Part shown: positions 1 through 64,000 of the stretch, in pieces
Layout of the letters: the number at the start of each line of letters is the position of its first letter
Numbering within the stretch: the stretch's first letter is position 1
Assembly (NCBI RefSeq): GCF_000336695.1
Contig: NZ_AOMC01000054.1
Span: 1 to 64,000 of the forward strand
Direction of reading: 5' to 3'
DNA length: 64,000 nucleotides
Source of the DNA: Halococcus morrhuae DSM 1307
GTDB taxonomy: Archaea > Halobacteriota > Halobacteria > Halobacteriales > Halococcaceae
Position numbers and translations under genes: made by a program
The notes under the pieces: generated by a model
Told to the model about the DNA's origin: nothing
Seen by the model: the letters and a program-made list of their open reading frames with translations, nothing else
The model's database searches: none

Positions 1-557
1 CGGTCATCGAGGGGCTCTCGCAGGGCGGTGCGGCGCGCATCGACGGCAGGATCGAGCGCGTGCCACCGGCCTGGAAGGTCCGCGATATCGACCTCGGCGG
101 CGGTGCGAGCACGGCCGTGACGATCCCGTGGGGTGACGTCTCGACGGCGTACTACACGACCGGGATCCCGAACGTCGAGACCTACGCGACGATTCCGAAC
201 TACGCTGCGTCGGTGATGCGGAAAACGGGGCCGCTGACGCCGCTGCTCGGTACTGCACCGGTCCAGCGTGCACTCACGGCGATCGTCGATGCGACCGTCA
301 GCGGCCCGACGGCCGACGAGCGCGCCAAGAGCACCACCCGGATCTGGGGCGAGGTCGAGGGCGACGGTAAGCGCGTCGCTGCCCGCCTCCGGACGCCCGA
401 CACCTACGAGTTCACCGCACGGACCGCGACCGAGATCGCCCGACGCGTCTGCGATAACGATGTCGAATCCGGGTTCCAGACGCCAGCATCGGCGTTCGGT
501 CCGGAGTTCGTCCTCGAGTTCGACGGCGTCGAGCGCGAGGATGTGGGTAGGGCATGA
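1..557 (+). CDS. Saccharopine dehydrogenase-like / trans-acting enoyl reductase family protein, C-terminal part
   Basis: The reading frame is open from base 3 at the window edge to a TGA at 555-557, giving about 184 C-terminal residues; the NAD(P)-binding N-terminus lies outside. The visible part has the second-domain features I associate with the saccharopine dehydrogenase-like 'trans-acting enoyl reductase' family: a TIPWGD..TAYYTTGIPNVETY stretch, a late charged region, and an ending that interacts with a C-terminal TGFQTPASAFG-type motif. These proteins are usually membrane-associated oxidoreductases of unknown substrate in haloarchaea. There is no sign of frame disruption. The family call rests on recalled similarity only, and the substrate is unknown. 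Confidence 0.65.
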   Translation, partial: VIEGLSQGGAARIDGRIERVPPAWKVRDIDLGGGASTAVTIPWGDVSTAYYTTGIPNVETYATIPNYAASVMRKTGPLTPLLGTAPVQRALTAIVDATVSGPTADERAKSTTRIWGEVEGDGKRVAARLRTPDTYEFTARTATEIARRVCDNDVESGFQTPASAFGPEFVLEFDGVEREDVGRA

Positions 558-600
558 GCGCCCACCGAGGCGAATCCCGAATTCGATATCGCTGCATGAA

Positions 601-609
601 GTTTATCAA
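601..609 (+). promoter_or_regulatory. TATA box for the hydrolase gene at 625
   Basis: GTTTATCAA lies 16-24 bases before the ATG at 625, which is the spacing expected for a leaderless haloarchaeal transcript. It is a motif match only. Confidence 0.4.
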
Positions 610-624
610 TACTGGTGACGTGGT

Positions 625-1518
625 ATGAGCGACCCCGCAAGTGAGCCGTGGACCCACGAGTGGGCAACACTCGACAGCGTCGTGCTCCACTACGTCGAAG
701 CCGGCGATCCGGACGATCCGCTTGTGGTGCTGTTGCACGGGTTTCCCGAGTTCTGGTATGCGTGGCGCAACCAGATCGACTCGCTGGCTGCGGCGGGTTT
801 TCACGTCGTCGCGCCGGATCTTCGGGGATACAACCGTTCGGAGAAACCGTCCGGCATCGGTTCCTATCGTCTCGATCGACTCGTCAACGATGTCGTCGAA
901 CTCGTCGACCACTTCGAGGCCGAGCGCGCGAACATCGTGGGCCACGACTGGGGTGGGGTCATCGCGTGGGCATTCGGCCATCGGCGACCCGATCGCCTCG
1001 ATCGTCTCGTCGTGCTGAACGCACCCCATCCCGAAGCGCTCGAACGCGAACTGCGCTCGCCGGCACAGCTCGCTCGTTCCTGGTACGCGCTGTTCTTCCA
1101 GCTTCCCCGGGTCCCCGAGGCGATTCTGGAACGAACTGACGGCTGGCTCGGTGCGCTGTTGCGAACCGACCCGGCGAACCCGGCCGCGTTCGACGAGTCG
1201 GACATCGAGCGATACGAGCACGCGATCGCCCGCCCCGGCGCGCTCAGGGCGGCGATCGACTACTACCGGGCGTTCGGCCGCTCCCAACTGCGTCGCTGGT
1301 TCGGACTGGCGGAATCGAACGGACGACATCCGACGATCGAGGCCGAAACCCTCGTGATCTGGGGCGAGCAGGACAGCGCGCTCGGCACCGAACTGCTCGA
1401 CGGACTCGATCGTTGGGTGCCCGACGTCCGCATCGAACGGCTTCCCGAGGCGAGTCACTGGGTGCAAAACGATGCTCCGGAGCGCGTGACCGGTCTTCTG
1501 GGGGAATTTCTCAGATGA
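625..1518 (+). CDS. Alpha/beta hydrolase, epoxide hydrolase-like
   Basis: This is a 297-residue alpha/beta-hydrolase. The oxyanion-hole HGFPEFWYAWR starts at residue 39, the nucleophile elbow GHDWGG gives Asp108, the acid is Asp250 in WGEQDSAL, and the base is His278 in ASHWV. An Asp rather than Ser nucleophile and the HGFPEFW motif point to the epoxide hydrolase / haloalkane dehalogenase branch; two cap-domain tyrosines that would settle epoxide hydrolase were not assigned with certainty. It is soluble and cytoplasmic, with no signal peptide. The stop TGA overlaps the ATG of the following Nudix gene (ATGA), so the two are probably co-translated. The natural substrate cannot be read from the sequence. 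Confidence 0.85.
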   Translation: MSDPASEPWTHEWATLDSVVLHYVEAGDPDDPLVVLLHGFPEFWYAWRNQIDSLAAAGFHVVAPDLRGYNRSEKPSGIGSYRLDRLVNDVVELVDHFEAERANIVGHDWGGVIAWAFGHRRPDRLDRLVVLNAPHPEALERELRSPAQLARSWYALFFQLPRVPEAILERTDGWLGALLRTDPANPAAFDESDIERYEHAIARPGALRAAIDYYRAFGRSQLRRWFGLAESNGRHPTIEAETLVIWGEQDSALGTELLDGLDRWVPDVRIERLPEASHWVQNDAPERVTGLLGEFLR

Positions 1519-2078
1519 GTGACCTCGATCCGCTCGCGTGGGAGACACTCGAATCGAATACGGCCTACTCCTGTCCGGGGTTCGACGTCGTCAACGAGCG
1601 GGTTCGTCTGCCGGACGGCATCGAGACGACGTTCGATTCGATCACCGAACCCGCCGCCGTCGTCGTGTTGGGGTTCACGTCGGAGGGTGAGGTAGTGATC
1701 ATCGAGGAGTGGCGACAGGCGATCGAGCGCGTGAACCGTGGGCTACCGGCCGGCACCGTCGAGCCCGGCGAGTGTATCGAACGGACGGCGCGACGCGAGT
1801 TCGAGGAGGAGACGGGCTATATCGCCGAGGAGATGGATCACCTCACGACCGTCGAACCGCTCAATGGGCTCGCGGATTCGGTCCATCACCATTTCGTCGC
1901 GCACGGCTGTCGACCCACGGGCTCACAGGAACTGGACGACAACGAATCCATCCGGGTCAGTACGGCATCATACGACGACCTGCTCGGCGCGCTCGCGGAC
2001 GACGACCTCCGCGACGGGCGCAGCGCGCTCTGCCTGCTCTATCACGCCCGATTCGGCGCGGAAAGCGGAGTGCCTTAG
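1515..2078 (+). CDS. Nudix hydrolase (ADP-ribose pyrophosphatase-like)
   Basis: A 187-residue protein begins at the ATG overlapping the upstream stop; a longer in-frame extension runs back inside the hydrolase gene and is unlikely. The Nudix box fits exactly: G80, E86, then REFEEETGY at 94-102, which is the Mg2+-binding loop for cleaving nucleoside diphosphates linked to another moiety. The preceding strand [11 protein letters not shown] and overall length resemble ADP-ribose pyrophosphatases, but Nudix substrates are poorly predictable. It shares a transcript with the upstream hydrolase and sits just before tgtA. Confidence 0.85.
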
Positions 2079-2101
2079 ACACGCGACGGCCGAACCCCGT
2101 C

Positions 2102-3601
2102 ATGAACGACGTTTTCGAACTCCGCAGCGCCGACGCCGCCGGCCGCATCGGCGAGCTTCGAGTGCCGCGATCCGACACGGTCGTCGAGACGCCCGCACTC
2201 ATGCCCGTCGTCAACCCCAACCTCCAGACGATCTCGCCCGCACGGCTCGAAAACGAGTTCGGCGCGGAGATATGTATCACTAACGGCTATATCATTTCTC
2301 AGAGTGACTACCGCGAGGAGGTGCTCTCGACGGGTCTCCACGAATTTCTCGACTTCTCCGGCGCGATCATGACTGACTCGGGATCGTTCCAACTGGCCGA
2401 ATACGGCGATATCGACGTCACGAGCGCTGAGATCCTCGACTTCCAGTATCGCATCGGCTCCGACATCGGCACGCCGATCGACATCCCGACGCCGCCCGAG
2501 GCAGGCCGCGAGCGCGCCGCCGACGAGCTTGCGACCACACAGAATCGACTCGAATCGATCCAGGACATCGACACCGGCGAGATGCTCGTCAACGCTCCGG
2601 TGCAGGGTGGCGTCTATACCGACCTGCGCGAGCGCGCCGCCCGCGACGCCCGCGCGACCGGGCTCGATATCCACCCGATCGGCGCGGCCGTGCCGCTGAT
2701 GAACGCTTATGAGTACGGGACAATGGTCGACGTGATCGCGGCCGCGAAACGTGGGCTGGGGCCGAGTTCACCCGTGCATCTGTTCGGTGCGGGCCATCCG
2801 ATGATGTTCGCGCTCGCGGTCGCGCTCGGCTGCGATCTGTTCGATTCGGCGGCCTACGCGCTCTACGCGCGCGACGACCGCTACCTGACCGTTCGGGGCA
2901 CCGAACGCCTCCCGGAGCTCGAATATCTTCCCTGTGAATGTCCGGTCTGTGTCGCGCACACGCCCGACGAACTCTGTGCAATGCCCGACGACGAGCGCGA
3001 GACGCGCCTGGCCGAGCACAACCTCTACGTGAGCTTCGGCGAGCTCCGGCGCATCAAGCAGGCCATCCGCCGGGGGAACCTGCTCGAACTCGTCGAGGCG
3101 CGCGCCCGCGGCCACCCGGCGATGCTCGACGGCTACCGCGCGCTGCTCGATCACGCCGACCAGCTCGAAGCGGAGGATCCGACCTCGAAGGACGCCTTCT
3201 TCCATCTCTCCACCGAGAGCGCCCGTCGACCGGAGGTCCGCCGCCATCACGAGCGTCTCGCACGGCTCTCGGTCGACGGGAACATCTTGCTGACCGAGGG
3301 CGATACCAACGCTGCGTACGACCAATCCTGGCGCGTCGTCCCACCGTTCGGGCCGTTTCCACGCGCGCTCTCGGAGACGTACCCGCTCACCGCGGAGGTA
3401 CCTGAGCGCCTCGACGATGCGGCCTACGAGAGCGCCGCGAGCGGGGTGGCGAAACTCGTGGAGGCAAACCCTGCCGCCGAGTTCACGCTCGCTCATCGAG
3501 GCTGGCCCGAGCGCGCGCTCGAAACGATCCCCGAGCGAGTTCGGCGCGCGCCGCTCGAATCGATGGACGAATACGAGGAGCGCGGCGAGGGGGAGCCATG
3601 A
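2102..3601 (+). CDS. tgtA: tRNA-guanine(15) transglycosylase (archaeosine pathway)
   Basis: A 499-residue archaeal TGT exchanges guanine-15 in the tRNA D-loop for preQ0, the first step of archaeosine synthesis. The N-terminal TIM-barrel shows the catalytic Asp92 in MTDSGSFQL and substrate-binding segments such as VQGGVY. The zinc site begins as CECPVC at 278-283. The protein is shorter than TGTs that carry a C-terminal PUA domain; here the PUA is on the next protein, ArcS. The start at 2102 gives the usual N-terminus [11 protein letters not shown]; in-frame extension upstream would overlap the Nudix gene. The stop overlaps the arcS ATG (ATGA), the signature of a coupled operon. Confidence 0.95.
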
Positions 3602-5340
3602 CCGAGTTCTTCGAGATCCACGCGCGCGATGGGCCGGCGCGCATCGGCGAACTCCGACTGACGGAGTCGCTCACGACGCCTGCGCTCGTCGGCGACAGGA
3701 TCGACGATGCGGGCAGCCTCTGGCCCGAAGCCCGCGAAACACCCGCCGGCGACCGCGACTCGCTCACCGTCCTTCCACACCGAGCGCTACCGGCCGGCAC
3801 CCCTGACGAAGTTCAGTCGGCGTTCGCGGTCGACTCACCCGAAATCGACGGGCCGAGCGCTGCGGTGCTCTCGTCGGAAACAGCGACCGAACACGGCAGC
3901 GACGCCTACGTCCTCTCGGACGCACAGGGGCTCGTCGGCCACGCCCGCGCGTTCGTCGAGGGGATCGTCGACGTGAAGCGCGCGATCCCCGACGACGCGG
4001 CGCTCTACCTGCCGGGTGTGGCGACGCCGGCGAACGTCGCCCTGCTCGCGTACGCGGGTGTCGACCTGTTCGATGCCGATCGCGCGGTCGTGAAGGGAAC
4101 ACAGGGAAAGTATCTCACGAGCGACGGCGAACAGTTCCTCGTCGATCTCGACGAACTGCCCTGTGCCTGTCCGGCCTGCCAGCAGAGCGTGGATGAGTTC
4201 GATCGCGAGGACTGTGCGGCCCACAACGGGAACGTGCTCCGCGCCCGGCTCGCGACCGTCCGCGCGCGCATCCGTCGGGGACGGCTTCGGGATTATCTGG
4301 AGGGCCAGGCCCGCCACGAGGCGTGGCTCACCGCCGCTTTCCGACGGTTCGACCAGCAGTATTCGTATCTCGAAGCGCACGCACCGATCTCCCGTCGTAA
4401 CGAACTGCTCGCTGCGAGCGAGGAGAGCCTCCGCCGGGTCGAGATCCAGCGCTTCGCCGAGCGCGTGACCGAGCGGTACGAGAACCGGTTTTCCAACCCG
4501 CTCGTGCTCGTGCCCTGCTCGGCGACGAAGCCCTACAGCGAGTCCCAGAGCCATGGCCAGTTCCACGACGCGATCGGCTTCCGGGCACACACCGTCTCGA
4601 TGACCTCGCCCATCGGCGTCGTGCCCCAGGAGCTCGAATGTACCTACCCTGCCCAGCACTACGACTCCGTCGTGACGGGCGAATGGAGCGCCGGCGAGAT
4701 CGAGTTCGTCGCCAGCGTCCTGGAAGCCTATCTCGAACGCAACGACTACCCGCGGGTGATCGCCCACGTGCCCGACGACTACCGACAGATCACCGAGCGC
4801 GTCGAGGAGAGCCTCGACACCGAGTTCGAGTACACGGTCGAAGCCCATCCCACGACGAGCGAATCGCTGTCGAACCTCGCTGACGCGCTCTCGGGCGAAC
4901 TCAAGTACTCCAAACGCGAGCGCGAGCACAACACCGTTCGGGCCATCGCCGACTACCAGTTCGGCCCCGCCGCCGGCGACGACCTGTTCGAGGAGATCTT
5001 GACGGAGGGACGCTATCCGAAGCTCAGAGTCCATAGCGACGAGCATCTCGCCACGATGGTGCCCCAGTACGGGACGCTCGCGCTCACGCTCGCGGGCGCA
5101 CACCGGTGGGTCGCGAGCGACGCACCGACCAAGATCGTCGAGATCGACGAGTTCGTTCCTCACGGCAGCGTGCTCGCGCCGGGGATCGTCGACGCGAGCG
5201 AGGGGATCCGGGTCGGCGACGAGGTCGTCGTCAGGGGGCCGAAGGCGTTCGCGATCGGGCGCGCGACGATGCATGGGCGCGTAATGGCTGAGGCCTCCCG
5301 CGGGATGGCTGTCGACGTCCGTCACGTCGAGGAGCGATAG
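3598..5340 (+). CDS. arcS: Archaeosine synthase subunit alpha (TgtA2, ArcS)
   Basis: A 580-residue TGT paralogue. It keeps a zinc-site remnant (CACPAC, 189-194) but lacks the TGT catalytic DSGSFQ motif. It has the ArcS signature [17 protein letters not shown] at about 306-322 and a C-terminal PUA-type RNA-binding domain (about 500-580). ArcS attaches lysine to preQ0-15 in tRNA; the radical SAM partner RaSEA then splits the adduct to archaeosine. A purine-rich GAGGGGGAG just before the ATG is a good Shine-Dalgarno, unusual in a genome where many genes look leaderless, and fits re-initiation after tgtA. Confidence 0.93.
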
Positions 5341-5418
5341 ACGGCGCGAACGGGAGCGTTGGGATCGGGCCATCGGTGGGACGGTGGGGTTTTGCCGCTC
5401 CACGGGGTAGATCGTCCA

Positions 5419-6489
5419 ATGAGCCAGCCGAGCCCCGAGGTCTACGAGGCGGGGAAGGGCATGGATGCCCACAACGCCGCGATGCGCGAGATCCGCGCGC
5501 GCAACGACCAGACCTACGACCCGCACGAACCCACCCGCGTCTGGGTCGACGAGGACAACACGCCCGACGGCGTGCGAGACAGTCTGACGATCATCCTCAA
5601 CACGGGTGGCTGTCGCTGGGCACGCGCCGGCGGCTGCACGATGTGTGGCTACGTCGCCGAATCCGTTGAGGGTGGAACTGTGGCCCACGAGGCTCTCATG
5701 GACCAACTCGACGTCTGCCTCGACCACGAACGCGAACACGCCGACGAGCCGTGTCCGCTGATCAAGATCTACACGTCGGGTAGCTTCCTCGATGAGCGCG
5801 AGGTGCCCGCCGAGACCCGGCGAGCGATCGCCGAGGCCTTCGGCGATCGCGAGCGCATCGTCGTCGAATCGCTGCCGGATTTCGTCGAACACGATCGGCT
5901 CGCCGACTTCACCGAGCAGGGACTCACCGTCGACGTGGCAGTCGGGTTGGAAACGGCCACGGACAGAGTGCGCCACGACTGCGTGAACAAGTATTTCGAC
6001 TTCGCCGATTTCGTCGCGGCGAGCGAGCAGGCCCGCGACGCGGGCGCCGGCATCAAGGCCTATCTCCTGATGAAACCGCCCTTCCTCAGCGAGCGCGAGG
6101 CCGTTGCGGACATGATTGCCTCGGTCGAGCGCTGTGCGGAGTACGCCCACACCGTCTCGATGAACCCCTGTAACGTCCAGCGCCACACGATGGTCGAGGA
6201 GCTGTATCACGACGGCGGCTACCGCCCGCCCTGGCTCTGGTCGGTCGCCGAAGTCCTGCACGAGACCGCGGACGCCGACGCGCTCGTGATCTCCGATCCG
6301 GTGGGCCACGGTTCGGACAGGGGCCCACACAACTGCGGGGAGTGCGACGATCACGTGCAGACAGCGATCAAGGACTTCGATCTCAGACAGGACCCGTCCG
6401 TATTCGAGCAGGTGTCCTGCGAGTGCGAGCGGACCTGGGAGGCGGTGATGGAGCGCGAGAAGAGCTACGGGCTGCCGCTGGCGCGATAG
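5419..6489 (+). CDS. raSEA: Archaeosine synthase beta subunit, radical SAM enzyme RaSEA
   Basis: A 356-residue radical SAM protein of the MiaB/Elp3-like TIGR01210 class. The cluster cysteines are C65, C73 and C76 in a CX7CX2C spacing (GGCRWARAGGCTMCGYV), not the common CX3CX2C; this wide spacing is typical of this family. Known RaSEA proteins cleave the lysine adduct made by ArcS to give the formamidine of archaeosine. The ATG at 5419 starts MSQPSPEVYEAGKG; an upstream in-frame ATG at 5359 would give a less typical extension. It lies 78 bases after arcS on the same strand, so the last three archaeosine steps are encoded together. Confidence 0.9.
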   Translation: MSQPSPEVYEAGKGMDAHNAAMREIRARNDQTYDPHEPTRVWVDEDNTPDGVRDSLTIILNTGGCRWARAGGCTMCGYVAESVEGGTVAHEALMDQLDVCLDHEREHADEPCPLIKIYTSGSFLDEREVPAETRRAIAEAFGDRERIVVESLPDFVEHDRLADFTEQGLTVDVAVGLETATDRVRHDCVNKYFDFADFVAASEQARDAGAGIKAYLLMKPPFLSEREAVADMIASVERCAEYAHTVSMNPCNVQRHTMVEELYHDGGYRPPWLWSVAEVLHETADADALVISDPVGHGSDRGPHNCGECDDHVQTAIKDFDLRQDPSVFEQVSCECERTWEAVMEREKSYGLPLAR

Positions 6490-6552
6490 CGACTCTTCAA
6501 ACGAGTTCTCGTCCACGGGTCGACCGATGGCGGCAGACTCGTTAGTTCGTGA

Positions 6553-6663
6553 TCAGTCGTCCACGTCGATTGCGGCCCCACACTCGGGACAGGTCTCGTC
6601 GGCGATCGAGAGCTGGAGATCACAGTTCGGACAGACCGCACGATAACATGCGCGTTCACCCAT
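6553..6663 (-). CDS. Tiny zinc-ribbon protein (36 residues)
   Basis: A very short gene reading ATG at 6661-6663 to TGA at 6553-6555. The product has C6 plus two knuckles, CPNC (11-14) and CPEC (25-28), an arrangement for one zinc. Such 35-60 residue CPxC proteins are common in haloarchaea, and their molecular partners are mostly unknown. It converges with raSEA and lies just beyond the end of purQ (6711), 47 bases away and on the same strand. Cysteine pattern, acidic composition and clean start/stop argue it is real; the function is unknown. Confidence 0.7.
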   Translation of the reverse strand: MGERACYRAVCPNCDLQLSIADETCPECGAAIDVDD

Positions 6664-6710
6664 GTACGTTGTTACCGTGTTCACGGACAAAAAGTCACGG
6701 TCGCCCGATC

Positions 6711-7388
6711 TCACTCGGCGAACGCGCGCAGAACACCTCTCCCGTCCGTGCCGCCGAGTTCCGGCAGCGTGGCCCGTTCAGGATGAGGCATCAACACGGC
6801 GACGTCCTCATTCTCACTACAGAGACCCGCCACCGCGTCCGTCGAGCCGTTCGGGTTCGCCGCTGGCGTCACGTTCCCGTCCTCGTCACAGTAGCGAAAG
6901 AGGATCCGATCCTCGTCGTCGAGTGTTGCGAGCTCCTCCTCGTTGATCTCGAAGCGTCCCTCACCGTGGGCGATCGGGAGCGAGATGACTTCGCCAGCCT
7001 CGAACGCGCACGTCCACGGCGTTTCGGCGTTCTCCACGCGGAGATGGACGTGCTCGCACTGGAAGCGTGCGCTCGCGTTCGTGGTGAACGCGCCGGGCGT
7101 CAGCCCCGCCTCACAGCCGACCTGCGCGCCGTTGCAGACCCCGAGCACCGGAACGCCCTCGCGCGCGGCGTCGCGGACCGCCTCGACGATGGGTGCGCGT
7201 CCGGCCATCGCACCGGCCCGGAGGTAGTCGCCATAGGAGAACCCGCCGGGAAGGACGATGCCCGAGGGATCGTCGGGGAGACCGTCCTCGTGCCAGACGC
7301 GTTCGGCAGCGACGCCCACCGCGTCGAGCGCGCGCACGGCGTCTCGGTCACAGTTCGAGCCGCCGAACTGGATCACTGATACCGTCAT
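6711..7388 (-). CDS. purQ: Phosphoribosylformylglycinamidine synthase subunit PurQ
   Basis: A 225-residue class I glutamine amidotransferase supplying ammonia to PurL for FGAM formation in purine synthesis. The nucleophile is Cys85 in GVCNGAQ; a His-x-Glu pair is in MPHPERA near the C-terminus. The N-terminus MTVSVIQFGGSNCDRD and the GGFSYGDYLRAGA motif are typical PurQ. The ATG at 7386-7388 overlaps the purS stop by 4 bases. The frame stays open far upstream but that extension overlaps purS and is spurious. PurL is not in this window. Confidence 0.96.
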   Translation of the reverse strand: MTVSVIQFGGSNCDRDAVRALDAVGVAAERVWHEDGLPDDPSGIVLPGGFSYGDYLRAGAMAGRAPIVEAVRDAAREGVPVLGVCNGAQVGCEAGLTPGAFTTNASARFQCEHVHLRVENAETPWTCAFEAGEVISLPIAHGEGRFEINEEELATLDDEDRILFRYCDEDGNVTPAANPNGSTDAVAGLCSENEDVAVLMPHPERATLPELGGTDGRGVLRAFAE

Positions 7389-7636
7389 CTGTTCTCGATG
7401 TCGACCGAATAGTCGTGGATGGTCGGGTTGGCGAGCAGCCGTTCGGCCATCGATTCGGCGCGCTCGGTGGCGGCCGCTTCGCTCTCGGCGTCGAGGTCGA
7501 TCTCGAAGCGGTCGGCCGCACGGAGTTCGTCGAGTCCGAAGCCGAGCCGGGAGAGCGCCTGCCGGGTGGTCTCGGCCTCGGGATCGAGCACGCCCCGCTT
7601 CAGTCGCACGGTGACGACGGCGGTGTAGGCGGTCAT
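7385..7636 (-). CDS. purS: Phosphoribosylformylglycinamidine synthase subunit PurS
   Basis: An 83-residue PurS, the small subunit bridging PurQ and PurL in the multi-subunit FGAM synthase. It begins MTAYTAVVTVRLKRGVLDPE and has the usual PurS length and fold pattern (GVLDPEAETTRQAL, then a VDIE-type ending). An ATG further upstream (7693) exists but adds an atypical 19-residue leader. The 4-base overlap with purQ indicates coupled translation and equal subunit supply. Confidence 0.93.
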   Translation of the reverse strand: MTAYTAVVTVRLKRGVLDPEAETTRQALSRLGFGLDELRAADRFEIDLDAESEAAATERAESMAERLLANPTIHDYSVDIENR

Positions 7637-7780
7637 ATCGGGTGGCGGGTCCCGGTAGGCGAAAGCGCTTCGGATACCGTCGGTCGGACCCATCTCCCAA
7701 CTGCATTCTAGGGAGAGGGATTTCGCTGGCTCGCTGCTTTCCGCTGTCCGTCACGTAACGGCTTCCGACCGACGATAAAA

Positions 7781-8803
7781 CTACGCCAGTTCGCTCGCAG
7801 CCTCGACCGCGGCACTCAGTTCGGGCGCGTCGAACAGCTCGCGACCGACGTAGGCGTTCGCACCGGCGGTGTAGAGGTCGTTCGCGGTCGCGACGACATC
7901 CGCGGCGAGCGGCTCCGGATCGGGCTCGCAGAGCGCTCGCCAGTCGGTCCCGTCGGTCCCTTCGATCTCCTGTTTGGCCGTGGAGACGGCCGCCACCCAC
8001 TCGGGCTGGGTACGCTTGTGATACTGTCTGAGCACCTCCTTCGAGATCTCGTGGCCACGATACGAAAACCGGTTCTCGTCGAAGGTGCCGACGACGTCCG
8101 CGACGCGTACCTCGCCGTCGTGGTAGAGACACTCGATCTTGCCGTCCTCGTGGGTCAGCCCCACCTCCTCGGCCCGTTCGGTCACGACGCGATTCACCTC
8201 GCGGGCGAGCGCTGCGAGCTCGTCGAGCGTCGCCCGACCGGCGATCGCGTCGGCTTCCTCCCGCGTGAGATAGCGGTCCTGCTCCTCGAACTTCGTCGAG
8301 AACTCGACGACCGGCTCCGGCAATCCCACCGACCCGTCGGGCCACTCCGCGGCGTCGAGGCCGACGTCCTGGGGATCGCGGCGCGAGCGCAGACTCGACC
8401 CCACCGGCACCGTGTTCCGGAAGACGATTTCGAGCGGGATCAGATAGTTCTCGCCCGCGTCGGCGTGGAATGCCCCGTAGTCGTAGCCGCCGTTCTGGAT
8501 GGGGAGGTCGGGCACCTGTGCCAGATCGATCGCCATCTCGCGCGGCGGTTCGTCGGTGTCGGCGAGATCGACCACCGAGCCGTCGGCGACGATGCCGCGG
8601 TAGTGCGTCGGGATGCCTTCGGCTTCGAGCAGCGAGAAGTTGTATGCGCCCATCGTACAGAGGCTCCGGCCCTTCTCGGGGATCGTGTCGGGCATGCGTC
8701 CCCAGTCGAAGATCGAGTAGGCGTCGGTGAAGACGAACCGTCCACGGCCGAGTTCGTCGGGCGTCGCGGGCTGCTCGACGCGAAACTCCTTGACGCTGGT
8801 CAT
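7781..8803 (-). CDS. purC: Phosphoribosylaminoimidazole-succinocarboxamide synthase
   Basis: A 340-residue SAICAR synthase that joins aspartate to CAIR using ATP. Recognisable elements are the N-terminal GKGRFVF-like ATP-binding strand ([17 protein letters not shown]), the nucleotide/substrate segment [27 protein letters not shown] and the [12 protein letters not shown] region. The length exceeds bacterial PurC (about 240) but matches the long haloarchaeal form. The gap to purS (144 bases) holds no other gene. It is divergent from the zinc-protein pair at 8900. Confidence 0.93.
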
Positions 8804-8899
8804 GGGGCGACCTCGCCGGCGGCGAACTAAGCGGTTGTCATCCCACGAGCAAACATATAGGGCGCTCCGTCACCAAACATACGCCCGACCGCACAGAAC

Positions 8900-9061
8900 A
8901 TGACCGAAACCATCTGCGACAGATGTGATGCACGCGGCGAGTCACAGTGGCGTATCCGGCTCGAAAACCATTCGAACGGGACCGACGAGCAGGCGTCCTA
9001 CCGGCTCTGCCGTGGCTGCTGGAACGAACTGAACGCGCGGTTCGACGGGAGAGACCGATGA
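8900..9061 (+). CDS. Small haloarchaeal zinc-finger protein (53 residues)
   Basis: Reads MTETICDRCDARGESQWRI and ends GRDR. Two CxxC knuckles (CDRC near residue 6 and CRGC near 39) suggest one zinc. Its stop overlaps the ATG of the next small zinc protein. A TATA-like ACATATAG lies about 45 bases upstream. The function is unknown; a protein-protein or nucleic-acid adaptor is only a guess. Short genes like this are easily missed, but the cysteine pairs and overlap support it. Confidence 0.7.
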   Translation: MTETICDRCDARGESQWRIRLENHSNGTDEQASYRLCRGCWNELNARFDGRDR

Positions 9062-9315
9062 GCGAGGAGCCGCGGCCGAACGGCACCGACCCTGATCCGC
9101 CCGGCGAGACGCCCGATCCGACGCCCGCCGGGACGGACTGCGCGCTCTGTGGCACCGACCTCAGCCCGAGCGAGTATCCCAACTGTCGGGCCGTCCTGAT
9201 CGACGAGAGCGGCCCCGGCGAGGAGACCGAGACGATACGGATGGTCTGCCCGGACTGTTTCGCCGATCTCGACGGCGAGCTCACCGATCACTCGCCATCG
9301 GGCCAGTCGGTTTGA
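9058..9315 (+). CDS. Small haloarchaeal zinc-finger protein (85 residues)
   Basis: Starts at an ATG overlapping the upstream stop (ATGA). The first 25 residues are a Pro/Gly/Asp-rich disordered segment, followed by CALC and CPDC knuckles about 35 residues apart. It ends in a short acidic tail. Together with the 53-residue protein it forms a two-gene unit of zinc proteins ahead of cofH. The function is not known to me. Confidence 0.7.
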   Translation: MSEEPRPNGTDPDPPGETPDPTPAGTDCALCGTDLSPSEYPNCRAVLIDESGPGEETETIRMVCPDCFADLDGELTDHSPSGQSV

Positions 9316-9332
9316 GCGCATCTACCGTGGGG

Positions 9333-9338
9333 TTTTAA
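9333..9338 (+). promoter_or_regulatory. TATA box of cofH
   Basis: TTTTAA 25 bases before the cofH ATG at 9363, implying a leaderless or near-leaderless mRNA. Motif and spacing only. Confidence 0.45.
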
Positions 9339-9362
9339 CGGGTTCGCCGCGCCCGTCACACC

Positions 9363-10724
9363 ATGCAGCGCTCGCGTGGGGAGTTCGGTTTCGAGTGCGT
9401 TCCCGCGACCGATCAGTCGTTCGAGAACGCCCTCCGAAAGGCACGGGACGGCGAACGGCTCGCGGTCGCCGACGGCATCGAACTCATCACGACCGGCACC
9501 GACGACGAGGGAATCGATCCCGAGCGAAAGGAGCGGGTGCTCGAAATCGCCGACCGGCGTCGTGCGGAAGCGGTCGGCGAGCAGGTCACGTTCGTCGCGA
9601 ACCTCAACAACAACGTCACGACAGCCTGTAACACCGGCTGTCTGTTCTGCAACTTCAAGGACAGTTCCCAACAGTTCCGATCGGATGCCGACGAGAGCCA
9701 CGGCGGGTTCACCAAGACACCGGCCGAATCCCGGGAGATCGTCGAGCAGGCCGCCGAACGCGGCATCTACGAGGTCACGTCGGTCTCGGGGCTCCATCCC
9801 GCCTTCGCGCTCGACGACGAACATCACGAAATCCTGGCGAGCCACGACGACGCCGCGAAGACGGTGAACTACCGCCCGCCGACGGCCTACGACACCGATC
9901 CCGGCACCTATCTGGAGCAGATGGACGCGATGAGTACCTGTGGGGTGCATCTCCACTCGATGACGCCCGAGGAGGCCTACCACGCCCGCCGCGGCACCGA
10001 CTGGAGCTACGAGGAGGTGTACGGCCGACTCCAGAAAGCGGGCCTGGATTCGGTGCCCGGAACCGCGGCCGAGATCCTCGTCGACGAGGTGCGCGACGTC
10101 ATCTGTCCGGGCAAGATCGACACCGACGGCTGGCTGCAGGCGATGGAAGCGGCCGCGACGGTGGGTCTCGACATGACCGCGACGATCATGTACGGCCACG
10201 TCGAGAACGCGGCCCATCGGGTCAAACACCTCCAGCGCGTGCGCGAACTCCAGGACGAGACGGGTGCGATCACGGAGTTCGTTCCCCTCTCCTTTATCCA
10301 TCCGAACACGCCGCTCGCCGAGCGCGGCATCGTCGAATCGGGCGCGAGCGACGACGAGGACGAGTTGATGATCGCCGTCTCGCGGCTGTTCCTCGACAAC
10401 GTCGACAACATCCAGTCGAGCTGGGTGAAATACGGCGACCAGCAGGGGCTCAAGATGCTCTCGTGTGGCGCGAACGATTTCATGGGGACCATCCTCTCCG
10501 AGGAGATCACCAAGCGCGCGGGCGGCGAGTTCGGCGAGTACCGGAGCTTCGACGAATACGTCGAGATGATTTCGGCGATCGGGCGGACGCCCGCAGAGCG
10601 CTCGACGGACTACCGACAGGTGCGGGAGATCGACATCGATGCTCCCGACGGACCACGACTCGGACCACAGGCCGATGGGACGCCGCTGTTCGACGGGGCG
10701 AGCCACGCACCCGCCGACGATTGA
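9363..10724 (+). CDS. cofH: FO synthase subunit 2 (CofH)
   Basis: A 453-residue radical SAM enzyme. The cluster cysteines are C89, C93 and C96 in CNTGCLFC. With CofG it builds the deazaflavin FO (7,8-didemethyl-8-hydroxy-5-deazariboflavin) of coenzyme F420; CofH joins a tyrosine-derived fragment to the ribityl uracil. Other recognisable parts are the NNNVTTACN lead-in, the TSVSGLHP strand and a C-terminal region (SSWVKYGDQQGLKMLSCGANDFMG broken into family motifs). A TATA at 9333 suggests its own promoter. cofG and cofC lie just downstream on the opposite strand. Confidence 0.93.
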   Translation: MQRSRGEFGFECVPATDQSFENALRKARDGERLAVADGIELITTGTDDEGIDPERKERVLEIADRRRAEAVGEQVTFVANLNNNVTTACNTGCLFCNFKDSSQQFRSDADESHGGFTKTPAESREIVEQAAERGIYEVTSVSGLHPAFALDDEHHEILASHDDAAKTVNYRPPTAYDTDPGTYLEQMDAMSTCGVHLHSMTPEEAYHARRGTDWSYEEVYGRLQKAGLDSVPGTAAEILVDEVRDVICPGKIDTDGWLQAMEAAATVGLDMTATIMYGHVENAAHRVKHLQRVRELQDETGAITEFVPLSFIHPNTPLAERGIVESGASDDEDELMIAVSRLFLDNVDNIQSSWVKYGDQQGLKMLSCGANDFMGTILSEEITKRAGGEFGEYRSFDEYVEMISAIGRTPAERSTDYRQVREIDIDAPDGPRLGPQADGTPLFDGASHAPADD

Positions 10725-10789
10725 TTCGACTGCCACCGAACAGTCATTGGCCCGAAACCTTGATTGCGTGAGCGGGAGACCTTCACACA

Positions 10790-11539
10790 ATGGCCGACTC
10801 CGCTCGTGCTGCGGTCAGTAACCGGTTGCGGCCCCGATCCATCCTTGTCTGGTTCGCCCTTACCGTGTTCCTGTTCTGGTTTTACGATCAATCTGCAGTG
10901 CAACTCGGCATGGCCATTGCGACCAGTACGATTCTCGGTCTTTCCCAAGTCTTCACCGAGGTATGGGACCTCCGTTCGGAAGTCCGAACGCTCGGTCTGG
11001 CGCTCGTGACGCTTCTCGGCGCTCTCTCGCTGTTCGTGTTCGGCGGCAGTACCAGCGACTCGGGCGCGGCCGTCGCGTTCGTGCTGATCGGCGGCTGGTT
11101 GGCGCTCGATGCCGGCCAGACACTCCGCCACGAGGGCTGGAAGGACACCGATGACCACGACGATCGCGACGGGTACGATGTCTATCGGGAGTACGTCGTC
11201 AGACAGGTCGACACCGAACTCCGCGAGCGAGCGCTGACGCGGCGCGAACTCGGGACCGAACTCGATGTCGACGAGGCGGCCATCGACCACGCGCTCGACG
11301 TGCTCGCCGAGCGCGGATTGCTCTCGCGCACCGGGAGCGAACTCCGTGTTTCCTCACCACCACAGCCAGGTACGCTCGCACGCGTTCGTTCGGGAATCGT
11401 CGCCCCACTCGCTCGCCTCGCTCGCCCGCTCACCATCGAACTCGACGACGGGAACGCTGAGGATGAGGGTGCTCACTCTCGACCGGCTGCAAAGCCTGTC
11501 GGTGAGGGCGGGCGTGAGCGCGAACGCGAATCCGCCTGA
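10790..11539 (+). CDS. Membrane-anchored winged-helix protein, uncharacterised
   Basis: A 249-residue protein with three to four hydrophobic segments in the first 110 residues (about 19-36, 41-57, 68-86, 92-108), then a charged linker. A helix-turn-helix of winged type follows (RRELGTELDVDEAAIDHAL, then ERGLLSRTGSELRV). A low-complexity charged tail closes it. This suggests a membrane-tethered transcriptional regulator or a sensor, but no ligand is apparent. It sits between cofH and the convergent cofG. I do not recognise a named family. Confidence 0.7.
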   Translation: MADSARAAVSNRLRPRSILVWFALTVFLFWFYDQSAVQLGMAIATSTILGLSQVFTEVWDLRSEVRTLGLALVTLLGALSLFVFGGSTSDSGAAVAFVLIGGWLALDAGQTLRHEGWKDTDDHDDRDGYDVYREYVVRQVDTELRERALTRRELGTELDVDEAAIDHALDVLAERGLLSRTGSELRVSSPPQPGTLARVRSGIVAPLARLARPLTIELDDGNAEDEGAHSRPAAKPVGEGGRERERESA

Positions 11540-11564
11540 GTCGTCGGTATGCGGCGATGGTCAA

Positions 11565-12641
11565 CTAAGACCAACCGAGCACCGTCCGATATCGCTCGCT
11601 GGCCTCGTCCTCGCGGTCGATGGCGCGCTCGATCTGCGGTGCGAGCCAGCCATCGTCGACGTAGCGCGCGTGGGTCGGCAGGCGCTCGTTCAGCGGAACA
11701 CCTGCCTCGTCGGCGATCGACTCCAGTTCGCGCAGGCCGGGCCACGCGTAGTCGGGGTTGATGTGGTCGTCGGTGATCGGCGACACCCCACCGAGATCGT
11801 CGACGCCACAGTCGATGACCTCGCGGACGGGCGCGAGGTTCGGCGGGACCTGCACCGAGACCTCCTCGGGCAGCGCGTAGCGGGCCATCGCCACCGTGCG
11901 GCGCAGCGTCTCGATGGTGGGTGTGGGACCGCTCCAGCGCTCGTTTTCGGCCACCGGCTGGACGATGACCTCCTGAACATGACTGTGCTCCTCGTGGAGC
12001 GCGCGGATGGCGAGCAGCGATTCGGCGCGATCGTCCCAGTCCTCGCCGATGCCGACCAGGATCCCCGTCGTGAACGGGATCCCGGCCTCGCCGGCTGCAC
12101 GGATCGTTGCGAGGCGCTGTTCGGGCGTCTTCTTCCGCGATCCCGAATGGGCGTCGACGTCGGCGGTGGTTTCGAGCATGACGCCCATCGAGGCGTTCAC
12201 GTCGGCGAGATCGCCCATCTGCTCGCGAGTGAGATCGCCGGGATTGCTGTGGGGGAGCAGCCCCACCTCCAGGGCGAGCTCGCACATCGCGTGGAGATAG
12301 TCGTGGATCGAGTCGTAGCCCCACTCGTCGAGCTGGTCGTGGATGGCCGTGTAGCGCGCGTCAGGTGTATCGCCGAAGGTAAACAGGGCCTCCGTACAGC
12401 CGGCGTCCGCGCCGGTTTCGAGCACGTCGCGGACGTCCTCACGGCTCAGCAGCGAGGCTTCGCCGGGCGGGTCGAAGTAGGTGCAGTAGGTACAGGTGTA
12501 CCGGCAGGCCGTCGTCAGCGGGACGAACACGTTGCGCGCGAACGTCAGCGCCGACGCGGGCTCGACGTCGTCGGGACCCACGGAACGGAGACGGTCGCGC
12601 TCGCCCCGGGTGACGTCGAGGGCGGCGTCGATACCGGACAT
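11565..12641 (-). CDS. cofG: FO synthase subunit 1 (CofG)
   Basis: A 358-residue radical SAM enzyme with C46, C50 and C53 (CRYTCTYC), the partner of CofH in making FO for F420. Family features include PLTTACRY, the TYFDPPGEASLLS segment and GGVSPITDDHINP near the C-terminus. The ATG at 12639-12641 starts MSGIDAALDVTRGE; a long upstream in-frame extension covers the cofC gap and is rejected. It converges with the winged-helix gene and is followed upstream by cofC on the same strand. Confidence 0.94.
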   Translation of the reverse strand: MSGIDAALDVTRGERDRLRSVGPDDVEPASALTFARNVFVPLTTACRYTCTYCTYFDPPGEASLLSREDVRDVLETGADAGCTEALFTFGDTPDARYTAIHDQLDEWGYDSIHDYLHAMCELALEVGLLPHSNPGDLTREQMGDLADVNASMGVMLETTADVDAHSGSRKKTPEQRLATIRAAGEAGIPFTTGILVGIGEDWDDRAESLLAIRALHEEHSHVQEVIVQPVAENERWSGPTPTIETLRRTVAMARYALPEEVSVQVPPNLAPVREVIDCGVDDLGGVSPITDDHINPDYAWPGLRELESIADEAGVPLNERLPTHARYVDDGWLAPQIERAIDREDEASERYRTVLGWS

Positions 12642-12792
12642 GGACGCCTCTCGTGGCGGGTAGGCAAAAGACTGTCCGGAAGCCGGTGTCGGGAGGGGAC
12701 GGGACGACACCGACCAGTTGCGCGCGAACCGGCTCGCGCGGTCGAAACTTGGCGATCGTCCGACAAAACGGTTGTCCCAACTCCGACCCGAT

Positions 12793-13410
12793 TCAGCCGT
12801 TTCCGGTCCGCTCGACGCCGACGCGCCCGTCGGAACGAACGAGTCGCACGCCCACGCGGTCGAGCCACGCGCGCGCCGCACCCTCTCCGTGGACGAGCAC
12901 TTCGGCGAGATCGGCTCGCTCGTCGATGTCGGTGCCGAGCCGGAACGAGTCAACGATACCGACGCTCGCGCCGACGCGACGGGCACCCTCGCGGTGATCG
13001 AGATAGGAGGTGCCGTGGTAGTCGACGCGGAAGTCGGGATGGCGGGCGACGAGCGCGTTCGTCCCGCCGCCGCGACCGGGCGCGAGCACCACGTCCTCGG
13101 GAGCGTCGAACAGCCACGCGAGCGCAGCGGGCGTCGCGAGCGGGAGGTCAGCCATCACGATCGCGACCGGCGAGTCGGTTTCGAGAATCGCGTTCACGGC
13201 CGTGGTCAGCGGGCGCTCGTCGACGATCGTCGGCACGTCGCGTTCGATCGGTGCGGTCGTGAGCAGTTCAGGCTCGTGACCGCTCTCACGAATGGCGGCG
13301 AGAACGTTGTCGAGCATCGCGCGCGAGAACTCCCGGCGCTCGGCGGGGGTAAAAAAGTCATCGAGGCGGGTTTTCGGCTGCTCGGCGGCGAACGGGACGA
13401 CGACGCGCAT
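12793..13410 (-). CDS. cofC: 2-phospho-L-lactate guanylyltransferase (CofC)
   Basis: A 205-residue nucleotidyltransferase activating a three-carbon acid phosphate (2-phospho-L-lactate, or phosphoenolpyruvate in some lineages) for F420 side-chain synthesis. It opens MRVVVPFAAEQPKTRLDDFF, with a basic residue in the nucleotide-binding lead. The metal-binding MADLPLATP and the GRGGGTNALV loop are typical. It lies upstream of cofG on the same strand with a 151-base gap. CofD and CofE are not in this window. Confidence 0.93.
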   Translation of the reverse strand: MRVVVPFAAEQPKTRLDDFFTPAERREFSRAMLDNVLAAIRESGHEPELLTTAPIERDVPTIVDERPLTTAVNAILETDSPVAIVMADLPLATPAALAWLFDAPEDVVLAPGRGGGTNALVARHPDFRVDYHGTSYLDHREGARRVGASVGIVDSFRLGTDIDERADLAEVLVHGEGAARAWLDRVGVRLVRSDGRVGVERTGNG

Positions 13411-13472
13411 ACGGGAACTACGGGTCGAGGGTCATATCCCCGGTGGTCGTGGACTGCTGCGATCGTTGATTC

Positions 13473-14354
13473 CTACTCGATGCCGAGATACGCCGCGAGC
13501 GTCGTCAGCTCCGACTCGCCGTGCCCGAACGCCCCGATGTCGTTCTCGTCGACGACGTTGTCCATTTCGAGCGAGCGCGCCTGGTCCGGGCCGAACGGGA
13601 TCATCGGCACGGGGCCGATCGCGCTCATGCCGAGTTTCGTCAGTCCCATCGGCACGGGCAGCACGGAGACGGGCTTGCCCTCGGCGCGATAGGCGAGTTT
13701 GGCCACGTCGGCGAGCGTCAGGACGGCAGGACCGCCGAGTTCGTACGTCTCGCCGACGTGTTCGTCGTCGAGCCCGTCGGCGAGCATCGGGGCGAGATCG
13801 CCGATCCAGATCGGTTGAAAGCGCGTGCGCCCGCCACGGGGGAGGGGTGCGAGATACGGCGGCGTGACTTTCTTCGTGAACGAGACGAACTCGCCGCCAT
13901 CGCCGAAGACGACGGACGGGCGGAAGATCGTCCAGTCGAGGGCCGAATCTTTGACGACTCCCTCGGCACGGCCCTTCGTGCGAATGTACGCCGTCTCGCC
14001 GTCGGGGTCCGCGCCGAGCGCGCTCATCTGGACGAACCGTTTCACATCGTGCTCCTCGGCGGCCCGCACGGCGTTCTCGGTACCATGGAGGTGGACCTCG
14101 CGGTGACTCGTCCCGCTCGGCGGTTGGAAGAGCGGTGAGAGCGCGACGAGGTTCACCACGGCGTCCTGGCCCGCGAACTGCTCGACCATGGAGTCGTAGG
14201 CCGTCACGTCGCCGACGACAGTCGAAACGTTCTCCTCGAACACCGTCGGGTCGGGATCGCGCGAGAGCGCCGTCACGTCGTGGCCGCGTTCCGCCAGTTC
14301 GTCACAGAGGGAGCGTCCGACGAAGCCGTCGCCGCCGGTCACGAGTACGTCCAT
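13473..14354 (-). CDS. NAD(P)-binding epimerase-like protein, complex I NDUFA9 / NmrA type
   Basis: A 293-residue atypical short-chain dehydrogenase. It has the Rossmann motif TGGDGFVG at residues 6-13, a DVTAYDSMVEQFAGQDAVVNL strand-helix, and the catalytic-like YIRTKGRAE lysine in the position of YxxxK. The FRPSVVFGDGGEFV stretch is typical of the NDUFA9 subgroup. Haloarchaea carry several paralogues of unknown substrate. It lies upstream of cofC on the same strand, 62 bases away. It is probably cytoplasmic; no membrane segment is evident. Confidence 0.8.
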   Translation of the reverse strand: MDVLVTGGDGFVGRSLCDELAERGHDVTALSRDPDPTVFEENVSTVVGDVTAYDSMVEQFAGQDAVVNLVALSPLFQPPSGTSHREVHLHGTENAVRAAEEHDVKRFVQMSALGADPDGETAYIRTKGRAEGVVKDSALDWTIFRPSVVFGDGGEFVSFTKKVTPPYLAPLPRGGRTRFQPIWIGDLAPMLADGLDDEHVGETYELGGPAVLTLADVAKLAYRAEGKPVSVLPVPMGLTKLGMSAIGPVPMIPFGPDQARSLEMDNVVDENDIGAFGHGESELTTLAAYLGIE

Positions 14355-14434
14355 ACCCGAATGACTCGGCGAGTTGACCTAAAACTACCGTCACCGGAAG
14401 ACGAGACTTACCCGTCGGCGGGCGAACGACAACC

Positions 14435-15013
14435 ATGCTCGTCACGATCGAGGGGATCGACGGCAGCGGCAAGACGACCGTCTGGGAGGCGCTTCGGGAG
14501 TCCTACGACGGCGTGTTCACGCGCGAGCCGACCGACTCCTGGTACGGCGAGACGGTCGCGCGCTCGATCGACGATCCCGACGCCGACTCGCTCGCCGAAC
14601 TCTTTCTGTACACCGCCGACCACGCCGCCCACCTTTCCAACACTGTGCGCCCCGCGCTCGCCGACGGCGAACTGGTCGTCTCGGATCGGTATTCCGATTC
14701 GCGCTACGCCTACCAGGGCGCGGCGCTCGAAGGGGAGGTAAAGCGGCCGATGGAGTACATCCGCGGGGTGCACCAACCCTGGACGCGCCTACCGGATGCG
14801 ACGATCTATCTCGACATCGACCCGGAGACCGGTGCGGCACGCAGCGGCGCGACGAACAAGTTCGAGCAGGCGGGCTATCTCGCGGCCGTCCGGTCGAACT
14901 ACGAGACGCTCATCGAATACGAACCCGAGCGGTTCGTCAGGATCGATGCGAGCCAGCCGCCCGAGGACGTCCTCGATGCAGCTGAGACGGCGCTCGATCG
15001 ACTGCTCGACTAA
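14435..15013 (+). CDS. tmk: Thymidylate kinase
   Basis: A 192-residue dTMP kinase. The P-loop GIDGSGKTT is at residues 7-15, the DR motif is in [16 protein letters not shown], and the DLDP-like [12 protein letters not shown] follows. The lid region is short. It phosphorylates dTMP to dTDP. The 3' end overlaps by 4 bases the end of the convergent membrane-protein gene, so the two transcripts must overlap. Confidence 0.95.
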
Positions 15014-15336
15014 GACCGTTCGAGGCGCTCGGGTAGCTCAACCTCGGCGGGCGTGGGCATCCAGAAATAATCGAAGGCGACCCCGAGCGCGAACGGCAGC
15101 GCGACCGCGACGCCGACGACGGTGAGCGAACTGCCGAGATCGGGGCCGAGCCCGAGCGGACCGGTCAGTCCGAGCGTGACGAGTAGTTGGATGGCGGGAA
15201 CGAGGACGACGACGTAGATAGCGGTGCCCCAGCGGGTGGTGAGCTGCACGCGCAGAAATCGTGTGGCGAGCGCGGCGACGGCGGTGTTGACGCCGACGAC
15301 GACGAGCAAGCCGACGATGTCGGCGACCGAGACCAT
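15010..15336 (-). CDS. Small integral membrane protein (108 residues)
   Basis: The ATG at 15334-15336 gives [17 protein letters not shown]. Three hydrophobic segments (about 5-25, 38-57, 68-90) and a short acidic C-terminus are visible. It looks like one of the many small haloarchaeal membrane families without known function. It converges with tmk (shared last 4 bases) and is divergent from the TrkA gene at 15462. Confidence 0.75.
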
Positions 15337-15461
15337 ACCCACACTACCGCCCGGACGACCTTTGGGGTGTCGAAAGCACGCGGGACGACGATCGGTGTAT
15401 CGAGTGGATCGACCCGGCAAACCGTGCGTACTGTTATTATCGACCATGGTGTAGTGGGGGT

Positions 15462-16130
15462 ATGCGATTCGTCATCATCGGGGCCGGGCGGGTCGGGCTC
15501 AGGACCGCGCGGGTGCTCGCCGAGGAGGGTCACGAAGCGACCGTCGTCGACAACGACTCCGAACGACTGGAGCGTCTCTGGGGCGAACGCCTGGAGATCG
15601 TCGACGTGCTCGACGGCGACGGGAGTCGCGAGGAGGACCTCGTGGAGGCCGGCATCGCCGACGCGGACGCGATCGGCGCGCTCACGGGCGATCTGACGAC
15701 GAACTTCGTCGCCTGCATGATCGCCGACGCGTACGACTGTCGTACCGTGATGCGCGCCGACGACGACTACTACCAGGAGATCTACCGGAAGTACGCCAGC
15801 GAGGTCGACGAGGTGGTCTATCCCGAACGGCTCGGTGCGATCGGCGCGAAGAACGCCCTCGTCGGCGGCTCGACCCGCGCCATTGCCGACATCGCCCAGC
15901 ATCTCCAGCTCGTCGAGTTCACCGTCACCGAATCCTCGCCGATGCGCGGCTACAGTCTGAGCGAGCTCGAACTCCCCGGCGGGGCCGAGCTCCTCGCCTT
16001 CGGCAAGGAGGGCGAGGCGGTCGACCTGCCCCACGCCGATGACTCGCTCGAACGCGGCGATCGGGTGGTCGCGCTCGCGGATTTCGACGTCCTCGGCGAT
16101 GTGCGCCACCTCGTCGTCGGCGCAGTCTAA
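15462..16130 (+). CDS. trkA: TrkA-family K+ channel/transport regulatory protein
   Basis: A 222-residue protein with an N-terminal RCK/Rossmann domain (GAGRVG at 7-12, with Asp at the end of the second strand binding the ribose) and a C-terminal RCK_C domain (about 140-222). TrkA proteins bind NAD(H) or nucleotides at the cytoplasmic face of K+ uptake channels and gate them. No TrkH pore gene is next to it here. A TATA-like TGTTATTAT lies about 25 bases upstream. Its last 4 bases overlap the end of the convergent DUF5813-like gene. Confidence 0.88.
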   Translation: MRFVIIGAGRVGLRTARVLAEEGHEATVVDNDSERLERLWGERLEIVDVLDGDGSREEDLVEAGIADADAIGALTGDLTTNFVACMIADAYDCRTVMRADDDYYQEIYRKYASEVDEVVYPERLGAIGAKNALVGGSTRAIADIAQHLQLVEFTVTESSPMRGYSLSELELPGGAELLAFGKEGEAVDLPHADDSLERGDRVVALADFDVLGDVRHLVVGAV

Positions 16131-16606
16131 AGCGGCATCGGGCCACGCTCGCCCTCACCGTCACCCTCCGTCCGAGCGTGTGCGATGAGATCGGCGACGG
16201 GCGAGCGATACGAGTATCCGGGAACGACACCCTCGACGTACGTCCCTTCTGCGTACTCGACGAGCGCTTTCGCCGCTTCGGCCGCTCGTGTTCCGTCGTC
16301 CTGTGCGAGCAGCCACTCGACGTGTACCTCCCCGTTTCGGCGCTCGACGGTCGGTTCGGGAACGTCGATGTCCGCGCGCGTCGCACTGCCGGCGTCCTCC
16401 AGTCGGAGCGAGAGCGTTTCGAACCAGCCGTCCTCCAGGACGTCTTCGATCGATTCCTCGGCGGCGGCGTCGAGCGTCGGCATCGTCACCGAGACTCGGA
16501 ACTCGTCGTCGACGCCGACGCGGCCGTTGAACACGGTCGTCGTGAGCACGTACTCGTCGCCGTCGGCGTCGTAGGCGTCGTGGGTTGCGAACCCGTCGTC
16601 GGTCAT
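16127..16606 (-). CDS. DUF5813-like haloarchaeal protein
   Basis: A 159-residue acidic soluble protein beginning MTDDGFATHDAYDADGDEY. I recall this N-terminus as the haloarchaeal DUF5813 family, which has no known function. It has no cysteines, signal peptide or membrane segment. The C-terminal third (YAEGTYVEGVVPGYSYR) looks well conserved. It is convergent with the trkA-type gene. The family name is from memory. Confidence 0.75.
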   Translation of the reverse strand: MTDDGFATHDAYDADGDEYVLTTTVFNGRVGVDDEFRVSVTMPTLDAAAEESIEDVLEDGWFETLSLRLEDAGSATRADIDVPEPTVERRNGEVHVEWLLAQDDGTRAAEAAKALVEYAEGTYVEGVVPGYSYRSPVADLIAHARTEGDGEGERGPMPL

Positions 16607-16642
16607 AGTTGCGTTCGGGCGCTCGCAGGCAAAAGCGCGTCG

Positions 16643-17038
16643 TCAGCGCTCGTCGAGTATCGAGAGGATGGCGCTCGCGACGGCCTCGAAATCGCTCATC
16701 GTCAGGCCGTCGGTGGTGACGAACACGCCGTCGCGATCGGTCGTGATGCGCAGGAGGTAGCCGTTCTCGAACACCCTGATGGTGTGGCGGTAGCCGCCGA
16801 GTTCCGAGCTTCGATAGGCGTTGCGCGTGTTCTTGAAATCGTGCCACTCGTGGCCGATGAAGCTCATCACGTCGGCGTCGCGTTCGAGGTCGCCGCGGAG
16901 GTAGAGCTGGTCGTAATCGGCGCGGGTGAAGTAGGTCACCGAGCGGAGCCGGTCGCCGGTCGCGGTCCGGGCGGCCGTCACGAGCTGGTCGGCGACGTCG
17001 CCGGCGAGCAGATCCGAATCCATCACGCGACTGATCAT
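16643..17038 (-). CDS. Uncharacterised haloarchaeal protein (131 residues)
   Basis: A soluble acidic protein beginning MISRVMDSDLLAGDVADQLV; a second in-frame ATG at residue 6 is an alternative start. The middle has aromatic-rich strands (SVTYFTRADYDQLYLRGD, then GYRHTIRVFENGYLLRI) suggesting a small alpha/beta fold like the roadblock- or DUF7522-type families. No motif allows a function call. It lies immediately upstream of the tRNA-Leu gene. Confidence 0.7.
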   Translation of the reverse strand: MISRVMDSDLLAGDVADQLVTAARTATGDRLRSVTYFTRADYDQLYLRGDLERDADVMSFIGHEWHDFKNTRNAYRSSELGGYRHTIRVFENGYLLRITTDRDGVFVTTDGLTMSDFEAVASAILSILDER

Positions 17039-17099
17039 GCGGAACCATGATAAATCCGTCGCCGGTGCGGTCGGCAGTTTGGAGAAGTCGAGAAGAGAG

Positions 17100-17184
17100 T
17101 GCGAGGGATGCGATTTGAACGCATGAACTCCTGAGAGAGCGGGTCTTAAGCCCGCCGCCTTTGGCCAGACTCGGCCACCCTCGC
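17100..17184 (-). tRNA. tRNA-Leu (UAA)
   Basis: On the minus strand a 7-bp acceptor stem GCGAGGG/CCCTCGC closes an 85-base gene with a long class II variable arm. The anticodon stem GCGGG/CCCGC encloses loop CTTAAGA, so the anticodon is TAA (leucine, UUA codons). The T-loop GTTCAAATC is canonical. Position 73 is A, as required for leucine, and CCA is not encoded. No intron is seen. Confidence 0.95.
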
Positions 17185-17224
17185 GTAGTTCAGCGTTCGC
17201 CCGCGCGCGAAAACCCGTTTCGAT

Positions 17225-17560
17225 TCACCAGTCGACCGAGAGCGTGCCGTCGCCGTCGGGATCGGGGGCGATCTCCTCGTCGGTCCGACGGTCGACGACG
17301 TGGATCACGCCGCGATCCTTCTTCGCCGGGCAGACCTCGGCCGCCCGGACGTTGTCGTCGAGCTCCTCTTCGGTGATGAAATACGATGCCGGCTGGGCGA
17401 TCCCCGAGGTGATGTTCATCGACCAGTTGTCGGAGACTTCTGCACACTTGCCCGCCGCGATGCACTTGTTCGCCTCGAAGACGATCTTGTAGGGCTTTTC
17501 GGCAACGGGCGGGGCGTCGCGCTCGCCGATAGTGCTCGGGTCGACGGGGTCATCCGACAT
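17225..17560 (-). CDS. Ferredoxin, single cluster, probably [3Fe-4S]
   Basis: A 111-residue protein starting MSDDPVDPSTIGE. The cluster region is CIAAGKC (C33, C39) plus C77 in AAEVCP, so only three ligands are present: the usual second cysteine of CxxCxxC is alanine. Three-ligand ferredoxins of this type normally carry [3Fe-4S] and often serve cytochrome P450s or other oxidoreductases, although a fourth ligand from elsewhere cannot be excluded. The acidic N- and C-terminal extensions fit a haloarchaeal electron carrier. It sits between tRNA-Leu and a toxin-antitoxin pair with no obvious redox partner alongside. Confidence 0.85.
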   Translation of the reverse strand: MSDDPVDPSTIGERDAPPVAEKPYKIVFEANKCIAAGKCAEVSDNWSMNITSGIAQPASYFITEEELDDNVRAAEVCPAKKDRGVIHVVDRRTDEEIAPDPDGDGTLSVDW

Positions 17561-17629
17561 ACATTTCATCTCGAACCTCACGGCCCTTTCGCTTGTCGTT
17601 CGACCGCCGGTCACGGTTGCTCGCTCGGA

Positions 17630-18070
17630 TCAGGCCGATCTCTCCCGGATTCGCTCGATTCGAATCGAGATCGGGAGCTCGTCGAAATCGTCGTCCGCAC
17701 CCACGACGAGCGTCGCGTCGGTTGCATCGGCGAGCGCCACTGCGAACGCATCTCCGAGTGAGATGCCACCGCCCGCTTTCACTCGTGCCGCCGTTTCCCA
17801 TGTGTCGGTCGTCGATTCGAGTCGGCAGCCGCCGTCAACGATGTCTTTGAGTTGTGTTTGCCCGATGTCGAGATCGGCATCGGTCGGCCGGTCATCGGCT
17901 TCGAGCCACGCGATCTTGTAGCTGATTTCCGTCGCGGTGACCTCGCTCAACAGGCCGGTGGCATCGCCGTCGTAGATCGCTGTCAGCAGCGATTCGACGC
18001 GGTCAGCGCCGGGCTCGTCGTAGCAGTACGCTATCAGTGGCTCGGCATCGAACACGTAGGTCTCACTCAT
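17630..18070 (-). CDS. vapC: PIN-domain ribonuclease toxin (VapC-like)
   Basis: A 146-residue PIN protein. The acidic residues expected for a metal-dependent ribonuclease are D8 in VFDAEP, E44-type in TATEIS, D in ISLGDAFAVALA and D in VVGADDDFDEL. It lies downstream of an AbrB-like gene, overlapping it by 8 bases, the classical antitoxin-toxin order. The ATG at 18068-18070 is chosen because a longer frame extends through the antitoxin. RNA targets cannot be predicted. Confidence 0.88.
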   Translation of the reverse strand: MSETYVFDAEPLIAYCYDEPGADRVESLLTAIYDGDATGLLSEVTATEISYKIAWLEADDRPTDADLDIGQTQLKDIVDGGCRLESTTDTWETAARVKAGGGISLGDAFAVALADATDATLVVGADDDFDELPISIRIERIRERSA

Positions 18071-18356
18071 CGCCGTCGGCGGTCGCCGCCCTGCGTGGAC
18101 GTTCCTCCGTGCGTTCGGTGTCGCGGAACTCGCGGAGTTTCGCCAGCACCTCGCCACGTTCGTACTCGTCGCCGGCGAGTCGGCCCCGGAGTTCCGACGG
18201 GCGCGGAACGGGTTCGACCACGATTTCACCATTGTCGCTTTCGCGAAAGCGCACCCGTCCCGGCGTCTCGATGCCGAATTTCTCCCGGAGTTCCTTCGGG
18301 ATCGTCGCCTGTCCCTTCGCCGAGACCCGGACGACATCGTGTGTATTACTGCTCAT
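18063..18356 (-). CDS. vapB: AbrB/SpoVT-type antitoxin (VapB-like)
   Basis: A 97-residue protein whose N-terminal half is a swapped-hairpin AbrB DNA-binding domain (VVRVSAKGQATIPKELREKFGIE), a hallmark of VapB/MazE antitoxins. The C-terminal half is charged and probably wraps the VapC toxin. It should repress its own promoter; an inverted repeat lies directly upstream of the start (18360-18378). It overlaps the toxin gene by 8 bases. Confidence 0.88.
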   Translation of the reverse strand: MSSNTHDVVRVSAKGQATIPKELREKFGIETPGRVRFRESDNGEIVVEPVPRPSELRGRLAGDEYERGEVLAKLREFRDTERTEERPRRAATADGDE

Positions 18357-18359
18357 ACG

Positions 18360-18378
18360 TACTACTCATGCAATAGTA
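18360..18378 (-). promoter_or_regulatory. Inverted repeat before the vapB start, possible autoregulatory operator
   Basis: TACTA-N9-TAGTA starts 4 bases upstream of the vapB ATG and lies between it and a TATA-like element (TTAGGTATTA, about 18378-18387 on the minus strand). Position fits an operator bound by the antitoxin or the VapBC complex. Inferred from symmetry only. Confidence 0.35.
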
Positions 18379-18472
18379 ATACCTAAGCGTTTGGTCGAAC
18401 CCCGGCGTATCGGCGGGCAGTTCAACGGGAACGCTTCGAATGAATAGCCAAACAATTAGCGGTCTGTCGGTT

Positions 18473-18973
18473 CTACTCGTGAACTTCGACCGATTCGAGG
18501 ACGACCTCTTCCTGGGGCTGGTCGTTGGCGTCGGTCGACACGGTGCCGATCTCCTCGACGACGTCCATCCCGTCGGTCACGTCGCCGAACACTGCGTGAC
18601 GGTCGTCGAGATGGGGCTGGGCGTCGAGCGTGATGAAGAACTGTGAACCGTTCGTATTGGGACCCGAGTTGGCCATCGAGAGCGTTCCTGCGGAGTCGTG
18701 GCGCAGATCGTCGTGGAACTCGTCGTCGAAGGTGTAGCCCGGGCCGCCGCGACCACTCTCGTCGGGGTCGCCGCCCTGGATCATGAATCCCTCGATGATG
18801 CGGTGGAAGGCCACGTCGTCGTAGAGCGGCTTTTCGACCGTCTCGCCGCCGTCCTCCCACTCCTGCTCGCCGGTCGCCAGCCCGACGAAGTTCTCGACCG
18901 TGTTCGGCGCGCGCTCGTCGTACAGTTCGACCTCGATGTCGCCACGATTGGTGTGCAGCGTCGCGTCTGTCAT
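18473..18973 (-). CDS. ppiA: Cyclophilin-type peptidyl-prolyl cis-trans isomerase
   Basis: A 166-residue cytoplasmic cyclophilin beginning MTDATLHTNRGDIEVELY. The active-site residues are visible: the arginine in FHRIIEGFMIQGGDP, the FSMANSGPNTNGSQFF segment and the HAVFGDV loop. It catalyses proline isomerisation during folding. There is no signal sequence. It is the only gene between vapB and the TrpD2-like gene on this strand. The symbol is conventional. Confidence 0.95.
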   Translation of the reverse strand: MTDATLHTNRGDIEVELYDERAPNTVENFVGLATGEQEWEDGGETVEKPLYDDVAFHRIIEGFMIQGGDPDESGRGGPGYTFDDEFHDDLRHDSAGTLSMANSGPNTNGSQFFITLDAQPHLDDRHAVFGDVTDGMDVVEEIGTVSTDANDQPQEEVVLESVEVHE

Positions 18974-19011
18974 ATCCGCACGTCGACGGCGCGATGGAAA
19001 ACCCTGCCGGC

Positions 19012-20076
19012 TCAGAACTCCCGAAGCTCGTCGAGCACCGCTTCGGCGCTGCCGTCGGCGATGGCCTCGCGCGCCATCGCGAGCCCCTCGTCGAGCGACT
19101 CGCAGTCCTCGCGGGCGTAGATCCGGAACGCGCCGTTGAGCGCGATGGCGTCGGCAAAGCGGTCTTCCCGGTCGCCCGCGAGCACGGCCTCGGTGATCGC
19201 CGCCGAGTCCGTCGCCACGTCGTCGACTTCGAGGTCTTCCTCGGCGAAGTCCATGCCGTACTCGTCGGTCTTGATCTCGAAATCGTCGAGTTCGCCACCT
19301 TCACCCACGGCAACCGTCGTCGAGCCGGGACGGATGTCGTCGTAGCCCTCCATCCCCTGGAACATCACCACGCGGGGGATCTCGTAGCGCTCGCTCGCCG
19401 CGAACGTGTCGATGATCCGCTTCGCGTAGGGCAGATGGTAGAAACTTCCGAGATGGACGTCGGCACCGGCGGGGTTGGCGAGCGTCTCGATCGTGTTGAC
19501 GAACGTCCGCACGCCCATCATGTCGCGGCGCTCTACGAGGCCGGCGACGCCGGGGTTGAAGTTCGGCTGGTAGTAGAAGCCAAAGCCCGTCTCGTCGACC
19601 ATGTCTGCGCTCTCGGCGGGTTTGAGGTCGGTCCGCACGCCCAACTCGTCGAGGACGTGTTTGTAGGCGTCCTGCTTCTGCGTGGGGACGCGATCGCCGG
19701 AGTGGGTTACGACCGGGGTGCCCGCTGCTGCGGCGACGATGCCGGCACCCACACCCAATATCGCCGAGCGCCCCTTCCCGTCGTAGTTCGCTCCGCAGTC
19801 GACGGGATCGCAGTCGGGCGTGGCGACCTCCACCGACCGATCGGCCATGGTGTCGATATATGCCGCCAGCTCATCGGGCGTGTTGCGCTTCCAGCGGTTG
19901 GCGAGCCAGAACGCGCCCAGCGTCGTGTGATCGGGTTCGTCGTCCAGGATGCGCTCGAAGGCCTCGGTCGCCTGCGCACGCGTCATGTCATCGGCGGATT
20001 TGTGTCCCGAGCCGACGACTTCGGTCAGCAGCCGTTTGAGCGGCCACTCGCCGTGGTGTTCGGATGACTGGGCCAT
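19012..20076 (-). CDS. TrpD2-like anthranilate phosphoribosyltransferase paralogue
   Basis: A 354-residue phosphoribosyltransferase class III protein with the TrpD architecture. The canonical PRPP loop GTGGDGxxTFNxS is replaced by CGANYDGKGRS (94-104), and the KHGNR segment by VVTHSGDR. The usual trp neighbours are absent. These changes resemble the TrpD2/YbiB group, which binds nucleic acid rather than making phosphoribosyl-anthranilate. Databases often label such genes trpD by homology; I consider the tryptophan role doubtful. The start at 20074-20076 is preferred to an upstream ATG at 20103. Confidence 0.75.
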   Translation of the reverse strand: MAQSSEHHGEWPLKRLLTEVVGSGHKSADDMTRAQATEAFERILDDEPDHTTLGAFWLANRWKRNTPDELAAYIDTMADRSVEVATPDCDPVDCGANYDGKGRSAILGVGAGIVAAAAGTPVVTHSGDRVPTQKQDAYKHVLDELGVRTDLKPAESADMVDETGFGFYYQPNFNPGVAGLVERRDMMGVRTFVNTIETLANPAGADVHLGSFYHLPYAKRIIDTFAASERYEIPRVVMFQGMEGYDDIRPGSTTVAVGEGGELDDFEIKTDEYGMDFAEEDLEVDDVATDSAAITEAVLAGDREDRFADAIALNGAFRIYAREDCESLDEGLAMAREAIADGSAEAVLDELREF

Positions 20077-20154
20077 GCGACCGGGTTGGAGCGGTCGGTG
20101 CAAAAGGCTCCCGCTCGCCGGTTCGTCGATGATCGATTCGATCCCGCGCCCGTC

Positions 20155-21774
20155 TCAGTTGTCGGTGAGCAGCCGCCGGAGCACGTTGCCGTAGGCCGGG
20201 CGCGTGATCAGTACGCCGATCAGTACGCCGACGATCGTGATGATGGCGAACCCGCGGAGATCGCCGAGGCTGAGCAGTGCGAGCGGGCTCATCGCGATCA
20301 CGGTTGTCGCGGCGGCCGCGCCGATGACCCAGAACGCCCGCCGGAACCGACTCTTGAACACTCGGCCCGTGCTCACGTCGCTCTGGAGGATCTCGTCGGC
20401 GATGATCACCAGATCGTCGACCCCGGTCCCGATGACGGCGATGAAGCCGGCGATATGCGAGAGATCGAGCGGGAGCCCGATCGTGGCCGCGAAGCCGAGC
20501 AGGATGAACACCTCCGACAGCCCCGTCAGCAGCATCGGCACCGCCACCCGCGGCTCGCGATATCTGACGAAGATCGCCACGCTGACCGCGAGCACCGCCA
20601 CGAGCCCCGTGACGAGCGAGAGCCCCTTGAACCGCTGGGCGACGCTCGGCAGGATGTACTGGCTCGTCCCCTCCTGAAGATTGAGCGGCGCGGGCAGCGC
20701 ACCCGCCTGGAGATCGACCTGGAGCCCCTGGGCCTGCGAGGCGTTCTGTGCCGACGTCTGATAGACCGGGTCGTCGACGAACTCGCCGCTGGCGAAGCCC
20801 CGTGCGAGATCGGGGTCGACGCCCGCCGAGTAGACGACTTCGCCGTCACGCACCGTCAGCAGACAGTGACCGCCACCGCCGCGACCGTAGCCACAGGTGC
20901 GGTTCGCGGGGTCGTCGAAGCCGAACCGCTGCATCTTCTCGGTGAACGGTTTGGCCGCCTCCTCGGTCAGCGTCACCGGGACGACCGGTTCACCGGTCTG
21001 CTGGTCCTGCCGGACCGGTCGAACGTCCTGGAACGACTGCTGGCTCGGCAGCGCGGTCACGTTACAGGTGGTCGGGCCGGTCCCGTTCGCACTACCGTTG
21101 CCGCTGGCGTTCGTTCCGACGGGACCCTCGCAGTAGCTCGGCGTCCGATTGCCCTCGATCGTGAAGTACGCGACCGTCTTCACCTGGCCCTGATCGGCGA
21201 CGAGCTCCCTGAGCTCCGAACGGTTCTGGTTCGGCACTTCGATGCTGACGTACCGTTCGCCGCCCGAGGACACCGTTTGAACCGAACCACCGGAAAGGCC
21301 GGATTCGCTGATCTTGTTGCTCAGCACTTCGACGGCCGTGTCGTAGGTCTGTTTGGTCAGGCCGTCGCTGACGTCGCCTTGCTGGACGTCGTAGCCGGCC
21401 GACTGGAGCGCGCTCGCGAACGCGCGCTGGGAGACGTTCCCCGAGTAGACCTCCACGGTGGCGCTGCCGTTGCCGGTGCGCACCCGGACGTCGGTCGTCG
21501 AGACGTTCAGTTCGCTCGCGACCTGTCCGGTGAGGTTGTTCCCTCCCTGTGGACCGACATCGACGCCCTCGGCGGTGAGGCCCGATAGCGGCGCGCGGAT
21601 CTGCGAGCCGCCGGAGAGATCGAGCCCGTACTGGAGGTTCGTCGGGCCGGTCGTGACGTTCCCGTTGGTCGCGTTCGCCGCCACGCCACCGCCGAGGCCG
21701 GGCGCGAACAGCGCGACGGCGGCCGCGAGGACGAAGATAACGAGCAGGCCGATCCGCCAGTTCTCACGGATCAT
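20155..21774 (-). CDS. secD: Protein-export membrane protein SecD
   Basis: A 539-residue RND-type membrane protein. TM1 is at about 9-26, followed by the conserved D1-type motif LQYGLDLSGGSQ, a large extracellular P1 domain, then five helices (about 375-535). With SecF it uses the ion gradient to help late steps of Sec translocation. Two cysteine pairs in the external domain (CEG..CNV, CGY..CLL) may form disulfides. The ATG at 21772-21774 overlaps the secF stop by 4 bases; a continuous frame through secF is spurious. Confidence 0.93.
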   Translation of the reverse strand: MIRENWRIGLLVIFVLAAAVALFAPGLGGGVAANATNGNVTTGPTNLQYGLDLSGGSQIRAPLSGLTAEGVDVGPQGGNNLTGQVASELNVSTTDVRVRTGNGSATVEVYSGNVSQRAFASALQSAGYDVQQGDVSDGLTKQTYDTAVEVLSNKISESGLSGGSVQTVSSGGERYVSIEVPNQNRSELRELVADQGQVKTVAYFTIEGNRTPSYCEGPVGTNASGNGSANGTGPTTCNVTALPSQQSFQDVRPVRQDQQTGEPVVPVTLTEEAAKPFTEKMQRFGFDDPANRTCGYGRGGGGHCLLTVRDGEVVYSAGVDPDLARGFASGEFVDDPVYQTSAQNASQAQGLQVDLQAGALPAPLNLQEGTSQYILPSVAQRFKGLSLVTGLVAVLAVSVAIFVRYREPRVAVPMLLTGLSEVFILLGFAATIGLPLDLSHIAGFIAVIGTGVDDLVIIADEILQSDVSTGRVFKSRFRRAFWVIGAAAATTVIAMSPLALLSLGDLRGFAIITIVGVLIGVLITRPAYGNVLRRLLTDN

Positions 21775-22649
21775 CGCGCGATCCCCTCGAACTTGTACCA
21801 GCGAAGCAGGCTCACGTTGAGCAGATAGGTGTTCATCAGATCGACGGCGAGCCCCATGACGAGCACGAGCCCGACCTGCGACAGGAGGGGGATGTTGAAG
21901 ACGAACTTCGAGGCGACGATCGCCATCACCGCCATCGCCGATATCGAGGTGAGCGTCATCGTCACGCCCGTGCGTCGCGCACGATAGGTGCTCTCGTAGA
22001 AATCGCCGCGGCGCTTGAGCACGTGGTTGTTGAGCAGGATATCGGAGTCGACGCTGTAGCCGATCAGCATCAACAGCGCCGCCACCGTACCCAGCGAGAG
22101 CTCGATCCCGAAGAGGTTCATCAGCGCGAGCGGCACGACGATATCGGAAAACGCCGAGAGGATCACGGCGATCGAGGGGACGAAGCTCCGAAAGAGCACG
22201 AACACGAGCAACGCCATGCCGACGAACGCCGCGGCCAGCCCCAGCACCCCGAGCTGCTGGACGTCGGAGCCGAAGCTCGCGGAGGTCTCCTGTACGGATT
22301 CGACGGTGTAGCCCGCGGACTCCGCGGCCGACGTGAGCGCGTCGGTGTCGGTCGATTGAGTGGTGACGATGAAGGTGTTGCCGCCCGCGGTCGGCGTGAC
22401 GGTTGGCTGACCGTCGACGGCGGGGAGAGCGGCAAAGGTGTCCTGGATCTGGGCCTGACCCGCTCCCGTCGTGACCTGGAGTTCGGTGCCACCGGTGAAC
22501 TCGATGCCGGGTGTGACCGGTGCGCCGGTCATGAGAAACCAGCCGCCGAGAACCGCGAGCGCGAGGACGAGTACCACCAGCGGGATCGCGGCGAGCTGGC
22601 GGTCGGTATAGTCGGTGTAATCGACTGCCAGTACGTCGAGCGCAGCCAT
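21771..22649 (-). CDS. secF: Protein-export membrane protein SecF
   Basis: A 292-residue protein with TM1 at about 22-42, the conserved GIEFTGGTELQ motif just after it, a short external domain and five further helices. It precedes secD with a 4-base overlap, so the archaeal order is secF-secD. Helix 4-5 region GYSVDSDILLNN is typical. It acts in the cytoplasmic membrane with SecYEG. Confidence 0.93.
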   Translation of the reverse strand: MAALDVLAVDYTDYTDRQLAAIPLVVLVLALAVLGGWFLMTGAPVTPGIEFTGGTELQVTTGAGQAQIQDTFAALPAVDGQPTVTPTAGGNTFIVTTQSTDTDALTSAAESAGYTVESVQETSASFGSDVQQLGVLGLAAAFVGMALLVFVLFRSFVPSIAVILSAFSDIVVPLALMNLFGIELSLGTVAALLMLIGYSVDSDILLNNHVLKRRGDFYESTYRARRTGVTMTLTSISAMAVMAIVASKFVFNIPLLSQVGLVLVMGLAVDLMNTYLLNVSLLRWYKFEGIAR

Positions 22650-22700
22650 GTCCTGCGGTCCGGAAGGCCCGCGAATAAACGTTTGTATGTTTCCGTCCGA

Positions 22701-24131
22701 TCACTCGCGCCGCGTCGCGACCAGCCCGGCCACGAGCAGCCCGACGACCGCGACGGCGATCCCGAAGCCGGGACCGCCCGAACTCGTCGTCTCCGTGTCG
22801 GTCTCGGCCCCGCCGAGTATCTCCCCTTTGCTGGTCGCGTTCGTCGTCTGCTCGTCGGTTGTACCCGCTGCCGTCGTGGCGGTCGCCGATGGCGTTGCCG
22901 TCTCGGTGGTTGGCGTTGTCGTTGAGGTTGCTGTCGGCGTCGCAGTCGCGGTTGGTGTGGGCGTCGCGGTCTGCGTCGGTGTTCGTTCGTCGGCGACGCC
23001 ACCGAACCGCGCCGGATCGACCTGCTCGCCATCGAGATAGATCTCCGCGTCGCCGTCGATTTCGAGACCTGTGATCTCGCCCGTCACGAGATAGGCGTCG
23101 CCACCGCCGCCGAGCCGTCCGTCAACGCGTGCATCACCGATCTCGTCGACGTCCGGATCGACGGTGACGTGTCTGTCCGCGATCGGCGCGCCGTGGCTCT
23201 CGCCGCTGCGTTCGACGCTTCCTTCGTAGCCGATCCGGTAGCTCACCTTGTCCTCCGGGCTGCCGCCGACGATGGTCAGTGCGTCGGCCTCGGACGGTCC
23301 GTCGCTCGACCCGCCGCTCGTGTCGACGGTCAGCTCGTAGCCGGTGAAGCCGGTGACACCGACGACGGAGCGTGCCGACGCGACGTGGACGTAGTACGTT
23401 CCGGATTCCGGAACGGTGAACTGCTGTTCCGAGGTCGTTTCGGTGGCAAAGGTGTTCGTGTGATTGCGCCCGCTCTCGGGATCAAGGCGGTTGCCGTCGC
23501 CATCGAAGAGGGAGACGGCGACGTTCTGGCCGAACTCGGCCCCGGGATCGGTTATCCGCGCGGTCGTGGTGATCGTCTCGCCCGCGCTCGCCTCGATCGC
23601 GAAGACGTCCTCGCGCTGCTCGAACAGCGTCGCGTTGTACGTCTTTCCCGGTTCGACGACTGTGGCTCCCTGCTCGCCGCGCTCGAACTCGTCCTGTGCG
23701 GCGGTCGCGACCGCAACCGAGTAGCGCGCCTCGTACCCGGTGTCGTGGGTGACTTCGAGGTAGTACGTTCCGTCCTCGGGGGCGACGGCACCGATGATGG
23801 CGGCGTCCTCGGTGCCGCCCGACGTCCCGGTGCCGAGCTCGCCGTTCGGTCCGTGCAGCGTGACGGTCGGGTATTCGGCTCCGAAGCCACCGGTCACCCT
23901 GATCGCCTCGCCGGCGTTCGCCTCGAATTTGTACCAGTCGTCGTCGGTGTCCTTCGTATCGGCCTTGACGAACGTTCGCTCGGGGAGCTCCATCGCGTCC
24001 GCCCGCTCGTCGTTCGGTCCGGTCTCGTTCACCGTGGCGCTCTGGCCCGCAACCGTCGCCGAGAACGCACCCAGCGCGGACAGACAGACGACCGCGACGA
24101 GCAGCCACGCCAACGTCCCTCGTCGGCTCAT
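22701..24131 (-). CDS. Secreted PPC-domain protein with PGF-CTERM anchor
   Basis: A 476-residue surface protein. An N-terminal Sec signal (about 1-29) is followed by two beta-sandwich units with pre-peptidase-C-like features (DDWYKFEANAGEAIRV and FAIEASAGETITT, each closing in GTYYLEV/GTYYVHV). There follows a Thr/Pro-rich, probably O-glycosylated linker (about 385-450) and a C-terminal tripartite signal: PGF at 454-456, a hydrophobic helix, and RRE. PGF-CTERM proteins are processed by archaeosortase ArtA and lipid-anchored. N-glycosylation sequons occur. Its position next to secDF may be coincidental. The ligand is unknown. Confidence 0.88.
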   Translation of the reverse strand: MSRRGTLAWLLVAVVCLSALGAFSATVAGQSATVNETGPNDERADAMELPERTFVKADTKDTDDDWYKFEANAGEAIRVTGGFGAEYPTVTLHGPNGELGTGTSGGTEDAAIIGAVAPEDGTYYLEVTHDTGYEARYSVAVATAAQDEFERGEQGATVVEPGKTYNATLFEQREDVFAIEASAGETITTTARITDPGAEFGQNVAVSLFDGDGNRLDPESGRNHTNTFATETTSEQQFTVPESGTYYVHVASARSVVGVTGFTGYELTVDTSGGSSDGPSEADALTIVGGSPEDKVSYRIGYEGSVERSGESHGAPIADRHVTVDPDVDEIGDARVDGRLGGGGDAYLVTGEITGLEIDGDAEIYLDGEQVDPARFGGVADERTPTQTATPTPTATATPTATSTTTPTTETATPSATATTAAGTTDEQTTNATSKGEILGGAETDTETTSSGGPGFGIAVAVVGLLVAGLVATRRE

Positions 24132-24149
24132 TACCTTTCGATATCCCAC

Positions 24150-24158
24150 ACCGTGGAA
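24150..24158 (-). promoter_or_regulatory. TATA-like element of the PGF-CTERM gene
   Basis: On the minus strand GCTTATTCC lies about 20-28 bases before the ATG at 24131. Motif and spacing only. Confidence 0.3.
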
Positions 24159-24179
24159 TAAGCTTTCTGTTGCTTGAAT

Positions 24180-24220
24180 CCCTCCTCTCCCCCCTCTTCT
24201 CTCCCCACTCCCCTCCCCCC
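24180..24220 (-). repeat. Polypurine tract with G-quadruplex potential
   Basis: On the minus strand there are four long G-runs (6, 4, 4 and 6 G) separated by 1, 3 and 8 bases, within a 41-base tract that has a single pyrimidine. It lies in the short gap between two same-strand genes, downstream of the DUF5812-like gene. It could fold as RNA or DNA quadruplex or as H-DNA; nothing here proves folding. Confidence 0.6.
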
Positions 24221-24229
24221 ACTCACTGC

Positions 24230-24697
24230 TCAGGGGAGATATCGAACCGCCACGACGCCCGCTTCGGCATCGGAACGGACTTCGACCCGATTCACGCCGA
24301 ATCGGGCCGCGCGCACGAGCGTCGCCTCGTCGTCGAGAACGTCGTCGACGGCCTCTTGGACACGCTCCGCGGGCACCGTGAGCACGTGAATTTCGCCGAT
24401 GCCGGCGCGCTCGCGGGTCGTCAGCTCTCCCTCTTCCTGTGCATCCGCAAGTTCGTGCTCCTGACTCGTCGGTGGCTCCTCGCTGTGTTCGGTCGCAAGC
24501 GAGCGCCGTGCATCCATCTCGACGAGTTCCCACGCGAGTTCCATCGGCCCCGCGGGCGCGATCGTTCCCTCGATTGCGTCGTCCGCATCGAGACCGGGGT
24601 TTTCCGCGAGCGTGTGGATCTGTCCGTCGGCCGTATCGTGCAACACCGCCGACTCGTCGTCGGCGTGTGTGACGAGAAACGTGCTCTCGGTCGTCAT
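24230..24697 (-). CDS. DUF5812-like haloarchaeal protein
   Basis: A 155-residue acidic soluble protein opening MTTESTFLVTHADDESAVL. I recall this as the haloarchaeal DUF5812 family, of unknown function. The first half resembles a beta-rich domain with DTADGQIHTL. The second half (GEIHVLTVPAERVQEAV, then EATLVRAARFGVNRVEV) may be a small alpha/beta unit. There is no metal site or membrane segment. The family name is from memory. Confidence 0.75.
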   Translation of the reverse strand: MTTESTFLVTHADDESAVLHDTADGQIHTLAENPGLDADDAIEGTIAPAGPMELAWELVEMDARRSLATEHSEEPPTSQEHELADAQEEGELTTRERAGIGEIHVLTVPAERVQEAVDDVLDDEATLVRAARFGVNRVEVRSDAEAGVVAVRYLP

Positions 24698-24747
24698 ATC
24701 TGCCGTTCGGGCGCGATCCGATTGACCCTTTCAGTTCGGGGTGGCGT

Positions 24748-25299
24748 TCACCGCATGAGCCGATGGACCAGATAGATGCCGACGGCCGCACAGACCGGCG
24801 GGACCAGTCCCCAGAGCTGTGGCAGCGCGTAGAGAAATTCGACGACGCCCGCGAGCGAACCACCGACAGCCTCCCGTTCGCCGGCCGGGATCGTGATCAC
24901 CAGGCCGATGTAGAGCGCGACGAAGAACAGGTAGCCAGCGACTGCGAGGCTCGTGTCGTAGCGCTTCTTGTCGCCGACGCGGCGATGCCGGCGAGCGACG
25001 AACAGGATCGGCGCGAGCAGCGGGCCGACGATAAACAATCCGACGAGCACGAAAAACGCCCGCGAGAGCGTCAGCGATCCGCCACCAGCGGTCGCCGTCC
25101 GCGAGACGAGCGTGACGAGCGAGAGCGTCATCAAGATTGCCACGAGCAGCGCCACGAGCCCACCGATGACGACGTAGGACTTGAACAGCCACGACCGGCT
25201 CGATCCGAACGCGTACGGGATCGCGCCGAACAGCCCCGAGTAGGCCTCCTCGTCCGGCTCGCTCGTCCCGCCCGGTTCCTCGACGTTCGCCTCGGCCAT
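24748..25299 (-). CDS. Four-helix membrane protein, uncharacterised
   Basis: A 183-residue protein with an acidic 30-residue N-terminus and four hydrophobic segments (about 42-65, 82-102, 115-137, 155-178). Residues after helix 2 are basic (ARRHRRVGDKKR), placing that loop in the cytoplasm by the positive-inside rule. I do not recognise a family. It is divergent from pgi. Confidence 0.7.
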   Translation of the reverse strand: MAEANVEEPGGTSEPDEEAYSGLFGAIPYAFGSSRSWLFKSYVVIGGLVALLVAILMTLSLVTLVSRTATAGGGSLTLSRAFFVLVGLFIVGPLLAPILFVARRHRRVGDKKRYDTSLAVAGYLFFVALYIGLVITIPAGEREAVGGSLAGVVEFLYALPQLWGLVPPVCAAVGIYLVHRLMR

Positions 25300-25373
25300 G
25301 CGTCGGATCCGGGCGGCGGGCGATTAAACGCCGCGGTCGGCAACGATTTGGGGACGGCCCTGTCACGGCCGGT

Positions 25374-26657
25374 ATGAAAATCGACATCGGCAACGCGCTC
25401 GCCAGCGAGGCCTCGCCGGGCGTCTCCCGCGAGGCACTCGATCGCCTCGACGAGCGGGTGGCGCGCGCCCACGAACGCATCGAACGCGGACGACGCGACG
25501 ACGAGTTCGGCTACGCGGCGCTGAACCTGCCCGAAACGACCGATCCCGACGAGATCACGGAGACGGTCGCACCGGTGAACGACGCGGCGTACGTCCTCGT
25601 CGTCGGCATCGGCGGGAGCGCGCTCGGCGCGGCAACCATCGCCGAGGCGCTCGGCGACTCGCGGATCCTGACGCTCGACAACGTCGATCCCGACCACGTC
25701 TCGGAGGTGCTCTCCCTGCTCCCGCTGTCCGAAACGGCCGTGACGGTCGTCTCGCGGTCCGGCACCACCGCCGAGACGCTGGCGAACTTCCTCGTGGTGC
25801 GCGAGGCGTTTACCGAGGCGGGCGTCGACTGGACCGAGCGAGTGGTGACGATCACGGGCGACTCCGGTCCGCTGCGCGAACTGGCCGATCGTCACGATCT
25901 GCCAGCACTCGCGGTTCCCGAGGGCGTTCCGGGCCGGTTTTCGGCGCTTTCGTCCGTGGGTCTCGCTCCGGCGGCCATCCGTGGCCACGACATCGGGGCG
26001 ATCCTCGACGGCGGGAAGCGTGCGGCGGACTGCTCGCCCTCGCTGTTCGAGACGCCAGCCTACGCCTATGGAGCCGTGGCGTATGCGCTCGACACGCGCG
26101 GGGCGGCGATCAACGCGATGATGCCCTACGCCGAATCGCTCGAATCGTTCGCCGAGTGGTTCGCACAGTTGTGGTCCGAGAGTCTCGGCAAGGACGGGCT
26201 TGGCCAGCTCCCCACCAGGGCGCTCGGCGCGACCGACCAGCACTCGCAGCTCCAGCGCTACCGGGCGGGTCCCCGAAACACGCTCGTCACACTCGTTCGT
26301 CCGCGCGAGCGCCCCGATCTCCGGGTTCCCGAGACCGACCACGACGACCTCGCCTATCTGGGCGACACGGGACTCGGCGAACTGTTGGATGCGGAGTTCG
26401 CCGCCACCGAGGCGAGCCTCGCCGAGGCAGGCCGCCCCTCGATCCGGATCGAACTCGATCGGGTGGACGAGGCCGGGATCGGCGAACTGCTCTACACGAT
26501 GGAGGCTGCCTGCGTGCTCGCCGGCGAACTCTACGGCATCGAGACGTTCACCCAGCCCGCCGTCGAGTGGGGTAAGCGCGCGGCCCGCGGGCTGATCGGT
26601 GAGGGAAACGACGAAAGCGAATCCGTCGCCGAGAAGACCCGCCTCGTCGTCGACTAG
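25374..26657 (+). CDS. pgi: Glucose-6-phosphate isomerase
   Basis: A 427-residue SIS-fold isomerase converting glucose-6-phosphate and fructose-6-phosphate. It has the sugar-phosphate motifs VVGIGGSALGA and VVSRSGTTAET, and the late TQPAVEWGKR containing a catalytic-base region. A glutamate in WSESLGKDG also fits. The protein is shorter than bacterial PGI (about 550), as usual in haloarchaea. A TATA-like GATTAAAC lies about 45 bases upstream. Confidence 0.94.
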   Translation: MKIDIGNALASEASPGVSREALDRLDERVARAHERIERGRRDDEFGYAALNLPETTDPDEITETVAPVNDAAYVLVVGIGGSALGAATIAEALGDSRILTLDNVDPDHVSEVLSLLPLSETAVTVVSRSGTTAETLANFLVVREAFTEAGVDWTERVVTITGDSGPLRELADRHDLPALAVPEGVPGRFSALSSVGLAPAAIRGHDIGAILDGGKRAADCSPSLFETPAYAYGAVAYALDTRGAAINAMMPYAESLESFAEWFAQLWSESLGKDGLGQLPTRALGATDQHSQLQRYRAGPRNTLVTLVRPRERPDLRVPETDHDDLAYLGDTGLGELLDAEFAATEASLAEAGRPSIRIELDRVDEAGIGELLYTMEAACVLAGELYGIETFTQPAVEWGKRAARGLIGEGNDESESVAEKTRLVVD

Positions 26658-26709
26658 CGCTCGAAAAGCGGAGGACGTATGTCGAATCGGCGACGAGTGC
26701 TCGCACGCG

Positions 26710-27501
26710 ATGGCATCCGAACACGCCGCTGCCGGCGGGAACGACTGGCGCGATTACCTGCTCGCCGTCTCGGTTGCGCTCGGGCTCGCCGCCGGTGGCT
26801 TTCTCTTCGCACAGCTTCTCGCCGTTCCGCTAACGCTGGGTCTGCTGGCTCTCGATTTTCCGATCGAGGGTTCGGTCAGTTACACTCTCACGACGCTCGT
26901 CCAGGGAGCGGCGTTCGTTTCGTTCATCCTCGGCTACATGCGTTATAGTGACAGCCCTCGACTGCTCGATATCCGGTGGCCGTCGCTGTCGCGCCCACGT
27001 CGAACCCTTCGGGATATCGGTTGGGTCGTCGTCGGGTTCGTCGTTTTGCTCCTCGCGGCACAGGGAGTCGGGATCGTTCTCGATCAGTTCGGCTTCGCGC
27101 CGGGAACGAACCGCATCGAGAGCGCTGCGAGGGCACAGCCGCTGCTCGCGCTGTCGCTGGTCGTCCTTTCGTTCGTCGCGACCGGGCCGGGCGAGGAGAC
27201 GCTGTTCCGCGGCGGCGTCCAGGGCGTGCTCCGACGGGTGTTTTCGCCCGTCGGTGCGGTCGTCGGATCGAGCGCTCTCTTCGGGCTGGCTCACGTCACG
27301 GCGCTGGTCGCGGCGAGCGGCGCGGCCGGGGTCTGGGGCTACGTCGTCTCGACGTTCGTCCTCGGACTCGTGCTCGGCACGCTCTACGAATATACCGACA
27401 ACCTCCTCGTGCCGATCATCGTCCATGGCGGCTACAACGCCCTCCTGTTCGCCCAGCTCTATCTCGTCGAGACGAGCGGTTTGGGCTTTCTCTCCCCGTA
27501 A
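26710..27501 (+). CDS. CPBP-family intramembrane metalloprotease
   Basis: A 263-residue polytopic membrane protein of the CAAX-prenyl protease / ABI family. Catalytic motif residues are E162, E163 and R167 in GPGEETLFRGG, H195 in FGLAHV, and H239/N243 in HGGYNA, forming the expected intramembrane zinc site. The roles of haloarchaeal members are mostly unknown. The ATG at 26710 gives MASEHAAAGGNDW; a longer frame starts inside pgi and is rejected. It converges with nob1. Confidence 0.9.
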   Translation: MASEHAAAGGNDWRDYLLAVSVALGLAAGGFLFAQLLAVPLTLGLLALDFPIEGSVSYTLTTLVQGAAFVSFILGYMRYSDSPRLLDIRWPSLSRPRRTLRDIGWVVVGFVVLLLAAQGVGIVLDQFGFAPGTNRIESAARAQPLLALSLVVLSFVATGPGEETLFRGGVQGVLRRVFSPVGAVVGSSALFGLAHVTALVAASGAAGVWGYVVSTFVLGLVLGTLYEYTDNLLVPIIVHGGYNALLFAQLYLVETSGLGFLSP

Positions 27502-27960
27502 CTACGAGGGGTTCTTCCGGGTGAGGTCGCTGCCGCAGATCGGACAGCGATCCTTGTTCTCGTCGAACACGCGGCCACAGCCCTGACACTGGAAGTCCCA
27601 GTCACGCTGTTCGGTGATCCCGTCGCGAGCGATGAACTCGACGTAGATGTCGAGTCGCTCGGCGACGTTCTGCATGGCGTAGTCGTCGGTCACCAGTTTC
27701 GCATCGAGTTCGAAGGCGGCCGCCAGCAGCTCGATGTCCGTCTCCGAGAGTTCCTCCTTGTCGCCGCTCTCGCTCGCGGCGCGTTCGATGCGCCCGATGA
27801 CGGCTTCCTCGGGGACGTGGATGTACATACCCGCCCCTTCGAGCGCGTCGTAGCGATAGGAACTCTCGCCGTCGAGTTCGGCACCGACGGCGGGCACGGT
27901 CGCGATGTCGTCGCCGGCGTCGTACTCGTTGATAAACGCCGAGGCGTCGAGGATCTCCAT
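27502..27960 (-). CDS. nob1: Endonuclease Nob1 (20S pre-rRNA D-site)
   Basis: A 152-residue PIN-domain ribonuclease with a C-terminal zinc ribbon. The PIN acids include D5 in LDASAF, the E/D set in LSETDIELLAAA, and D in KLVTDDYAMQNVA. The ribbon has CQGCGRVF and CPICGSDL. In archaea Nob1 matures the 3' end of 16S rRNA. Its stop directly abuts the convergent CPBP gene, and its start overlaps the PRC-barrel stop by one base. Confidence 0.93.
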   Translation of the reverse strand: MEILDASAFINEYDAGDDIATVPAVGAELDGESSYRYDALEGAGMYIHVPEEAVIGRIERAASESGDKEELSETDIELLAAAFELDAKLVTDDYAMQNVAERLDIYVEFIARDGITEQRDWDFQCQGCGRVFDENKDRCPICGSDLTRKNPS

Positions 27961-28202
27961 TAGCGGTCGACGACGATGTGGTCTTTGACCGCCTGCACGC
28001 GGCCGATGTCGACGGCGTATCTCCCGTCCTCGTCGCGTTCGAGGTCGATCTGTTCGGTGGTTTCGCTCCGCGGCGTGATGAGCAGATCGCCCAGTCGCCC
28101 CGTGTCGGGGTCCATCGTCAGCGTCGAGAGCGTGCCCAGTTCGGTACCGTCGGAGCCGATGACGGCCTTGTCGATGAGCTTCCGTGCGAGTACGTCCGGC
28201 AT
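27960..28202 (-). CDS. PRC-barrel domain protein
   Basis: An 80-residue single PRC-barrel: ARKLIDKAVIGSDGTELGTL, then DPDTGRLGDLLI and a closing VKDHIVV. PRC-barrels occur in RimM-like ribosome maturation factors and in photosynthetic proteins; haloarchaeal stand-alone forms often sit beside nob1 or ribosome genes. The one-base overlap with nob1 supports co-expression and suggests an RNA-processing context. Confidence 0.85.
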   Translation of the reverse strand: MPDVLARKLIDKAVIGSDGTELGTLSTLTMDPDTGRLGDLLITPRSETTEQIDLERDEDGRYAVDIGRVQAVKDHIVVDR

Positions 28203-28311
28203 ACCCGCCCTACCGTGGCCGCCCATTATAAACACCACGGAGGCCCGAGAGCATTCCCGCGCGCGGAGCGCCCGACGATATCGTTTTCGTGCTGGCGTGT
28301 GCTCTATCCGC

Positions 28312-28905
28312 ATGAACGACGCCGACCGCGCCGCGGTACGGGAGAACGCCGTCCAGCACGCCGAGAGCGTCCTCACCACCGTCGAGGACCGGTGGGGGAA
28401 CGTCCCACATCTCGACGCGCTCCCGGTCGAGCCACTTTCGGCGGGCGATTCGTTTCCGGCGAGCGCCGAGGCGTTTCACGATCGTTTCTACCCCTACGCG
28501 GCCGGGGCAAGCGTGGTCGACGAGGGCCGGCTGCTCTGTGTCTACAGTCCGGCGCGCGACGAGTGGGAAACGCCCGGTGGGGCGGGCGAGACCGGCGAAA
28601 CGCCCGCCGAAACGGCCCGTCGTGAGACGGAAGAGGAGACCGGCATCGACTGCGAGATCACGGACGTGCTCTTCGCTCAGACGATGGAACTCCGCCTCGA
28701 CGCTCCCGAGCGGCTGCCGATCCCGGTCGTGGGGTTTACTGCCCGTCCCGTCGGCGGCGACGAACTGGTGGGTGTGGAGGTCGAGCGCCACGACGAAATA
28801 ACTGATCTCACGTGGTTCGAGCCCGACGAACTCCCGTCTGAGCTACGAAATTACGAGCGGAAACACGCCCATCTCGTCTCGTGTTCGGAAACGACGAGCG
28901 ACTGA
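28312..28905 (+). CDS. Nudix hydrolase
   Basis: A 197-residue protein with a full Nudix box (G90, E96, then RETEEETGI at 104-112). It has an N-terminal helical extension of about 60 residues before the Nudix fold. Substrate unknown. It is divergent from the PRC-barrel gene and upstream of infB. The ATG at 28312 is preferred; the open frame continues upstream only as an antisense shadow. Confidence 0.85.
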
Positions 28906-29000
28906 GGTCCACCGTTCCGATTCTCGCCCGCGTGGGCGTGACGACGCGCTTAACTGTTGTGACCGACTCGAACGAGTAACGACTTTCTCGGGTGAACGCC

Positions 29001-30818
29001 ATGTCGGAGACACATACTGACGCGGAGACGGACGGCGACGCAGTAGCAACGCTTCGGACCCCCATCGTCGCCGTTCTCGGCCACGTCGACCACGGCAAGA
29101 CGACCTTATTGGATCGGATCCGTGGCTCGACGGTCACGGACGGCGAGGCGGGGGCGATAACCCAACACATCGGCGCGACCGCCGTCCCGCTCGAAACGGT
29201 CTCGGAGCTCGCGGGCAGTCTCGTCGATCCGACCGATTTCGACCTTCCCGGTCTACTCTTTATCGACACGCCCGGTCACCACTCCTTCTCGACGCTGCGC
29301 TCTCGTGGGGGTGCGCTCGCCGATATCGCCGTGCTCGTGGTGGACGTCAACGACGGGTTCCAGCCGCAGACGATCGAGGCGATCGACATCCTCCAGCGCA
29401 CCGAGACGCCGTTCGTCGTGGCGGCGAACAAGATCGACACCGTGCCGGGCTGGAACCCGCAGGGCGACGTGCCCATCCAGGAGAGCTACGACGCCCAGTC
29501 CGATCGCGCGCGCGAGACGCTCGACGAGCGCCTCTACGAACTCATCGGCGAACTTGCCGACCACGATTTCTCGGCGGACATGTACTGGCGCGTCCAGAAC
29601 TTCGCCAACAACGTCGGCGTCGTGCCGACGAGCGCCGAGACCGGCGAGGGAGTACCCGACGTGCTGACCGTGCTGATGGGTCTCTCACAGCGCTATCTCA
29701 AGGACGCGATGGCCATCGACGTCGAGGGGCCGGGTGCGGGCACGGTCCTGGAGGTCAAAGACCAGAAGGGGTTCGGTACGGCGATCGACGTGGTGCTCTA
29801 CGATGGAACTGTGCGCGCCGACGACACGGTCGTCGTGGGATCGACGGGCGAGCCGATCGTGACCGACGTGCGCGCGCTGCTCCAACCCCGCCCGCTCGCC
29901 GAGATCCGCACCGAAAAGCGGTTCGAGCAGGTCGATGCGGTGAGCGCGGCGGCCGGTCTCAAGATCGCCGCGCCCGATCTCGACGACGCGATGGCCGGTG
30001 CGCCCGTCCGCGTCGTGCGCGATCGCTCGCGTGAGGAGGTCGTCCAAGAAGTCCAGGAGGAACTGGCGGCCATCGGTGTCACGACCGAGGAGGAGGGTGT
30101 CGTCGTCAAAGCCGACACCCTCGGGAGTCTGGAGGCGGTCGCGAACACGCTCGACGAGGCCGAGATCCCGATCGTTCGTGCCGAAGTCGGCGACGTCGCG
30201 CCACGCGACGTCACGGTCGCGAGCACCGCCGACGAGGAACGCCACGAGACGGTGCTCGCGTTCTCGGTCGACGTGCTCGACAACGCCGAGCGACAGGCCG
30301 ACGAGGGCGACATCCGGATCTTCGAGAGCGACGTCATCTACCGACTCGTCGAGGAGTACGAGGAGTTCATCGCCGAGCGCGAGCGCAGCCAGCAGGATAC
30401 CATCCTTGAAAACATCTCCCGACCTGCCCGCTTTCGCCTGCTGCCCGATCACACCTTCCGGCAGAACGACCCCGCCGTCGTCGGCGTCGAGGTGATGACG
30501 GGCACGCTGAAGCGCAACGCGACCATCGTCGATTTCGAGGGGAACGAACCCAAGCGCCGCGGGCAGGTCAAGGGAATCCAGGAACAGGGCGAGGACGTCG
30601 AGCAGGCCCGCGCGGGCGAGCGCGTCAGCGTCGCGATCGACGGGCCAACGGTCGGCCGCCAGATCGAGGAGGGCGACGAACTCTGGTCGGAGATCCCCGA
30701 AAAGCACGCCAAGGTGCTCGAACAGGAACTCACCGACGACATCCCGGCCGACGAGCTCGAAGCGCTGCACATCTATCTCGACAAACAGCGCCAGCGCGAC
30801 CCCTTCTGGGGGAAGTGA
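29001..30818 (+). CDS. infB: Translation initiation factor aIF5B
   Basis: A 605-residue GTPase. G1 is GHVDHGKTT (near residue 28), G3 DTPGHHSF, G4 NKID. Domains II-IV follow, including a C-terminal helix-rich region ([19 protein letters not shown]). It promotes subunit joining in archaeal initiation. The ATG at 29001 gives [10 protein letters not shown]; a GTG nine bases upstream is an alternative. A TATA-like GCTTAACTG lies about 50 bases before it. Confidence 0.96.
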
Positions 30819-30833
30819 CCGCTCGTCGCGCCC

Positions 30834-30853
30834 GGTAATAATATTTAATTACC
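30834..30853. promoter_or_regulatory. Palindrome around the promoter of the 30877 gene
   Basis: GGTAAT-N8-ATTACC with an AT-only centre (AATATTTA) that is also the best TATA box for the gene starting 24 bases further on. It could be an operator overlapping the core promoter or the end-hairpin of infB. Seen as sequence symmetry only. Confidence 0.45.
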
Positions 30854-30876
30854 CGGCGGTCGTTGGCCGGCGTACG

Positions 30877-31119
30877 ATGAACCGCTCAGGCCAGTCCGAT
30901 TCGGAGGATTCGGTCGTCGAAACCGTTCGCGAGCGCCGGCCGACGGTTGCGCCGGCCGATCTCCTGCTCATCGCGCTGCCGGCGCTCCTGCTCGCTGGCT
31001 GGGCGACCGGCGTGGTCTCGGCGCTGTCGCTACCCGTCGCGCTCGCAATCGGCACGCTGCCGGCGATCGGGATGCTCGGCTACGCGCTGTTTTACGATCC
31101 GCCGAACGGCTGCGTCTAA
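30877..31119 (+). CDS. Small two-helix membrane protein (80 residues)
   Basis: An acidic N-terminus (MNRSGQSDSEDSVVE) followed by two hydrophobic segments (about 28-46 and 50-70) and a short FYDPPNG tail. It resembles haloarchaeal small membrane families of unknown function. It has a strong-looking TATA 24-40 bases upstream within a palindrome. It converges with the DUF5811-like gene, one base apart. Confidence 0.65.
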   Translation: MNRSGQSDSEDSVVETVRERRPTVAPADLLLIALPALLLAGWATGVVSALSLPVALAIGTLPAIGMLGYALFYDPPNGCV

Positions 31120-31120
31120 G

Positions 31121-31483
31121 TTAGCGACCGACCGGTGTGATGCCGTCCGATACCGCCTGTTTCACCTGGAGGGCGGCGCTGGCAGCGAGCTGTCTCGCGA
31201 CTTCGGTTCTGTCCTCTTCGGCGATGCCGTCGCTCAGTTCCTCGAAATCGGGCGTGAAGCCGGCGCTGACGGCTGCGCCGACCGGCGGCTGGACCGCGAT
31301 CGTCCCCTGCGGGCCGTCCGTCCCGGCGATGATCTGCGCGCCGACGACGTACTCGTCGGGGAGATACTCGCGGGTGCGGGCGGCCACGGTGTCGAGACCG
31401 GCCTGGAGCGCCCGGCGTTGCTCGACCGAGAGCTCAACGTCCGCGGTGTTGACGTTCGGTCCCATTGGTGTGCGATCGTTCAT
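31121..31483 (-). CDS. DUF5811-like haloarchaeal protein
   Basis: A 120-residue soluble protein beginning MNDRTPMGPNVNTADVEL, which I recall as the DUF5811 family. It has a predicted alpha-beta-beta pattern (RALQAGLDTVAARTREY, then YVVGAQIIAG and GTIAVQPPVG) and a C-terminal helix. No function known. It lies 82 bases downstream of the arginine decarboxylase gene on the same strand. Confidence 0.7.
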   Translation of the reverse strand: MNDRTPMGPNVNTADVELSVEQRRALQAGLDTVAARTREYLPDEYVVGAQIIAGTDGPQGTIAVQPPVGAAVSAGFTPDFEELSDGIAEEDRTEVARQLAASAALQVKQAVSDGITPVGR

Positions 31484-31565
31484 GAGAAGGACGGCGACGG
31501 TTGGGCCGACGTACTGAAAAGACTCCCGTTCGCGACACCCGCTGCCACACCGCCGAATGGCCGAC

Positions 31566-32036
31566 CTATATCGGCTCGCTGTCGCCGTAGATCCCGAGCA
31601 CGAGCGCCGTCGCGAACGATCCGTCGTTCCCCTCGACGTGTTCGGTCACGATGCGCTCGTCGGTGAACGTCCACTCGCGGAGCGCGCGCCCGGAGTCGAG
31701 CCCCGCGGCCACGCCCTCGCGGACGCGCTCCGGGTCGGTGCCGGTCGCCTCGTAGAACAGTCCCCGATCGCTCTCGGTCGTCGTCCAGCCGAGGCCGGCC
31801 GCCGCACCGCTCTCGCCCACCCCGCTCGTGGCACGCGCCTCGACGACGGTGAGGCGCTCGCCGACCGGTCCGAGATCCGGGGCGCTGTCGACGATTTCGA
31901 GCGTGCTGCCGTCGGGGATCACCGACGAGACGGTGGTGATGTTGTAGTTGTGGACGCCGGCGGCGGCGAGTGCGGCGTCGTAGGCCGCGATCGGCGTCGG
32001 CCCGGTGCCGGTCCCGGTGACGATTCTGATCTGCAT
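31566..32036 (-). CDS. pdaD: Pyruvoyl-dependent arginine decarboxylase
   Basis: A 156-residue proenzyme. The self-cleavage site is VSSVIPDG with S37-S38; S38 would become the pyruvoyl group. It decarboxylates arginine to agmatine, which feeds polyamine synthesis and agmatidine modification of tRNA-Ile2. The glycine-rich start GTGTGPTPIAAYDAAL and the late TSGVGESGAAAG are family features. It lies just downstream of the PAN gene on the same strand. Confidence 0.93.
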   Translation of the reverse strand: MQIRIVTGTGTGPTPIAAYDAALAAAGVHNYNITTVSSVIPDGSTLEIVDSAPDLGPVGERLTVVEARATSGVGESGAAAGLGWTTTESDRGLFYEATGTDPERVREGVAAGLDSGRALREWTFTDERIVTEHVEGNDGSFATALVLGIYGDSEPI

Positions 32037-32083
32037 ACAGGAGGATGGAGCGACCGAACGGTGAGCGTTGCGATCCGCGTCGC

Positions 32084-33301
32084 TCAGAGGAAGGCGACCG
32101 GATCGGCGGCGGTGTCGTCCTCGGTGATCTTCGCCAGGGCGTCCTCGAAGTCGCTCATCCGCACCTCGCTGCGGTCGTCGCGGACGGCGAACATGCCGGC
32201 CTCGGTCGTGAGGCTCTCGATCTCCGCACCGCTGAACTCGTCGGCCATTTCGGCGAGTTCGTCGAACGCCACGTCGTCGTCGAGGTTCATCCCGCGCGTG
32301 TGGATGGCGAAGATCTTCTCGCGCCCGTCGGGCCCGGGTTTCGGCACCTCGATGAGCCGGTCGAACCGTCCAGGACGGAGGATGGCCCGGTCGAGCATGT
32401 CGAAGCGGTTCGTGGCGGCGATGATCGAGATGTCGCCGCGCTCCTCGAAACCGTCCATCTCCGAGAGGAGCTGCATCATCGTCCGCTGGACCTCGGCGTC
32501 GCCGGAGGTCTTCGAGTCCGTCCGTTTGGAGGCGACGGCGTCGATCTCGTCGATGAAGATGACGGCTGGTTCGTGCTCGCTCGCCAGCTCGAAGAGATCG
32601 CGGACGAGCCGTGCGCCCTCGCCGATGAACTTGCGAACCAGCTCGGAGCCGGCCATCTTGATGAACGTCGCGTCGGTCTCGTTGGCGACGGCCTTGGCGA
32701 GCATCGTCTTGCCCGTGCCGGGCGGACCGTGGAGGAGGACGCCGGTCGGCGGTTCGATGCCCACGGTGTCGAACCGCTCGGGATCGACCAGCGGCATCTC
32801 GACGGCTTCCCTGACCTCTCGGATCTGATCGTCGATGCCGCCGATATCGGCGTAGCCGACCGCCGGGCGGTTCTCGATCTGCATCGCCTGCGCGCGCACG
32901 TCGGTCTCGCTGTCGAGCGGGCGCTGGATGCTGAAGGAGTCGTCGACGGCGACGCGATCGCCGTTCTCGATATCGTCGGCGATCCCGGGCGCGACCTCCG
33001 TCAGCACCTCCTGGTTGTTGCCGTGCTGTCTGACGATCGCTCCCTCGTCGGTGAACTCCTCGACGGTGGCGACGTACAGCGAGGAGGTCTTGAGCGCCTC
33101 GTTCTCGCGCTGGAGCTGTTCGGTTTCCTCGGAGAGCTCCTCGCGCTCGGCCTCAGCCTCGTCGAGGCGGTCGGCGAGCTCGTCGTGGACGCTTGAGACG
33201 CTCTCGAAGTGTTTGGCGAGTGCGTCGAGCCGTTCGGCATCGCTCAACTCCGGATCAATGTCGAGGCGCGGTCGGTCCGGGAGGGAGGGACTGTGGGACA
33301 T
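32084..33301 (-). CDS. pan: Proteasome-activating nucleotidase (PAN)
   Basis: A 405-residue AAA ATPase. An N-terminal coiled coil (about 20-72) and an OB domain (about 75-135) precede the AAA module: Walker A GPPGTGKT at 192-199, Walker B IFIDEIDA, arginine fingers in ATNRFDMLDRAILRPGRFDR. It unfolds substrates for the 20S proteasome. The C-terminus is VAFL: a Phe sits where the HbYX tyrosine that docks into the 20S alpha ring is expected. The start at 33299-33301 is chosen over an in-frame extension upstream. Confidence 0.95.
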   Translation of the reverse strand: MSHSPSLPDRPRLDIDPELSDAERLDALAKHFESVSSVHDELADRLDEAEAEREELSEETEQLQRENEALKTSSLYVATVEEFTDEGAIVRQHGNNQEVLTEVAPGIADDIENGDRVAVDDSFSIQRPLDSETDVRAQAMQIENRPAVGYADIGGIDDQIREVREAVEMPLVDPERFDTVGIEPPTGVLLHGPPGTGKTMLAKAVANETDATFIKMAGSELVRKFIGEGARLVRDLFELASEHEPAVIFIDEIDAVASKRTDSKTSGDAEVQRTMMQLLSEMDGFEERGDISIIAATNRFDMLDRAILRPGRFDRLIEVPKPGPDGREKIFAIHTRGMNLDDDVAFDELAEMADEFSGAEIESLTTEAGMFAVRDDRSEVRMSDFEDALAKITEDDTAADPVAFL

Positions 33302-33354
33302 TCTTACCCCACGATAGGGGCTCTTCGTTAAAAGTGGTTTTGGGTTCGGGGTGT

Positions 33355-35145
33355 TTATGCCAGCTCTTCGAACTCCGAAAGCGCGTCGTCGTAGGCCGTA
33401 AACGCCGCCTCGATCGGGTCCGCGTCGGTCATGTCGACACCCGCCTCGCGGAGCAGCTCGATCGGATAGCCGTGTGAGCCCGATGAGAGGAACTCTCGGT
33501 ACGATGCTGCCGCGTCCCCGTCGCCCTCGTGGATGCGCTCGGCGAGTGCGACCGCCGCCGAGATGCCCGTCGCGTACTGGTAGACGTAGAACGGTCGGTA
33601 GAAGTGTGGGATCCGCATCCACTCGCGGGTGATGCGGTCGTCGATCGCCGCGTTCTGGTAATAATCACCCTTGAGCGTGCCGTAGATGTCGTCGAGGCGG
33701 TCGGGCGTGAGCGCCTCGCCCGCCGCGGTGAGCTCGTGGGTCTGCTGTTCGAACTCGGCGAACATCGTCTGCCGGACGAGCGTCGCGCGGAACCGTTCGA
33801 GATATTCGTTGAGCACGTGCCGGCGGAAGGACTCGTCTTCCACGGTGTCGAGCAGGTGGTGGGTCAGCAGCGCCTCGTTCACCGTCGAGGCGATCTCGGC
33901 GACGAAGATCTCGTAGTCCCCGTAGATGTAGGGCTGGGCCTCGCTCGCCAGCTCGGAGTGCAGCGAGTGGCCGAGCTCGTGGGCGAGCGTGTACATCGAG
34001 GCGATGTCGTCCTGGTAGTTCATCAGGATGTAGGGCTGCGAGTCGTAGGTCCCGCCGGAGTACGCCCCCGACTGCTTGCCCTGATTTTCGTAGACGTCGA
34101 CCCAGCGGGAGTCGAGGCCTGCCGCGAGCTGCTCCTGATATTCCTCGCCGAGCGGCGCGACCGCGGCCGTGACGTGCTCTTTGGCGTCCTCGTAGGGCAC
34201 CTCGGGGCTCTCGGAGTCGACCATCGGCATGTAGAGGTCCCACATCCGCAGTTCGTCGACGTCGAGTCGCTCGCGCTTGAGGTCGGCGTGGCGGTTGAGC
34301 ACGTCGAGATTGTCCCGCACGGTGTCGACGAGCGTGTCGTAGACTTCCACCGGGATGTTCGCGCCGTCGAGGCCGGCCTTGCGCGCGCTGTCGTAGTCCC
34401 TGGCGTCGGCGAGCTTCACGTCGGCCTTGACGCTGTTGCGGTGGGCGGCTCCGACTGCGTTTCTGACGTTGTCCCACTCATCGTAGAACTGCTCGTAGAC
34501 GTCCTGCCGGAAGGCGCGGTCGGGCCGTTTCTGGAGCTTCGTGAAGTTGCTCAGCGAGATCTCGACGGCTTCCCCATCGGGATCCTCGACTGTCGGGAAC
34601 TCCATGTCGGCGTTCGTGAGCATCTCGTAGACCTCGTTGGCCGCGCCCGTCACCTCGCCGAGATCCGCGAGCAGCGCCTCGATCTCCGCCGAGCGGGTGT
34701 GCGGCTTCATCCGCAACACGTCGTCGAAGTAGTGATCGTACGTTTCGAGCCCCGGCTCCTCCTCGATCATCGCGTCCAGCTCCTCGCGCGTGCAGTCCTG
34801 GAGCGCGGGGTTGATGAAACTCGCCGCGCTCGACGCGTCGCTCGCCAGCGATTGTGCCCGCGCGGTGAGCGCCTGGTACTGCTGGTCGGTGGTGTCCTCG
34901 TCGCGGCGCATCCGTGCGTAGGAGACGACGTTCGAGAGGTTCCTGAACAGTTCCTCGCGCGTTTCGAGCGTCGCCAGCAGGGTTTCGCCGTCCTCGGTCG
35001 CCCGCCCCTCGTAGGCTTCGAGCGCCGAAATCCCCTCCTCGACGTCCTCGTAGGCGGCCTCCCAGTCCTCGTCGGTGGCGTAGAGGTTCGACAGATCCCA
35101 GGTGTATTCGGTGTCGATCTCGTTGCGTTCGGGAACCGAACTCAT
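33355..35145 (-). CDS. pepF: Oligoendopeptidase F
   Basis: A 596-residue M3-family zinc peptidase. HELGH is at 389-393, with the third ligand glutamate expected in the IFVAEIASTVNE segment. It degrades short peptides in the cytoplasm, a plausible follow-on to the proteasome encoded by the adjacent PAN gene, which lies 53 bases beyond its stop on the same strand. The start MSSVPERNEIDTEYTWDL is typical of the family. Confidence 0.94.
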   Translation of the reverse strand: MSSVPERNEIDTEYTWDLSNLYATDEDWEAAYEDVEEGISALEAYEGRATEDGETLLATLETREELFRNLSNVVSYARMRRDEDTTDQQYQALTARAQSLASDASSAASFINPALQDCTREELDAMIEEEPGLETYDHYFDDVLRMKPHTRSAEIEALLADLGEVTGAANEVYEMLTNADMEFPTVEDPDGEAVEISLSNFTKLQKRPDRAFRQDVYEQFYDEWDNVRNAVGAAHRNSVKADVKLADARDYDSARKAGLDGANIPVEVYDTLVDTVRDNLDVLNRHADLKRERLDVDELRMWDLYMPMVDSESPEVPYEDAKEHVTAAVAPLGEEYQEQLAAGLDSRWVDVYENQGKQSGAYSGGTYDSQPYILMNYQDDIASMYTLAHELGHSLHSELASEAQPYIYGDYEIFVAEIASTVNEALLTHHLLDTVEDESFRRHVLNEYLERFRATLVRQTMFAEFEQQTHELTAAGEALTPDRLDDIYGTLKGDYYQNAAIDDRITREWMRIPHFYRPFYVYQYATGISAAVALAERIHEGDGDAAASYREFLSSGSHGYPIELLREAGVDMTDADPIEAAFTAYDDALSEFEELA

Positions 35146-35244
35146 GCCGAGAACACGGCGGCCGAGCGGGGTAAACCTTCCCGAACCGGCGACGGCGACG
35201 CCACGAACGAAAGACTCAAGAATGAATAACTGTTCAGTCAACAT

Positions 35245-35664
35245 ATGGGAGAAACCCGTTCGCGGAAACGGCCGTGGCTCGCGGCGTTGCTCTCGGCCAT
35301 CGCGCCCGCGTTCGGCCACCTCTATCTCCGGCGGTGGCTCCGGGCGCTCGGCTGGCTCGGAGTGACGATGCTTTCGAGCGTATTCGTCCCCGACGCGACG
35401 CTCGATGCACTCGTCTCCGGCCAGTCGTTCGCGTGGCTCGACGCCGCGCCGCTGCTCGCCGTCTCGCTGCTCAGCGTGCTCGACGCCTACCGGCTCGCGG
35501 TCGTCAACAACTACCTCCTCCGCGTCCGGAGCACCGGCACGGAGATGGCGGCCTGTCCCGACTGCGGCCGGCCCGTCGAGGACGATCTCGACTTCTGCCA
35601 GTGGTGCGGGACGACCCTCGATGAGGCGGAAGCCGCCGAACCCGCACGCCACGACGTCCAGTAG
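35245..35664 (+). CDS. Membrane protein with C-terminal zinc ribbon
   Basis: A 139-residue protein: a basic N-terminus, two to three hydrophobic segments (about 11-27, 33-49 and 64-78), then a zinc ribbon CPDCGRPV and CQWCGTTL (about 107-125). The pattern is common in haloarchaea (DUF7575-like zinc-ribbon proteins) and of unknown function. It is divergent from pepF. A TATA-like GAATAACTG lies just upstream. Confidence 0.75.
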   Translation: MGETRSRKRPWLAALLSAIAPAFGHLYLRRWLRALGWLGVTMLSSVFVPDATLDALVSGQSFAWLDAAPLLAVSLLSVLDAYRLAVVNNYLLRVRSTGTEMAACPDCGRPVEDDLDFCQWCGTTLDEAEAAEPARHDVQ

Positions 35665-35670
35665 CTCCTC

Positions 35671-36471
35671 TCACTCGATCCGTTGCTCGATCTCGCCGGC
35701 GACGCGTGCTCGCGTCGCTGCCTCAGTACGGACGTTCTCGAACAGTTCTCGCGCGCTCGCGGCGGCCTCGTTGTCTACTCGAAAATCAAGTTCTGGATAG
35801 TCGACGCCGGTGAGAACGAGCGGCGCGGCCGGCGCGGCCGCGATCCCGCCCGGTCCCGAGAGTTCTTCGTCAGAGAGCGCGCGATCGACCATTGAGAGCG
35901 ACGCGTCGCCGGTCGCGACGTTCCGAACGAGCGTGACGATACGACGAACGAGCTGGCGCGAGAAACCGCCCGCACGGAGCGTCACGATCAGGAACTCGCT
36001 ATCGCGCTCGATTTCGCCGGCAAGCGTGCGGACGGTGTTGTGATCGTCGGGCGTGAGATTGTGGAAATCGTGTTCGCCCGCGAGTCGTCTCATAACTGTG
36101 CGCGCCCGCTCGTCGTCGGCCGCCGGCGCGTGGAGCTGGTAGGTGTATTCGCGCGCGACGGCATCGTGGGTCGCGTGAAACGACCCCGTATCGGCGTGTG
36201 CCCACGCGCGGATCGACCCTGGAAGCACGCCGTTGAGCGCCCGCGGCGTGAGCCACTCCGGTGCCGCGAGGCCAATCGTCTGGGCGACCGCCGAGACGCC
36301 CCTGTCGGTCCGTCCCGCGGCGGCGTAGCCCGACGGCTTTCGTTCATCCGGGTCGAGGACGCCGAGCTCGCGGAGGGCATCGAACAGCGTCCCCTCGACG
36401 GTCGGCACCGTGGGCTGGCGCTGGAAGCCGTAGAACGGGCGGCCGTCGTAGGCGAGCCGGAACGCACGCAT
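35671..36471 (-). CDS. truA: tRNA pseudouridine(38-40) synthase TruA
   Basis: A 266-residue pseudouridine synthase. The catalytic Asp56 is in AAGRTDRGVSA; other motifs are YDGRPFYGFQRQP and GGFSRQLVRRIV. It isomerises uridines in the anticodon arm of many tRNAs. The ATG at 36469-36471 starts MRAFRLAYDG; a 36-residue in-frame extension upstream is rejected. It converges with the zinc-ribbon membrane protein. Confidence 0.95.
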   Translation of the reverse strand: MRAFRLAYDGRPFYGFQRQPTVPTVEGTLFDALRELGVLDPDERKPSGYAAAGRTDRGVSAVAQTIGLAAPEWLTPRALNGVLPGSIRAWAHADTGSFHATHDAVAREYTYQLHAPAADDERARTVMRRLAGEHDFHNLTPDDHNTVRTLAGEIERDSEFLIVTLRAGGFSRQLVRRIVTLVRNVATGDASLSMVDRALSDEELSGPGGIAAAPAAPLVLTGVDYPELDFRVDNEAAASARELFENVRTEAATRARVAGEIEQRIE

Positions 36472-36690
36472 CACGCCCTCTTTCGTCCCACTGATCCTTC
36501 GCTCCGTCGGAACCCGGCTGATCGATGGATCGACGGTCGGATGCCGTCGCGTCGACCCATCGCTGGCCAAAGGATTCATACGCGCGCGAGACTAACCAAG
36601 CAGTCAGAGAATGGTTTTCGAATCGATCCATCACATCGAACGGAGACGGTCGTCCGTCGGAGCGGCACAGTCCGAACGCGCGGGTCGACT

Positions 36691-37974
36691 GTGAGCACGA
36701 TCAACAAGTATCTCGGTATCAACCGTGAGGTGCTCGCGCTGGCGATCGCCCGGATGGCCGACTCGGTGGGCAACTCCTTTCTCATCGTCGTCCTCCCGAT
36801 CTACATCGCCAGCGGCACGATCGAGGGCGGGACGGGCGGGCTCGGCGTCTCGCTGCTCACAGGGCTGATCCTCTCGGCGTTTGGCTTCTTCAACAGCGCG
36901 CTCCAGCCGTTCGCTGGGCGTCTGTCGGACAAACTCGGCAAGCGAAAGGTGTTCGTCCTCGCCGGGCTGGGACTGCTCGCGGTCGCGAACTTCACCTACT
37001 CGCTGGCGTCGAGCTACTGGATGCTGTTCGTCATCCGGATGGCACAGGGGCTCGGCGCGTCGCTGACGATCGTCGCGACGATCGCGCTGGTCAACGAACT
37101 CGCCGACGACGACACCCGTGGCGGGAACATGGGCACGTTCAACACCTTCCGGCTGCTCGGCTTCGGGGCCGGTCCCGTCGTCGCTGGCTCGGTCATCAAC
37201 GGCGGCCCGTACTCCCTTCTCGGACTCTCGATAACGGGCTTCGAGGCGGCCTTCTACATCGCGACCGTCTCGGCGGTGGTGAGCTTCGTGCTCGTCACGC
37301 TGCTCGTCGACGATCCCGACATCGAGCGCTCGACCGACGACGAGGACACCTCGATCGCGGTGTTCGACCACGACGCCGACGGGCTGATCGACCCGGTGTT
37401 CGCCCTCGGGGTCGCCTCGCTGTTCATGGCCGTCGGCATCGCCCTGCTCTCGGCGATCGAACCGCAGGTCAACGCCCGCCTCGGACAGGGCGCACAGCTG
37501 TTCGGCATCGAGTTCTCGGCGTTCGTCCTGATGCAGGTGCTCTTCCAGGCACCGATCGGTAGCGCGAGCGACCGCTACGGCCGCAAACCGTTCATCCTCA
37601 TCGGGCTCGTCCTGCTCGTGCCCGCGACACTCGCGCAGGGGTTCGTCGTCGCGCCGTGGCAGATGATCGTCGCCCGCGCCGTACAGGGGATCGCGGGCGC
37701 GCTCGTGTTCGCGCCGGCGCTCGCGCTCGCGGGCGATCTCGCGAGCAAGGGCTCGTCCGGCACGCAGCTGTCGGTGCTGACGATGTCGTTCGGCCTCGGC
37801 ACCGCGATCGGACCGCTCGCGTCGGGCTTTCTGGTGCGCTTTGGCTACGCCGCCCCGTTCGTCTTCGGCGCAGTGCTCGCCGCCCTCGGCCTCGTGCTCG
37901 TCTACACGCAGGTTCAGGAGACCGTCGCCGTTGACCCCGATGCCGTCGGCTCCGCACCGACGGCCCAAGACTAA
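36691..37974 (+). CDS. Major facilitator superfamily transporter
   Basis: A 427-residue protein with about 12 hydrophobic segments split 6+6 by a charged central loop (DDPDIERSTDDEDTS). The MFS signature between helices 2 and 3 is visible as GRLSDKLGKRKV, and repeated as GSASDRYGRKPF in the second half. The start is a GTG at 36691 (VSTINKYLGINREVLALAI) since no suitable ATG is in frame. The substrate is unknown; the layout resembles drug/metabolite exporters. Confidence 0.88.
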   Translation: MSTINKYLGINREVLALAIARMADSVGNSFLIVVLPIYIASGTIEGGTGGLGVSLLTGLILSAFGFFNSALQPFAGRLSDKLGKRKVFVLAGLGLLAVANFTYSLASSYWMLFVIRMAQGLGASLTIVATIALVNELADDDTRGGNMGTFNTFRLLGFGAGPVVAGSVINGGPYSLLGLSITGFEAAFYIATVSAVVSFVLVTLLVDDPDIERSTDDEDTSIAVFDHDADGLIDPVFALGVASLFMAVGIALLSAIEPQVNARLGQGAQLFGIEFSAFVLMQVLFQAPIGSASDRYGRKPFILIGLVLLVPATLAQGFVVAPWQMIVARAVQGIAGALVFAPALALAGDLASKGSSGTQLSVLTMSFGLGTAIGPLASGFLVRFGYAAPFVFGAVLAALGLVLVYTQVQETVAVDPDAVGSAPTAQD

Positions 37975-38093
37975 CGCCGTTTTCTCAGGCAGCTGTTCTC
38001 GAAATCCTCGTCGAAAAACGCAAACAGATGGTACATTCGACGATCGGATGCTCCTCCCCCAACGTAGCGAAATACCGTCGAACGGGTGTGACG

Positions 38094-38237
38094 CTATGTG
38101 GTGTCGGTCTGTTCGTCCGCGAGTCGATCGAGAATCGGCCGCTCGCGTTCGATGATTCGATCGACTCGCTCGCGAAACCCGTCCTCGTCGGATTCGTGTT
38201 CCGATTCGGCCATGCCGGTGGTATCGTTTCGTTTCAT
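38094..38237 (-). CDS. Small charged protein downstream of Doc, possible antitoxin (47 residues)
   Basis: The ATG at 38235-38237 is two bases after the Doc stop. The product is a single highly charged helix-forming peptide (MKRNDTTGMAESEHESDEDG, then FRERVDRIIERERPILDRLA). Such short acidic proteins can neutralise a toxin, and the tight linkage supports a toxin-antitoxin role, but the order is reversed from phd-doc. No homologue is recognised by me, so this is inference from context. Confidence 0.5.
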   Translation of the reverse strand: MKRNDTTGMAESEHESDEDGFRERVDRIIERERPILDRLADEQTDTT

Positions 38238-38239
38238 GA

Positions 38240-38641
38240 TTAGTGTTCCGGCAGGCGTGATTCGTCGATTTCGCCCGTTTCGAACCACGCGGCGAGTTCG
38301 TCCATCTCGAACAGACCGGCACGGCGAATGATGCGCTCGATCGTCTCCTTGTCCTGCTGAAAGTCAGGTCTGATCTCCGTTCGTTCCAGATATTCCATCG
38401 TCGCGGTCCACGCCGTCCGTTTGTTGGCGTCCTCGAAGACGTGGGCGCTCTGTATACCGAACAACAATGTCGCCGCCCGGTGGTACGGATCGTCGTACTC
38501 GGCAGCCGGTTCGATGACCTCGCGTCTGAGCATCCCTCTGGGTGCTGCGATACGGATACCTTCGTATTTCAGACCGTATCGCTGATCGATCCGTTCGTGT
38601 ATGGTGATGATTTCACCCGGTGTCGGCAGATCGTCCGTCAT
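38240..38641 (-). CDS. doc: Fic/Doc-family toxin (death-on-curing type)
   Basis: A 133-residue protein with the Fic-fold core motif HVFEDANKRTA at 67-77, matching the HxFxDANKRT form of Doc rather than HPFxxGNGR of AMP-transferring Fic proteins. Doc phosphorylates elongation factor Tu in bacteria; here the analogous target would be aEF1A, which is inference. It begins 28 bases after the hisS stop on the same strand and is followed by a 47-residue charged protein. Confidence 0.85.
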   Translation of the reverse strand: MTDDLPTPGEIITIHERIDQRYGLKYEGIRIAAPRGMLRREVIEPAAEYDDPYHRAATLLFGIQSAHVFEDANKRTAWTATMEYLERTEIRPDFQQDKETIERIIRRAGLFEMDELAAWFETGEIDESRLPEH

Positions 38642-38668
38642 CGTTGCCCGATCGAACGACCCCGTCTC

Positions 38669-39955
38669 CTACTTTCTTTCGCCGGATTCGGGGAACTCGT
38701 CGACAGGCACCTGGCGCTGATCGCCCGATGCCATCTCCTTGACGGTCACGTTCCCGTCGGCGAGGTCCTGTTCGCCGACGATGACGGTCGTCTCGGCACC
38801 GATCGAGTCGGCGTACTCCAGCTGTGCGCCGAAGCTCCGGCCGGCGATATCGGTCTCGACGACGTGGCCACGCTCGCGTAGGTCGCGCGTGATTCCGGCG
38901 GCGGTCTCGCGCGTGTCACCCACTTGGAGCACGTAGTAGTCGGTCGTCGTGGTCTCCGCGGGCCAGACGCCGGCGCGTTCACAGAGCAGGGAGAGAGTCG
39001 CCATCCCGAGTGCGACGCCGACTGCGGGCGTCGGCTGGCCGCCGAACCCCTCGATGAGGTCGTCGTAGCGCCCGCCGCCGAACACCGCCCGGCCCACCGT
39101 GCCGGTGGTGTCGAAACACTCGAAGACGACGCCGGTGTAGTAGTCGAGACCCCGTGCGGTGTCGAGCGAGAGCGTGCAGTAGTCGCGCGCGCCGAGATCG
39201 GCGGTCGCGTCGAGCACGTTCTGGAGGTTCTCGACCGCGTTCTCGACGCGCTCGGTCTCGGTGGCGGCCACGAGCTCGTCCAAATTCTCTTCCTCCGTTT
39301 CGAGCAGTTCGTCGAACGCCTCGGCGTCGGCTTCCGAGAGGCCCGCGTCGCCGAGTAGCGCGCGATACTCGCCGACGGCGAGCTTGTCGCGTTTGTCGAC
39401 CGCGCGGATCGCCGCCTCGGTGTCGACGTCGGCGTCGAACGACTCCAACAACCCACCCAGGATGTCGCGGTGGCTCACCCGGAACTCGAAGTCGTCGCTC
39501 GTGAGTCCGAGTTCGGTGAGCGCGTCGGCGGCGTACGCGAGGATCTCGGCGTCGGCGATCGGCTCCGCCGAGCCGAAGATATCGACGTTGGTCTGGTAGA
39601 ATTCGCGAAAACGGCCCTGCTGGACCGCCTCGTAGCGCCAGAACGGTCGCGACGAGACCCACTTGATCGGCTTCGAGAGCGCCTGCTGTTTCTCGACGAC
39701 CATCCGCGCGACCGTCGGCGTGAGCTCGGGCGTCATCGCCACCTCGCGCCCGCCGTGGTCGGTGAAGTTGTAGAGCTCCTCGACGATCTCCTCGCCGCTC
39801 TTGTCGGCGTACATCTGCGTGCGTTCGAGCGCCGGCGTGCCGATCTCACGGAAGCCGTAGCGCTGGGCGACTTCCTCGACGTCGTCGATGACCTCCCGGC
39901 GCGCGCTCATCTCGCCGGGGTAGAAGTCACGAAAACCCTTGATGCGGTCGTACAT
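38669..39955 (-). CDS. hisS: Histidyl-tRNA synthetase
   Basis: A 428-residue class II synthetase. Motif 2 region RPFWRYEAVQQGRFREF, the histidine-specific ARGLDYYTGVVFE and FGGGRYDDL motifs are all present, followed by a C-terminal anticodon-binding domain (about 330-428). The ATG at 39953-39955 gives MYDRIKGFRDFYPGE; a longer frame adds 16 unlikely residues. It charges tRNA-His in the cytoplasm. Confidence 0.96.
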   Translation of the reverse strand: MYDRIKGFRDFYPGEMSARREVIDDVEEVAQRYGFREIGTPALERTQMYADKSGEEIVEELYNFTDHGGREVAMTPELTPTVARMVVEKQQALSKPIKWVSSRPFWRYEAVQQGRFREFYQTNVDIFGSAEPIADAEILAYAADALTELGLTSDDFEFRVSHRDILGGLLESFDADVDTEAAIRAVDKRDKLAVGEYRALLGDAGLSEADAEAFDELLETEEENLDELVAATETERVENAVENLQNVLDATADLGARDYCTLSLDTARGLDYYTGVVFECFDTTGTVGRAVFGGGRYDDLIEGFGGQPTPAVGVALGMATLSLLCERAGVWPAETTTTDYYVLQVGDTRETAAGITRDLRERGHVVETDIAGRSFGAQLEYADSIGAETTVIVGEQDLADGNVTVKEMASGDQRQVPVDEFPESGERK

Positions 39956-40046
39956 ACTGTCCGTTGGCGGTATCGGCGTGTTCACCCTTACGGAATGTAC
40001 CACGAAACGGAACGGGGCGGGACGTGCGGTCGTCGGCCGACCGGCG

Positions 40047-40394
40047 CTATCGTCGTTTGATGTCGAAGCTCTTCTCGTCGGGCTTGAGCTCCTGGAGCAA
40101 CTCCCTCATCTGGTCCTCGTCGATCTTGTCGCCGAGTCGGCCGCTGCGCGCGAGCGCGAACACCTGCTGTTCGACCTGTTCGCCGAACTCGGGCTTGCTC
40201 ATCTTCACCGAGTTGAGCCGCTGTCGCGCGCCATCGGTGAGGTTCTGGCGGAGTACGGCCGATTTCTGTGCTTCGGCCTGTTCCTGTTGGGCCTGTCTGG
40301 CCTCCTCGTTCTGCCCGCCGCCCTGCTGCTGTTCTTTGAGTTGTTCGAGTTTCTGCTTGCGAAGTTCTTCGATGTCTTCCTCGGAGCCGCTCAT
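40047..40394 (-). CDS. PDCD5 / TFAR19-family DNA-binding protein
   Basis: A 115-residue protein with an N-terminal helix rich in Glu/Gln ([16 protein letters not shown]), then a three-helix core ([21 protein letters not shown] and [29 protein letters not shown]). This is the archaeal/eukaryal PDCD5 fold; archaeal members bind nucleic acid and their role is unclear. It sits between hisS and the E3 gene on the same strand. Confidence 0.92.
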
Positions 40395-40494
40395 ACTGCC
40401 ACGTTACGACTAGTCGAACAAAAGCCCGGCGGACGCTGCGGTGCTCGTCGGCGCTCTCAAAGATTCACGAATTCACGTGAATTCGCGACTTTCC

Positions 40495-41919
40495 TCAGCG
40501 GTTGAGCGTGTGGATCGCCCTATCGCGCGCGTTCTCGACGGCCTCCATCACGGCCTCGCCGAGCGTGGGATGGGTGTGGATCGTTGCGGCGACGTCCTCC
40601 AGGGTCGCGCCCATCTCGACGGCCAGCCCGAGCTCGGCGATCAGCTCCGAGGCCTCCGGCGCGACGATCTGTGCGCCGAGGACGAATCCGGCATCGTCGT
40701 CGGCGACGACGCGGACGAACCCGTCACTCTCGCCGAGCGTGAGCGCGCGCCCGCTCGCGCGCATCGGCATCTCGCCCACCACCGTCGAGAAGCCGGCTTC
40801 CTTGGCCTCTTTCTCGGTCATCCCGACCGTGCCGATCTCGGGGTCGGTGAACACCGCGGCCGGCACGCTCTGATAGTCGAGCGCCGACGGCTCGCCCGCG
40901 ATGACCTCGACGGCGACCTCGCCCTCCTTCATCCCCTTGTGTGCGAGCATCGGTTCGCCGGCGACGTCGCCGACGGCGAAGACGGTCTCGACGTCGGTCC
41001 GTGCGCGATCGTCCGTCTCCAAGAATCCGCCCTCGTCGGTCGCGAGCCCGATCGCGTCGAGGTTCAGCGCGTCCGTGACGGGTTCCCGCCCGACCGCGAC
41101 GAGTGCCTTTTCGGCCCCAAATTCCGAGATCTCGCCGTCCTCGTCTTCGGTCTTGACAGTGATTCCGTCGCCCGACTCCACCCACTCGCTCGCGCCCTCG
41201 CCGAAGTGGAAGTCGATGCCGAGCTCCTCGGCACGGCTCTTGACGACGCGTGCGACGTCGTCTTCGTAGGCCGGCAGCGCCGAATCGAGCATCTCCACAA
41301 CCGTGACGTCCGTTCCGAGCTTGGCGAACACGGTCGAGAGCTCCATCCCGATGTAGCCTGCGCCGACGACGACGAGGCTCTCGGGCACCGCATCGAGCGC
41401 GAGCGCCTCGCGCGAGGAGATGATCCGCTCGCCGTCGAACGCGAAGTTCGGGATCGCCATCGGGCGCGAGCCGGTGGCGACGATCGCGTGCTCGAATTGG
41501 ATGGTCTCGGAGCCCTGGCCCTCGCCCGCGTGGGCGACCCTGACGGTGTTGTCGCCGGCGAACTCCGCGCGCCCCTCGACGAGGTTCACGCCGTTTGCCT
41601 TGCAGAGCTTCTCGACGCCGCCGGTGAGCTGATCGACGATATCGTCCTTCCAACCCACCATCCCCGCGAGATCGACCGCGGGATCGGCGTGAATGCCCAT
41701 CTCCTCGGCCGTGCTCGCGTCGTGTGCGACGTCGGTCGCCGAGATGAGCGCCTTCGAGGGGATACAGCCGTGGTTCAGACAGGTTCCCCCATACGCATCC
41801 TTCTCGACGAGCGTCACGTCCAGATCGAGCTGTCCCGCGCGAATGGCGGCGACGTAGCCACCGGGGCCCGCGCCGATAATCAGTACGTCCGTCCCCGTCG
41901 TGACGTCTCCGACGACCAT
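40495..41919 (-). CDS. lpdA: Dihydrolipoyl dehydrogenase (E3)
   Basis: A 474-residue FAD-dependent disulfide oxidoreductase. FAD motif GAGPGG (16-21), redox disulfide C47-C52 in GGTCLNHGCIPSK, NAD motif GAGYIGME, and C-terminal base His-Glu in HTHPTLGEAV. It reoxidises lipoyl groups on E2. It closes the operon pdhA-pdhB-pdhC-lpdA, 48 bases after pdhC. Confidence 0.96.
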   Translation of the reverse strand: MVVGDVTTGTDVLIIGAGPGGYVAAIRAGQLDLDVTLVEKDAYGGTCLNHGCIPSKALISATDVAHDASTAEEMGIHADPAVDLAGMVGWKDDIVDQLTGGVEKLCKANGVNLVEGRAEFAGDNTVRVAHAGEGQGSETIQFEHAIVATGSRPMAIPNFAFDGERIISSREALALDAVPESLVVVGAGYIGMELSTVFAKLGTDVTVVEMLDSALPAYEDDVARVVKSRAEELGIDFHFGEGASEWVESGDGITVKTEDEDGEISEFGAEKALVAVGREPVTDALNLDAIGLATDEGGFLETDDRARTDVETVFAVGDVAGEPMLAHKGMKEGEVAVEVIAGEPSALDYQSVPAAVFTDPEIGTVGMTEKEAKEAGFSTVVGEMPMRASGRALTLGESDGFVRVVADDDAGFVLGAQIVAPEASELIAELGLAVEMGATLEDVAATIHTHPTLGEAVMEAVENARDRAIHTLNR

Positions 41920-41967
41920 ACCGACCGGAGGCGCGCGGACGTGAAAAATCAGTAGGGTCCGGGCTGA

Positions 41968-43548
41968 CTACGCTTCGAGCAGCAACCGCTGGGGGTTCTC
42001 CAGGAACTCCTCGACGCGGTTGGTGAACTGCGCCGCGATCGCGCCGTCGACGACGCGATGGTCGATCGACAGCGAGAGCGTCATCACCTTGCGGGGGACG
42101 ATCTCGCCGTCCACGACTCGGGGTTTCTCCTTGATCGCGCCGAGCGCGAGGATCGCCACCTCGGGGTGGTTGATGATCGGCGTCGCGTACTCGCCGCCGA
42201 TGGCCCCGACGTTGGTGATCGTGAAGGTGCCGCCCTGCATCTCCTCGCGGCTGATCGTGCGCTCGCGAGCCTTCTCGACGAGTTCGTTCATCTCCGAGGC
42301 CAGCTGGAGCATGTTCTTCCGGTCGGCGTCCTCGACGACGGGCACCATCAGCCCGGCATCGGTCGCGGTCGCCACGCCGATGTTGTAGTATTTCTTCTGG
42401 ACGATCTCCTCGGCCTCCTCGTCGAGCATGGAGTTGACCATCGGGAACTCGCGCAGCGCGGCCACGCAGGCCTTCATGACGAACGGCATGTACGAGAGGC
42501 TGATCCCCTGTTCGTCGGCGAGCTCCTTGAGATCGGTCCGGGCTTCGACCAGCGCGGTGACGTCGACCTCGTCGTGGTGGGTGACGTGGGGCGCGGTGTA
42601 TTTCGACTCCGCCATCTGCTGGCCGATCGTCCGCCGAACCCCACGATAGGGGATCCGCTCTTCGCCTCTCGACTCGGCGACCGCCGCCCTGTCGGCGTCC
42701 TGTGCGGCCTGCTGGGCCTCGGCGTAGGATTCGACGGCCGCCGGCGTGACGAACGCCTCGCCGTCGCGCTCCTCGTCGGTGGGTACGGCGTCGATATCGA
42801 CTCCCGAATCCGCGGCGAGTTTCCGTGTCGCGGGCGCGGCGAGCGTGCGCTCGCGGTCGGCCGACTCGCCCGCCGTCGCTCCGCCCGCCGCGGACCCGCT
42901 CGCCGACGGCTGTCCCGTCGAGGATGCCTGCGCCGCGCCGCCTCCGGTGGTGTCCCCCTCTCCAGCATCCGTCCCGCTGGAGCCCTCGACGCGCGTGGTG
43001 GCCGGTTCGGGCGAATCGCTTCCCTCCTCATCCACTTCTTTCGCGTCCTCCGCGGCCGCGCGCACGTCGTGCTCGCTCACCCGGCCACCGGGACCGGAGC
43101 CGTCGATGCTTCCGATATCGACGCCAAGCTCGCGCGCCAGCCGCCGCGCGCTCGGGGCGGCGAAGACGCGCCCGCTCGCGGTCGGGGTCTCCTCGTCCGC
43201 CGTCTCTTCGGCCGTCGTCTCCACGTCGCCCGTCGCTGCGCTCGCCTCCGTGGCGGCGTCCGTTTCCTTCGATTCCTCGGTGGTCGTCGCCTCACCGCTG
43301 TCGGCGTCGCCCTCCTCGGCGAACGTGATGATCACGGTACCGACGGGCACCATCTCGCCCGCCGCGGCGTGGATCTCCTGCACGCTGCCGTCGACGGGCG
43401 AGGGAACGTCGACGACTGCCTTGTCGGTCTCGACCTCGGCGACGGGCTGGTCTTCCTCGACCGGGTCGCCCTCCTCGACCAGCCAATCGACGATCTCGCC
43501 CTCGGCGACGCCCTCGCCCACGTCGGGCAGCTCGAACTCGCGGACCAT
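41968..43548 (-). CDS. pdhC: 2-oxoacid dehydrogenase E2 (dihydrolipoyl acyltransferase)
   Basis: A 526-residue E2. Domains: one lipoyl domain (lipoyl Lys43 in VETDKAVVDVP), then two peripheral-subunit-binding-like segments (about 129-166 and 237-277) separated by Ala/Gly/Ser linkers, and a catalytic domain from about 295 with HRVVDGA near the C-terminus. The second binding-like segment is unusual. It transfers the acyl group from E1 to CoA. Its stop lies within the operon and its ATG adjoins the pdhB stop. Confidence 0.94.
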   Translation of the reverse strand: MVREFELPDVGEGVAEGEIVDWLVEEGDPVEEDQPVAEVETDKAVVDVPSPVDGSVQEIHAAAGEMVPVGTVIITFAEEGDADSGEATTTEESKETDAATEASAATGDVETTAEETADEETPTASGRVFAAPSARRLARELGVDIGSIDGSGPGGRVSEHDVRAAAEDAKEVDEEGSDSPEPATTRVEGSSGTDAGEGDTTGGGAAQASSTGQPSASGSAAGGATAGESADRERTLAAPATRKLAADSGVDIDAVPTDEERDGEAFVTPAAVESYAEAQQAAQDADRAAVAESRGEERIPYRGVRRTIGQQMAESKYTAPHVTHHDEVDVTALVEARTDLKELADEQGISLSYMPFVMKACVAALREFPMVNSMLDEEAEEIVQKKYYNIGVATATDAGLMVPVVEDADRKNMLQLASEMNELVEKARERTISREEMQGGTFTITNVGAIGGEYATPIINHPEVAILALGAIKEKPRVVDGEIVPRKVMTLSLSIDHRVVDGAIAAQFTNRVEEFLENPQRLLLEA

Positions 43549-44559
43549 TCAGAACTCCGCGGCCTCCCGGATCCCGTCCTCGATGCGGGCGGCCTCGGGG
43601 AGATAGTAGTCTTCGAGCGCGTAGAGCGGGAACGGCGTGTCGAAGCCCGTGACGCGCGTTATCGGTGCCTCCTGATACACGAGCGCTTCCTCCTGGATCG
43701 TCGCGGTGATCTCGCCGGCCAGCCCGCCGGTCTTGGGGGCCTCGTGGACGACCGCCGCTCGCCCCGTCTTCTTGAACGACTCGACGATCGCCTCGTCGTC
43801 GAGCGGCGAGAGCGTGCGGAGATCGACGACCTCGCAGTCGATGCCCTCCTCGGCGAGCGACTCGGCGGCCTCCATCGTCGGGCGGGTCATCGCGCCCCAG
43901 GTGAACACCGAGACGTCGCTCCCTTCCCGGCGGACGGCGGCCTCGCCGAGCGGCACGGTGTAGGACTCGTCGGGCACGTCCTCCCTGAAGGCGCGGTAGA
44001 TGAGTTTCGGCTCCAGGAACAGGACGGGGTCGGGGTCGCGGATCGAGGCGGCGAGCAGCCCCTTCGTGTCGTGGGGCGTGCTCGGGATCACGACCTTGAG
44101 ACCGGCCTCGTGGACGAAGAACGCCTCCTTCGACTCGGAGTGGTGTTCCGGCGCGCGGATGCCGCCGCCGTAGGGCGCGCGGATCACCATCGGACAGTTG
44201 AACCGGCCGCGCGAGCGGTTTCTGAGCCGCGCCGCGTGGCTGACGATCTGGTCGAAGCCCGGGTAGATGAACCCCTGGAACTGGATCTCGGGGACGGGCC
44301 TCATCCCGTAGGCGGCCATCCCGACCGCCGTGCCGATGATGCCCGACTCGGCCAGCGGCGTGTCGATGACGCGGTTATCACCGAACTCGTCGTGGAGGCC
44401 CTGCGTCGCCCGGAAGACGCCGCCGTTCTCGCCGACGTCCTCGCCCATGACGAGCACGTCGTCGTCCCGACTCATCTCGCCGTAGAGCCCATCCCTGACC
44501 GCCTGGACGAGCGTCAAACTCTGCGTTTCGCCCGTTTCCTGCTGTTCTGTCGTGCTCAT
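43549..44559 (-). CDS. pdhB: 2-oxoacid dehydrogenase E1 beta
   Basis: A 336-residue transketolase-like E1 beta: [35 protein letters not shown]-type and the RAPYGGGI segment, ending near GFDTPFPL. It forms the E1 tetramer with pdhA. Its ATG overlaps the pdhA stop (ATGA). In haloarchaea such complexes may act on pyruvate or branched-chain 2-oxoacids, and pyruvate is more often oxidised by ferredoxin oxidoreductase, so the substrate is uncertain. Confidence 0.93.
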
Positions 44560-45659
44560 TCGAGGATCTCCTCGTCGCCGTGGTCGTCGCGCAGTCGCTT
44601 CAGGTACTGTAGCTGCTGGTCGAGCCGTTTCGGCATCTCGGCGTAGACGTCCGCGAACATCTCCTCGGGCTCCGGGCGCTCGTGGGACTCGGCCGCTTCG
44701 ATGGCGTCGGCGACGCTTTCCTCGATCTCCTCCTCGATCGCGTCGATACGCTCGTCGTCGAGCAGTCCCTGATCCTCCAGGAACGCCTCCAGCCGTGGGA
44801 TCGGGTCCTTCTGTTTCCACTCCTCGACCTCGTCGTCTTCACGATAGACGGAGGGATCGTCGGCGGTCGTGTGCGCGCCGAAGCGATACTGGACGGCCTC
44901 GATCATCGTCGGCCGAAGCTCGTCCTCGTCGGGATCCTTTGCCTTCTCGACGGCCTGCTGGGTGGCCTGATAGACCGCGAGCGGATCCATCCCGTCGACC
45001 TGTATACCCTCGAACCCGTAGGCATTGGCCTTCTGGGCGAGCGTCGCACTCGCCGTCTGTCGCTCTCTGGGTACGGAGATCGCCCACTGGTTGTTGTTAC
45101 AGAAAAAGACGGTGGGCGTGTCGAACACGCCCGCGAAGTTCATCGCCTCGTGGAAATCGCCCTCGCTGGTCGCGCCGTCGCCGAAGTAGCAGAGAAATGC
45201 CTTGGTCTCGTCCTGGAGTTTCGAGGCCCACGCCGCGCCGACGGCGTGGGGGAGCTGGGAGGCGATCGGCACCGCGGGCGTGAAGATGTTGGCGTCCTCT
45301 TCCTCGTAGCCCACCTCGTGACCCATCCAGTAGAGCAGGGTCCGCTCCAGCGAGAACCCCTTGATGAGCGACGCGCCGTGCTCGCGGTAGCTCGGGAACA
45401 GCCAGTCCTCCTCGGCCAGCGCGTGGGCGCTGCCGACCTGGGCTGCCTCTTGGCCCGACAGCGGCGGATAGGTGCCGATGCGCCCCTGGCGCTGGAGCGA
45501 GACGGCGCGCTGGTCGAAGTGGCGTACCAGTCGCATCTCGCGGTACATCGCGACCAGTAGCTCGTCGTCGATGTCGGGCACCGTCGCGCCGTCGCGTACC
45601 TCCCCGTTCTTGTCGAGAACTTCGATGCGCTCGCCGACCTCGTACTGTAACGTGCTCAC
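44556..45659 (-). CDS. pdhA: 2-oxoacid dehydrogenase E1 alpha
   Basis: A 367-residue TPP enzyme with the TPP/Mg motif [16 protein letters not shown]...FFCNNNQW (GDG about 160s, NN later) and [13 protein letters not shown]. The start is GTG at 45657-45659 ([14 protein letters not shown]); the in-frame ATG further upstream would include the promoter. The GTG overlaps the stop of an eight-residue upstream frame. It is first in the operon. Confidence 0.93.
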
Positions 45660-45682
45660 GGGCGGAGCCACCTCGCTGACAT
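45656..45682 (-). CDS. Upstream open reading frame before pdhA (MSARWLRP)
   Basis: ATG at 45680-45682, eight codons, TGA at 45656-45658. The stop and the pdhA GTG share four bases (GTGA), the layout seen in coupled gene pairs and leader peptides. Whether it is translated depends on the transcript start, which I cannot see. Confidence 0.35.
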
Positions 45683-45705
45683 ACCTGCACCATTGATTGC
45701 CGCAG

Positions 45706-45725
45706 TTATATCCTTTTTGTAAAAG
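45706..45725 (-). promoter_or_regulatory. Core promoter region of the pdh operon
   Basis: On the minus strand TTTTACAAAA (45716-45725) and GATATAAC (about 45707-45714) are AT-rich TATA candidates 48-67 bases before the GTG start. Either would give a leadered mRNA containing part or all of the upstream frame. Confidence 0.4.
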
Positions 45726-45770
45726 GGTTTTTGTGACCGCTGTTCTTGCCACCCCATCCCTGAAAAACCG

Positions 45771-45795
45771 TTCGTGTGTCCCGTTCGCACACGAA
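45771..45795. promoter_or_regulatory. Inverted repeat 1 upstream of pdhA
   Basis: TTCGTGTG-N9-CACACGAA, a perfect 8-bp inverted repeat, centred about 125 bases before pdhA and 140 before the VOC gene. Shares TTCGTG/CACGAA with a second copy at 45827-45849. A candidate regulator-binding site. Confidence 0.5.
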
Positions 45796-45826
45796 AAACG
45801 ACGACTTTGTCAATAATCGGGGTTCG

Positions 45827-45849
45827 TTCGTGAAAATCTGAATCACGAA
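45827..45849. promoter_or_regulatory. Inverted repeat 2 upstream of the VOC gene
   Basis: TTCGTGA-N9-TCACGAA, a perfect 7-bp inverted repeat, about 55 bases (centre to centre) from the first. It lies 74 bases before the GTG of the VOC gene, so could serve either divergent gene. Confidence 0.5.
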
Positions 45850-45922
45850 TAGCCGTCGCAGGACGGGCGACGACCACCCGACCGCCCGACGGTTTTTGCG
45901 ACTCGGCGGCGAACGCCGACGT

Positions 45923-46315
45923 GTGAAGGCACGACATCTCGATCACGTGAACCTCCGCATTCCGGCCGACGGGGCCGACGCCGCACGGACGTTCTACGGC
46001 GACCGACTCGGTTTCGGTATCGAGGACACGCTCTACGAGACGGGCGAGAAACCCTTTCTCGATGCACGGCTGTCGGCGACCGCGGTCGTCCATCTCTGGC
46101 CGACCGACGAGTTCGAGCCACCGACGGCGACGAACTTCAACCATTTCTGCGTCGTCGTCGAGGAATCGGTCGAGACGATCAGGGAGCGCCTCGACGAGAA
46201 GGGCATCGAGATCGACGACGAACTCGCCGCGCCGCGCGGGGCGACCGGCGAGGCCCCGTCGATCTACGTCGTCGATCCGTTCGGCTATCGGATCGAACTG
46301 AAAGAACGCGTCTGA
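45923..46315 (+). CDS. VOC (glyoxalase/dioxygenase fold) protein
   Basis: A 130-residue protein with two beta-alpha-beta-beta-beta modules: KARHLDHVNLRIPADG with first-ligand His7-type, and NHFCVVVEES then a closing YVVDPFGYRIEL with Glu. The metal-binding His/Glu set fits a VOC enzyme; substrate unknown. The start is GTG at 45923. It shares its upstream region with the divergent pdh operon. Confidence 0.85.
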   Translation: MKARHLDHVNLRIPADGADAARTFYGDRLGFGIEDTLYETGEKPFLDARLSATAVVHLWPTDEFEPPTATNFNHFCVVVEESVETIRERLDEKGIEIDDELAAPRGATGEAPSIYVVDPFGYRIELKERV

Positions 46316-46344
46316 GCGACGATTCGGGCTCGCTCGAACCCCGA

Positions 46345-47283
46345 TCAGACCGACTGCGAGGCCGCCCGCGCCGACCGCCGCGCCCCCTCGACCGACTGTC
46401 CCTCCCGCAACACGGCCTCGACGAACAGCTCGCCGGCCTTGTACGACGAGCGGACCATCGGCCCGCTGGCACAGTAGAGAAAGCCCAACTCCTCCTCGGC
46501 GACCGTCCGCCACGTCTCGAACTTGTCGGGATGCACGTAGGAGGAGACGTCGAGATGCGAACGCGAGGGCTGGAGATACTGGCCGAGCGTCACGATGTCG
46601 ACGTCGGCCTCCCTGAGATCGGAGAGCGTGCGATAGACCTCGTGGTCGTACTCGCCGACGCCGAGCATGATCGAGGTCTTGGTGTGGATCTCGGACTCGC
46701 GTTCGACCTGTTCGAGCACCGAGAGCGACTGTGCGTAGTTTGCCCGCCGATCGCGGATGGGCCACTGGAGCCGTTCGACGGTCTCGATGTTGTGAGCGAT
46801 CACGTCGGGACCGGCGTCGATGATCTCCCGGACGAGCTCGGGTTCGCCCTGGAAGTCGGGGATCAGCACTTCGACGAGGATCGAGGGGTCGCGCTCCTTG
46901 ATCGCCCTGATCGTGCGGGCGAAGTGGGCGGCCCCGTAGTCGTCGAGATCGTCGCGGTCCACGCTCGTCAGGACGACGTACTCCAGACCGATCTCGGCGA
47001 CCGCGTCGGCGACGTTCGCGGGTTCGTCGGGATCGAGCGCGCTCATCCCGCCGGTCTCGACGTCACAGAAGTTACAGCCGCGTGAGCAACGCTCGCCCAT
47101 CAGCATGAACGTCGCGGTGCCCGGCCCGTCCCGCCCGGACCAGCACTCGCCCATGTTCGGGCAGTTGGCCTCCTCGCAGACGGTGTGGAGGTCGCGCTCG
47201 CGGAGTGTCGCCTTGATCTCGGTGAACTGCTCGCCCGACGGCGGGCGGCTCTTCAGCCACGCCGGTTTGCGCGCCCGACTCAT
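46345..47283 (-). CDS. lipA: Lipoyl synthase
   Basis: A 312-residue radical SAM enzyme with both iron-sulfur sites: auxiliary C36, C41, C47 and the radical SAM C66, C70, C73 (CSRGCNFC). It inserts two sulfurs into an octanoyl chain on E2. The ATG at 47281-47283 is chosen over an upstream start that would add an odd 39-residue leader. A lipoyl/octanoyl transferase is not in the window, but the E2 substrate gene is 3 kb away. Confidence 0.95.
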   Translation of the reverse strand: MSRARKPAWLKSRPPSGEQFTEIKATLRERDLHTVCEEANCPNMGECWSGRDGPGTATFMLMGERCSRGCNFCDVETGGMSALDPDEPANVADAVAEIGLEYVVLTSVDRDDLDDYGAAHFARTIRAIKERDPSILVEVLIPDFQGEPELVREIIDAGPDVIAHNIETVERLQWPIRDRRANYAQSLSVLEQVERESEIHTKTSIMLGVGEYDHEVYRTLSDLREADVDIVTLGQYLQPSRSHLDVSSYVHPDKFETWRTVAEEELGFLYCASGPMVRSSYKAGELFVEAVLREGQSVEGARRSARAASQSV

Positions 47284-47350
47284 ACCGCCCGTCGGGGGTC
47301 GCCCGGCAAAAGCGTGCGGTTCGTCGGGTGCGGAGTCGACACGACCAGTA

Positions 47351-47358
47351 CGATTAAG
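47351..47358 (+). promoter_or_regulatory. TATA box of the CBS gene
   Basis: CGATTAAG about 30-37 bases before the ATG at 47388. Motif and spacing only. Confidence 0.4.
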
Positions 47359-47387
47359 TTGTGGGAACGATACCGCTACACACGACA

Positions 47388-47819
47388 ATGAAAGACACAC
47401 CCGTGAACGACGTCATGACGACGCCGGTCCGGACGGTCACCGGCGAGACGACGATCGCGGTGGCTGCTCGCGCGCTCACCGACCAGGGGATCGGCTCGCT
47501 GATCGTCGGCGAAGAACGCATCGAAGGGATCGTCACCGAGACGGACGTCGTCGGCAGCGTCGCCGAGGGGCTCGACCCGACCGCAACGGCGGTCGCCGAA
47601 CTGATGTCCGATCCGGTCGTCACCATCCGTCCGACCGACAGCGTGGGCGATGCGGGCGAGCGCATGGGGCAGAACACGGTCAAGAAACTGCCCGTGACCG
47701 AAGACGGCGAACCCGTCGGCATCGTCACGACCACCGATCTCGCACATTTCCTCCCCCAACAGCGCGTCGGCATGTCCGTCCAACCCGAGCCCGACGTGGA
47801 CAAGGGCGAATACGAGTGA
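47388..47819 (+). CDS. Tandem CBS-domain protein
   Basis: A 143-residue protein with two CBS motifs: DVMTTPVRTVTGETTIAVAA (residue 6 on) and ELMSDPVVTIRPTDSVGDAG (about 73 on), each followed by GIVTETD and GIVTTTD strands. CBS pairs bind AMP, ATP or S-adenosyl groups and regulate partners; none is fused here. The function is uncertain. Confidence 0.9.
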   Translation: MKDTPVNDVMTTPVRTVTGETTIAVAARALTDQGIGSLIVGEERIEGIVTETDVVGSVAEGLDPTATAVAELMSDPVVTIRPTDSVGDAGERMGQNTVKKLPVTEDGEPVGIVTTTDLAHFLPQQRVGMSVQPEPDVDKGEYE

Positions 47820-47987
47820 GACTTCGTCGTGACGCCGGAGCCGGCGTGTTCTTGCACGTCGGCACTCCCGCGCTCTTTTGGCTATCCTCCCATCACGAGA
47901 TCACTGGCAGCACACTCCTGTCGGCGAGCGCGTTGCCGCCCACTATGCCGGGAACATCCTGATTACGCCAGCGACGGTAGTGGTCCC

Positions 47988-48437
47988 ATGAGCACGGTGA
48001 GTACGGGTCGACTCCGTCGGGGTTGGGAGTATTACCGGCGGTACACGCAGCAGCGGACGGGGATCCACGCGGCGGCGACGGCGGCGCTCACCGGACTCGG
48101 GCTGCTCGCGTACTTCGAGCGGTGGTTCGTCGCGGTCGCCATCGTCGCCTATCTCCTCCCGCCGATCTATCTCTATCTCACCGGTGACGATCTCTCCGAG
48201 CACGGTCAGTCCCCGGACGATCGCTCGGGCCGACCGGCCGCGACCGGAACCAGCGATATCGATAGCGATGCCGACAGTATCGACAGGGACAGCGATTCCG
48301 ACGGCATCGACACCGACAGCGATTCGGATGGACACGACACCGATACCGACGGATACGACGGCGATATGGATGCGGACGGGGTCGACGCTGACGCCGATGC
48401 GGACGGAGTCGATACCGACTCGGACTCAGACGGCTAG
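47988..48437 (+). CDS. Membrane protein with Asp-Ser-Gly repetitive tail
   Basis: A 149-residue protein. Residues 1-24 are basic, two hydrophobic segments lie at about 25-43 and 46-66, and residues 90-149 are almost only Asp, Ser, Gly, Thr, Ala and Ile/Val in short repeats (SDSDG, DTDSDSDG). The tail is strongly acidic, predicted disordered, and encoded by near-repeats (48255-48434). The tail may be cytoplasmic or external; topology is not clear. I do not recognise a family. Confidence 0.7.
   Translation: MSTVSTGRLRRGWEYYRRYTQQRTGIHAAATAALTGLGLLAYFERWFVAVAIVAYLLPPIYLYLTGDDLSEHGQSPDDRSGRPAATGTSDIDSDADSIDRDSDSDGIDTDSDSDGHDTDTDGYDGDMDADGVDADADADGVDTDSDSDG
48255..48434 (+). repeat. Short imperfect coding repeats (Asp/Ser tail)
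   Basis: Repeating 6-12 base units of the GATTCGGA(T/C)/GACACCGAC kind encode the acidic tail. Likely to vary in copy number between strains. Confidence 0.6.
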
Positions 48438-48634
48438 CGAGCCGCCGCTGCGCGCCATGCGGGCGTAAGGAAACGCCTTTGGCCGCTCCAGCCACAGACC
48501 AACGCACGTGACTCCCGTCGCCTCATTTCGCCCGCGACGCTCCCGTCCGACCCGATGGGGGCGACGCTCGTGAACGCCGTCGTCTCGCTCCGCTCGCGAC
48601 GTGCTCGTGGGGATCGTTACCGGGACCAGCCCTC

Positions 48635-50959
48635 ATGAACGTCGCCGAGGCGGTCCCCGAGTTCGCCGACGCGTTCGCCTTCGAGGAGTTCAACCGAATG
48701 CAGCGCGAGGCGCTGCCGGCGATTATGAATCGCGACGAGAACGTCGTCGCCAGCGCCCCCACCGCGAGCGGGAAGACCGCCCTCGCCGAACTCGCCATCT
48801 GCAAGTGTCTCGCCGCGGACGGCACGTCGCTGTTCATCGCGCCGCTGCGCGCGCTCACCAACGAGAAGGAAAGCGAGTGGGAGCGATTCGAGGATCTGGG
48901 CTACTCGGTCTACGTCGTCACTGGCGAGCGTGACCTGAACCCACGCCGTGCCGAGCGCGCCGACATTCTGGTGATGACGCCCGAGAAGGTGGACTCGGCC
49001 ACGCGAAAACACGACTCGCCCCGGTACGAGTTCATCACCGACGTGGGCTGCTGTGTCATCGACGAGGTCCACCTGCTCGATTCGGAAAACCGGGGGAGCG
49101 TGCTCGAAGTCACCATCTCCCGGCTCCGACGGCTCGCGGCCCCGCGCGTCGTCGCACTCTCGGCGACGATGCCCAATGTGAATGAAGTCGCCGACTGGCT
49201 CGACGCCGTTCCCGAAACGACCTTCGATTTCGGCCAGGAGTATCGACCCGTCGATCTCGAATCCGGCGTCCGGACCTACACACACGGCGAGAACGCCTTC
49301 GCCGACAAATACCGCCGACTGTATCGCGCGCTCGATCTGGCCGAGGAGCATATCCGTGAGGACGGCCAGGCGTTGGTCTTCGTCGCCTCCCGGCAGGACA
49401 CCGTTCGGGCTGCCGAGAAGGCCCGCGACGAACTCGCCTCGCGGGACGTCCCGATGGGTGCGCGCGGCGATTACGATTTTCATACCGAAACGCAGGTGCT
49501 CGAAAACCAGACGCTCCGGAAATCGGCGCTCGACGGCGTCGCCTTCCATCACGCCGGACTGTCGAAATCCGACAAGGACCACGTCGAGCAGTGGTTCCGT
49601 GAGGGGAAGATACAGCTCCTCTTTTCGACTTCGACGCTCGCGTGGGGTGTCAACCTGCCCGCACGGTGTGTCGTGATCCGTGACACTAAATACCACGACC
49701 CCCTGGAGGGCGAGGTCGACATGAGCCCGCTCGACGTGCTCCAGATGCTCGGGCGCGCGGGCCGGCCGGGCTACGACGACGCGGGTTACGCCTACGTGGT
49801 CTGTGACGGCAGCGACGCCGAGAAATACCGAAAACTGCTCCGCGACGGGACGGAGATCAACTCCCATCTCACGGCCGATCTCGACACACATCTCAACGCC
49901 GAGATCGCGATGGGCACCATCGACGACGTGCCCGACGTGATGGAGTGGCTCGAAACGACGTTCGCGTTCGTCCGTGCCCGCAGTGCCGACGAGGGTGCGG
50001 TCGCGGCGCTCAGGGAACGCGTCCGTGAAGCGCTCTCGACGCTCGACGATCGGGGGTTCGTCGCCATCGAGGGCGACACCGTCTCGGCCACCCCGCTCGG
50101 CACGCTCGCGTCGGCGTACTACCTCAGACTGCCGACCGCCCACCGCTTTCACGACCTCGCCGGCACCGACCCGACGACGAGCGCCCTCCTCGATGCGGTC
50201 GCTCGAAGCGCGGAGTTCGACAGCGTGAACGCCCGCCGCGCCGAGCGCGACGCCATCGAGAGCGTGCTCGATGGCCACGGCGATCTCGATCCAGGCAGAC
50301 GAAAGGTGCTGGCCATTCTCGCGTCGAGCACGCGCGCGGCGACGCCGAGCGAGCTCCAGAGCGACGCGTGGGTCATCCGCCAGAACGCCGTGCGCCTGCT
50401 CGCCGCGCTGCGGGCCTTCCTCGATCGCTTCGGCTCGGAGTGGGAGGCCAATCGCGCGCGTCGCGCGGCCGCGCGTGTCGAGAACGGGGTGGGCGAGGAG
50501 TCGGTCGCGCTCACCGCCATCGACGGCGTCGGCCCGGGCAGAGCGAGCAAACTCGCCGGCGAGGGGATCGAAACGCCCGCCGCCGTCGTCGAATCGGGTG
50601 TCGAGGAGCTCGTCGCCGTCGGTCTCACGGAGGGCGTCGCCGAGCGGGTCGTCGAGAGTGCACACGACCTTCCCGTACTATCGATCGATTGGGGTTCGTT
50701 CCCCGAACGGATCGCGCGCGGCGAGAACGAACTGTGCGAGGTGACGATCGAGAACGACGGTGACGGCGCGCGCGCCGGGATCCGCGTCTCGGTCAACGAC
50801 ACCGAGATGACGGCGACGAGTTCGTTTTTGGGATCGGAGACCGTGCCGGCCCCGGTCTTCGGCGGTGAGCCGGACACGCTCAAGTTTACCGTCGAAATCG
50901 TCTTCCCGGATCTGCCGCTGGCACCGATTACCGAGACGAGAACCGTCTGGGTCGACTGA
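48635..50959 (+). CDS. hel308: ATP-dependent DNA helicase Hel308
   Basis: A 774-residue superfamily 2 helicase. Q-motif FNRMQREAL, Walker A APTASGKT (41-48), DEVH box (143-146), SAT, and motif VI QMLGRAGRPGYD are present. A ratchet/winged-helix part and a helix-hairpin-helix (AIDGVGPGRASKLAGEGIE, about 628-660) follow. Hel308 unwinds lagging strands at stalled forks. Residues about 690-774 are an extra beta-rich extension (VTIENDGDGARAG) not typical of characterised archaeal Hel308. The ATG at 48635 starts MNVAEAVPEFADAFAFEEF. Confidence 0.94.
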   Translation: MNVAEAVPEFADAFAFEEFNRMQREALPAIMNRDENVVASAPTASGKTALAELAICKCLAADGTSLFIAPLRALTNEKESEWERFEDLGYSVYVVTGERDLNPRRAERADILVMTPEKVDSATRKHDSPRYEFITDVGCCVIDEVHLLDSENRGSVLEVTISRLRRLAAPRVVALSATMPNVNEVADWLDAVPETTFDFGQEYRPVDLESGVRTYTHGENAFADKYRRLYRALDLAEEHIREDGQALVFVASRQDTVRAAEKARDELASRDVPMGARGDYDFHTETQVLENQTLRKSALDGVAFHHAGLSKSDKDHVEQWFREGKIQLLFSTSTLAWGVNLPARCVVIRDTKYHDPLEGEVDMSPLDVLQMLGRAGRPGYDDAGYAYVVCDGSDAEKYRKLLRDGTEINSHLTADLDTHLNAEIAMGTIDDVPDVMEWLETTFAFVRARSADEGAVAALRERVREALSTLDDRGFVAIEGDTVSATPLGTLASAYYLRLPTAHRFHDLAGTDPTTSALLDAVARSAEFDSVNARRAERDAIESVLDGHGDLDPGRRKVLAILASSTRAATPSELQSDAWVIRQNAVRLLAALRAFLDRFGSEWEANRARRAAARVENGVGEESVALTAIDGVGPGRASKLAGEGIETPAAVVESGVEELVAVGLTEGVAERVVESAHDLPVLSIDWGSFPERIARGENELCEVTIENDGDGARAGIRVSVNDTEMTATSSFLGSETVPAPVFGGEPDTLKFTVEIVFPDLPLAPITETRTVWVD

Positions 50960-51017
50960 GACTCCTCTTTCAGCGGCGGGCCATAGGTTCAACTACGAAG
51001 CCGCGGCCAGCCGCCCC

Positions 51018-51746
51018 ATGGATGCCATCCGGGTCTTCGCCGGCGACTGCACCATCACCGAGGACGACGAGCGCGAACAGCGCGGCGACGTCGTTGTGGT
51101 GATCAAACCCGACGACACCGTGCTGGTCCACGATCGTGACGGCTACCAGCCAGCGGCGTGGCTCACCCGTCCCGAGACGCTCAGCTACGAGGGGACGAGC
51201 GGCGGGACGTTCTCGCTGACCGCCACCGATGGCGAGTCATCTCTCCACGTCGTCACCAACGAGGAGCACGGAATCGCGCGCTATCCTGCCTCCGCCGCCG
51301 GCGCTCCCGTGGGCGACTGCCCCGACTGCGAGGGCGCGCTCGTCCGCACGAAGGGTGCGGTGACGTGTCTCGACTGTGAGGTGCGCTACGGGCTGCCGGC
51401 GGGCGCGGACGTGCTCGATCGGGCCTGTCGCGACTGCGGGCTGCCGACGATGGTCGCCGAGCGCGGGCGCGCGTTCACGCTCTGCATCGACCGCGAGTGC
51501 GAGTCACTCGACGACCGAGTGAACGAAGCGTTCGATCACGAGTGGGGCTGTCCGGACTGCGACGGCGATCTCCGCGTCATCCGCAACGGTCAACTCCTCG
51601 CCGGCTGCGAGAACTATCCCGACTGTGAGACCGCGTTTTCGATCCCGTCCGGAACCGTCGACGGCGATTGTGAGTGTGGGCTGCCGGCGTTCGATACGAG
51701 TAGTGGACGACGCTGTCTCGACGCGACCTGTGAGCGCGCTGGCTGA
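51018..51746 (+). CDS. NucS N-terminal-like domain fused to topoisomerase-type zinc ribbons
   Basis: A 242-residue protein. The N-terminus (MDAIRVFAGDCTITEDD, then GDVVVVIKPDDTVLVHDR and GYQPAAWL) resembles the dimerisation/DNA-binding domain of the mismatch nuclease NucS/EndoMS. The nuclease domain is absent. The rest holds three cysteine-rich units (CPDCEGALV..CLDC at about 95-115, CRDCGLPTM..CIDREC about 135-155, CPDCDGDLRV..CENYPDCETAF) like topoisomerase I C4 zinc ribbons. It is probably a DNA-binding accessory factor. It lies between hel308 and endA. Confidence 0.75.
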   Translation: MDAIRVFAGDCTITEDDEREQRGDVVVVIKPDDTVLVHDRDGYQPAAWLTRPETLSYEGTSGGTFSLTATDGESSLHVVTNEEHGIARYPASAAGAPVGDCPDCEGALVRTKGAVTCLDCEVRYGLPAGADVLDRACRDCGLPTMVAERGRAFTLCIDRECESLDDRVNEAFDHEWGCPDCDGDLRVIRNGQLLAGCENYPDCETAFSIPSGTVDGDCECGLPAFDTSSGRRCLDATCERAG

Positions 51747-51818
51747 CCCGCTTCGATTTCCACTGGAGGCACCACGGCCGACCGCAGGCGACTTGTCGTC
51801 GCGCGACCCGCTGTCGCT

Positions 51819-52844
51819 ATGGAAGGCACGCTCGACGGCGGCGTCGTCCGGGTCGGCGGCGACGCGCGCCAGCGGTTCTACGACTCCAGTGGCTACGGTC
51901 GGCCCGACGGGGCGGGCGTCGTGCTCGCGCCGGTCGAGGCCGCCCACCTGCTCTTTCGCGACGATCTCGACGCGGTCGACGGGATGGATCTCGGGAAATT
52001 TCTCGCCGCGACCGACTGCGTGGTCCGCTTTCTGGTCTACAAGGACTTCCGCGAGCGTGGCTTCTACCTCTCGCCCGCGCGCGAGGGCTGGGTGGACGCC
52101 GACGATACACGAGCGGGTGCGGACCTCGTGGTCTACCCGCAGGGCAACGGGCCGTGGGACGACGAAATCGCCTACCGCGTGCGCGTCGTCGGCGAGCGCG
52201 CCGCAGTGTCGGCGAGCGATCTCGGGAGCGTGGTGCTCGCCGTCGTCGACGAGGAGAGCGAGATCACCTATCTCGATACCTCACGCCCCGAAATGGTGGG
52301 ACACACCGACTACGACCACCCGACCGGCATCGCCGCCGACCTGCTGGAGGATCGAACCGTGCTCTGGAATCCTCCGAAGGATCTCTACGAGCGGGCGTTC
52401 TACGGCCAGCGACTCGCCGGGCGTGGGGCCGAGGGTGGTCCGCTCCAGCTCTCGCTGGTCGAGACGGCCTTCCTCGCCCGAGAGGGAGTGCTGGACCTCG
52501 ACGGTGGAGCCGAAACGGTCGTCGAGCGCGGGCGAGCGGTCGAGGGCGAGCGGTTCGACCGTCGGCTGGCGGTCTACGCGACGCTCCGCTCCGAGGGACT
52601 CGTCCCCAAAACCGGGTTCAAGTTCGGCGCGGACTTCCGGACGTACGCGGACGTCGAGTCGGTCGAGAACCTCGGTCATTCGGAGTTCCTGGTGCGCGTG
52701 CTTCCCGCCGAATACGCCTTCGGTCCACGCGAGCTCTCACTCGACGTGCGGCTCGCCGGCGGGGTCCACAAGCGAATGGCTTTTGCGCTGACCGACACGA
52801 ACGGTGACATCGACTGGCTCGCCGTCGAGCGAATCACACCATGA
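51819..52844 (+). CDS. endA: tRNA-splicing endonuclease
   Basis: A 341-residue archaeal endonuclease of the duplicated, homodimeric (alpha2) form: residues 1-160 are a non-catalytic copy, and 170-341 the catalytic copy with triad Tyr276, His287 and Lys318. It cuts bulge-helix-bulge introns. Haloarchaeal tRNA-Trp and tRNA-Met genes carry such introns and the same nuclease processes the rRNA stems seen near 61.2 and 62.9 kb. The stop overlaps the trpS ATG by 4 bases. Confidence 0.94.
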   Translation: MEGTLDGGVVRVGGDARQRFYDSSGYGRPDGAGVVLAPVEAAHLLFRDDLDAVDGMDLGKFLAATDCVVRFLVYKDFRERGFYLSPAREGWVDADDTRAGADLVVYPQGNGPWDDEIAYRVRVVGERAAVSASDLGSVVLAVVDEESEITYLDTSRPEMVGHTDYDHPTGIAADLLEDRTVLWNPPKDLYERAFYGQRLAGRGAEGGPLQLSLVETAFLAREGVLDLDGGAETVVERGRAVEGERFDRRLAVYATLRSEGLVPKTGFKFGADFRTYADVESVENLGHSEFLVRVLPAEYAFGPRELSLDVRLAGGVHKRMAFALTDTNGDIDWLAVERITP

Positions 52845-54472
52845 CCGATCCACAGCCCACGGACGACCGACGAGCGCCGGACCAGCTACCCCGAACGGAT
52901 GGTGGCACAGCGACTGGAGCCGACGAGACGACGCTCGACCCGTGGGGATCGTCAACTGTTGCCGACTACCGCAAGCTCTTCGAGGAGTTCGGCATCGAGG
53001 AGTTCGACGACGTGCTCCCCGACGTGCCGAGCCCCCACTACCTGATGCGCCGCGGCGTCATCTTCGGCCATCGAGGGTACGATCGCGTCGCGCGCGCGAT
53101 GGCGAACGACGAGGAGTTCGCCGTGCTCTCGGGCTGGATGCCGACCGGCGATCCACACATCGGCCACAAGCTCGTCATCGACGAGATCGTCTGGCATCAA
53201 CAGCAGGGTGGCGACGCCTACGCGCTGATCGCCGACATGGAGGCCCACAGCGCCCGCGGGCTGTCCTGGGACGAGATCGCCCGCCACTCCCGGGAGTACC
53301 TGCTGAGTCTCATCGCGCTCGGGTTCGATCCCGAGGAAGGCGAGATCTATCGCCAATCGGACAACCGCCCGCTCCAGGATCTCGCCTTCGAGCTCGGCGC
53401 GCACGTCAACTTCTCTGAAATGCAGGCGCTCTACGGCTTCGACGGCGGGACCAACGTCTCGCACATGCAGAGCGTCGTCACCCAGATGGCGGACATCCTC
53501 TACCCACAGATCGACGAACCGAAACCCACGGTGATCCCGGTGGGGCCGGATCAGGACCCCCACGTCAGGCTCTCACGCGACCTCGCGGCCAGCATGCGCT
53601 ATTTCAAGGTCAGCGAAGCGTACGCGAGCTTCGAGACCGACAGCGAGGAGCGCGCGCTCATCGGCGAGGCGTACGACGCGCTCTCCGAGAGTACTGATGA
53701 TCCGGTTCGGTGCGATGAGGCTGCTGATTGGCTTTCTCCGGATATGACTCTCCTCTCGGACTACGGTACCAGTACTGGCGAAAACATCCTTGAACAGGCA
53801 GAGGACGAGGTCATCGAGAGCGCGGTCGAGAAACTCCGCGCCGCCGGCAAGGAACCGCTCCGCCCGCGAACCAGGTTCCTCGATCGCACCGCGACCGACG
53901 ACGCCTTCGAGGCACTCATCGAGGCAATCGAGGGTGAAAAGCGCGTCTACGAGGGTCACATCGACAGTTTCGAACTCTCGCGGGAGGACGCCGAATCGCT
54001 CGCGCGCGAGGTCGAACTCGATCACGGTGGCTACGGGTTCGTCGCCCCCTCCTCGATCTATCACCGGTTCATGACTGGCCTCACTGGTGGGAAGATGAGC
54101 TCCTCGGTGCCGGCGAGCCACATCAGCCTGCTCGACGACCCTGAGGAAGGCTACGAGAAAGTGAAATCAGCGACCACGGGTGGGCGCGAGACGGCCGAAA
54201 AACAGCGCGAACTCGGCGGTCGAGCCGACGAGTGTCCGGTCTACGAACTCTACAACTACCTGCTCGCGGCGGACGACGACGAGTTCGCGATCCGCGTCTA
54301 CGAGGAGTGCACGAACGGCGAGCGCCTCTGTGGGGGCTGTAAGGAGCAGGCTGCGGAGCTGATGCGCGAGTTCCTCGAAGACCATCAGGAAAAACGCGAG
54401 GAAGCGAAGGAAGTGCTGGACGGTCTCGACATCGATCTCGGCTTCGGTGCCGAAACCGAAGCGGCGAACTGA
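52841..54472 (+). CDS. trpS: Tryptophanyl-tRNA synthetase
   Basis: A 543-residue class I synthetase. HIGH is PHIGHKL, KMSKS is GGKMSSS. An acidic N-terminal extension (about 35 residues) and a haloarchaeal insertion are seen. Residues 284-311 are encoded by codons unlike the rest (AGT, ACT, GCT, CTT, TCT) and lie between two copies of AGTACTG exactly 81 bases apart. Co-location with endA is logical: haloarchaeal tRNA-Trp needs splicing. The ATG overlaps the endA stop. Confidence 0.95.
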   Translation: MTDPQPTDDRRAPDQLPRTDGGTATGADETTLDPWGSSTVADYRKLFEEFGIEEFDDVLPDVPSPHYLMRRGVIFGHRGYDRVARAMANDEEFAVLSGWMPTGDPHIGHKLVIDEIVWHQQQGGDAYALIADMEAHSARGLSWDEIARHSREYLLSLIALGFDPEEGEIYRQSDNRPLQDLAFELGAHVNFSEMQALYGFDGGTNVSHMQSVVTQMADILYPQIDEPKPTVIPVGPDQDPHVRLSRDLAASMRYFKVSEAYASFETDSEERALIGEAYDALSESTDDPVRCDEAADWLSPDMTLLSDYGTSTGENILEQAEDEVIESAVEKLRAAGKEPLRPRTRFLDRTATDDAFEALIEAIEGEKRVYEGHIDSFELSREDAESLAREVELDHGGYGFVAPSSIYHRFMTGLTGGKMSSSVPASHISLLDDPEEGYEKVKSATTGGRETAEKQRELGGRADECPVYELYNYLLAADDDEFAIRVYEECTNGERLCGGCKEQAAELMREFLEDHQEKREEAKEVLDGLDIDLGFGAETEAAN

Positions 54473-54498
54473 CTGCCTACTTCGGCCGATCCGCCCGC

Positions 54499-55563
54499 TT
54501 ACCCGTAGCTTTCCTCCTCGTAGTAGAGGTCGGGCACGCCGAGCGGTTCGACGACCTCGCGGACGCTCTCGCACATCGCGCCGATACCGCAGACGTACAC
54601 CTCGGCGTTTTTCGGGTCGATTCGCGCCTCCACGTCGGTTTTCGTCTCGCTGCCGACGAACTCGGCGACGTCGGGCGGGAGGTCGTCGGTACCGACGCGG
54701 TCGGGAGCGAGATATTTGAGCAGGCTGTGCTGGACGTATTCGGTCTCGCCGTCCCAGTCGCCGAGATACTCCTCGCGGCTGCAGGTGAAAACGGGATGGA
54801 AGTTCGGGTTCTCGTCGGCGAGAGTGAGGAACTCCTCGCGATAGGGGAGATCGTCCTTCCAGGACGCCCCCAGGAACAGCCAGACGTCGCGTTCGTGACC
54901 CTCGAACTCGTCGCGGTCTTCCTCGAAGGTGTACTCGATCATGCTCTTGAACGGGGCCGCGCCCGTGCCGGTGGCGATGAAGACGAGATCGCGTTCGGAG
55001 GGGTCCTGGAGCATGAATTCGTCGCCGTAGGGTCCGCGAAGGAACAGTTCGTCGCCTTCGGCGGTTCTGTCGCAGAGGTCGGGCGTGAGCTCGCCGTCGG
55101 GCACGCGCCGGATGCAGAGTTCGAGTTCGTCGCGGTTGGGCGAACTCGCGATCGAGTAGACGCGCGGCTCCTCCGCTTCGTAGCTGATGCGCGCGTACTG
55201 GCCCGGCACGAACTCGAAGGGTTCCTCGGGACGAAAGCGCAGGCGCAACAGCGACGGATGCTCCCGTTCGGCCCGCCCGCGGAGGGTGTCGACCTTCGAC
55301 GCCATCGCGTCGGCCATCGATTCCTCACCTGTCGCGGCGAGTTGCTCGATGGCTTCGTCCCACGACTCTCGATCGTCGGCCACGTCGCCAGGCCGATCGT
55401 CGACTTCCGCACGTTCGACAAGTGTCTCGCGGTCGGCGTCGAGCACGTTCTCGATCTCGTCGCCACGCTGGCGGTCCATCGCCGCGCGTTCGGTGATGGT
55501 GGCCCGCTGGTTTTCGATCTCGGCCTCGTCGGCCTCCGCCTCGGCGATGCGTTTCGGCGACAT
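54499..55563 (-). CDS. FAD-binding oxidoreductase, ferredoxin-NADP reductase-like
   Basis: A 354-residue protein. The first ~115 residues are a charged, probably helical extension (EAEADEAEIENQRATITERA) with no known motif. The rest is a ferredoxin reductase-type module: FAD-binding FVPGQYARISYE and RVYSIASSPN, then NAD(P)-binding ATGTGAAPFKSMIEY and CGIGAMCESV. The electron partner is unknown; the three-ligand ferredoxin at 17.2 kb is a distant candidate. It is divergent from pheS. Confidence 0.85.
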   Translation of the reverse strand: MSPKRIAEAEADEAEIENQRATITERAAMDRQRGDEIENVLDADRETLVERAEVDDRPGDVADDRESWDEAIEQLAATGEESMADAMASKVDTLRGRAEREHPSLLRLRFRPEEPFEFVPGQYARISYEAEEPRVYSIASSPNRDELELCIRRVPDGELTPDLCDRTAEGDELFLRGPYGDEFMLQDPSERDLVFIATGTGAAPFKSMIEYTFEEDRDEFEGHERDVWLFLGASWKDDLPYREEFLTLADENPNFHPVFTCSREEYLGDWDGETEYVQHSLLKYLAPDRVGTDDLPPDVAEFVGSETKTDVEARIDPKNAEVYVCGIGAMCESVREVVEPLGVPDLYYEEESYG

Positions 55564-55656
55564 CTTTCTCGAACCCTCTCGCTCGACGCGGTTAGCTCTT
55601 CGGCGGGCTCGGCCCGAGTCGGAACCGTTAGTTGAGCGACCCCGGTAGACGCCTGC

Positions 55657-57156
55657 ATGAAACTCCCGGACGCACAACGCGCCGTGCTCGAAGCCGCGAG
55701 CGCGAACGAGGCACGGTCGATCGACCGACTGACTGCCGAGGCCGACTTACCGGACCCGACGGTGGTCGGCGCGACCTTCACTCTCGAAGAGGAGGGACTC
55801 GTCACCCTCACCGAGCGCGTCGAGACCGACGCGACGCTCACCGAGGAGGGTCGCGAGTACGCCGACACCGAACTGCCCGAACTGGCGCTTCACGAGGCCG
55901 TCGTTGCGGCCGGCGGCGAGACCGATCTCGGCAGCGCGATCGATGAGGCCGGTCTCAACGGCCCGCAGGTCGACATCGCGCTCTCGAATTTCTCCAGGAA
56001 AGGGTATGGAACGATCGACAGCGGGCAGATCTCGGCCGCGCCGGACGCGAACCCGACTGATGACCCCGAACGACTGGCGCTCGCGGCGCTCGCCGACGGC
56101 GAACCCATCGACGACGAATCGGTGCTCGACGGACTCGCCGGTCGCAACCTCGTCGCGCGCGAGGAGACCACCGTCCGCGAGGTCACGCTCACCGACGACG
56201 GCGTCACCGCGCTGATGGAGGGGATCGAAACCACTGACACTGTCGGGGCGCTCACCCCCGAGATGCTCACCACCGGCGAGTGGCGCGACGCCGATTTCGC
56301 CGCGTACAACGTCGAAGCCGACGCCGAGCGCGCGCAGGCCGGTCGTCTCCATCCGCTCCGTCGGACCGCAGAACGCGTGACGGACGTGCTCGTCGGGATG
56401 GGGTTCGAGGAGATGGACGGGCCCCACGCCGACGCCGAGTTCTGGATCAACGACTGCCTGTTCATGCCGCAGGATCACCCTGCCAGAACCCACTGGGACC
56501 AGTTCACGCTTGCCGACCCCGACGCGATCGACGACCTCCCCGACGAACTGGTCGCGGGTGTCGAACACGCCCACCGCGAGGGGGTCGGCCCGGACGGCGA
56601 CGGCTATCACTCGCCGTGGTCGGCCGACGTTGCCCGACGGCTCTCGCTGCGCGGGCACACGACCTCGCTGTCGGCGCGCCATCTCGCCGGCGTCGCAACT
56701 GGGGAGCTGGAACCGCCACAGCGGCTGTTCAGCGTCGAGAAGGTGTATCGGAACGACACCCTCGACGCGACCCACCTGCTCGAATTCTTCCAGATCGAAG
56801 GGCTGGTGATGGCCGAGGATCTCTCAGTACGCGACCTGATGGGCACGTTCACCGAGTTCTACGCCCAGTTCGGCATCACCGATCTGGAGTTCAAGCCGAC
56901 GTACAACCCCTACACGGAGCCGAGCTTCGAGCTGTTCGGCGAACATCCCACCACAGGCGAGCTCGTCGAGATCGGAAACTCCGGACTGTTCCGCCCGGAG
57001 ATGCTCGACCCGCTTGGCGTCGACTGCGACGTGATGGCCTGGGGGCTCGCGCTCGAACGGCTGCTGATGCTCACACACGGCTTCGAGGACATCCGTGACG
57101 TCCACGGGACGCTCGTCGACCTCGACTTCCTGCGGAACGCGGAGGTGGTCTACTGA
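55657..57156 (+). CDS. pheS: Phenylalanyl-tRNA synthetase alpha
   Basis: A 499-residue class II synthetase alpha subunit. An N-terminal winged-helix region (about 1-200) precedes the catalytic core: motif 2 DATHLLEFFQIEGLVM and the GFEEMDGPHADAEFW lead, with motif 3 GLALERLLMLT. It ends one base into the pheT ATG (TGATG), typical of the pheST operon. Confidence 0.95.
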   Translation: MKLPDAQRAVLEAASANEARSIDRLTAEADLPDPTVVGATFTLEEEGLVTLTERVETDATLTEEGREYADTELPELALHEAVVAAGGETDLGSAIDEAGLNGPQVDIALSNFSRKGYGTIDSGQISAAPDANPTDDPERLALAALADGEPIDDESVLDGLAGRNLVAREETTVREVTLTDDGVTALMEGIETTDTVGALTPEMLTTGEWRDADFAAYNVEADAERAQAGRLHPLRRTAERVTDVLVGMGFEEMDGPHADAEFWINDCLFMPQDHPARTHWDQFTLADPDAIDDLPDELVAGVEHAHREGVGPDGDGYHSPWSADVARRLSLRGHTTSLSARHLAGVATGELEPPQRLFSVEKVYRNDTLDATHLLEFFQIEGLVMAEDLSVRDLMGTFTEFYAQFGITDLEFKPTYNPYTEPSFELFGEHPTTGELVEIGNSGLFRPEMLDPLGVDCDVMAWGLALERLLMLTHGFEDIRDVHGTLVDLDFLRNAEVVY

Positions 57157-58868
57157 TGCCCGTCGTCGACGTCGATCCCGACGAGCTCAGGCGGTTCACC
57201 GGTCACGGGGAGAAGGGCGACGACGAACTGCTCGACGATCTCTTCGAGCTCGGCCTCGAATTCGAGGGCGAGACCGAGGACGGACTGTTTCAACTGGAGT
57301 TCGAGGCCGATCGACTGGATCGCCTCTCGGTCGAGGGCGTCGCGCGCTCGCTGCGCTATCAGTACGGCGACGACAGCGGTGTCTACGTCCCGTCGACCAA
57401 CGACGCCGACTGGACGATTGAGGTCGACGAGAGCGTGCCCGACGAGCGCCCGTACGTCACCGGGGCCGTGATCCGCGGTCTCGATCTCGACGCGGCGGGG
57501 CTCGACTCGCTGATCCAGCTCCAGGAGAAGCTCCACGCGACGATGGGTCGCGGGCGCGCGAAGGGCGCGATCGGCATTCACGATCTGACGATGCTGAAGG
57601 GTCGATCACGGGTGGAGGGCGGCGAGAACTCGATCAGCTATCGCGGCATCGATCCGGACGGGGAGAGTTTCGTCCCGCTCGATAGCAACGACGAACTCAC
57701 GCCCGCCGAAGTGCTCACCGATCATCCAATCGGCGAGACGTACGCCCCCCTGCTCGATGGCTACGAGCGTTACCCTGCCATCTACGACGATCTCGGGCTG
57801 TTCTCGTTCCCGCCGGTGATCAACGGCCGGCGCACCGAGGTCAACACGGGTAGTCGAGAGCTGTTCGTCGAACTCACGGGCACCGACCAGTGGACGATCG
57901 ACCGGATGTGCACCATCATCTGCTACGCGCTCGACGCGCGTGGGGCGACGATCGAGCGCGTGAGCGTCGAATATCCCGATCGCACGCTCGACCGCCCTGA
58001 TTTCGAGACTGACGAAAAGACCGTCACCCATCGGCGCATCGAGCGCGCGCTCGGCATCGACGTCGACGAGCGGGAGGTGATCGATCTGCTCGAACGCGCG
58101 GGGCTCGACGCCGAGAGCGACGGCGAGGCTGACGCACTCAGCTATCGCGTTTCGATTCCGCCCTACCGGACCGACGTGCTCCATCCCGTCGACGTGATCG
58201 ACGACATCGGGCGCGCGTACGGGTTCAACCGTCTGGAGCCGGAGTACCCGGACGTCAGCACCGTCGGTGGCCGCCACGAACGCTCGCGCCATGAGCGGGC
58301 GATCCGCGAGACGCTTGTCGGCCTGGGATTCGAGGATCTGCTGAACTTCCATCTCATCGGCGAATCGGTGAACTTCGACCGGATGGGGCTCTCACCGGCC
58401 GACGACGCGCTCGGGGCCGCCGAGCCCGCGACCATCGCCGAACCGTACAGCCGTGACTACGAGACCGTCCGCACGTGGGCGCTCCCCTCGCTGCTGATGG
58501 TTCTGGAGAACAACACTCACCGGCGCTACCCACAGGAGCTCGCCGAGGTCGGTCTCGCCGCCCACGTCGACTCCGACGAGAACACGAACGTCGCCGAGGA
58601 GCGCCGCGTCGCCGGCGTGCTCGCGCGGACCGATGCCTCCTACGAGGACGTGAAAGGGCGGCTGGCGTCGCTCGCGCGCGCGTTCGACGTCGAACTGGCA
58701 ACACCTGCGACCGACCATCCCTCGTTCATCGAGGGTCGCGTCGCGAGCGTCGTGCTCGACGGCGAGCATGCGGGCGTCGTCGGCGAACTCCATCCGGAGA
58801 CACTCGTCGAGCACGGGCTGGAGGTCCCCGTCGTCGGTTTCGAGCTTCGTGCCGACGCGCTGCGATAA
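57156..58868 (+). CDS. pheT: Phenylalanyl-tRNA synthetase beta
   Basis: A 570-residue archaeal-type beta subunit: B1-like N-terminus (MPVVDVDPDELRRFTG), B3/4 editing-domain region, B5 DNA-binding-like segment (ERALGIDVDEREVIDLLERAGLD) and the non-catalytic synthetase-like domain in the C-terminal half. It makes the alpha2-beta2 enzyme with PheS. It converges with pyrD, with the stop and pyrD end adjoining. Confidence 0.95.
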   Translation: MPVVDVDPDELRRFTGHGEKGDDELLDDLFELGLEFEGETEDGLFQLEFEADRLDRLSVEGVARSLRYQYGDDSGVYVPSTNDADWTIEVDESVPDERPYVTGAVIRGLDLDAAGLDSLIQLQEKLHATMGRGRAKGAIGIHDLTMLKGRSRVEGGENSISYRGIDPDGESFVPLDSNDELTPAEVLTDHPIGETYAPLLDGYERYPAIYDDLGLFSFPPVINGRRTEVNTGSRELFVELTGTDQWTIDRMCTIICYALDARGATIERVSVEYPDRTLDRPDFETDEKTVTHRRIERALGIDVDEREVIDLLERAGLDAESDGEADALSYRVSIPPYRTDVLHPVDVIDDIGRAYGFNRLEPEYPDVSTVGGRHERSRHERAIRETLVGLGFEDLLNFHLIGESVNFDRMGLSPADDALGAAEPATIAEPYSRDYETVRTWALPSLLMVLENNTHRRYPQELAEVGLAAHVDSDENTNVAEERRVAGVLARTDASYEDVKGRLASLARAFDVELATPATDHPSFIEGRVASVVLDGEHAGVVGELHPETLVEHGLEVPVVGFELRADALR

Positions 58869-59918
58869 TCAGCGATCCGCGCCGACCGCGTCGGCGACCG
58901 ATTCGAACCCGTCGCGTTCTATGAGTGCGAGCAGGCCACGGTTGATCTCGCGCGCGATGGCTGGTCCCCGATAGATGAGTCCGGTGTAGAGCTGGACGAG
59001 GGATGCGCCGGCCCGGATCTTTCGGTAAGCGTCCATAGCGCTTGAGACGCCGCCGACACCGATCACTGGCATGTCGGTGCGCTCGGCCACGAACCGAACG
59101 GTTCTCGTCGCGCGCGATTCGAGCGGTGCTCCCGAAAGCCCGCCCTCCTCGGTTCGGTGTTCACCACGGAGTGACGACGTCCGCTCGGTGGTCGTGTTCG
59201 TGGCGATGATCCCGTCGAGGGAGCGTTCTTCGGCGACCGCGATCGCTTCCGCGGTCGCGTCGTCGGTGAGATCCGGCGAGAGCTTCACGAGCAGCGGGTT
59301 CGCGCCGGCGTCTTGGAGCGTGCCGAGGATCCGTTCCAGATGCTCGCGGTTCTGGAGATCGCGCAGCCCGGGCGTGTTCGGGCTGGAGACGTTCACGACG
59401 AAGTAGTCGCCCGCCGCGCAGCGTTCGTAGGAGTAGCGGTAGTCGGCGGCTGCCTCGTCGAGCGGCGTCGCCTTCGACTTCCCGATGTTGACGCCGACGG
59501 GGACACCAACGCGCGCACGCGTGAGCCGGTCGCCGATGCGGTCGGCACCGTGGTTGTTGAACCCCATCCGGTTGACCAGTGCCTCGTCCCCTGGGAGGCG
59601 AAAGAGTCGCGGCTGCGGGTTGCCCGCCTGTGGCTCGGCGGTGACGCCACCGACTTCGACATGGCCGAAGCCGAGTTTCGAGAGCCCGCGCGGGACTTCG
59701 GCGTTCTTGTCGAAGCCGGCGGCGACGCCGATCGGGTTCGGGAACTCGCAACCGAACATCTCCGTCCGCAGTCGGGGATCGTCGACGGTGTAGCGGGCGT
59801 CGAGAGCGCGTTCGAGCGGCGTGTGCTGGACGCCGTCGAGGAGTGCATGAGCCGCTCTGTGGGTGGTTTCGGGCGGGAGGCGGAACAACAGTGGTTTCAG
59901 GGCATCGTACGCGCGCAT
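58869..59918 (-). CDS. pyrD: Dihydroorotate dehydrogenase (quinone), class 2
   Basis: A 349-residue class 2 enzyme: N-terminal helical membrane-docking segment (MRAYDALKPLLFRLPPETTH), FMN core PIGVAAGFDKN, catalytic Ser in NVSSPNTPGL, and the late GVGGVSSAMDAYRKIRAGAS. It oxidises dihydroorotate in pyrimidine synthesis, reducing the membrane quinone. It is the last gene before a convergent junction with pheT. Confidence 0.94.
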   Translation of the reverse strand: MRAYDALKPLLFRLPPETTHRAAHALLDGVQHTPLERALDARYTVDDPRLRTEMFGCEFPNPIGVAAGFDKNAEVPRGLSKLGFGHVEVGGVTAEPQAGNPQPRLFRLPGDEALVNRMGFNNHGADRIGDRLTRARVGVPVGVNIGKSKATPLDEAAADYRYSYERCAAGDYFVVNVSSPNTPGLRDLQNREHLERILGTLQDAGANPLLVKLSPDLTDDATAEAIAVAEERSLDGIIATNTTTERTSSLRGEHRTEEGGLSGAPLESRATRTVRFVAERTDMPVIGVGGVSSAMDAYRKIRAGASLVQLYTGLIYRGPAIAREINRGLLALIERDGFESVADAVGADR

Positions 59919-59943
59919 TGGAAAATCGAGTCGTTTGGGCGAC

Positions 59944-60141
59944 TCAGAAGTCGTGCTCGACCTCGTCCTGGTCGGCTTTCTGGATGATGATCTTGTCCTC
60001 GCGCACCCGGACGAACACCTCGTCGCCAATGGCCATCCCGGCGACGGCCAGCTCGTCCTCGTGAAGGTTGACGTGGACGTTGTGGTATTCGCCGTCGTCG
60101 TCCTTTGCCCCGCTGGGACTCAGTTTCTTTTTCCGTACCAT
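59944..60141 (-). CDS. AbrB/MazE-like small protein (65 residues)
   Basis: The ATG at 60139-60141 gives MVRKKKLSPSGAKDDDG. The rest (VHVNLHEDELAVAGMAIGDEVFVRVREDKIIIQKA) resembles a short AbrB-type swapped hairpin, so it may bind DNA. No toxin partner follows: the next gene is pyrD, 25 bases away. An upstream ATG (60177) is possible. Confidence 0.7.
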   Translation of the reverse strand: MVRKKKLSPSGAKDDDGEYHNVHVNLHEDELAVAGMAIGDEVFVRVREDKIIIQKADQDEVEHDF

Positions 60142-60174
60142 CGCGGAGTCTTGACCGGGGTTCGACGTAGCATA

Positions 60175-60183
60175 CACTTAACG
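60175..60183 (-). promoter_or_regulatory. TATA-like element of the AbrB-like gene
   Basis: CGTTAAGTG on the minus strand, 34-42 bases before the ATG at 60141. Motif only. Confidence 0.35.
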
Positions 60184-60275
60184 TTACGGTCCGAGCGGCG
60201 ACCGGATCACTCCCGCCGTCGGTGATCGGCGTTTCGATGGCGGCTCCGATCCGTGTCGACGCCCCGTAGCGGGGG

Positions 60276-60287
60276 ATATATTTATAA
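60276..60287 (+). promoter_or_regulatory. TATA box of the MC1 gene
   Basis: ATATATTTATAA, 12 AT-only bases in a GC-rich region, 39-50 bases before the ATG at 60326. A strong promoter is plausible for an abundant chromatin protein. Confidence 0.6.
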
Positions 60288-60325
60288 TGTGGCCTGCGTT
60301 GGGTTCGCATGGAGCGATCAAAACC

Positions 60326-60637
60326 ATGGCACGTGATACGGACGGTAAGCGGAACTTCGCACTGCGCGAGAGTGATGGGGAAACGAGCGTCTTCTCGGGA
60401 CGGACGCCACGGCAGGCGGCGTTGAAGGCTGCTCGCCGGCTCGAACCCGCTGATTCGGAGGACGATGCCGGTCGGGCGGATCTCCGGCTCCGCGAGAAGG
60501 GCACGCAGAAGGTCCACATCTACGAGGGCTGGGCGTGGCGCGAGGACGCACCCGACGACAAACCCAACTGGATGCCCGACCGGATCACGGAGGCGAACGT
60601 CTCGAAACAGGGCATCGAACATCTCGAAGAGCTGTAG
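60326..60637 (+). CDS. Non-histone chromosomal protein MC1
   Basis: A 103-residue chromatin protein of the MC1 family: NFALRESDGETSVFSGRTPRQAALKAARRLEP, then GTQKVHIYEGWAWR and ANVSKQGIEHLEEL. MC1 bends and wraps DNA as a monomer and is abundant in haloarchaea and Methanosarcina. An AT-rich TATA precedes it and TTTTT at 60663-60667 may be its terminator. Confidence 0.94.
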   Translation: MARDTDGKRNFALRESDGETSVFSGRTPRQAALKAARRLEPADSEDDAGRADLRLREKGTQKVHIYEGWAWREDAPDDKPNWMPDRITEANVSKQGIEHLEEL

Positions 60638-60662
60638 TCCACGAGCGACGAACCGGGCCGAC

Positions 60663-60667
60663 TTTTT
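60663..60667 (+). terminator. Oligo-T terminator candidate after MC1
   Basis: Five T in GC-rich context, 26 bases after the MC1 stop. Consistent with archaeal U-rich termination. Confidence 0.3.
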
Positions 60668-60936
60668 GTTCGACGCGCCGACGCCCACATGCGCGGCCAG
60701 ACATCCGACCCGACCCGACGCACACGCGCGGGATGAACGGTCGACCTCCAGCCGCGCAACAGCTCTTCGAGGACCACACAGTCACAATGATGATAGTTCG
60801 CCGCTTTTCGCGACTATTTCGGGAATCTCCCCTTTCGGTAGCAGCAATATTTACTAACTCCGGCATCGAACCCCGCCCGGTATAGCAACACACGAGTTCG
60901 GCGTGAACGGGCGACACACGGCGTCTCTTCCGACGG

Positions 60937-60970
60937 GTTTATCCGTTACCCGGGATTCGAATGGAATGCG
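60937..60970 (+). promoter_or_regulatory. rRNA promoter P1
   Basis: GTTTATCC at 60937-60944 followed about 20 bases later by TTCGAATGGAATGC. The ATGGAATGC element recurs in P2 at the same distance, so likely marks the start-site region. Confidence 0.55.
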
Positions 60971-61014
60971 AAGGTCGGTTGGAAACGATCGATCGACCGA
61001 ACGACGATCCGACG

Positions 61015-61050
61015 CCCTTAAGTGGTACAGGGCACTCGGATGGAATGCAG
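61015..61050 (+). promoter_or_regulatory. rRNA promoter P2
   Basis: CCCTTAAGTG (61015-61024) followed by CTCGGATGGAATGC (61035-61048). The last ten bases match the P1 element and the CCCTTAAGTG matches a site in the spacer after tRNA-Ala. Confidence 0.55.
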
Positions 61051-61140
61051 AAAGAAAGCGACACTCGGGGGCCGTTCAACTCGGCTCTCGCCGGATCGCG
61101 GTGGGTGAGGTCGGCTCGCTCACCGGGTCGCCGCTTCGAA

Positions 61141-61182
61141 GGGTTTATACCCTCGAACGGTGTACGAAGAGATCCGAAGGAG
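61141..61182 (+). promoter_or_regulatory. rRNA promoter P3 (candidate)
   Basis: GGGTTTATACC at about 61141-61151, with TCGAACGGTGTACGAAGAG downstream. TATA-like, but the ATGGAATGC element is absent. Confidence 0.4.
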
Positions 61183-61227
61183 ATGAGGATTCCGCCCCTG
61201 CGGTCCGCCGTCAAGACGGGATCTGAC

Positions 61228-61284
61228 GTTAGCCCTGATAGTTCGGTGACACCCGGTTCGGTCCGCGGTGTCACGAACGCGAAC
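61228..61284 (+). other. 16S processing stem, upstream arm
   Basis: Pairs with 62862-62917. The outer arm GTTAGCCCTGATAGTTCG (61228-61245) and inner arm CGCGGTGTCACGAACGCGAA (61264-61283) match the downstream arm; CCGG near 61253 is the central short helix of a bulge-helix-bulge. Substrate of the splicing endonuclease. Confidence 0.85.
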
Positions 61285-61344
61285 CCGATAGGTGAACACA
61301 ACCTTGTGTTCCCGCCTAACCCCCCGAGCCTTCGTGCTCGGGAC

Positions 61345-62818
<1,474 letters not shown>

Positions 62819-62861
62819 ACAGACCGGGATCGGGCCGACGGCCCGACCCATTTGCAACTGT

Positions 62862-62917
62862 GTTCGCGTTCGTGACTCGCGGTGCCGACCGGGCACCTAC
62901 GAACTATCAGGGCTGAC
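62862..62917 (+). other. 16S processing stem, downstream arm
   Basis: GTTCGCGTTCGTGACTCGCG (62862-62881) and CGAACTATCAGGGCTGAC (62900-62917) are reverse complements of the upstream arm, with CCGG-type central helix between. Forms the BHB precursor stem around 16S. Confidence 0.85.
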
Positions 62918-62966
62918 AGCAAACACGAGCCTTCCGTGGCAGTCGGCCTGCGGAAAAACGGAAGGC

Positions 62967-63038
62967 GGGCCCATAGCTCAGTGGGAGAGTGCCTCCTTTG
63001 CAAGGAGGATGCCCTGGGTTCGAATCCCAGTGGGTCCA
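62967..63038 (+). tRNA. tRNA-Ala (UGC)
   Basis: Acceptor stem GGGCCCA/TGGGTCC (one G-U), anticodon stem CCTCC/GGAGG with loop TTTGCAA, anticodon TGC, T-loop GTTCGAATC. No CCA, no intron. The usual archaeal spacer tRNA between 16S and 23S. Confidence 0.97.
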
Positions 63039-63044
63039 TCCGTC

Positions 63045-63072
63045 GACTCGGACGAACCGAGTCCCTTAAGTG
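63045..63072 (+). promoter_or_regulatory. Hairpin and promoter-like motif after tRNA-Ala
   Basis: GACTCGG-N5-CCGAGTC hairpin (63045-63063), overlapping by one base CCCTTAAGTG (63063-63072), the exact ten-mer of P2. A possible internal 23S promoter or processing site. Confidence 0.4.
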
Positions 63073-63249
63073 GGTCTCGGGGATATGTTCGAGTCCGACC
63101 GAACCGATGCACCACCCCGTGCAAGCGTGGGTGGGAAGGGTTGAGACGTGCCTCGTGACACTCGGGCGCGTCCATGAGACTGTGTGTACGTGCGATCCAG
63201 GCGTCCACTGGACCCGTTCAGCGGGTTCATGGATTCTGATTAGAAGACC

Positions 63250-64000
63250 GTGGCTACTATGCCAACTGGTGAATAGCTCGGCTCGAGTGCCGATGAAGGA
63301 CGTGCCAAGCTGCGATAAGCTCAGGGGAGCCGCACGGAGGCGAAGAACCTGAGATTTCCGAATGGGAATCCCCACCGCAATTGCTTCGCGCAATGGGGAA
63401 CGCCGGGAACTGAAACATCTCAGTACCGGCAGGAAGAGAAACCGAATGGGATGTCGTTACTAACGGCGAGTGAACGCGACACAGTCCAAACCGAAGCTTA
63501 CGGGGCTTTGCCCCACGAGCAATGTGGTGTTCGGACTGACTCTCAGCACCGGATCGTCTGTGTGAAGTCTCCTGGAACGGAGCGTGAGACAGGGTGAAAA
63601 CCCCGTAACACAGACCAGTACGGTGTGCGTCAGCTCCAGAGTATCGGGGGTTGGATATCCCTCGTGAATATGGCCGGCATCGACGGCCAAGACTAAACAC
63701 ATCTCGAGACCGATAGTGAACAAGTAGCGTGAGCGAACGCTGAAAAGCACCCCACAAAGGGAGGTGCAATAGGGCTTGAACTCAGTTGGCGATCGAGCGA
63801 CGGGGCATAAAAGGCGTCTTAGTGAACGACCCGGGGGCGACCCCGCAGTAGCAACCGAGACGAGCCGATGTTCCGTCGTGCGTTTTGAAAAACGAGCCAG
63901 GGAGTGTGTCTGCTTGACGAGTCTAACCCGAGCATCGGGGAAGGCATAGGGAAACCGACATGGCCGCAGTGCGTTCTACGTACCAGGGCCGCCGTGTTCA
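63250..64000 (+). rRNA. rrl: 23S ribosomal RNA, 5' part
   Basis: Begins near GTGGCTACTATGCCAACTGG with the archaeal 5' landmark GACGTGCCAAGCTGCGATAAGC at 63299-63320, and runs off the window end. The exact first base is uncertain by a few bases. Confidence 0.95.

What the first reader, a model, noticed from the sequence alone, without database searches (positions are those of the whole stretch)
51018..51746. NucS-like DNA-binding domain joined to three zinc ribbons, without a nuclease
The N-terminal 60-80 residues look like the NucS/EndoMS domain while the C-terminal part, normally a RecB-like nuclease, is replaced by topoisomerase-type C4 ribbons. It sits between hel308 and endA-trpS, suggesting a DNA or RNA maintenance role. 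A nuclease-less relative could act as a loader, inhibitor or sensor for mismatches.
Basis: partly seen in the sequence, partly recalled or inferred. Interest (0 to 1): 0.6.

Follow-up and report, generated by a model that had tools for sequence, protein, structure and literature searches.

The report
Zinc-ribbon partner of archaeal ASCC3-like helicase
A protein found in nearly all haloarchaea combines the DNA-binding end of the repair enzyme NucS with four zinc ribbons but no cutting part, and because relatives carry each half welded onto the neighbouring helicase, it is most likely a detached accessory of that helicase rather than a mismatch-repair protein.

Summary
The ORF (51018-51746, 242 aa) is real. 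Its N-terminal half is a NucS/EndoMS-type PH-like domain: hhalign 98% probability to NucS, and the five Foldseek PDB hits below E=1e-3 are all NucS/EndoMS chains. There is no nuclease. The C-terminal half has four C4 zinc ribbons, not three. The family is core: about 378 of 392 haloarchaeal genomes.

The decisive finding is outside the coordinates. The upstream "hel308" is not Hel308. It is a single-cassette Brr2/ASCC3/Slh1-type helicase, and the genome's true Hel308 is elsewhere. In one other archaeal lineage the helicase orthologue carries the same four ribbons fused to its C-terminus. In another it carries the NucS-like domain plus HRDC. So both halves of this protein occur covalently attached to the same helicase. 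In an 81-genome sample the protein never occurs without the helicase. It persists in 9 of 11 genomes that lack NucS, which argues against a NucS loader, inhibitor or mismatch sensor. Most NucS mismatch-pocket residues are lost; the tryptophan is kept.

Best reading: a detached nucleic-acid-binding accessory subunit of the neighbouring ASCC3-like helicase, working like (not homologous to) TRIP4 on ASCC3. Physical interaction and substrate (DNA or RNA) are untested.

The parts
51018..51746 (+). the protein itself, 242 aa (NucS_N-like domain plus four C4 zinc ribbons)
   Evidence: ORF, orthologue alignment, Pfam, AlphaFold2/Foldseek
51027..51278 (+). N-terminal PH-like NucS_N domain, about residues 4-87
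   Evidence: Pfam NucS_N 20-87; hhalign to NucS E=7e-14 and to helicase-fused domains E=1.7e-18; Foldseek top five EndoMS/NucS
51318..51377 (+). zinc ribbon 1 (C101, C104, C117, C120)
   Evidence: 63-66 of 68 orthologues keep each Cys
51426..51500 (+). zinc ribbon 2 (C137, C140, C156, C161)
   Evidence: all four Cys invariant in 68 orthologues
51549..51626 (+). zinc ribbon 3, the one most like topoisomerase I (C178, C181, C197, C203)
   Evidence: Pfam Zn_ribbon_Top1 178-210, E=5.4e-7; Cys invariant
51669..51731 (+). zinc ribbon 4 (C218, C220, C233, C238)
   Evidence: 67-68 of 68 orthologues keep each Cys
48635..50959 (+). adjacent helicase, 774 aa, single-cassette Brr2/ASCC3/Slh1 type (DEAD, Helicase_C, winged helix, Sec63/Brl, HhH, Ig-like); its orthologues elsewhere carry the ribbons or the NucS_N-like domain fused at the C-terminus
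51819..52844 (+). endA, tRNA intron endonuclease, conserved downstream neighbour
   Evidence: Pfam; synteny
52841..54472 (+). trpS, class I aminoacyl-tRNA synthetase (Trp/Tyr type), conserved downstream neighbour
   Evidence: Pfam; synteny

Best explanation
The protein is a detached, non-catalytic accessory subunit of the helicase encoded just upstream, a single-cassette archaeal member of the Brr2/ASCC3/Slh1 group. The NucS-type PH-like domain and the ribbon array are nucleic-acid-binding and/or docking modules. They would sit near the Sec63-HhH-Ig-like end of the helicase (where they are fused in relatives), hold the single strand or junction, and improve loading or unwinding. This would be analogous to TRIP4, which docks on ASCC3 by a zinc finger and stimulates it by placing a nucleic-acid-binding domain next to a helicase cassette. 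Shown here: domain composition, lack of nuclease, fusions of both halves to orthologues of this helicase, phyletic dependence, gene proximity. Inferred: physical interaction, binding to single-stranded or branched DNA, stimulation of the helicase.
For: (1) Fusions: in lineage f12 (7 of 7 genomes) all four ribbons match collinearly at the C-terminus of the helicase orthologue (116-126 bits against 48 bits for the genome's topoisomerase I). In two f19 genomes the orthologue carries a NucS_N-like domain plus HRDC, closer to this protein's N-domain (E=1.7e-18) than NucS is (7e-14). (2) The helicases that carry the fusions and the window's helicase form one clade, 99/99, apart from Hel308, 100/98. 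(3) In an 81-genome haloarchaeal sample all 79 genomes with the protein have the helicase; one has the helicase only, one has neither. Of 14 genomes without the protein, 8 keep the helicase and 4-5 lack both. (4) Same-strand helicase within about 5 kb upstream in 14 of 20 regions from different genera, and within 70 bp in several; 58 bp in the window. (5) All appended modules are of DNA-enzyme type (NucS_N, topoisomerase I-like ribbons, RecQ-type HRDC). (6) TRIP4-ASCC3 precedent (PMC10076317).
Against: No interaction or expression data. Eight genomes keep the helicase and have lost the protein, so it is not strictly required. The gene is closer and more constantly linked to endA (18 of 20 regions) than to the helicase (14 of 20). 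The two halves were found fused in different lineages; no helicase carrying both halves was found. The helicase model is poor over the ATPase core (mean pLDDT 60), so docking could not be modelled.
Confidence: 0.66

Rival explanations
1. It serves RNA metabolism: with an ASCC3/Slh1/Brr2-type helicase and endA-trpS next door, protein and helicase act on tRNA or on stalled ribosomes rather than on DNA.
For: The helicase's best PDB relatives include SLH1 (ribosome splitting) and Brr2 (splicing). endA is next to the helicase even in lineage f12. endA adjacency is the most constant one. Zinc ribbons can bind RNA.
Against: The modules are of DNA-enzyme type (NucS_N, topoisomerase I-like ribbons; RecQ-type HRDC in the fused form). 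In f12 the other side of the helicase is Bax1(DUF790)-XPB, a DNA repair pair. The two helicase-bearing f19 loci show no endA within the few kb held.
Confidence: 0.22
2. It modulates NucS/EndoMS: a nuclease-less paralogue that binds mismatches or flaps as sensor, loader or inhibitor.
For: Homologous N-domain; the window's genome also encodes a full NucS.
Against: Retained in 9 of 11 genomes without NucS. Asn76, Arg72 and Arg98 equivalents lost, Tyr41 equivalent variable. Not next to nucS in the window's genome (different contig).
Confidence: 0.06
3. A free-standing single-strand-binding protein or topoisomerase I accessory whose proximity to the helicase is incidental.
For: Ribbons resemble those of topoisomerase I; the gene sits away from the helicase in some genera.
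Against: The ribbon array matches the helicase-fused array far better than topoisomerase I (116-126 against 48 bits); phyletic dependence on the helicase.
Confidence: 0.06

Closest known systems
NucS/EndoMS (PF21003 NucS_N plus PF01939 NucS_C)
   Same: homologous N-terminal PH-like domain, KPD and VH motifs and one base-stacking Trp kept
   Different: no nuclease domain; most mismatch-pocket residues lost; four zinc ribbons instead; occurs without NucS
Archaeal topoisomerase I C-terminal ribbons (PF01396 Zn_ribbon_Top1)
   Same: C4 ribbon sequence type; ribbon 3 matches at E=5.4e-7, just below the curated cut-off
   Different: no topoisomerase domains; its own four-ribbon array shared with a helicase fusion
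TRIP4/ASC-1 with ASCC3 (and Rqt4 with Slh1)
   Same: zinc-containing partner plus a nucleic-acid-binding domain, serving an ASCC3-type helicase (functional analogy only)
   Different: no sequence homology detected; different zinc module; no ASCH domain
Hel308-type helicases
   Different: it fails the Hel308 family cut-offs, carries Sec63/Brl and Ig-like domains, and is closer to Brr2/ASCC3/Slh1; the genome has a separate true Hel308

Membership tests
NucS/EndoMS | N-terminal PH-like NucS_N domain | tested here: met
NucS/EndoMS | C-terminal RecB-like PD-(D/E)XK nuclease domain (NucS_C) | tested here: not met
   no NucS_C match in the protein; the only one in the genome is the separate NucS on contig C120
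NucS/EndoMS | mismatch-pocket and backbone residues (Tyr41, Arg44, Arg72, Asn76, Trp77, Arg98 of EndoMS) | tested here: not met
   only Trp77 invariant (W48); Asn76 to Ala, Arg72 to Tyr, no Arg98 equivalent, Tyr41 variable
Topoisomerase IA | C4 ribbon of Zn_ribbon_Top1 type | tested here: inconclusive
   29.7 bits against a cut-off of 32
Topoisomerase IA | topoisomerase catalytic domains | tested here: not met
   none in the Pfam scan
Hel308 (neighbour helicase 48635-50959) | score over the Hel308 family cut-offs and Pfam Helicase_dom4_arc | tested here: not met
   389 against 887 bits, no Helicase_dom4_arc; the genome's true Hel308 meets both
Brr2/ASCC3/Slh1 helicases (neighbour) | helicase core followed by winged helix, Sec63/Brl, HhH and Ig-like domains; closer to Brr2/ASCC3 than to Hel308 | tested here: met
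   (winged-helix match 25.6 bits, just under its cut-off of 27)
Brr2/ASCC3/Slh1 helicases (neighbour) | two tandem helicase cassettes | tested here: not met
   774 aa, one cassette
TRIP4/ASC-1 (analogy) | TRIP4-type zinc finger and ASCH domain | tested here: not met
   no such Pfam match
TRIP4/ASC-1 (analogy) | binds and stimulates an ASCC3-type helicase | not testable with these tools
   needs biochemistry

The most novel reading that the evidence does not exclude
Haloarchaea and two further archaeal lineages carry a prokaryotic counterpart of the eukaryotic ASCC3-TRIP4 motor module: a single-cassette ASCC3/Brr2/Slh1-type helicase with a zinc-containing nucleic-acid-binding partner that has been repeatedly fused to it or split from it. 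It would represent an ancestral form of the dual-cassette eukaryotic helicases.
Probability: 0.2. Interest if true: 0.8.

Novelty: new variant of a known kind. Interest (0 to 1): 0.6.

Why it matters
It gives a testable function to a protein present in nearly every haloarchaeon. It shows the NucS recognition domain reused outside mismatch repair. It corrects the identity of a helicase read as hel308 to a Brr2/ASCC3/Slh1-type enzyme. If the complex is real, genetically tractable haloarchaea offer a simple one-cassette model for how accessory zinc proteins steer ASCC3-type helicases between DNA repair and RNA or ribosome work.

Tried and rejected
Papers on a NucS-zinc ribbon protein or on a haloarchaeal Hel308b: none found in the held library. 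Defence role: the protein has no PADLOC match and the helicase only helicase-core matches; near-universal presence also speaks against it. A conserved gene between helicase and protein: several families have a recurrent ORF there, but on the opposite strand, so it was not taken as a component. Hidden or degraded copies in genomes without the protein: a sensitive profile scan of the helicase surroundings found none in eight genomes. Full helicase structure: poor core confidence, so no docking inference was drawn; only its C-terminal region (pLDDT about 85) and the Foldseek ranking were used. Stand-alone NucS_N+HRDC proteins in two f19 genomes without the helicase lie beside unrelated genes.

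Full report
What is there. The window lies in a Halococcus-like genome (93% protein identity to Halococcus thailandensis). Bases 51018-51746 encode an intact 242-aa protein, preceded by a helicase (58 bp gap) and followed by endA and trpS on the same strand. The N-terminal part matches Pfam NucS_N marginally, and the match becomes firm with an alignment of 68 orthologues (hhalign 98.1%, E=7e-14 against NucS). AlphaFold2 on eight sequences gives mean pLDDT 82.5, and the only five PDB hits under E=1e-3 are EndoMS/NucS chains, with other PH-like domains behind them. The C-terminal part has four C4 ribbons rather than three; their cysteines are invariant or nearly so. There is no nuclease domain.

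How widespread. With an eight-sequence profile, about 378 of 392 sampled haloarchaeal genomes have the protein; 389 pass E=1e-5, but some of those are only topoisomerase I ribbons or NucS at E near 1e-6 to 1e-9. Outside haloarchaea no free-standing full-length relative was found in the phylum sample.

The neighbour is not Hel308. The upstream 774-aa helicase scores 389 bits against a curated cut-off of 887 for the halophile Hel308 family, whereas another gene of the genome scores 1159. It has Sec63/Brl, HhH and an Ig-like end. By sequence its best solved relatives are Brr2, SLH1 and ASCC3 (E 1e-142 to 1e-145; those scores sum two cassettes, but yeast Brr2 with a single matched stretch still gives 326 bits), against 248 bits for Hel308. 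The genome's true Hel308 shows the reverse ranking: Hel308 510 bits, ASCC3 250 bits. Foldseek of the helicase model lists Brr2 first, and the 50 best hits contain no Hel308, though the model is weak over the ATPase core.

The decisive link. In lineage f12, orthologues of this helicase (978 aa) end in a four-ribbon array collinear with the protein's ribbons from the VGxC start to the RCLDxxC end, at 116-126 bits; the genome's own topoisomerase I scores 48 bits with the same profile. That N-domain is closer to the window protein's (E=1.7e-18) than NucS is (7e-14). The fused and unfused helicases form one clade, separate from Hel308. So each half of the protein exists covalently joined to the same helicase, in two different lineages.

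Phyletic pattern. In the 81 haloarchaea common, all 79 genomes with the protein have the helicase, one has only the helicase and one has neither. Among the 14 genomes that lack the protein, eight keep the helicase, with no degraded copy near it; four lack both, one incomplete genome also shows none, and one is broken at a contig edge. The protein thus depends on the helicase and not the reverse, as expected of an accessory. Against NucS the pattern is different: NucS is missing from 11 of 145 genomes and the protein is present in nine of those.

Gene order. In 20 regions from different genera the helicase is upstream on the same strand within about 5 kb in 14, sometimes within 70 bp, and endA follows in 18. 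In lineage f12 endA lies beside the fused helicase and Bax1(DUF790)-XPB on the other side.

Mechanism. EndoMS flips mismatched bases between Tyr41 and Trp77 and contacts them through Asn76 and Arg98 (PMC6829318). Here only the Trp is constant (W48). The Asn position is Ala in 64 of 68, the Arg72 position Tyr in 67 of 68, and there is no Arg98 equivalent. A new conserved patch, GYQPxAWLTR, replaces the NucS sequence. The domain therefore probably still stacks on a base or single strand but is unlikely to read mismatches as NucS does. In humans, TRIP4 docks on ASCC3 by a zinc finger and stimulates it by placing a nucleic-acid-binding domain at a cassette (PMC10076317). I propose an analogous arrangement for this protein and its helicase. 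Physical contact, substrate and stimulation are inferred, not shown.

DNA or RNA. NucS_N, topoisomerase-like ribbons, RecQ-type HRDC and the Bax1-XPB neighbours favour DNA. endA-trpS and the kinship of the helicase to Slh1 and Brr2 leave an RNA or ribosome role open (about 0.2).

Verdict. New variant of known kinds of parts, with a new and testable functional link.

Noticed in passing
   Followed up: yes
L079:2280-3089, L083:1713-2555: Two f19 genomes that lack this helicase have a stand-alone NucS_N-like plus HRDC protein, beside unrelated genes.
   Followed up: partly
L095:832-3637: In genome G175 the gene is split by an insertion that encodes a TnpB/OrfB_IS605-type protein.
   Followed up: partly
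L092:1861-2499, L093:1901-2521: Genus g66 has shortened forms: NucS_N-like domain, a ribbon 1 without cysteines, and one further ribbon only; ribbons 3-4 are gone.
   Followed up: no
L091:5157-5471: G136 has a second, truncated N-terminal copy of the gene about 3 kb upstream of the intact one.
   Followed up: no
L084:1413-2138, L085:1271-2113: Some haloarchaea carry two or three NucS genes of clearly different type, while NucS is missing from others, among them two congeners of the window's organism (G044, G073).
   Followed up: partly
L105, L106, L108, L110, L114, L115, L119 between helicase and the protein: A recurrent antisense ORF of about 230 aa, HAD-phosphatase-like by eye, lies between helicase and protein in several families.
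   Followed up: no
L078:499-7548: In lineage f12 the fused helicase lies between endA and a Bax1(DUF790)-XPB pair.
   Followed up: partly
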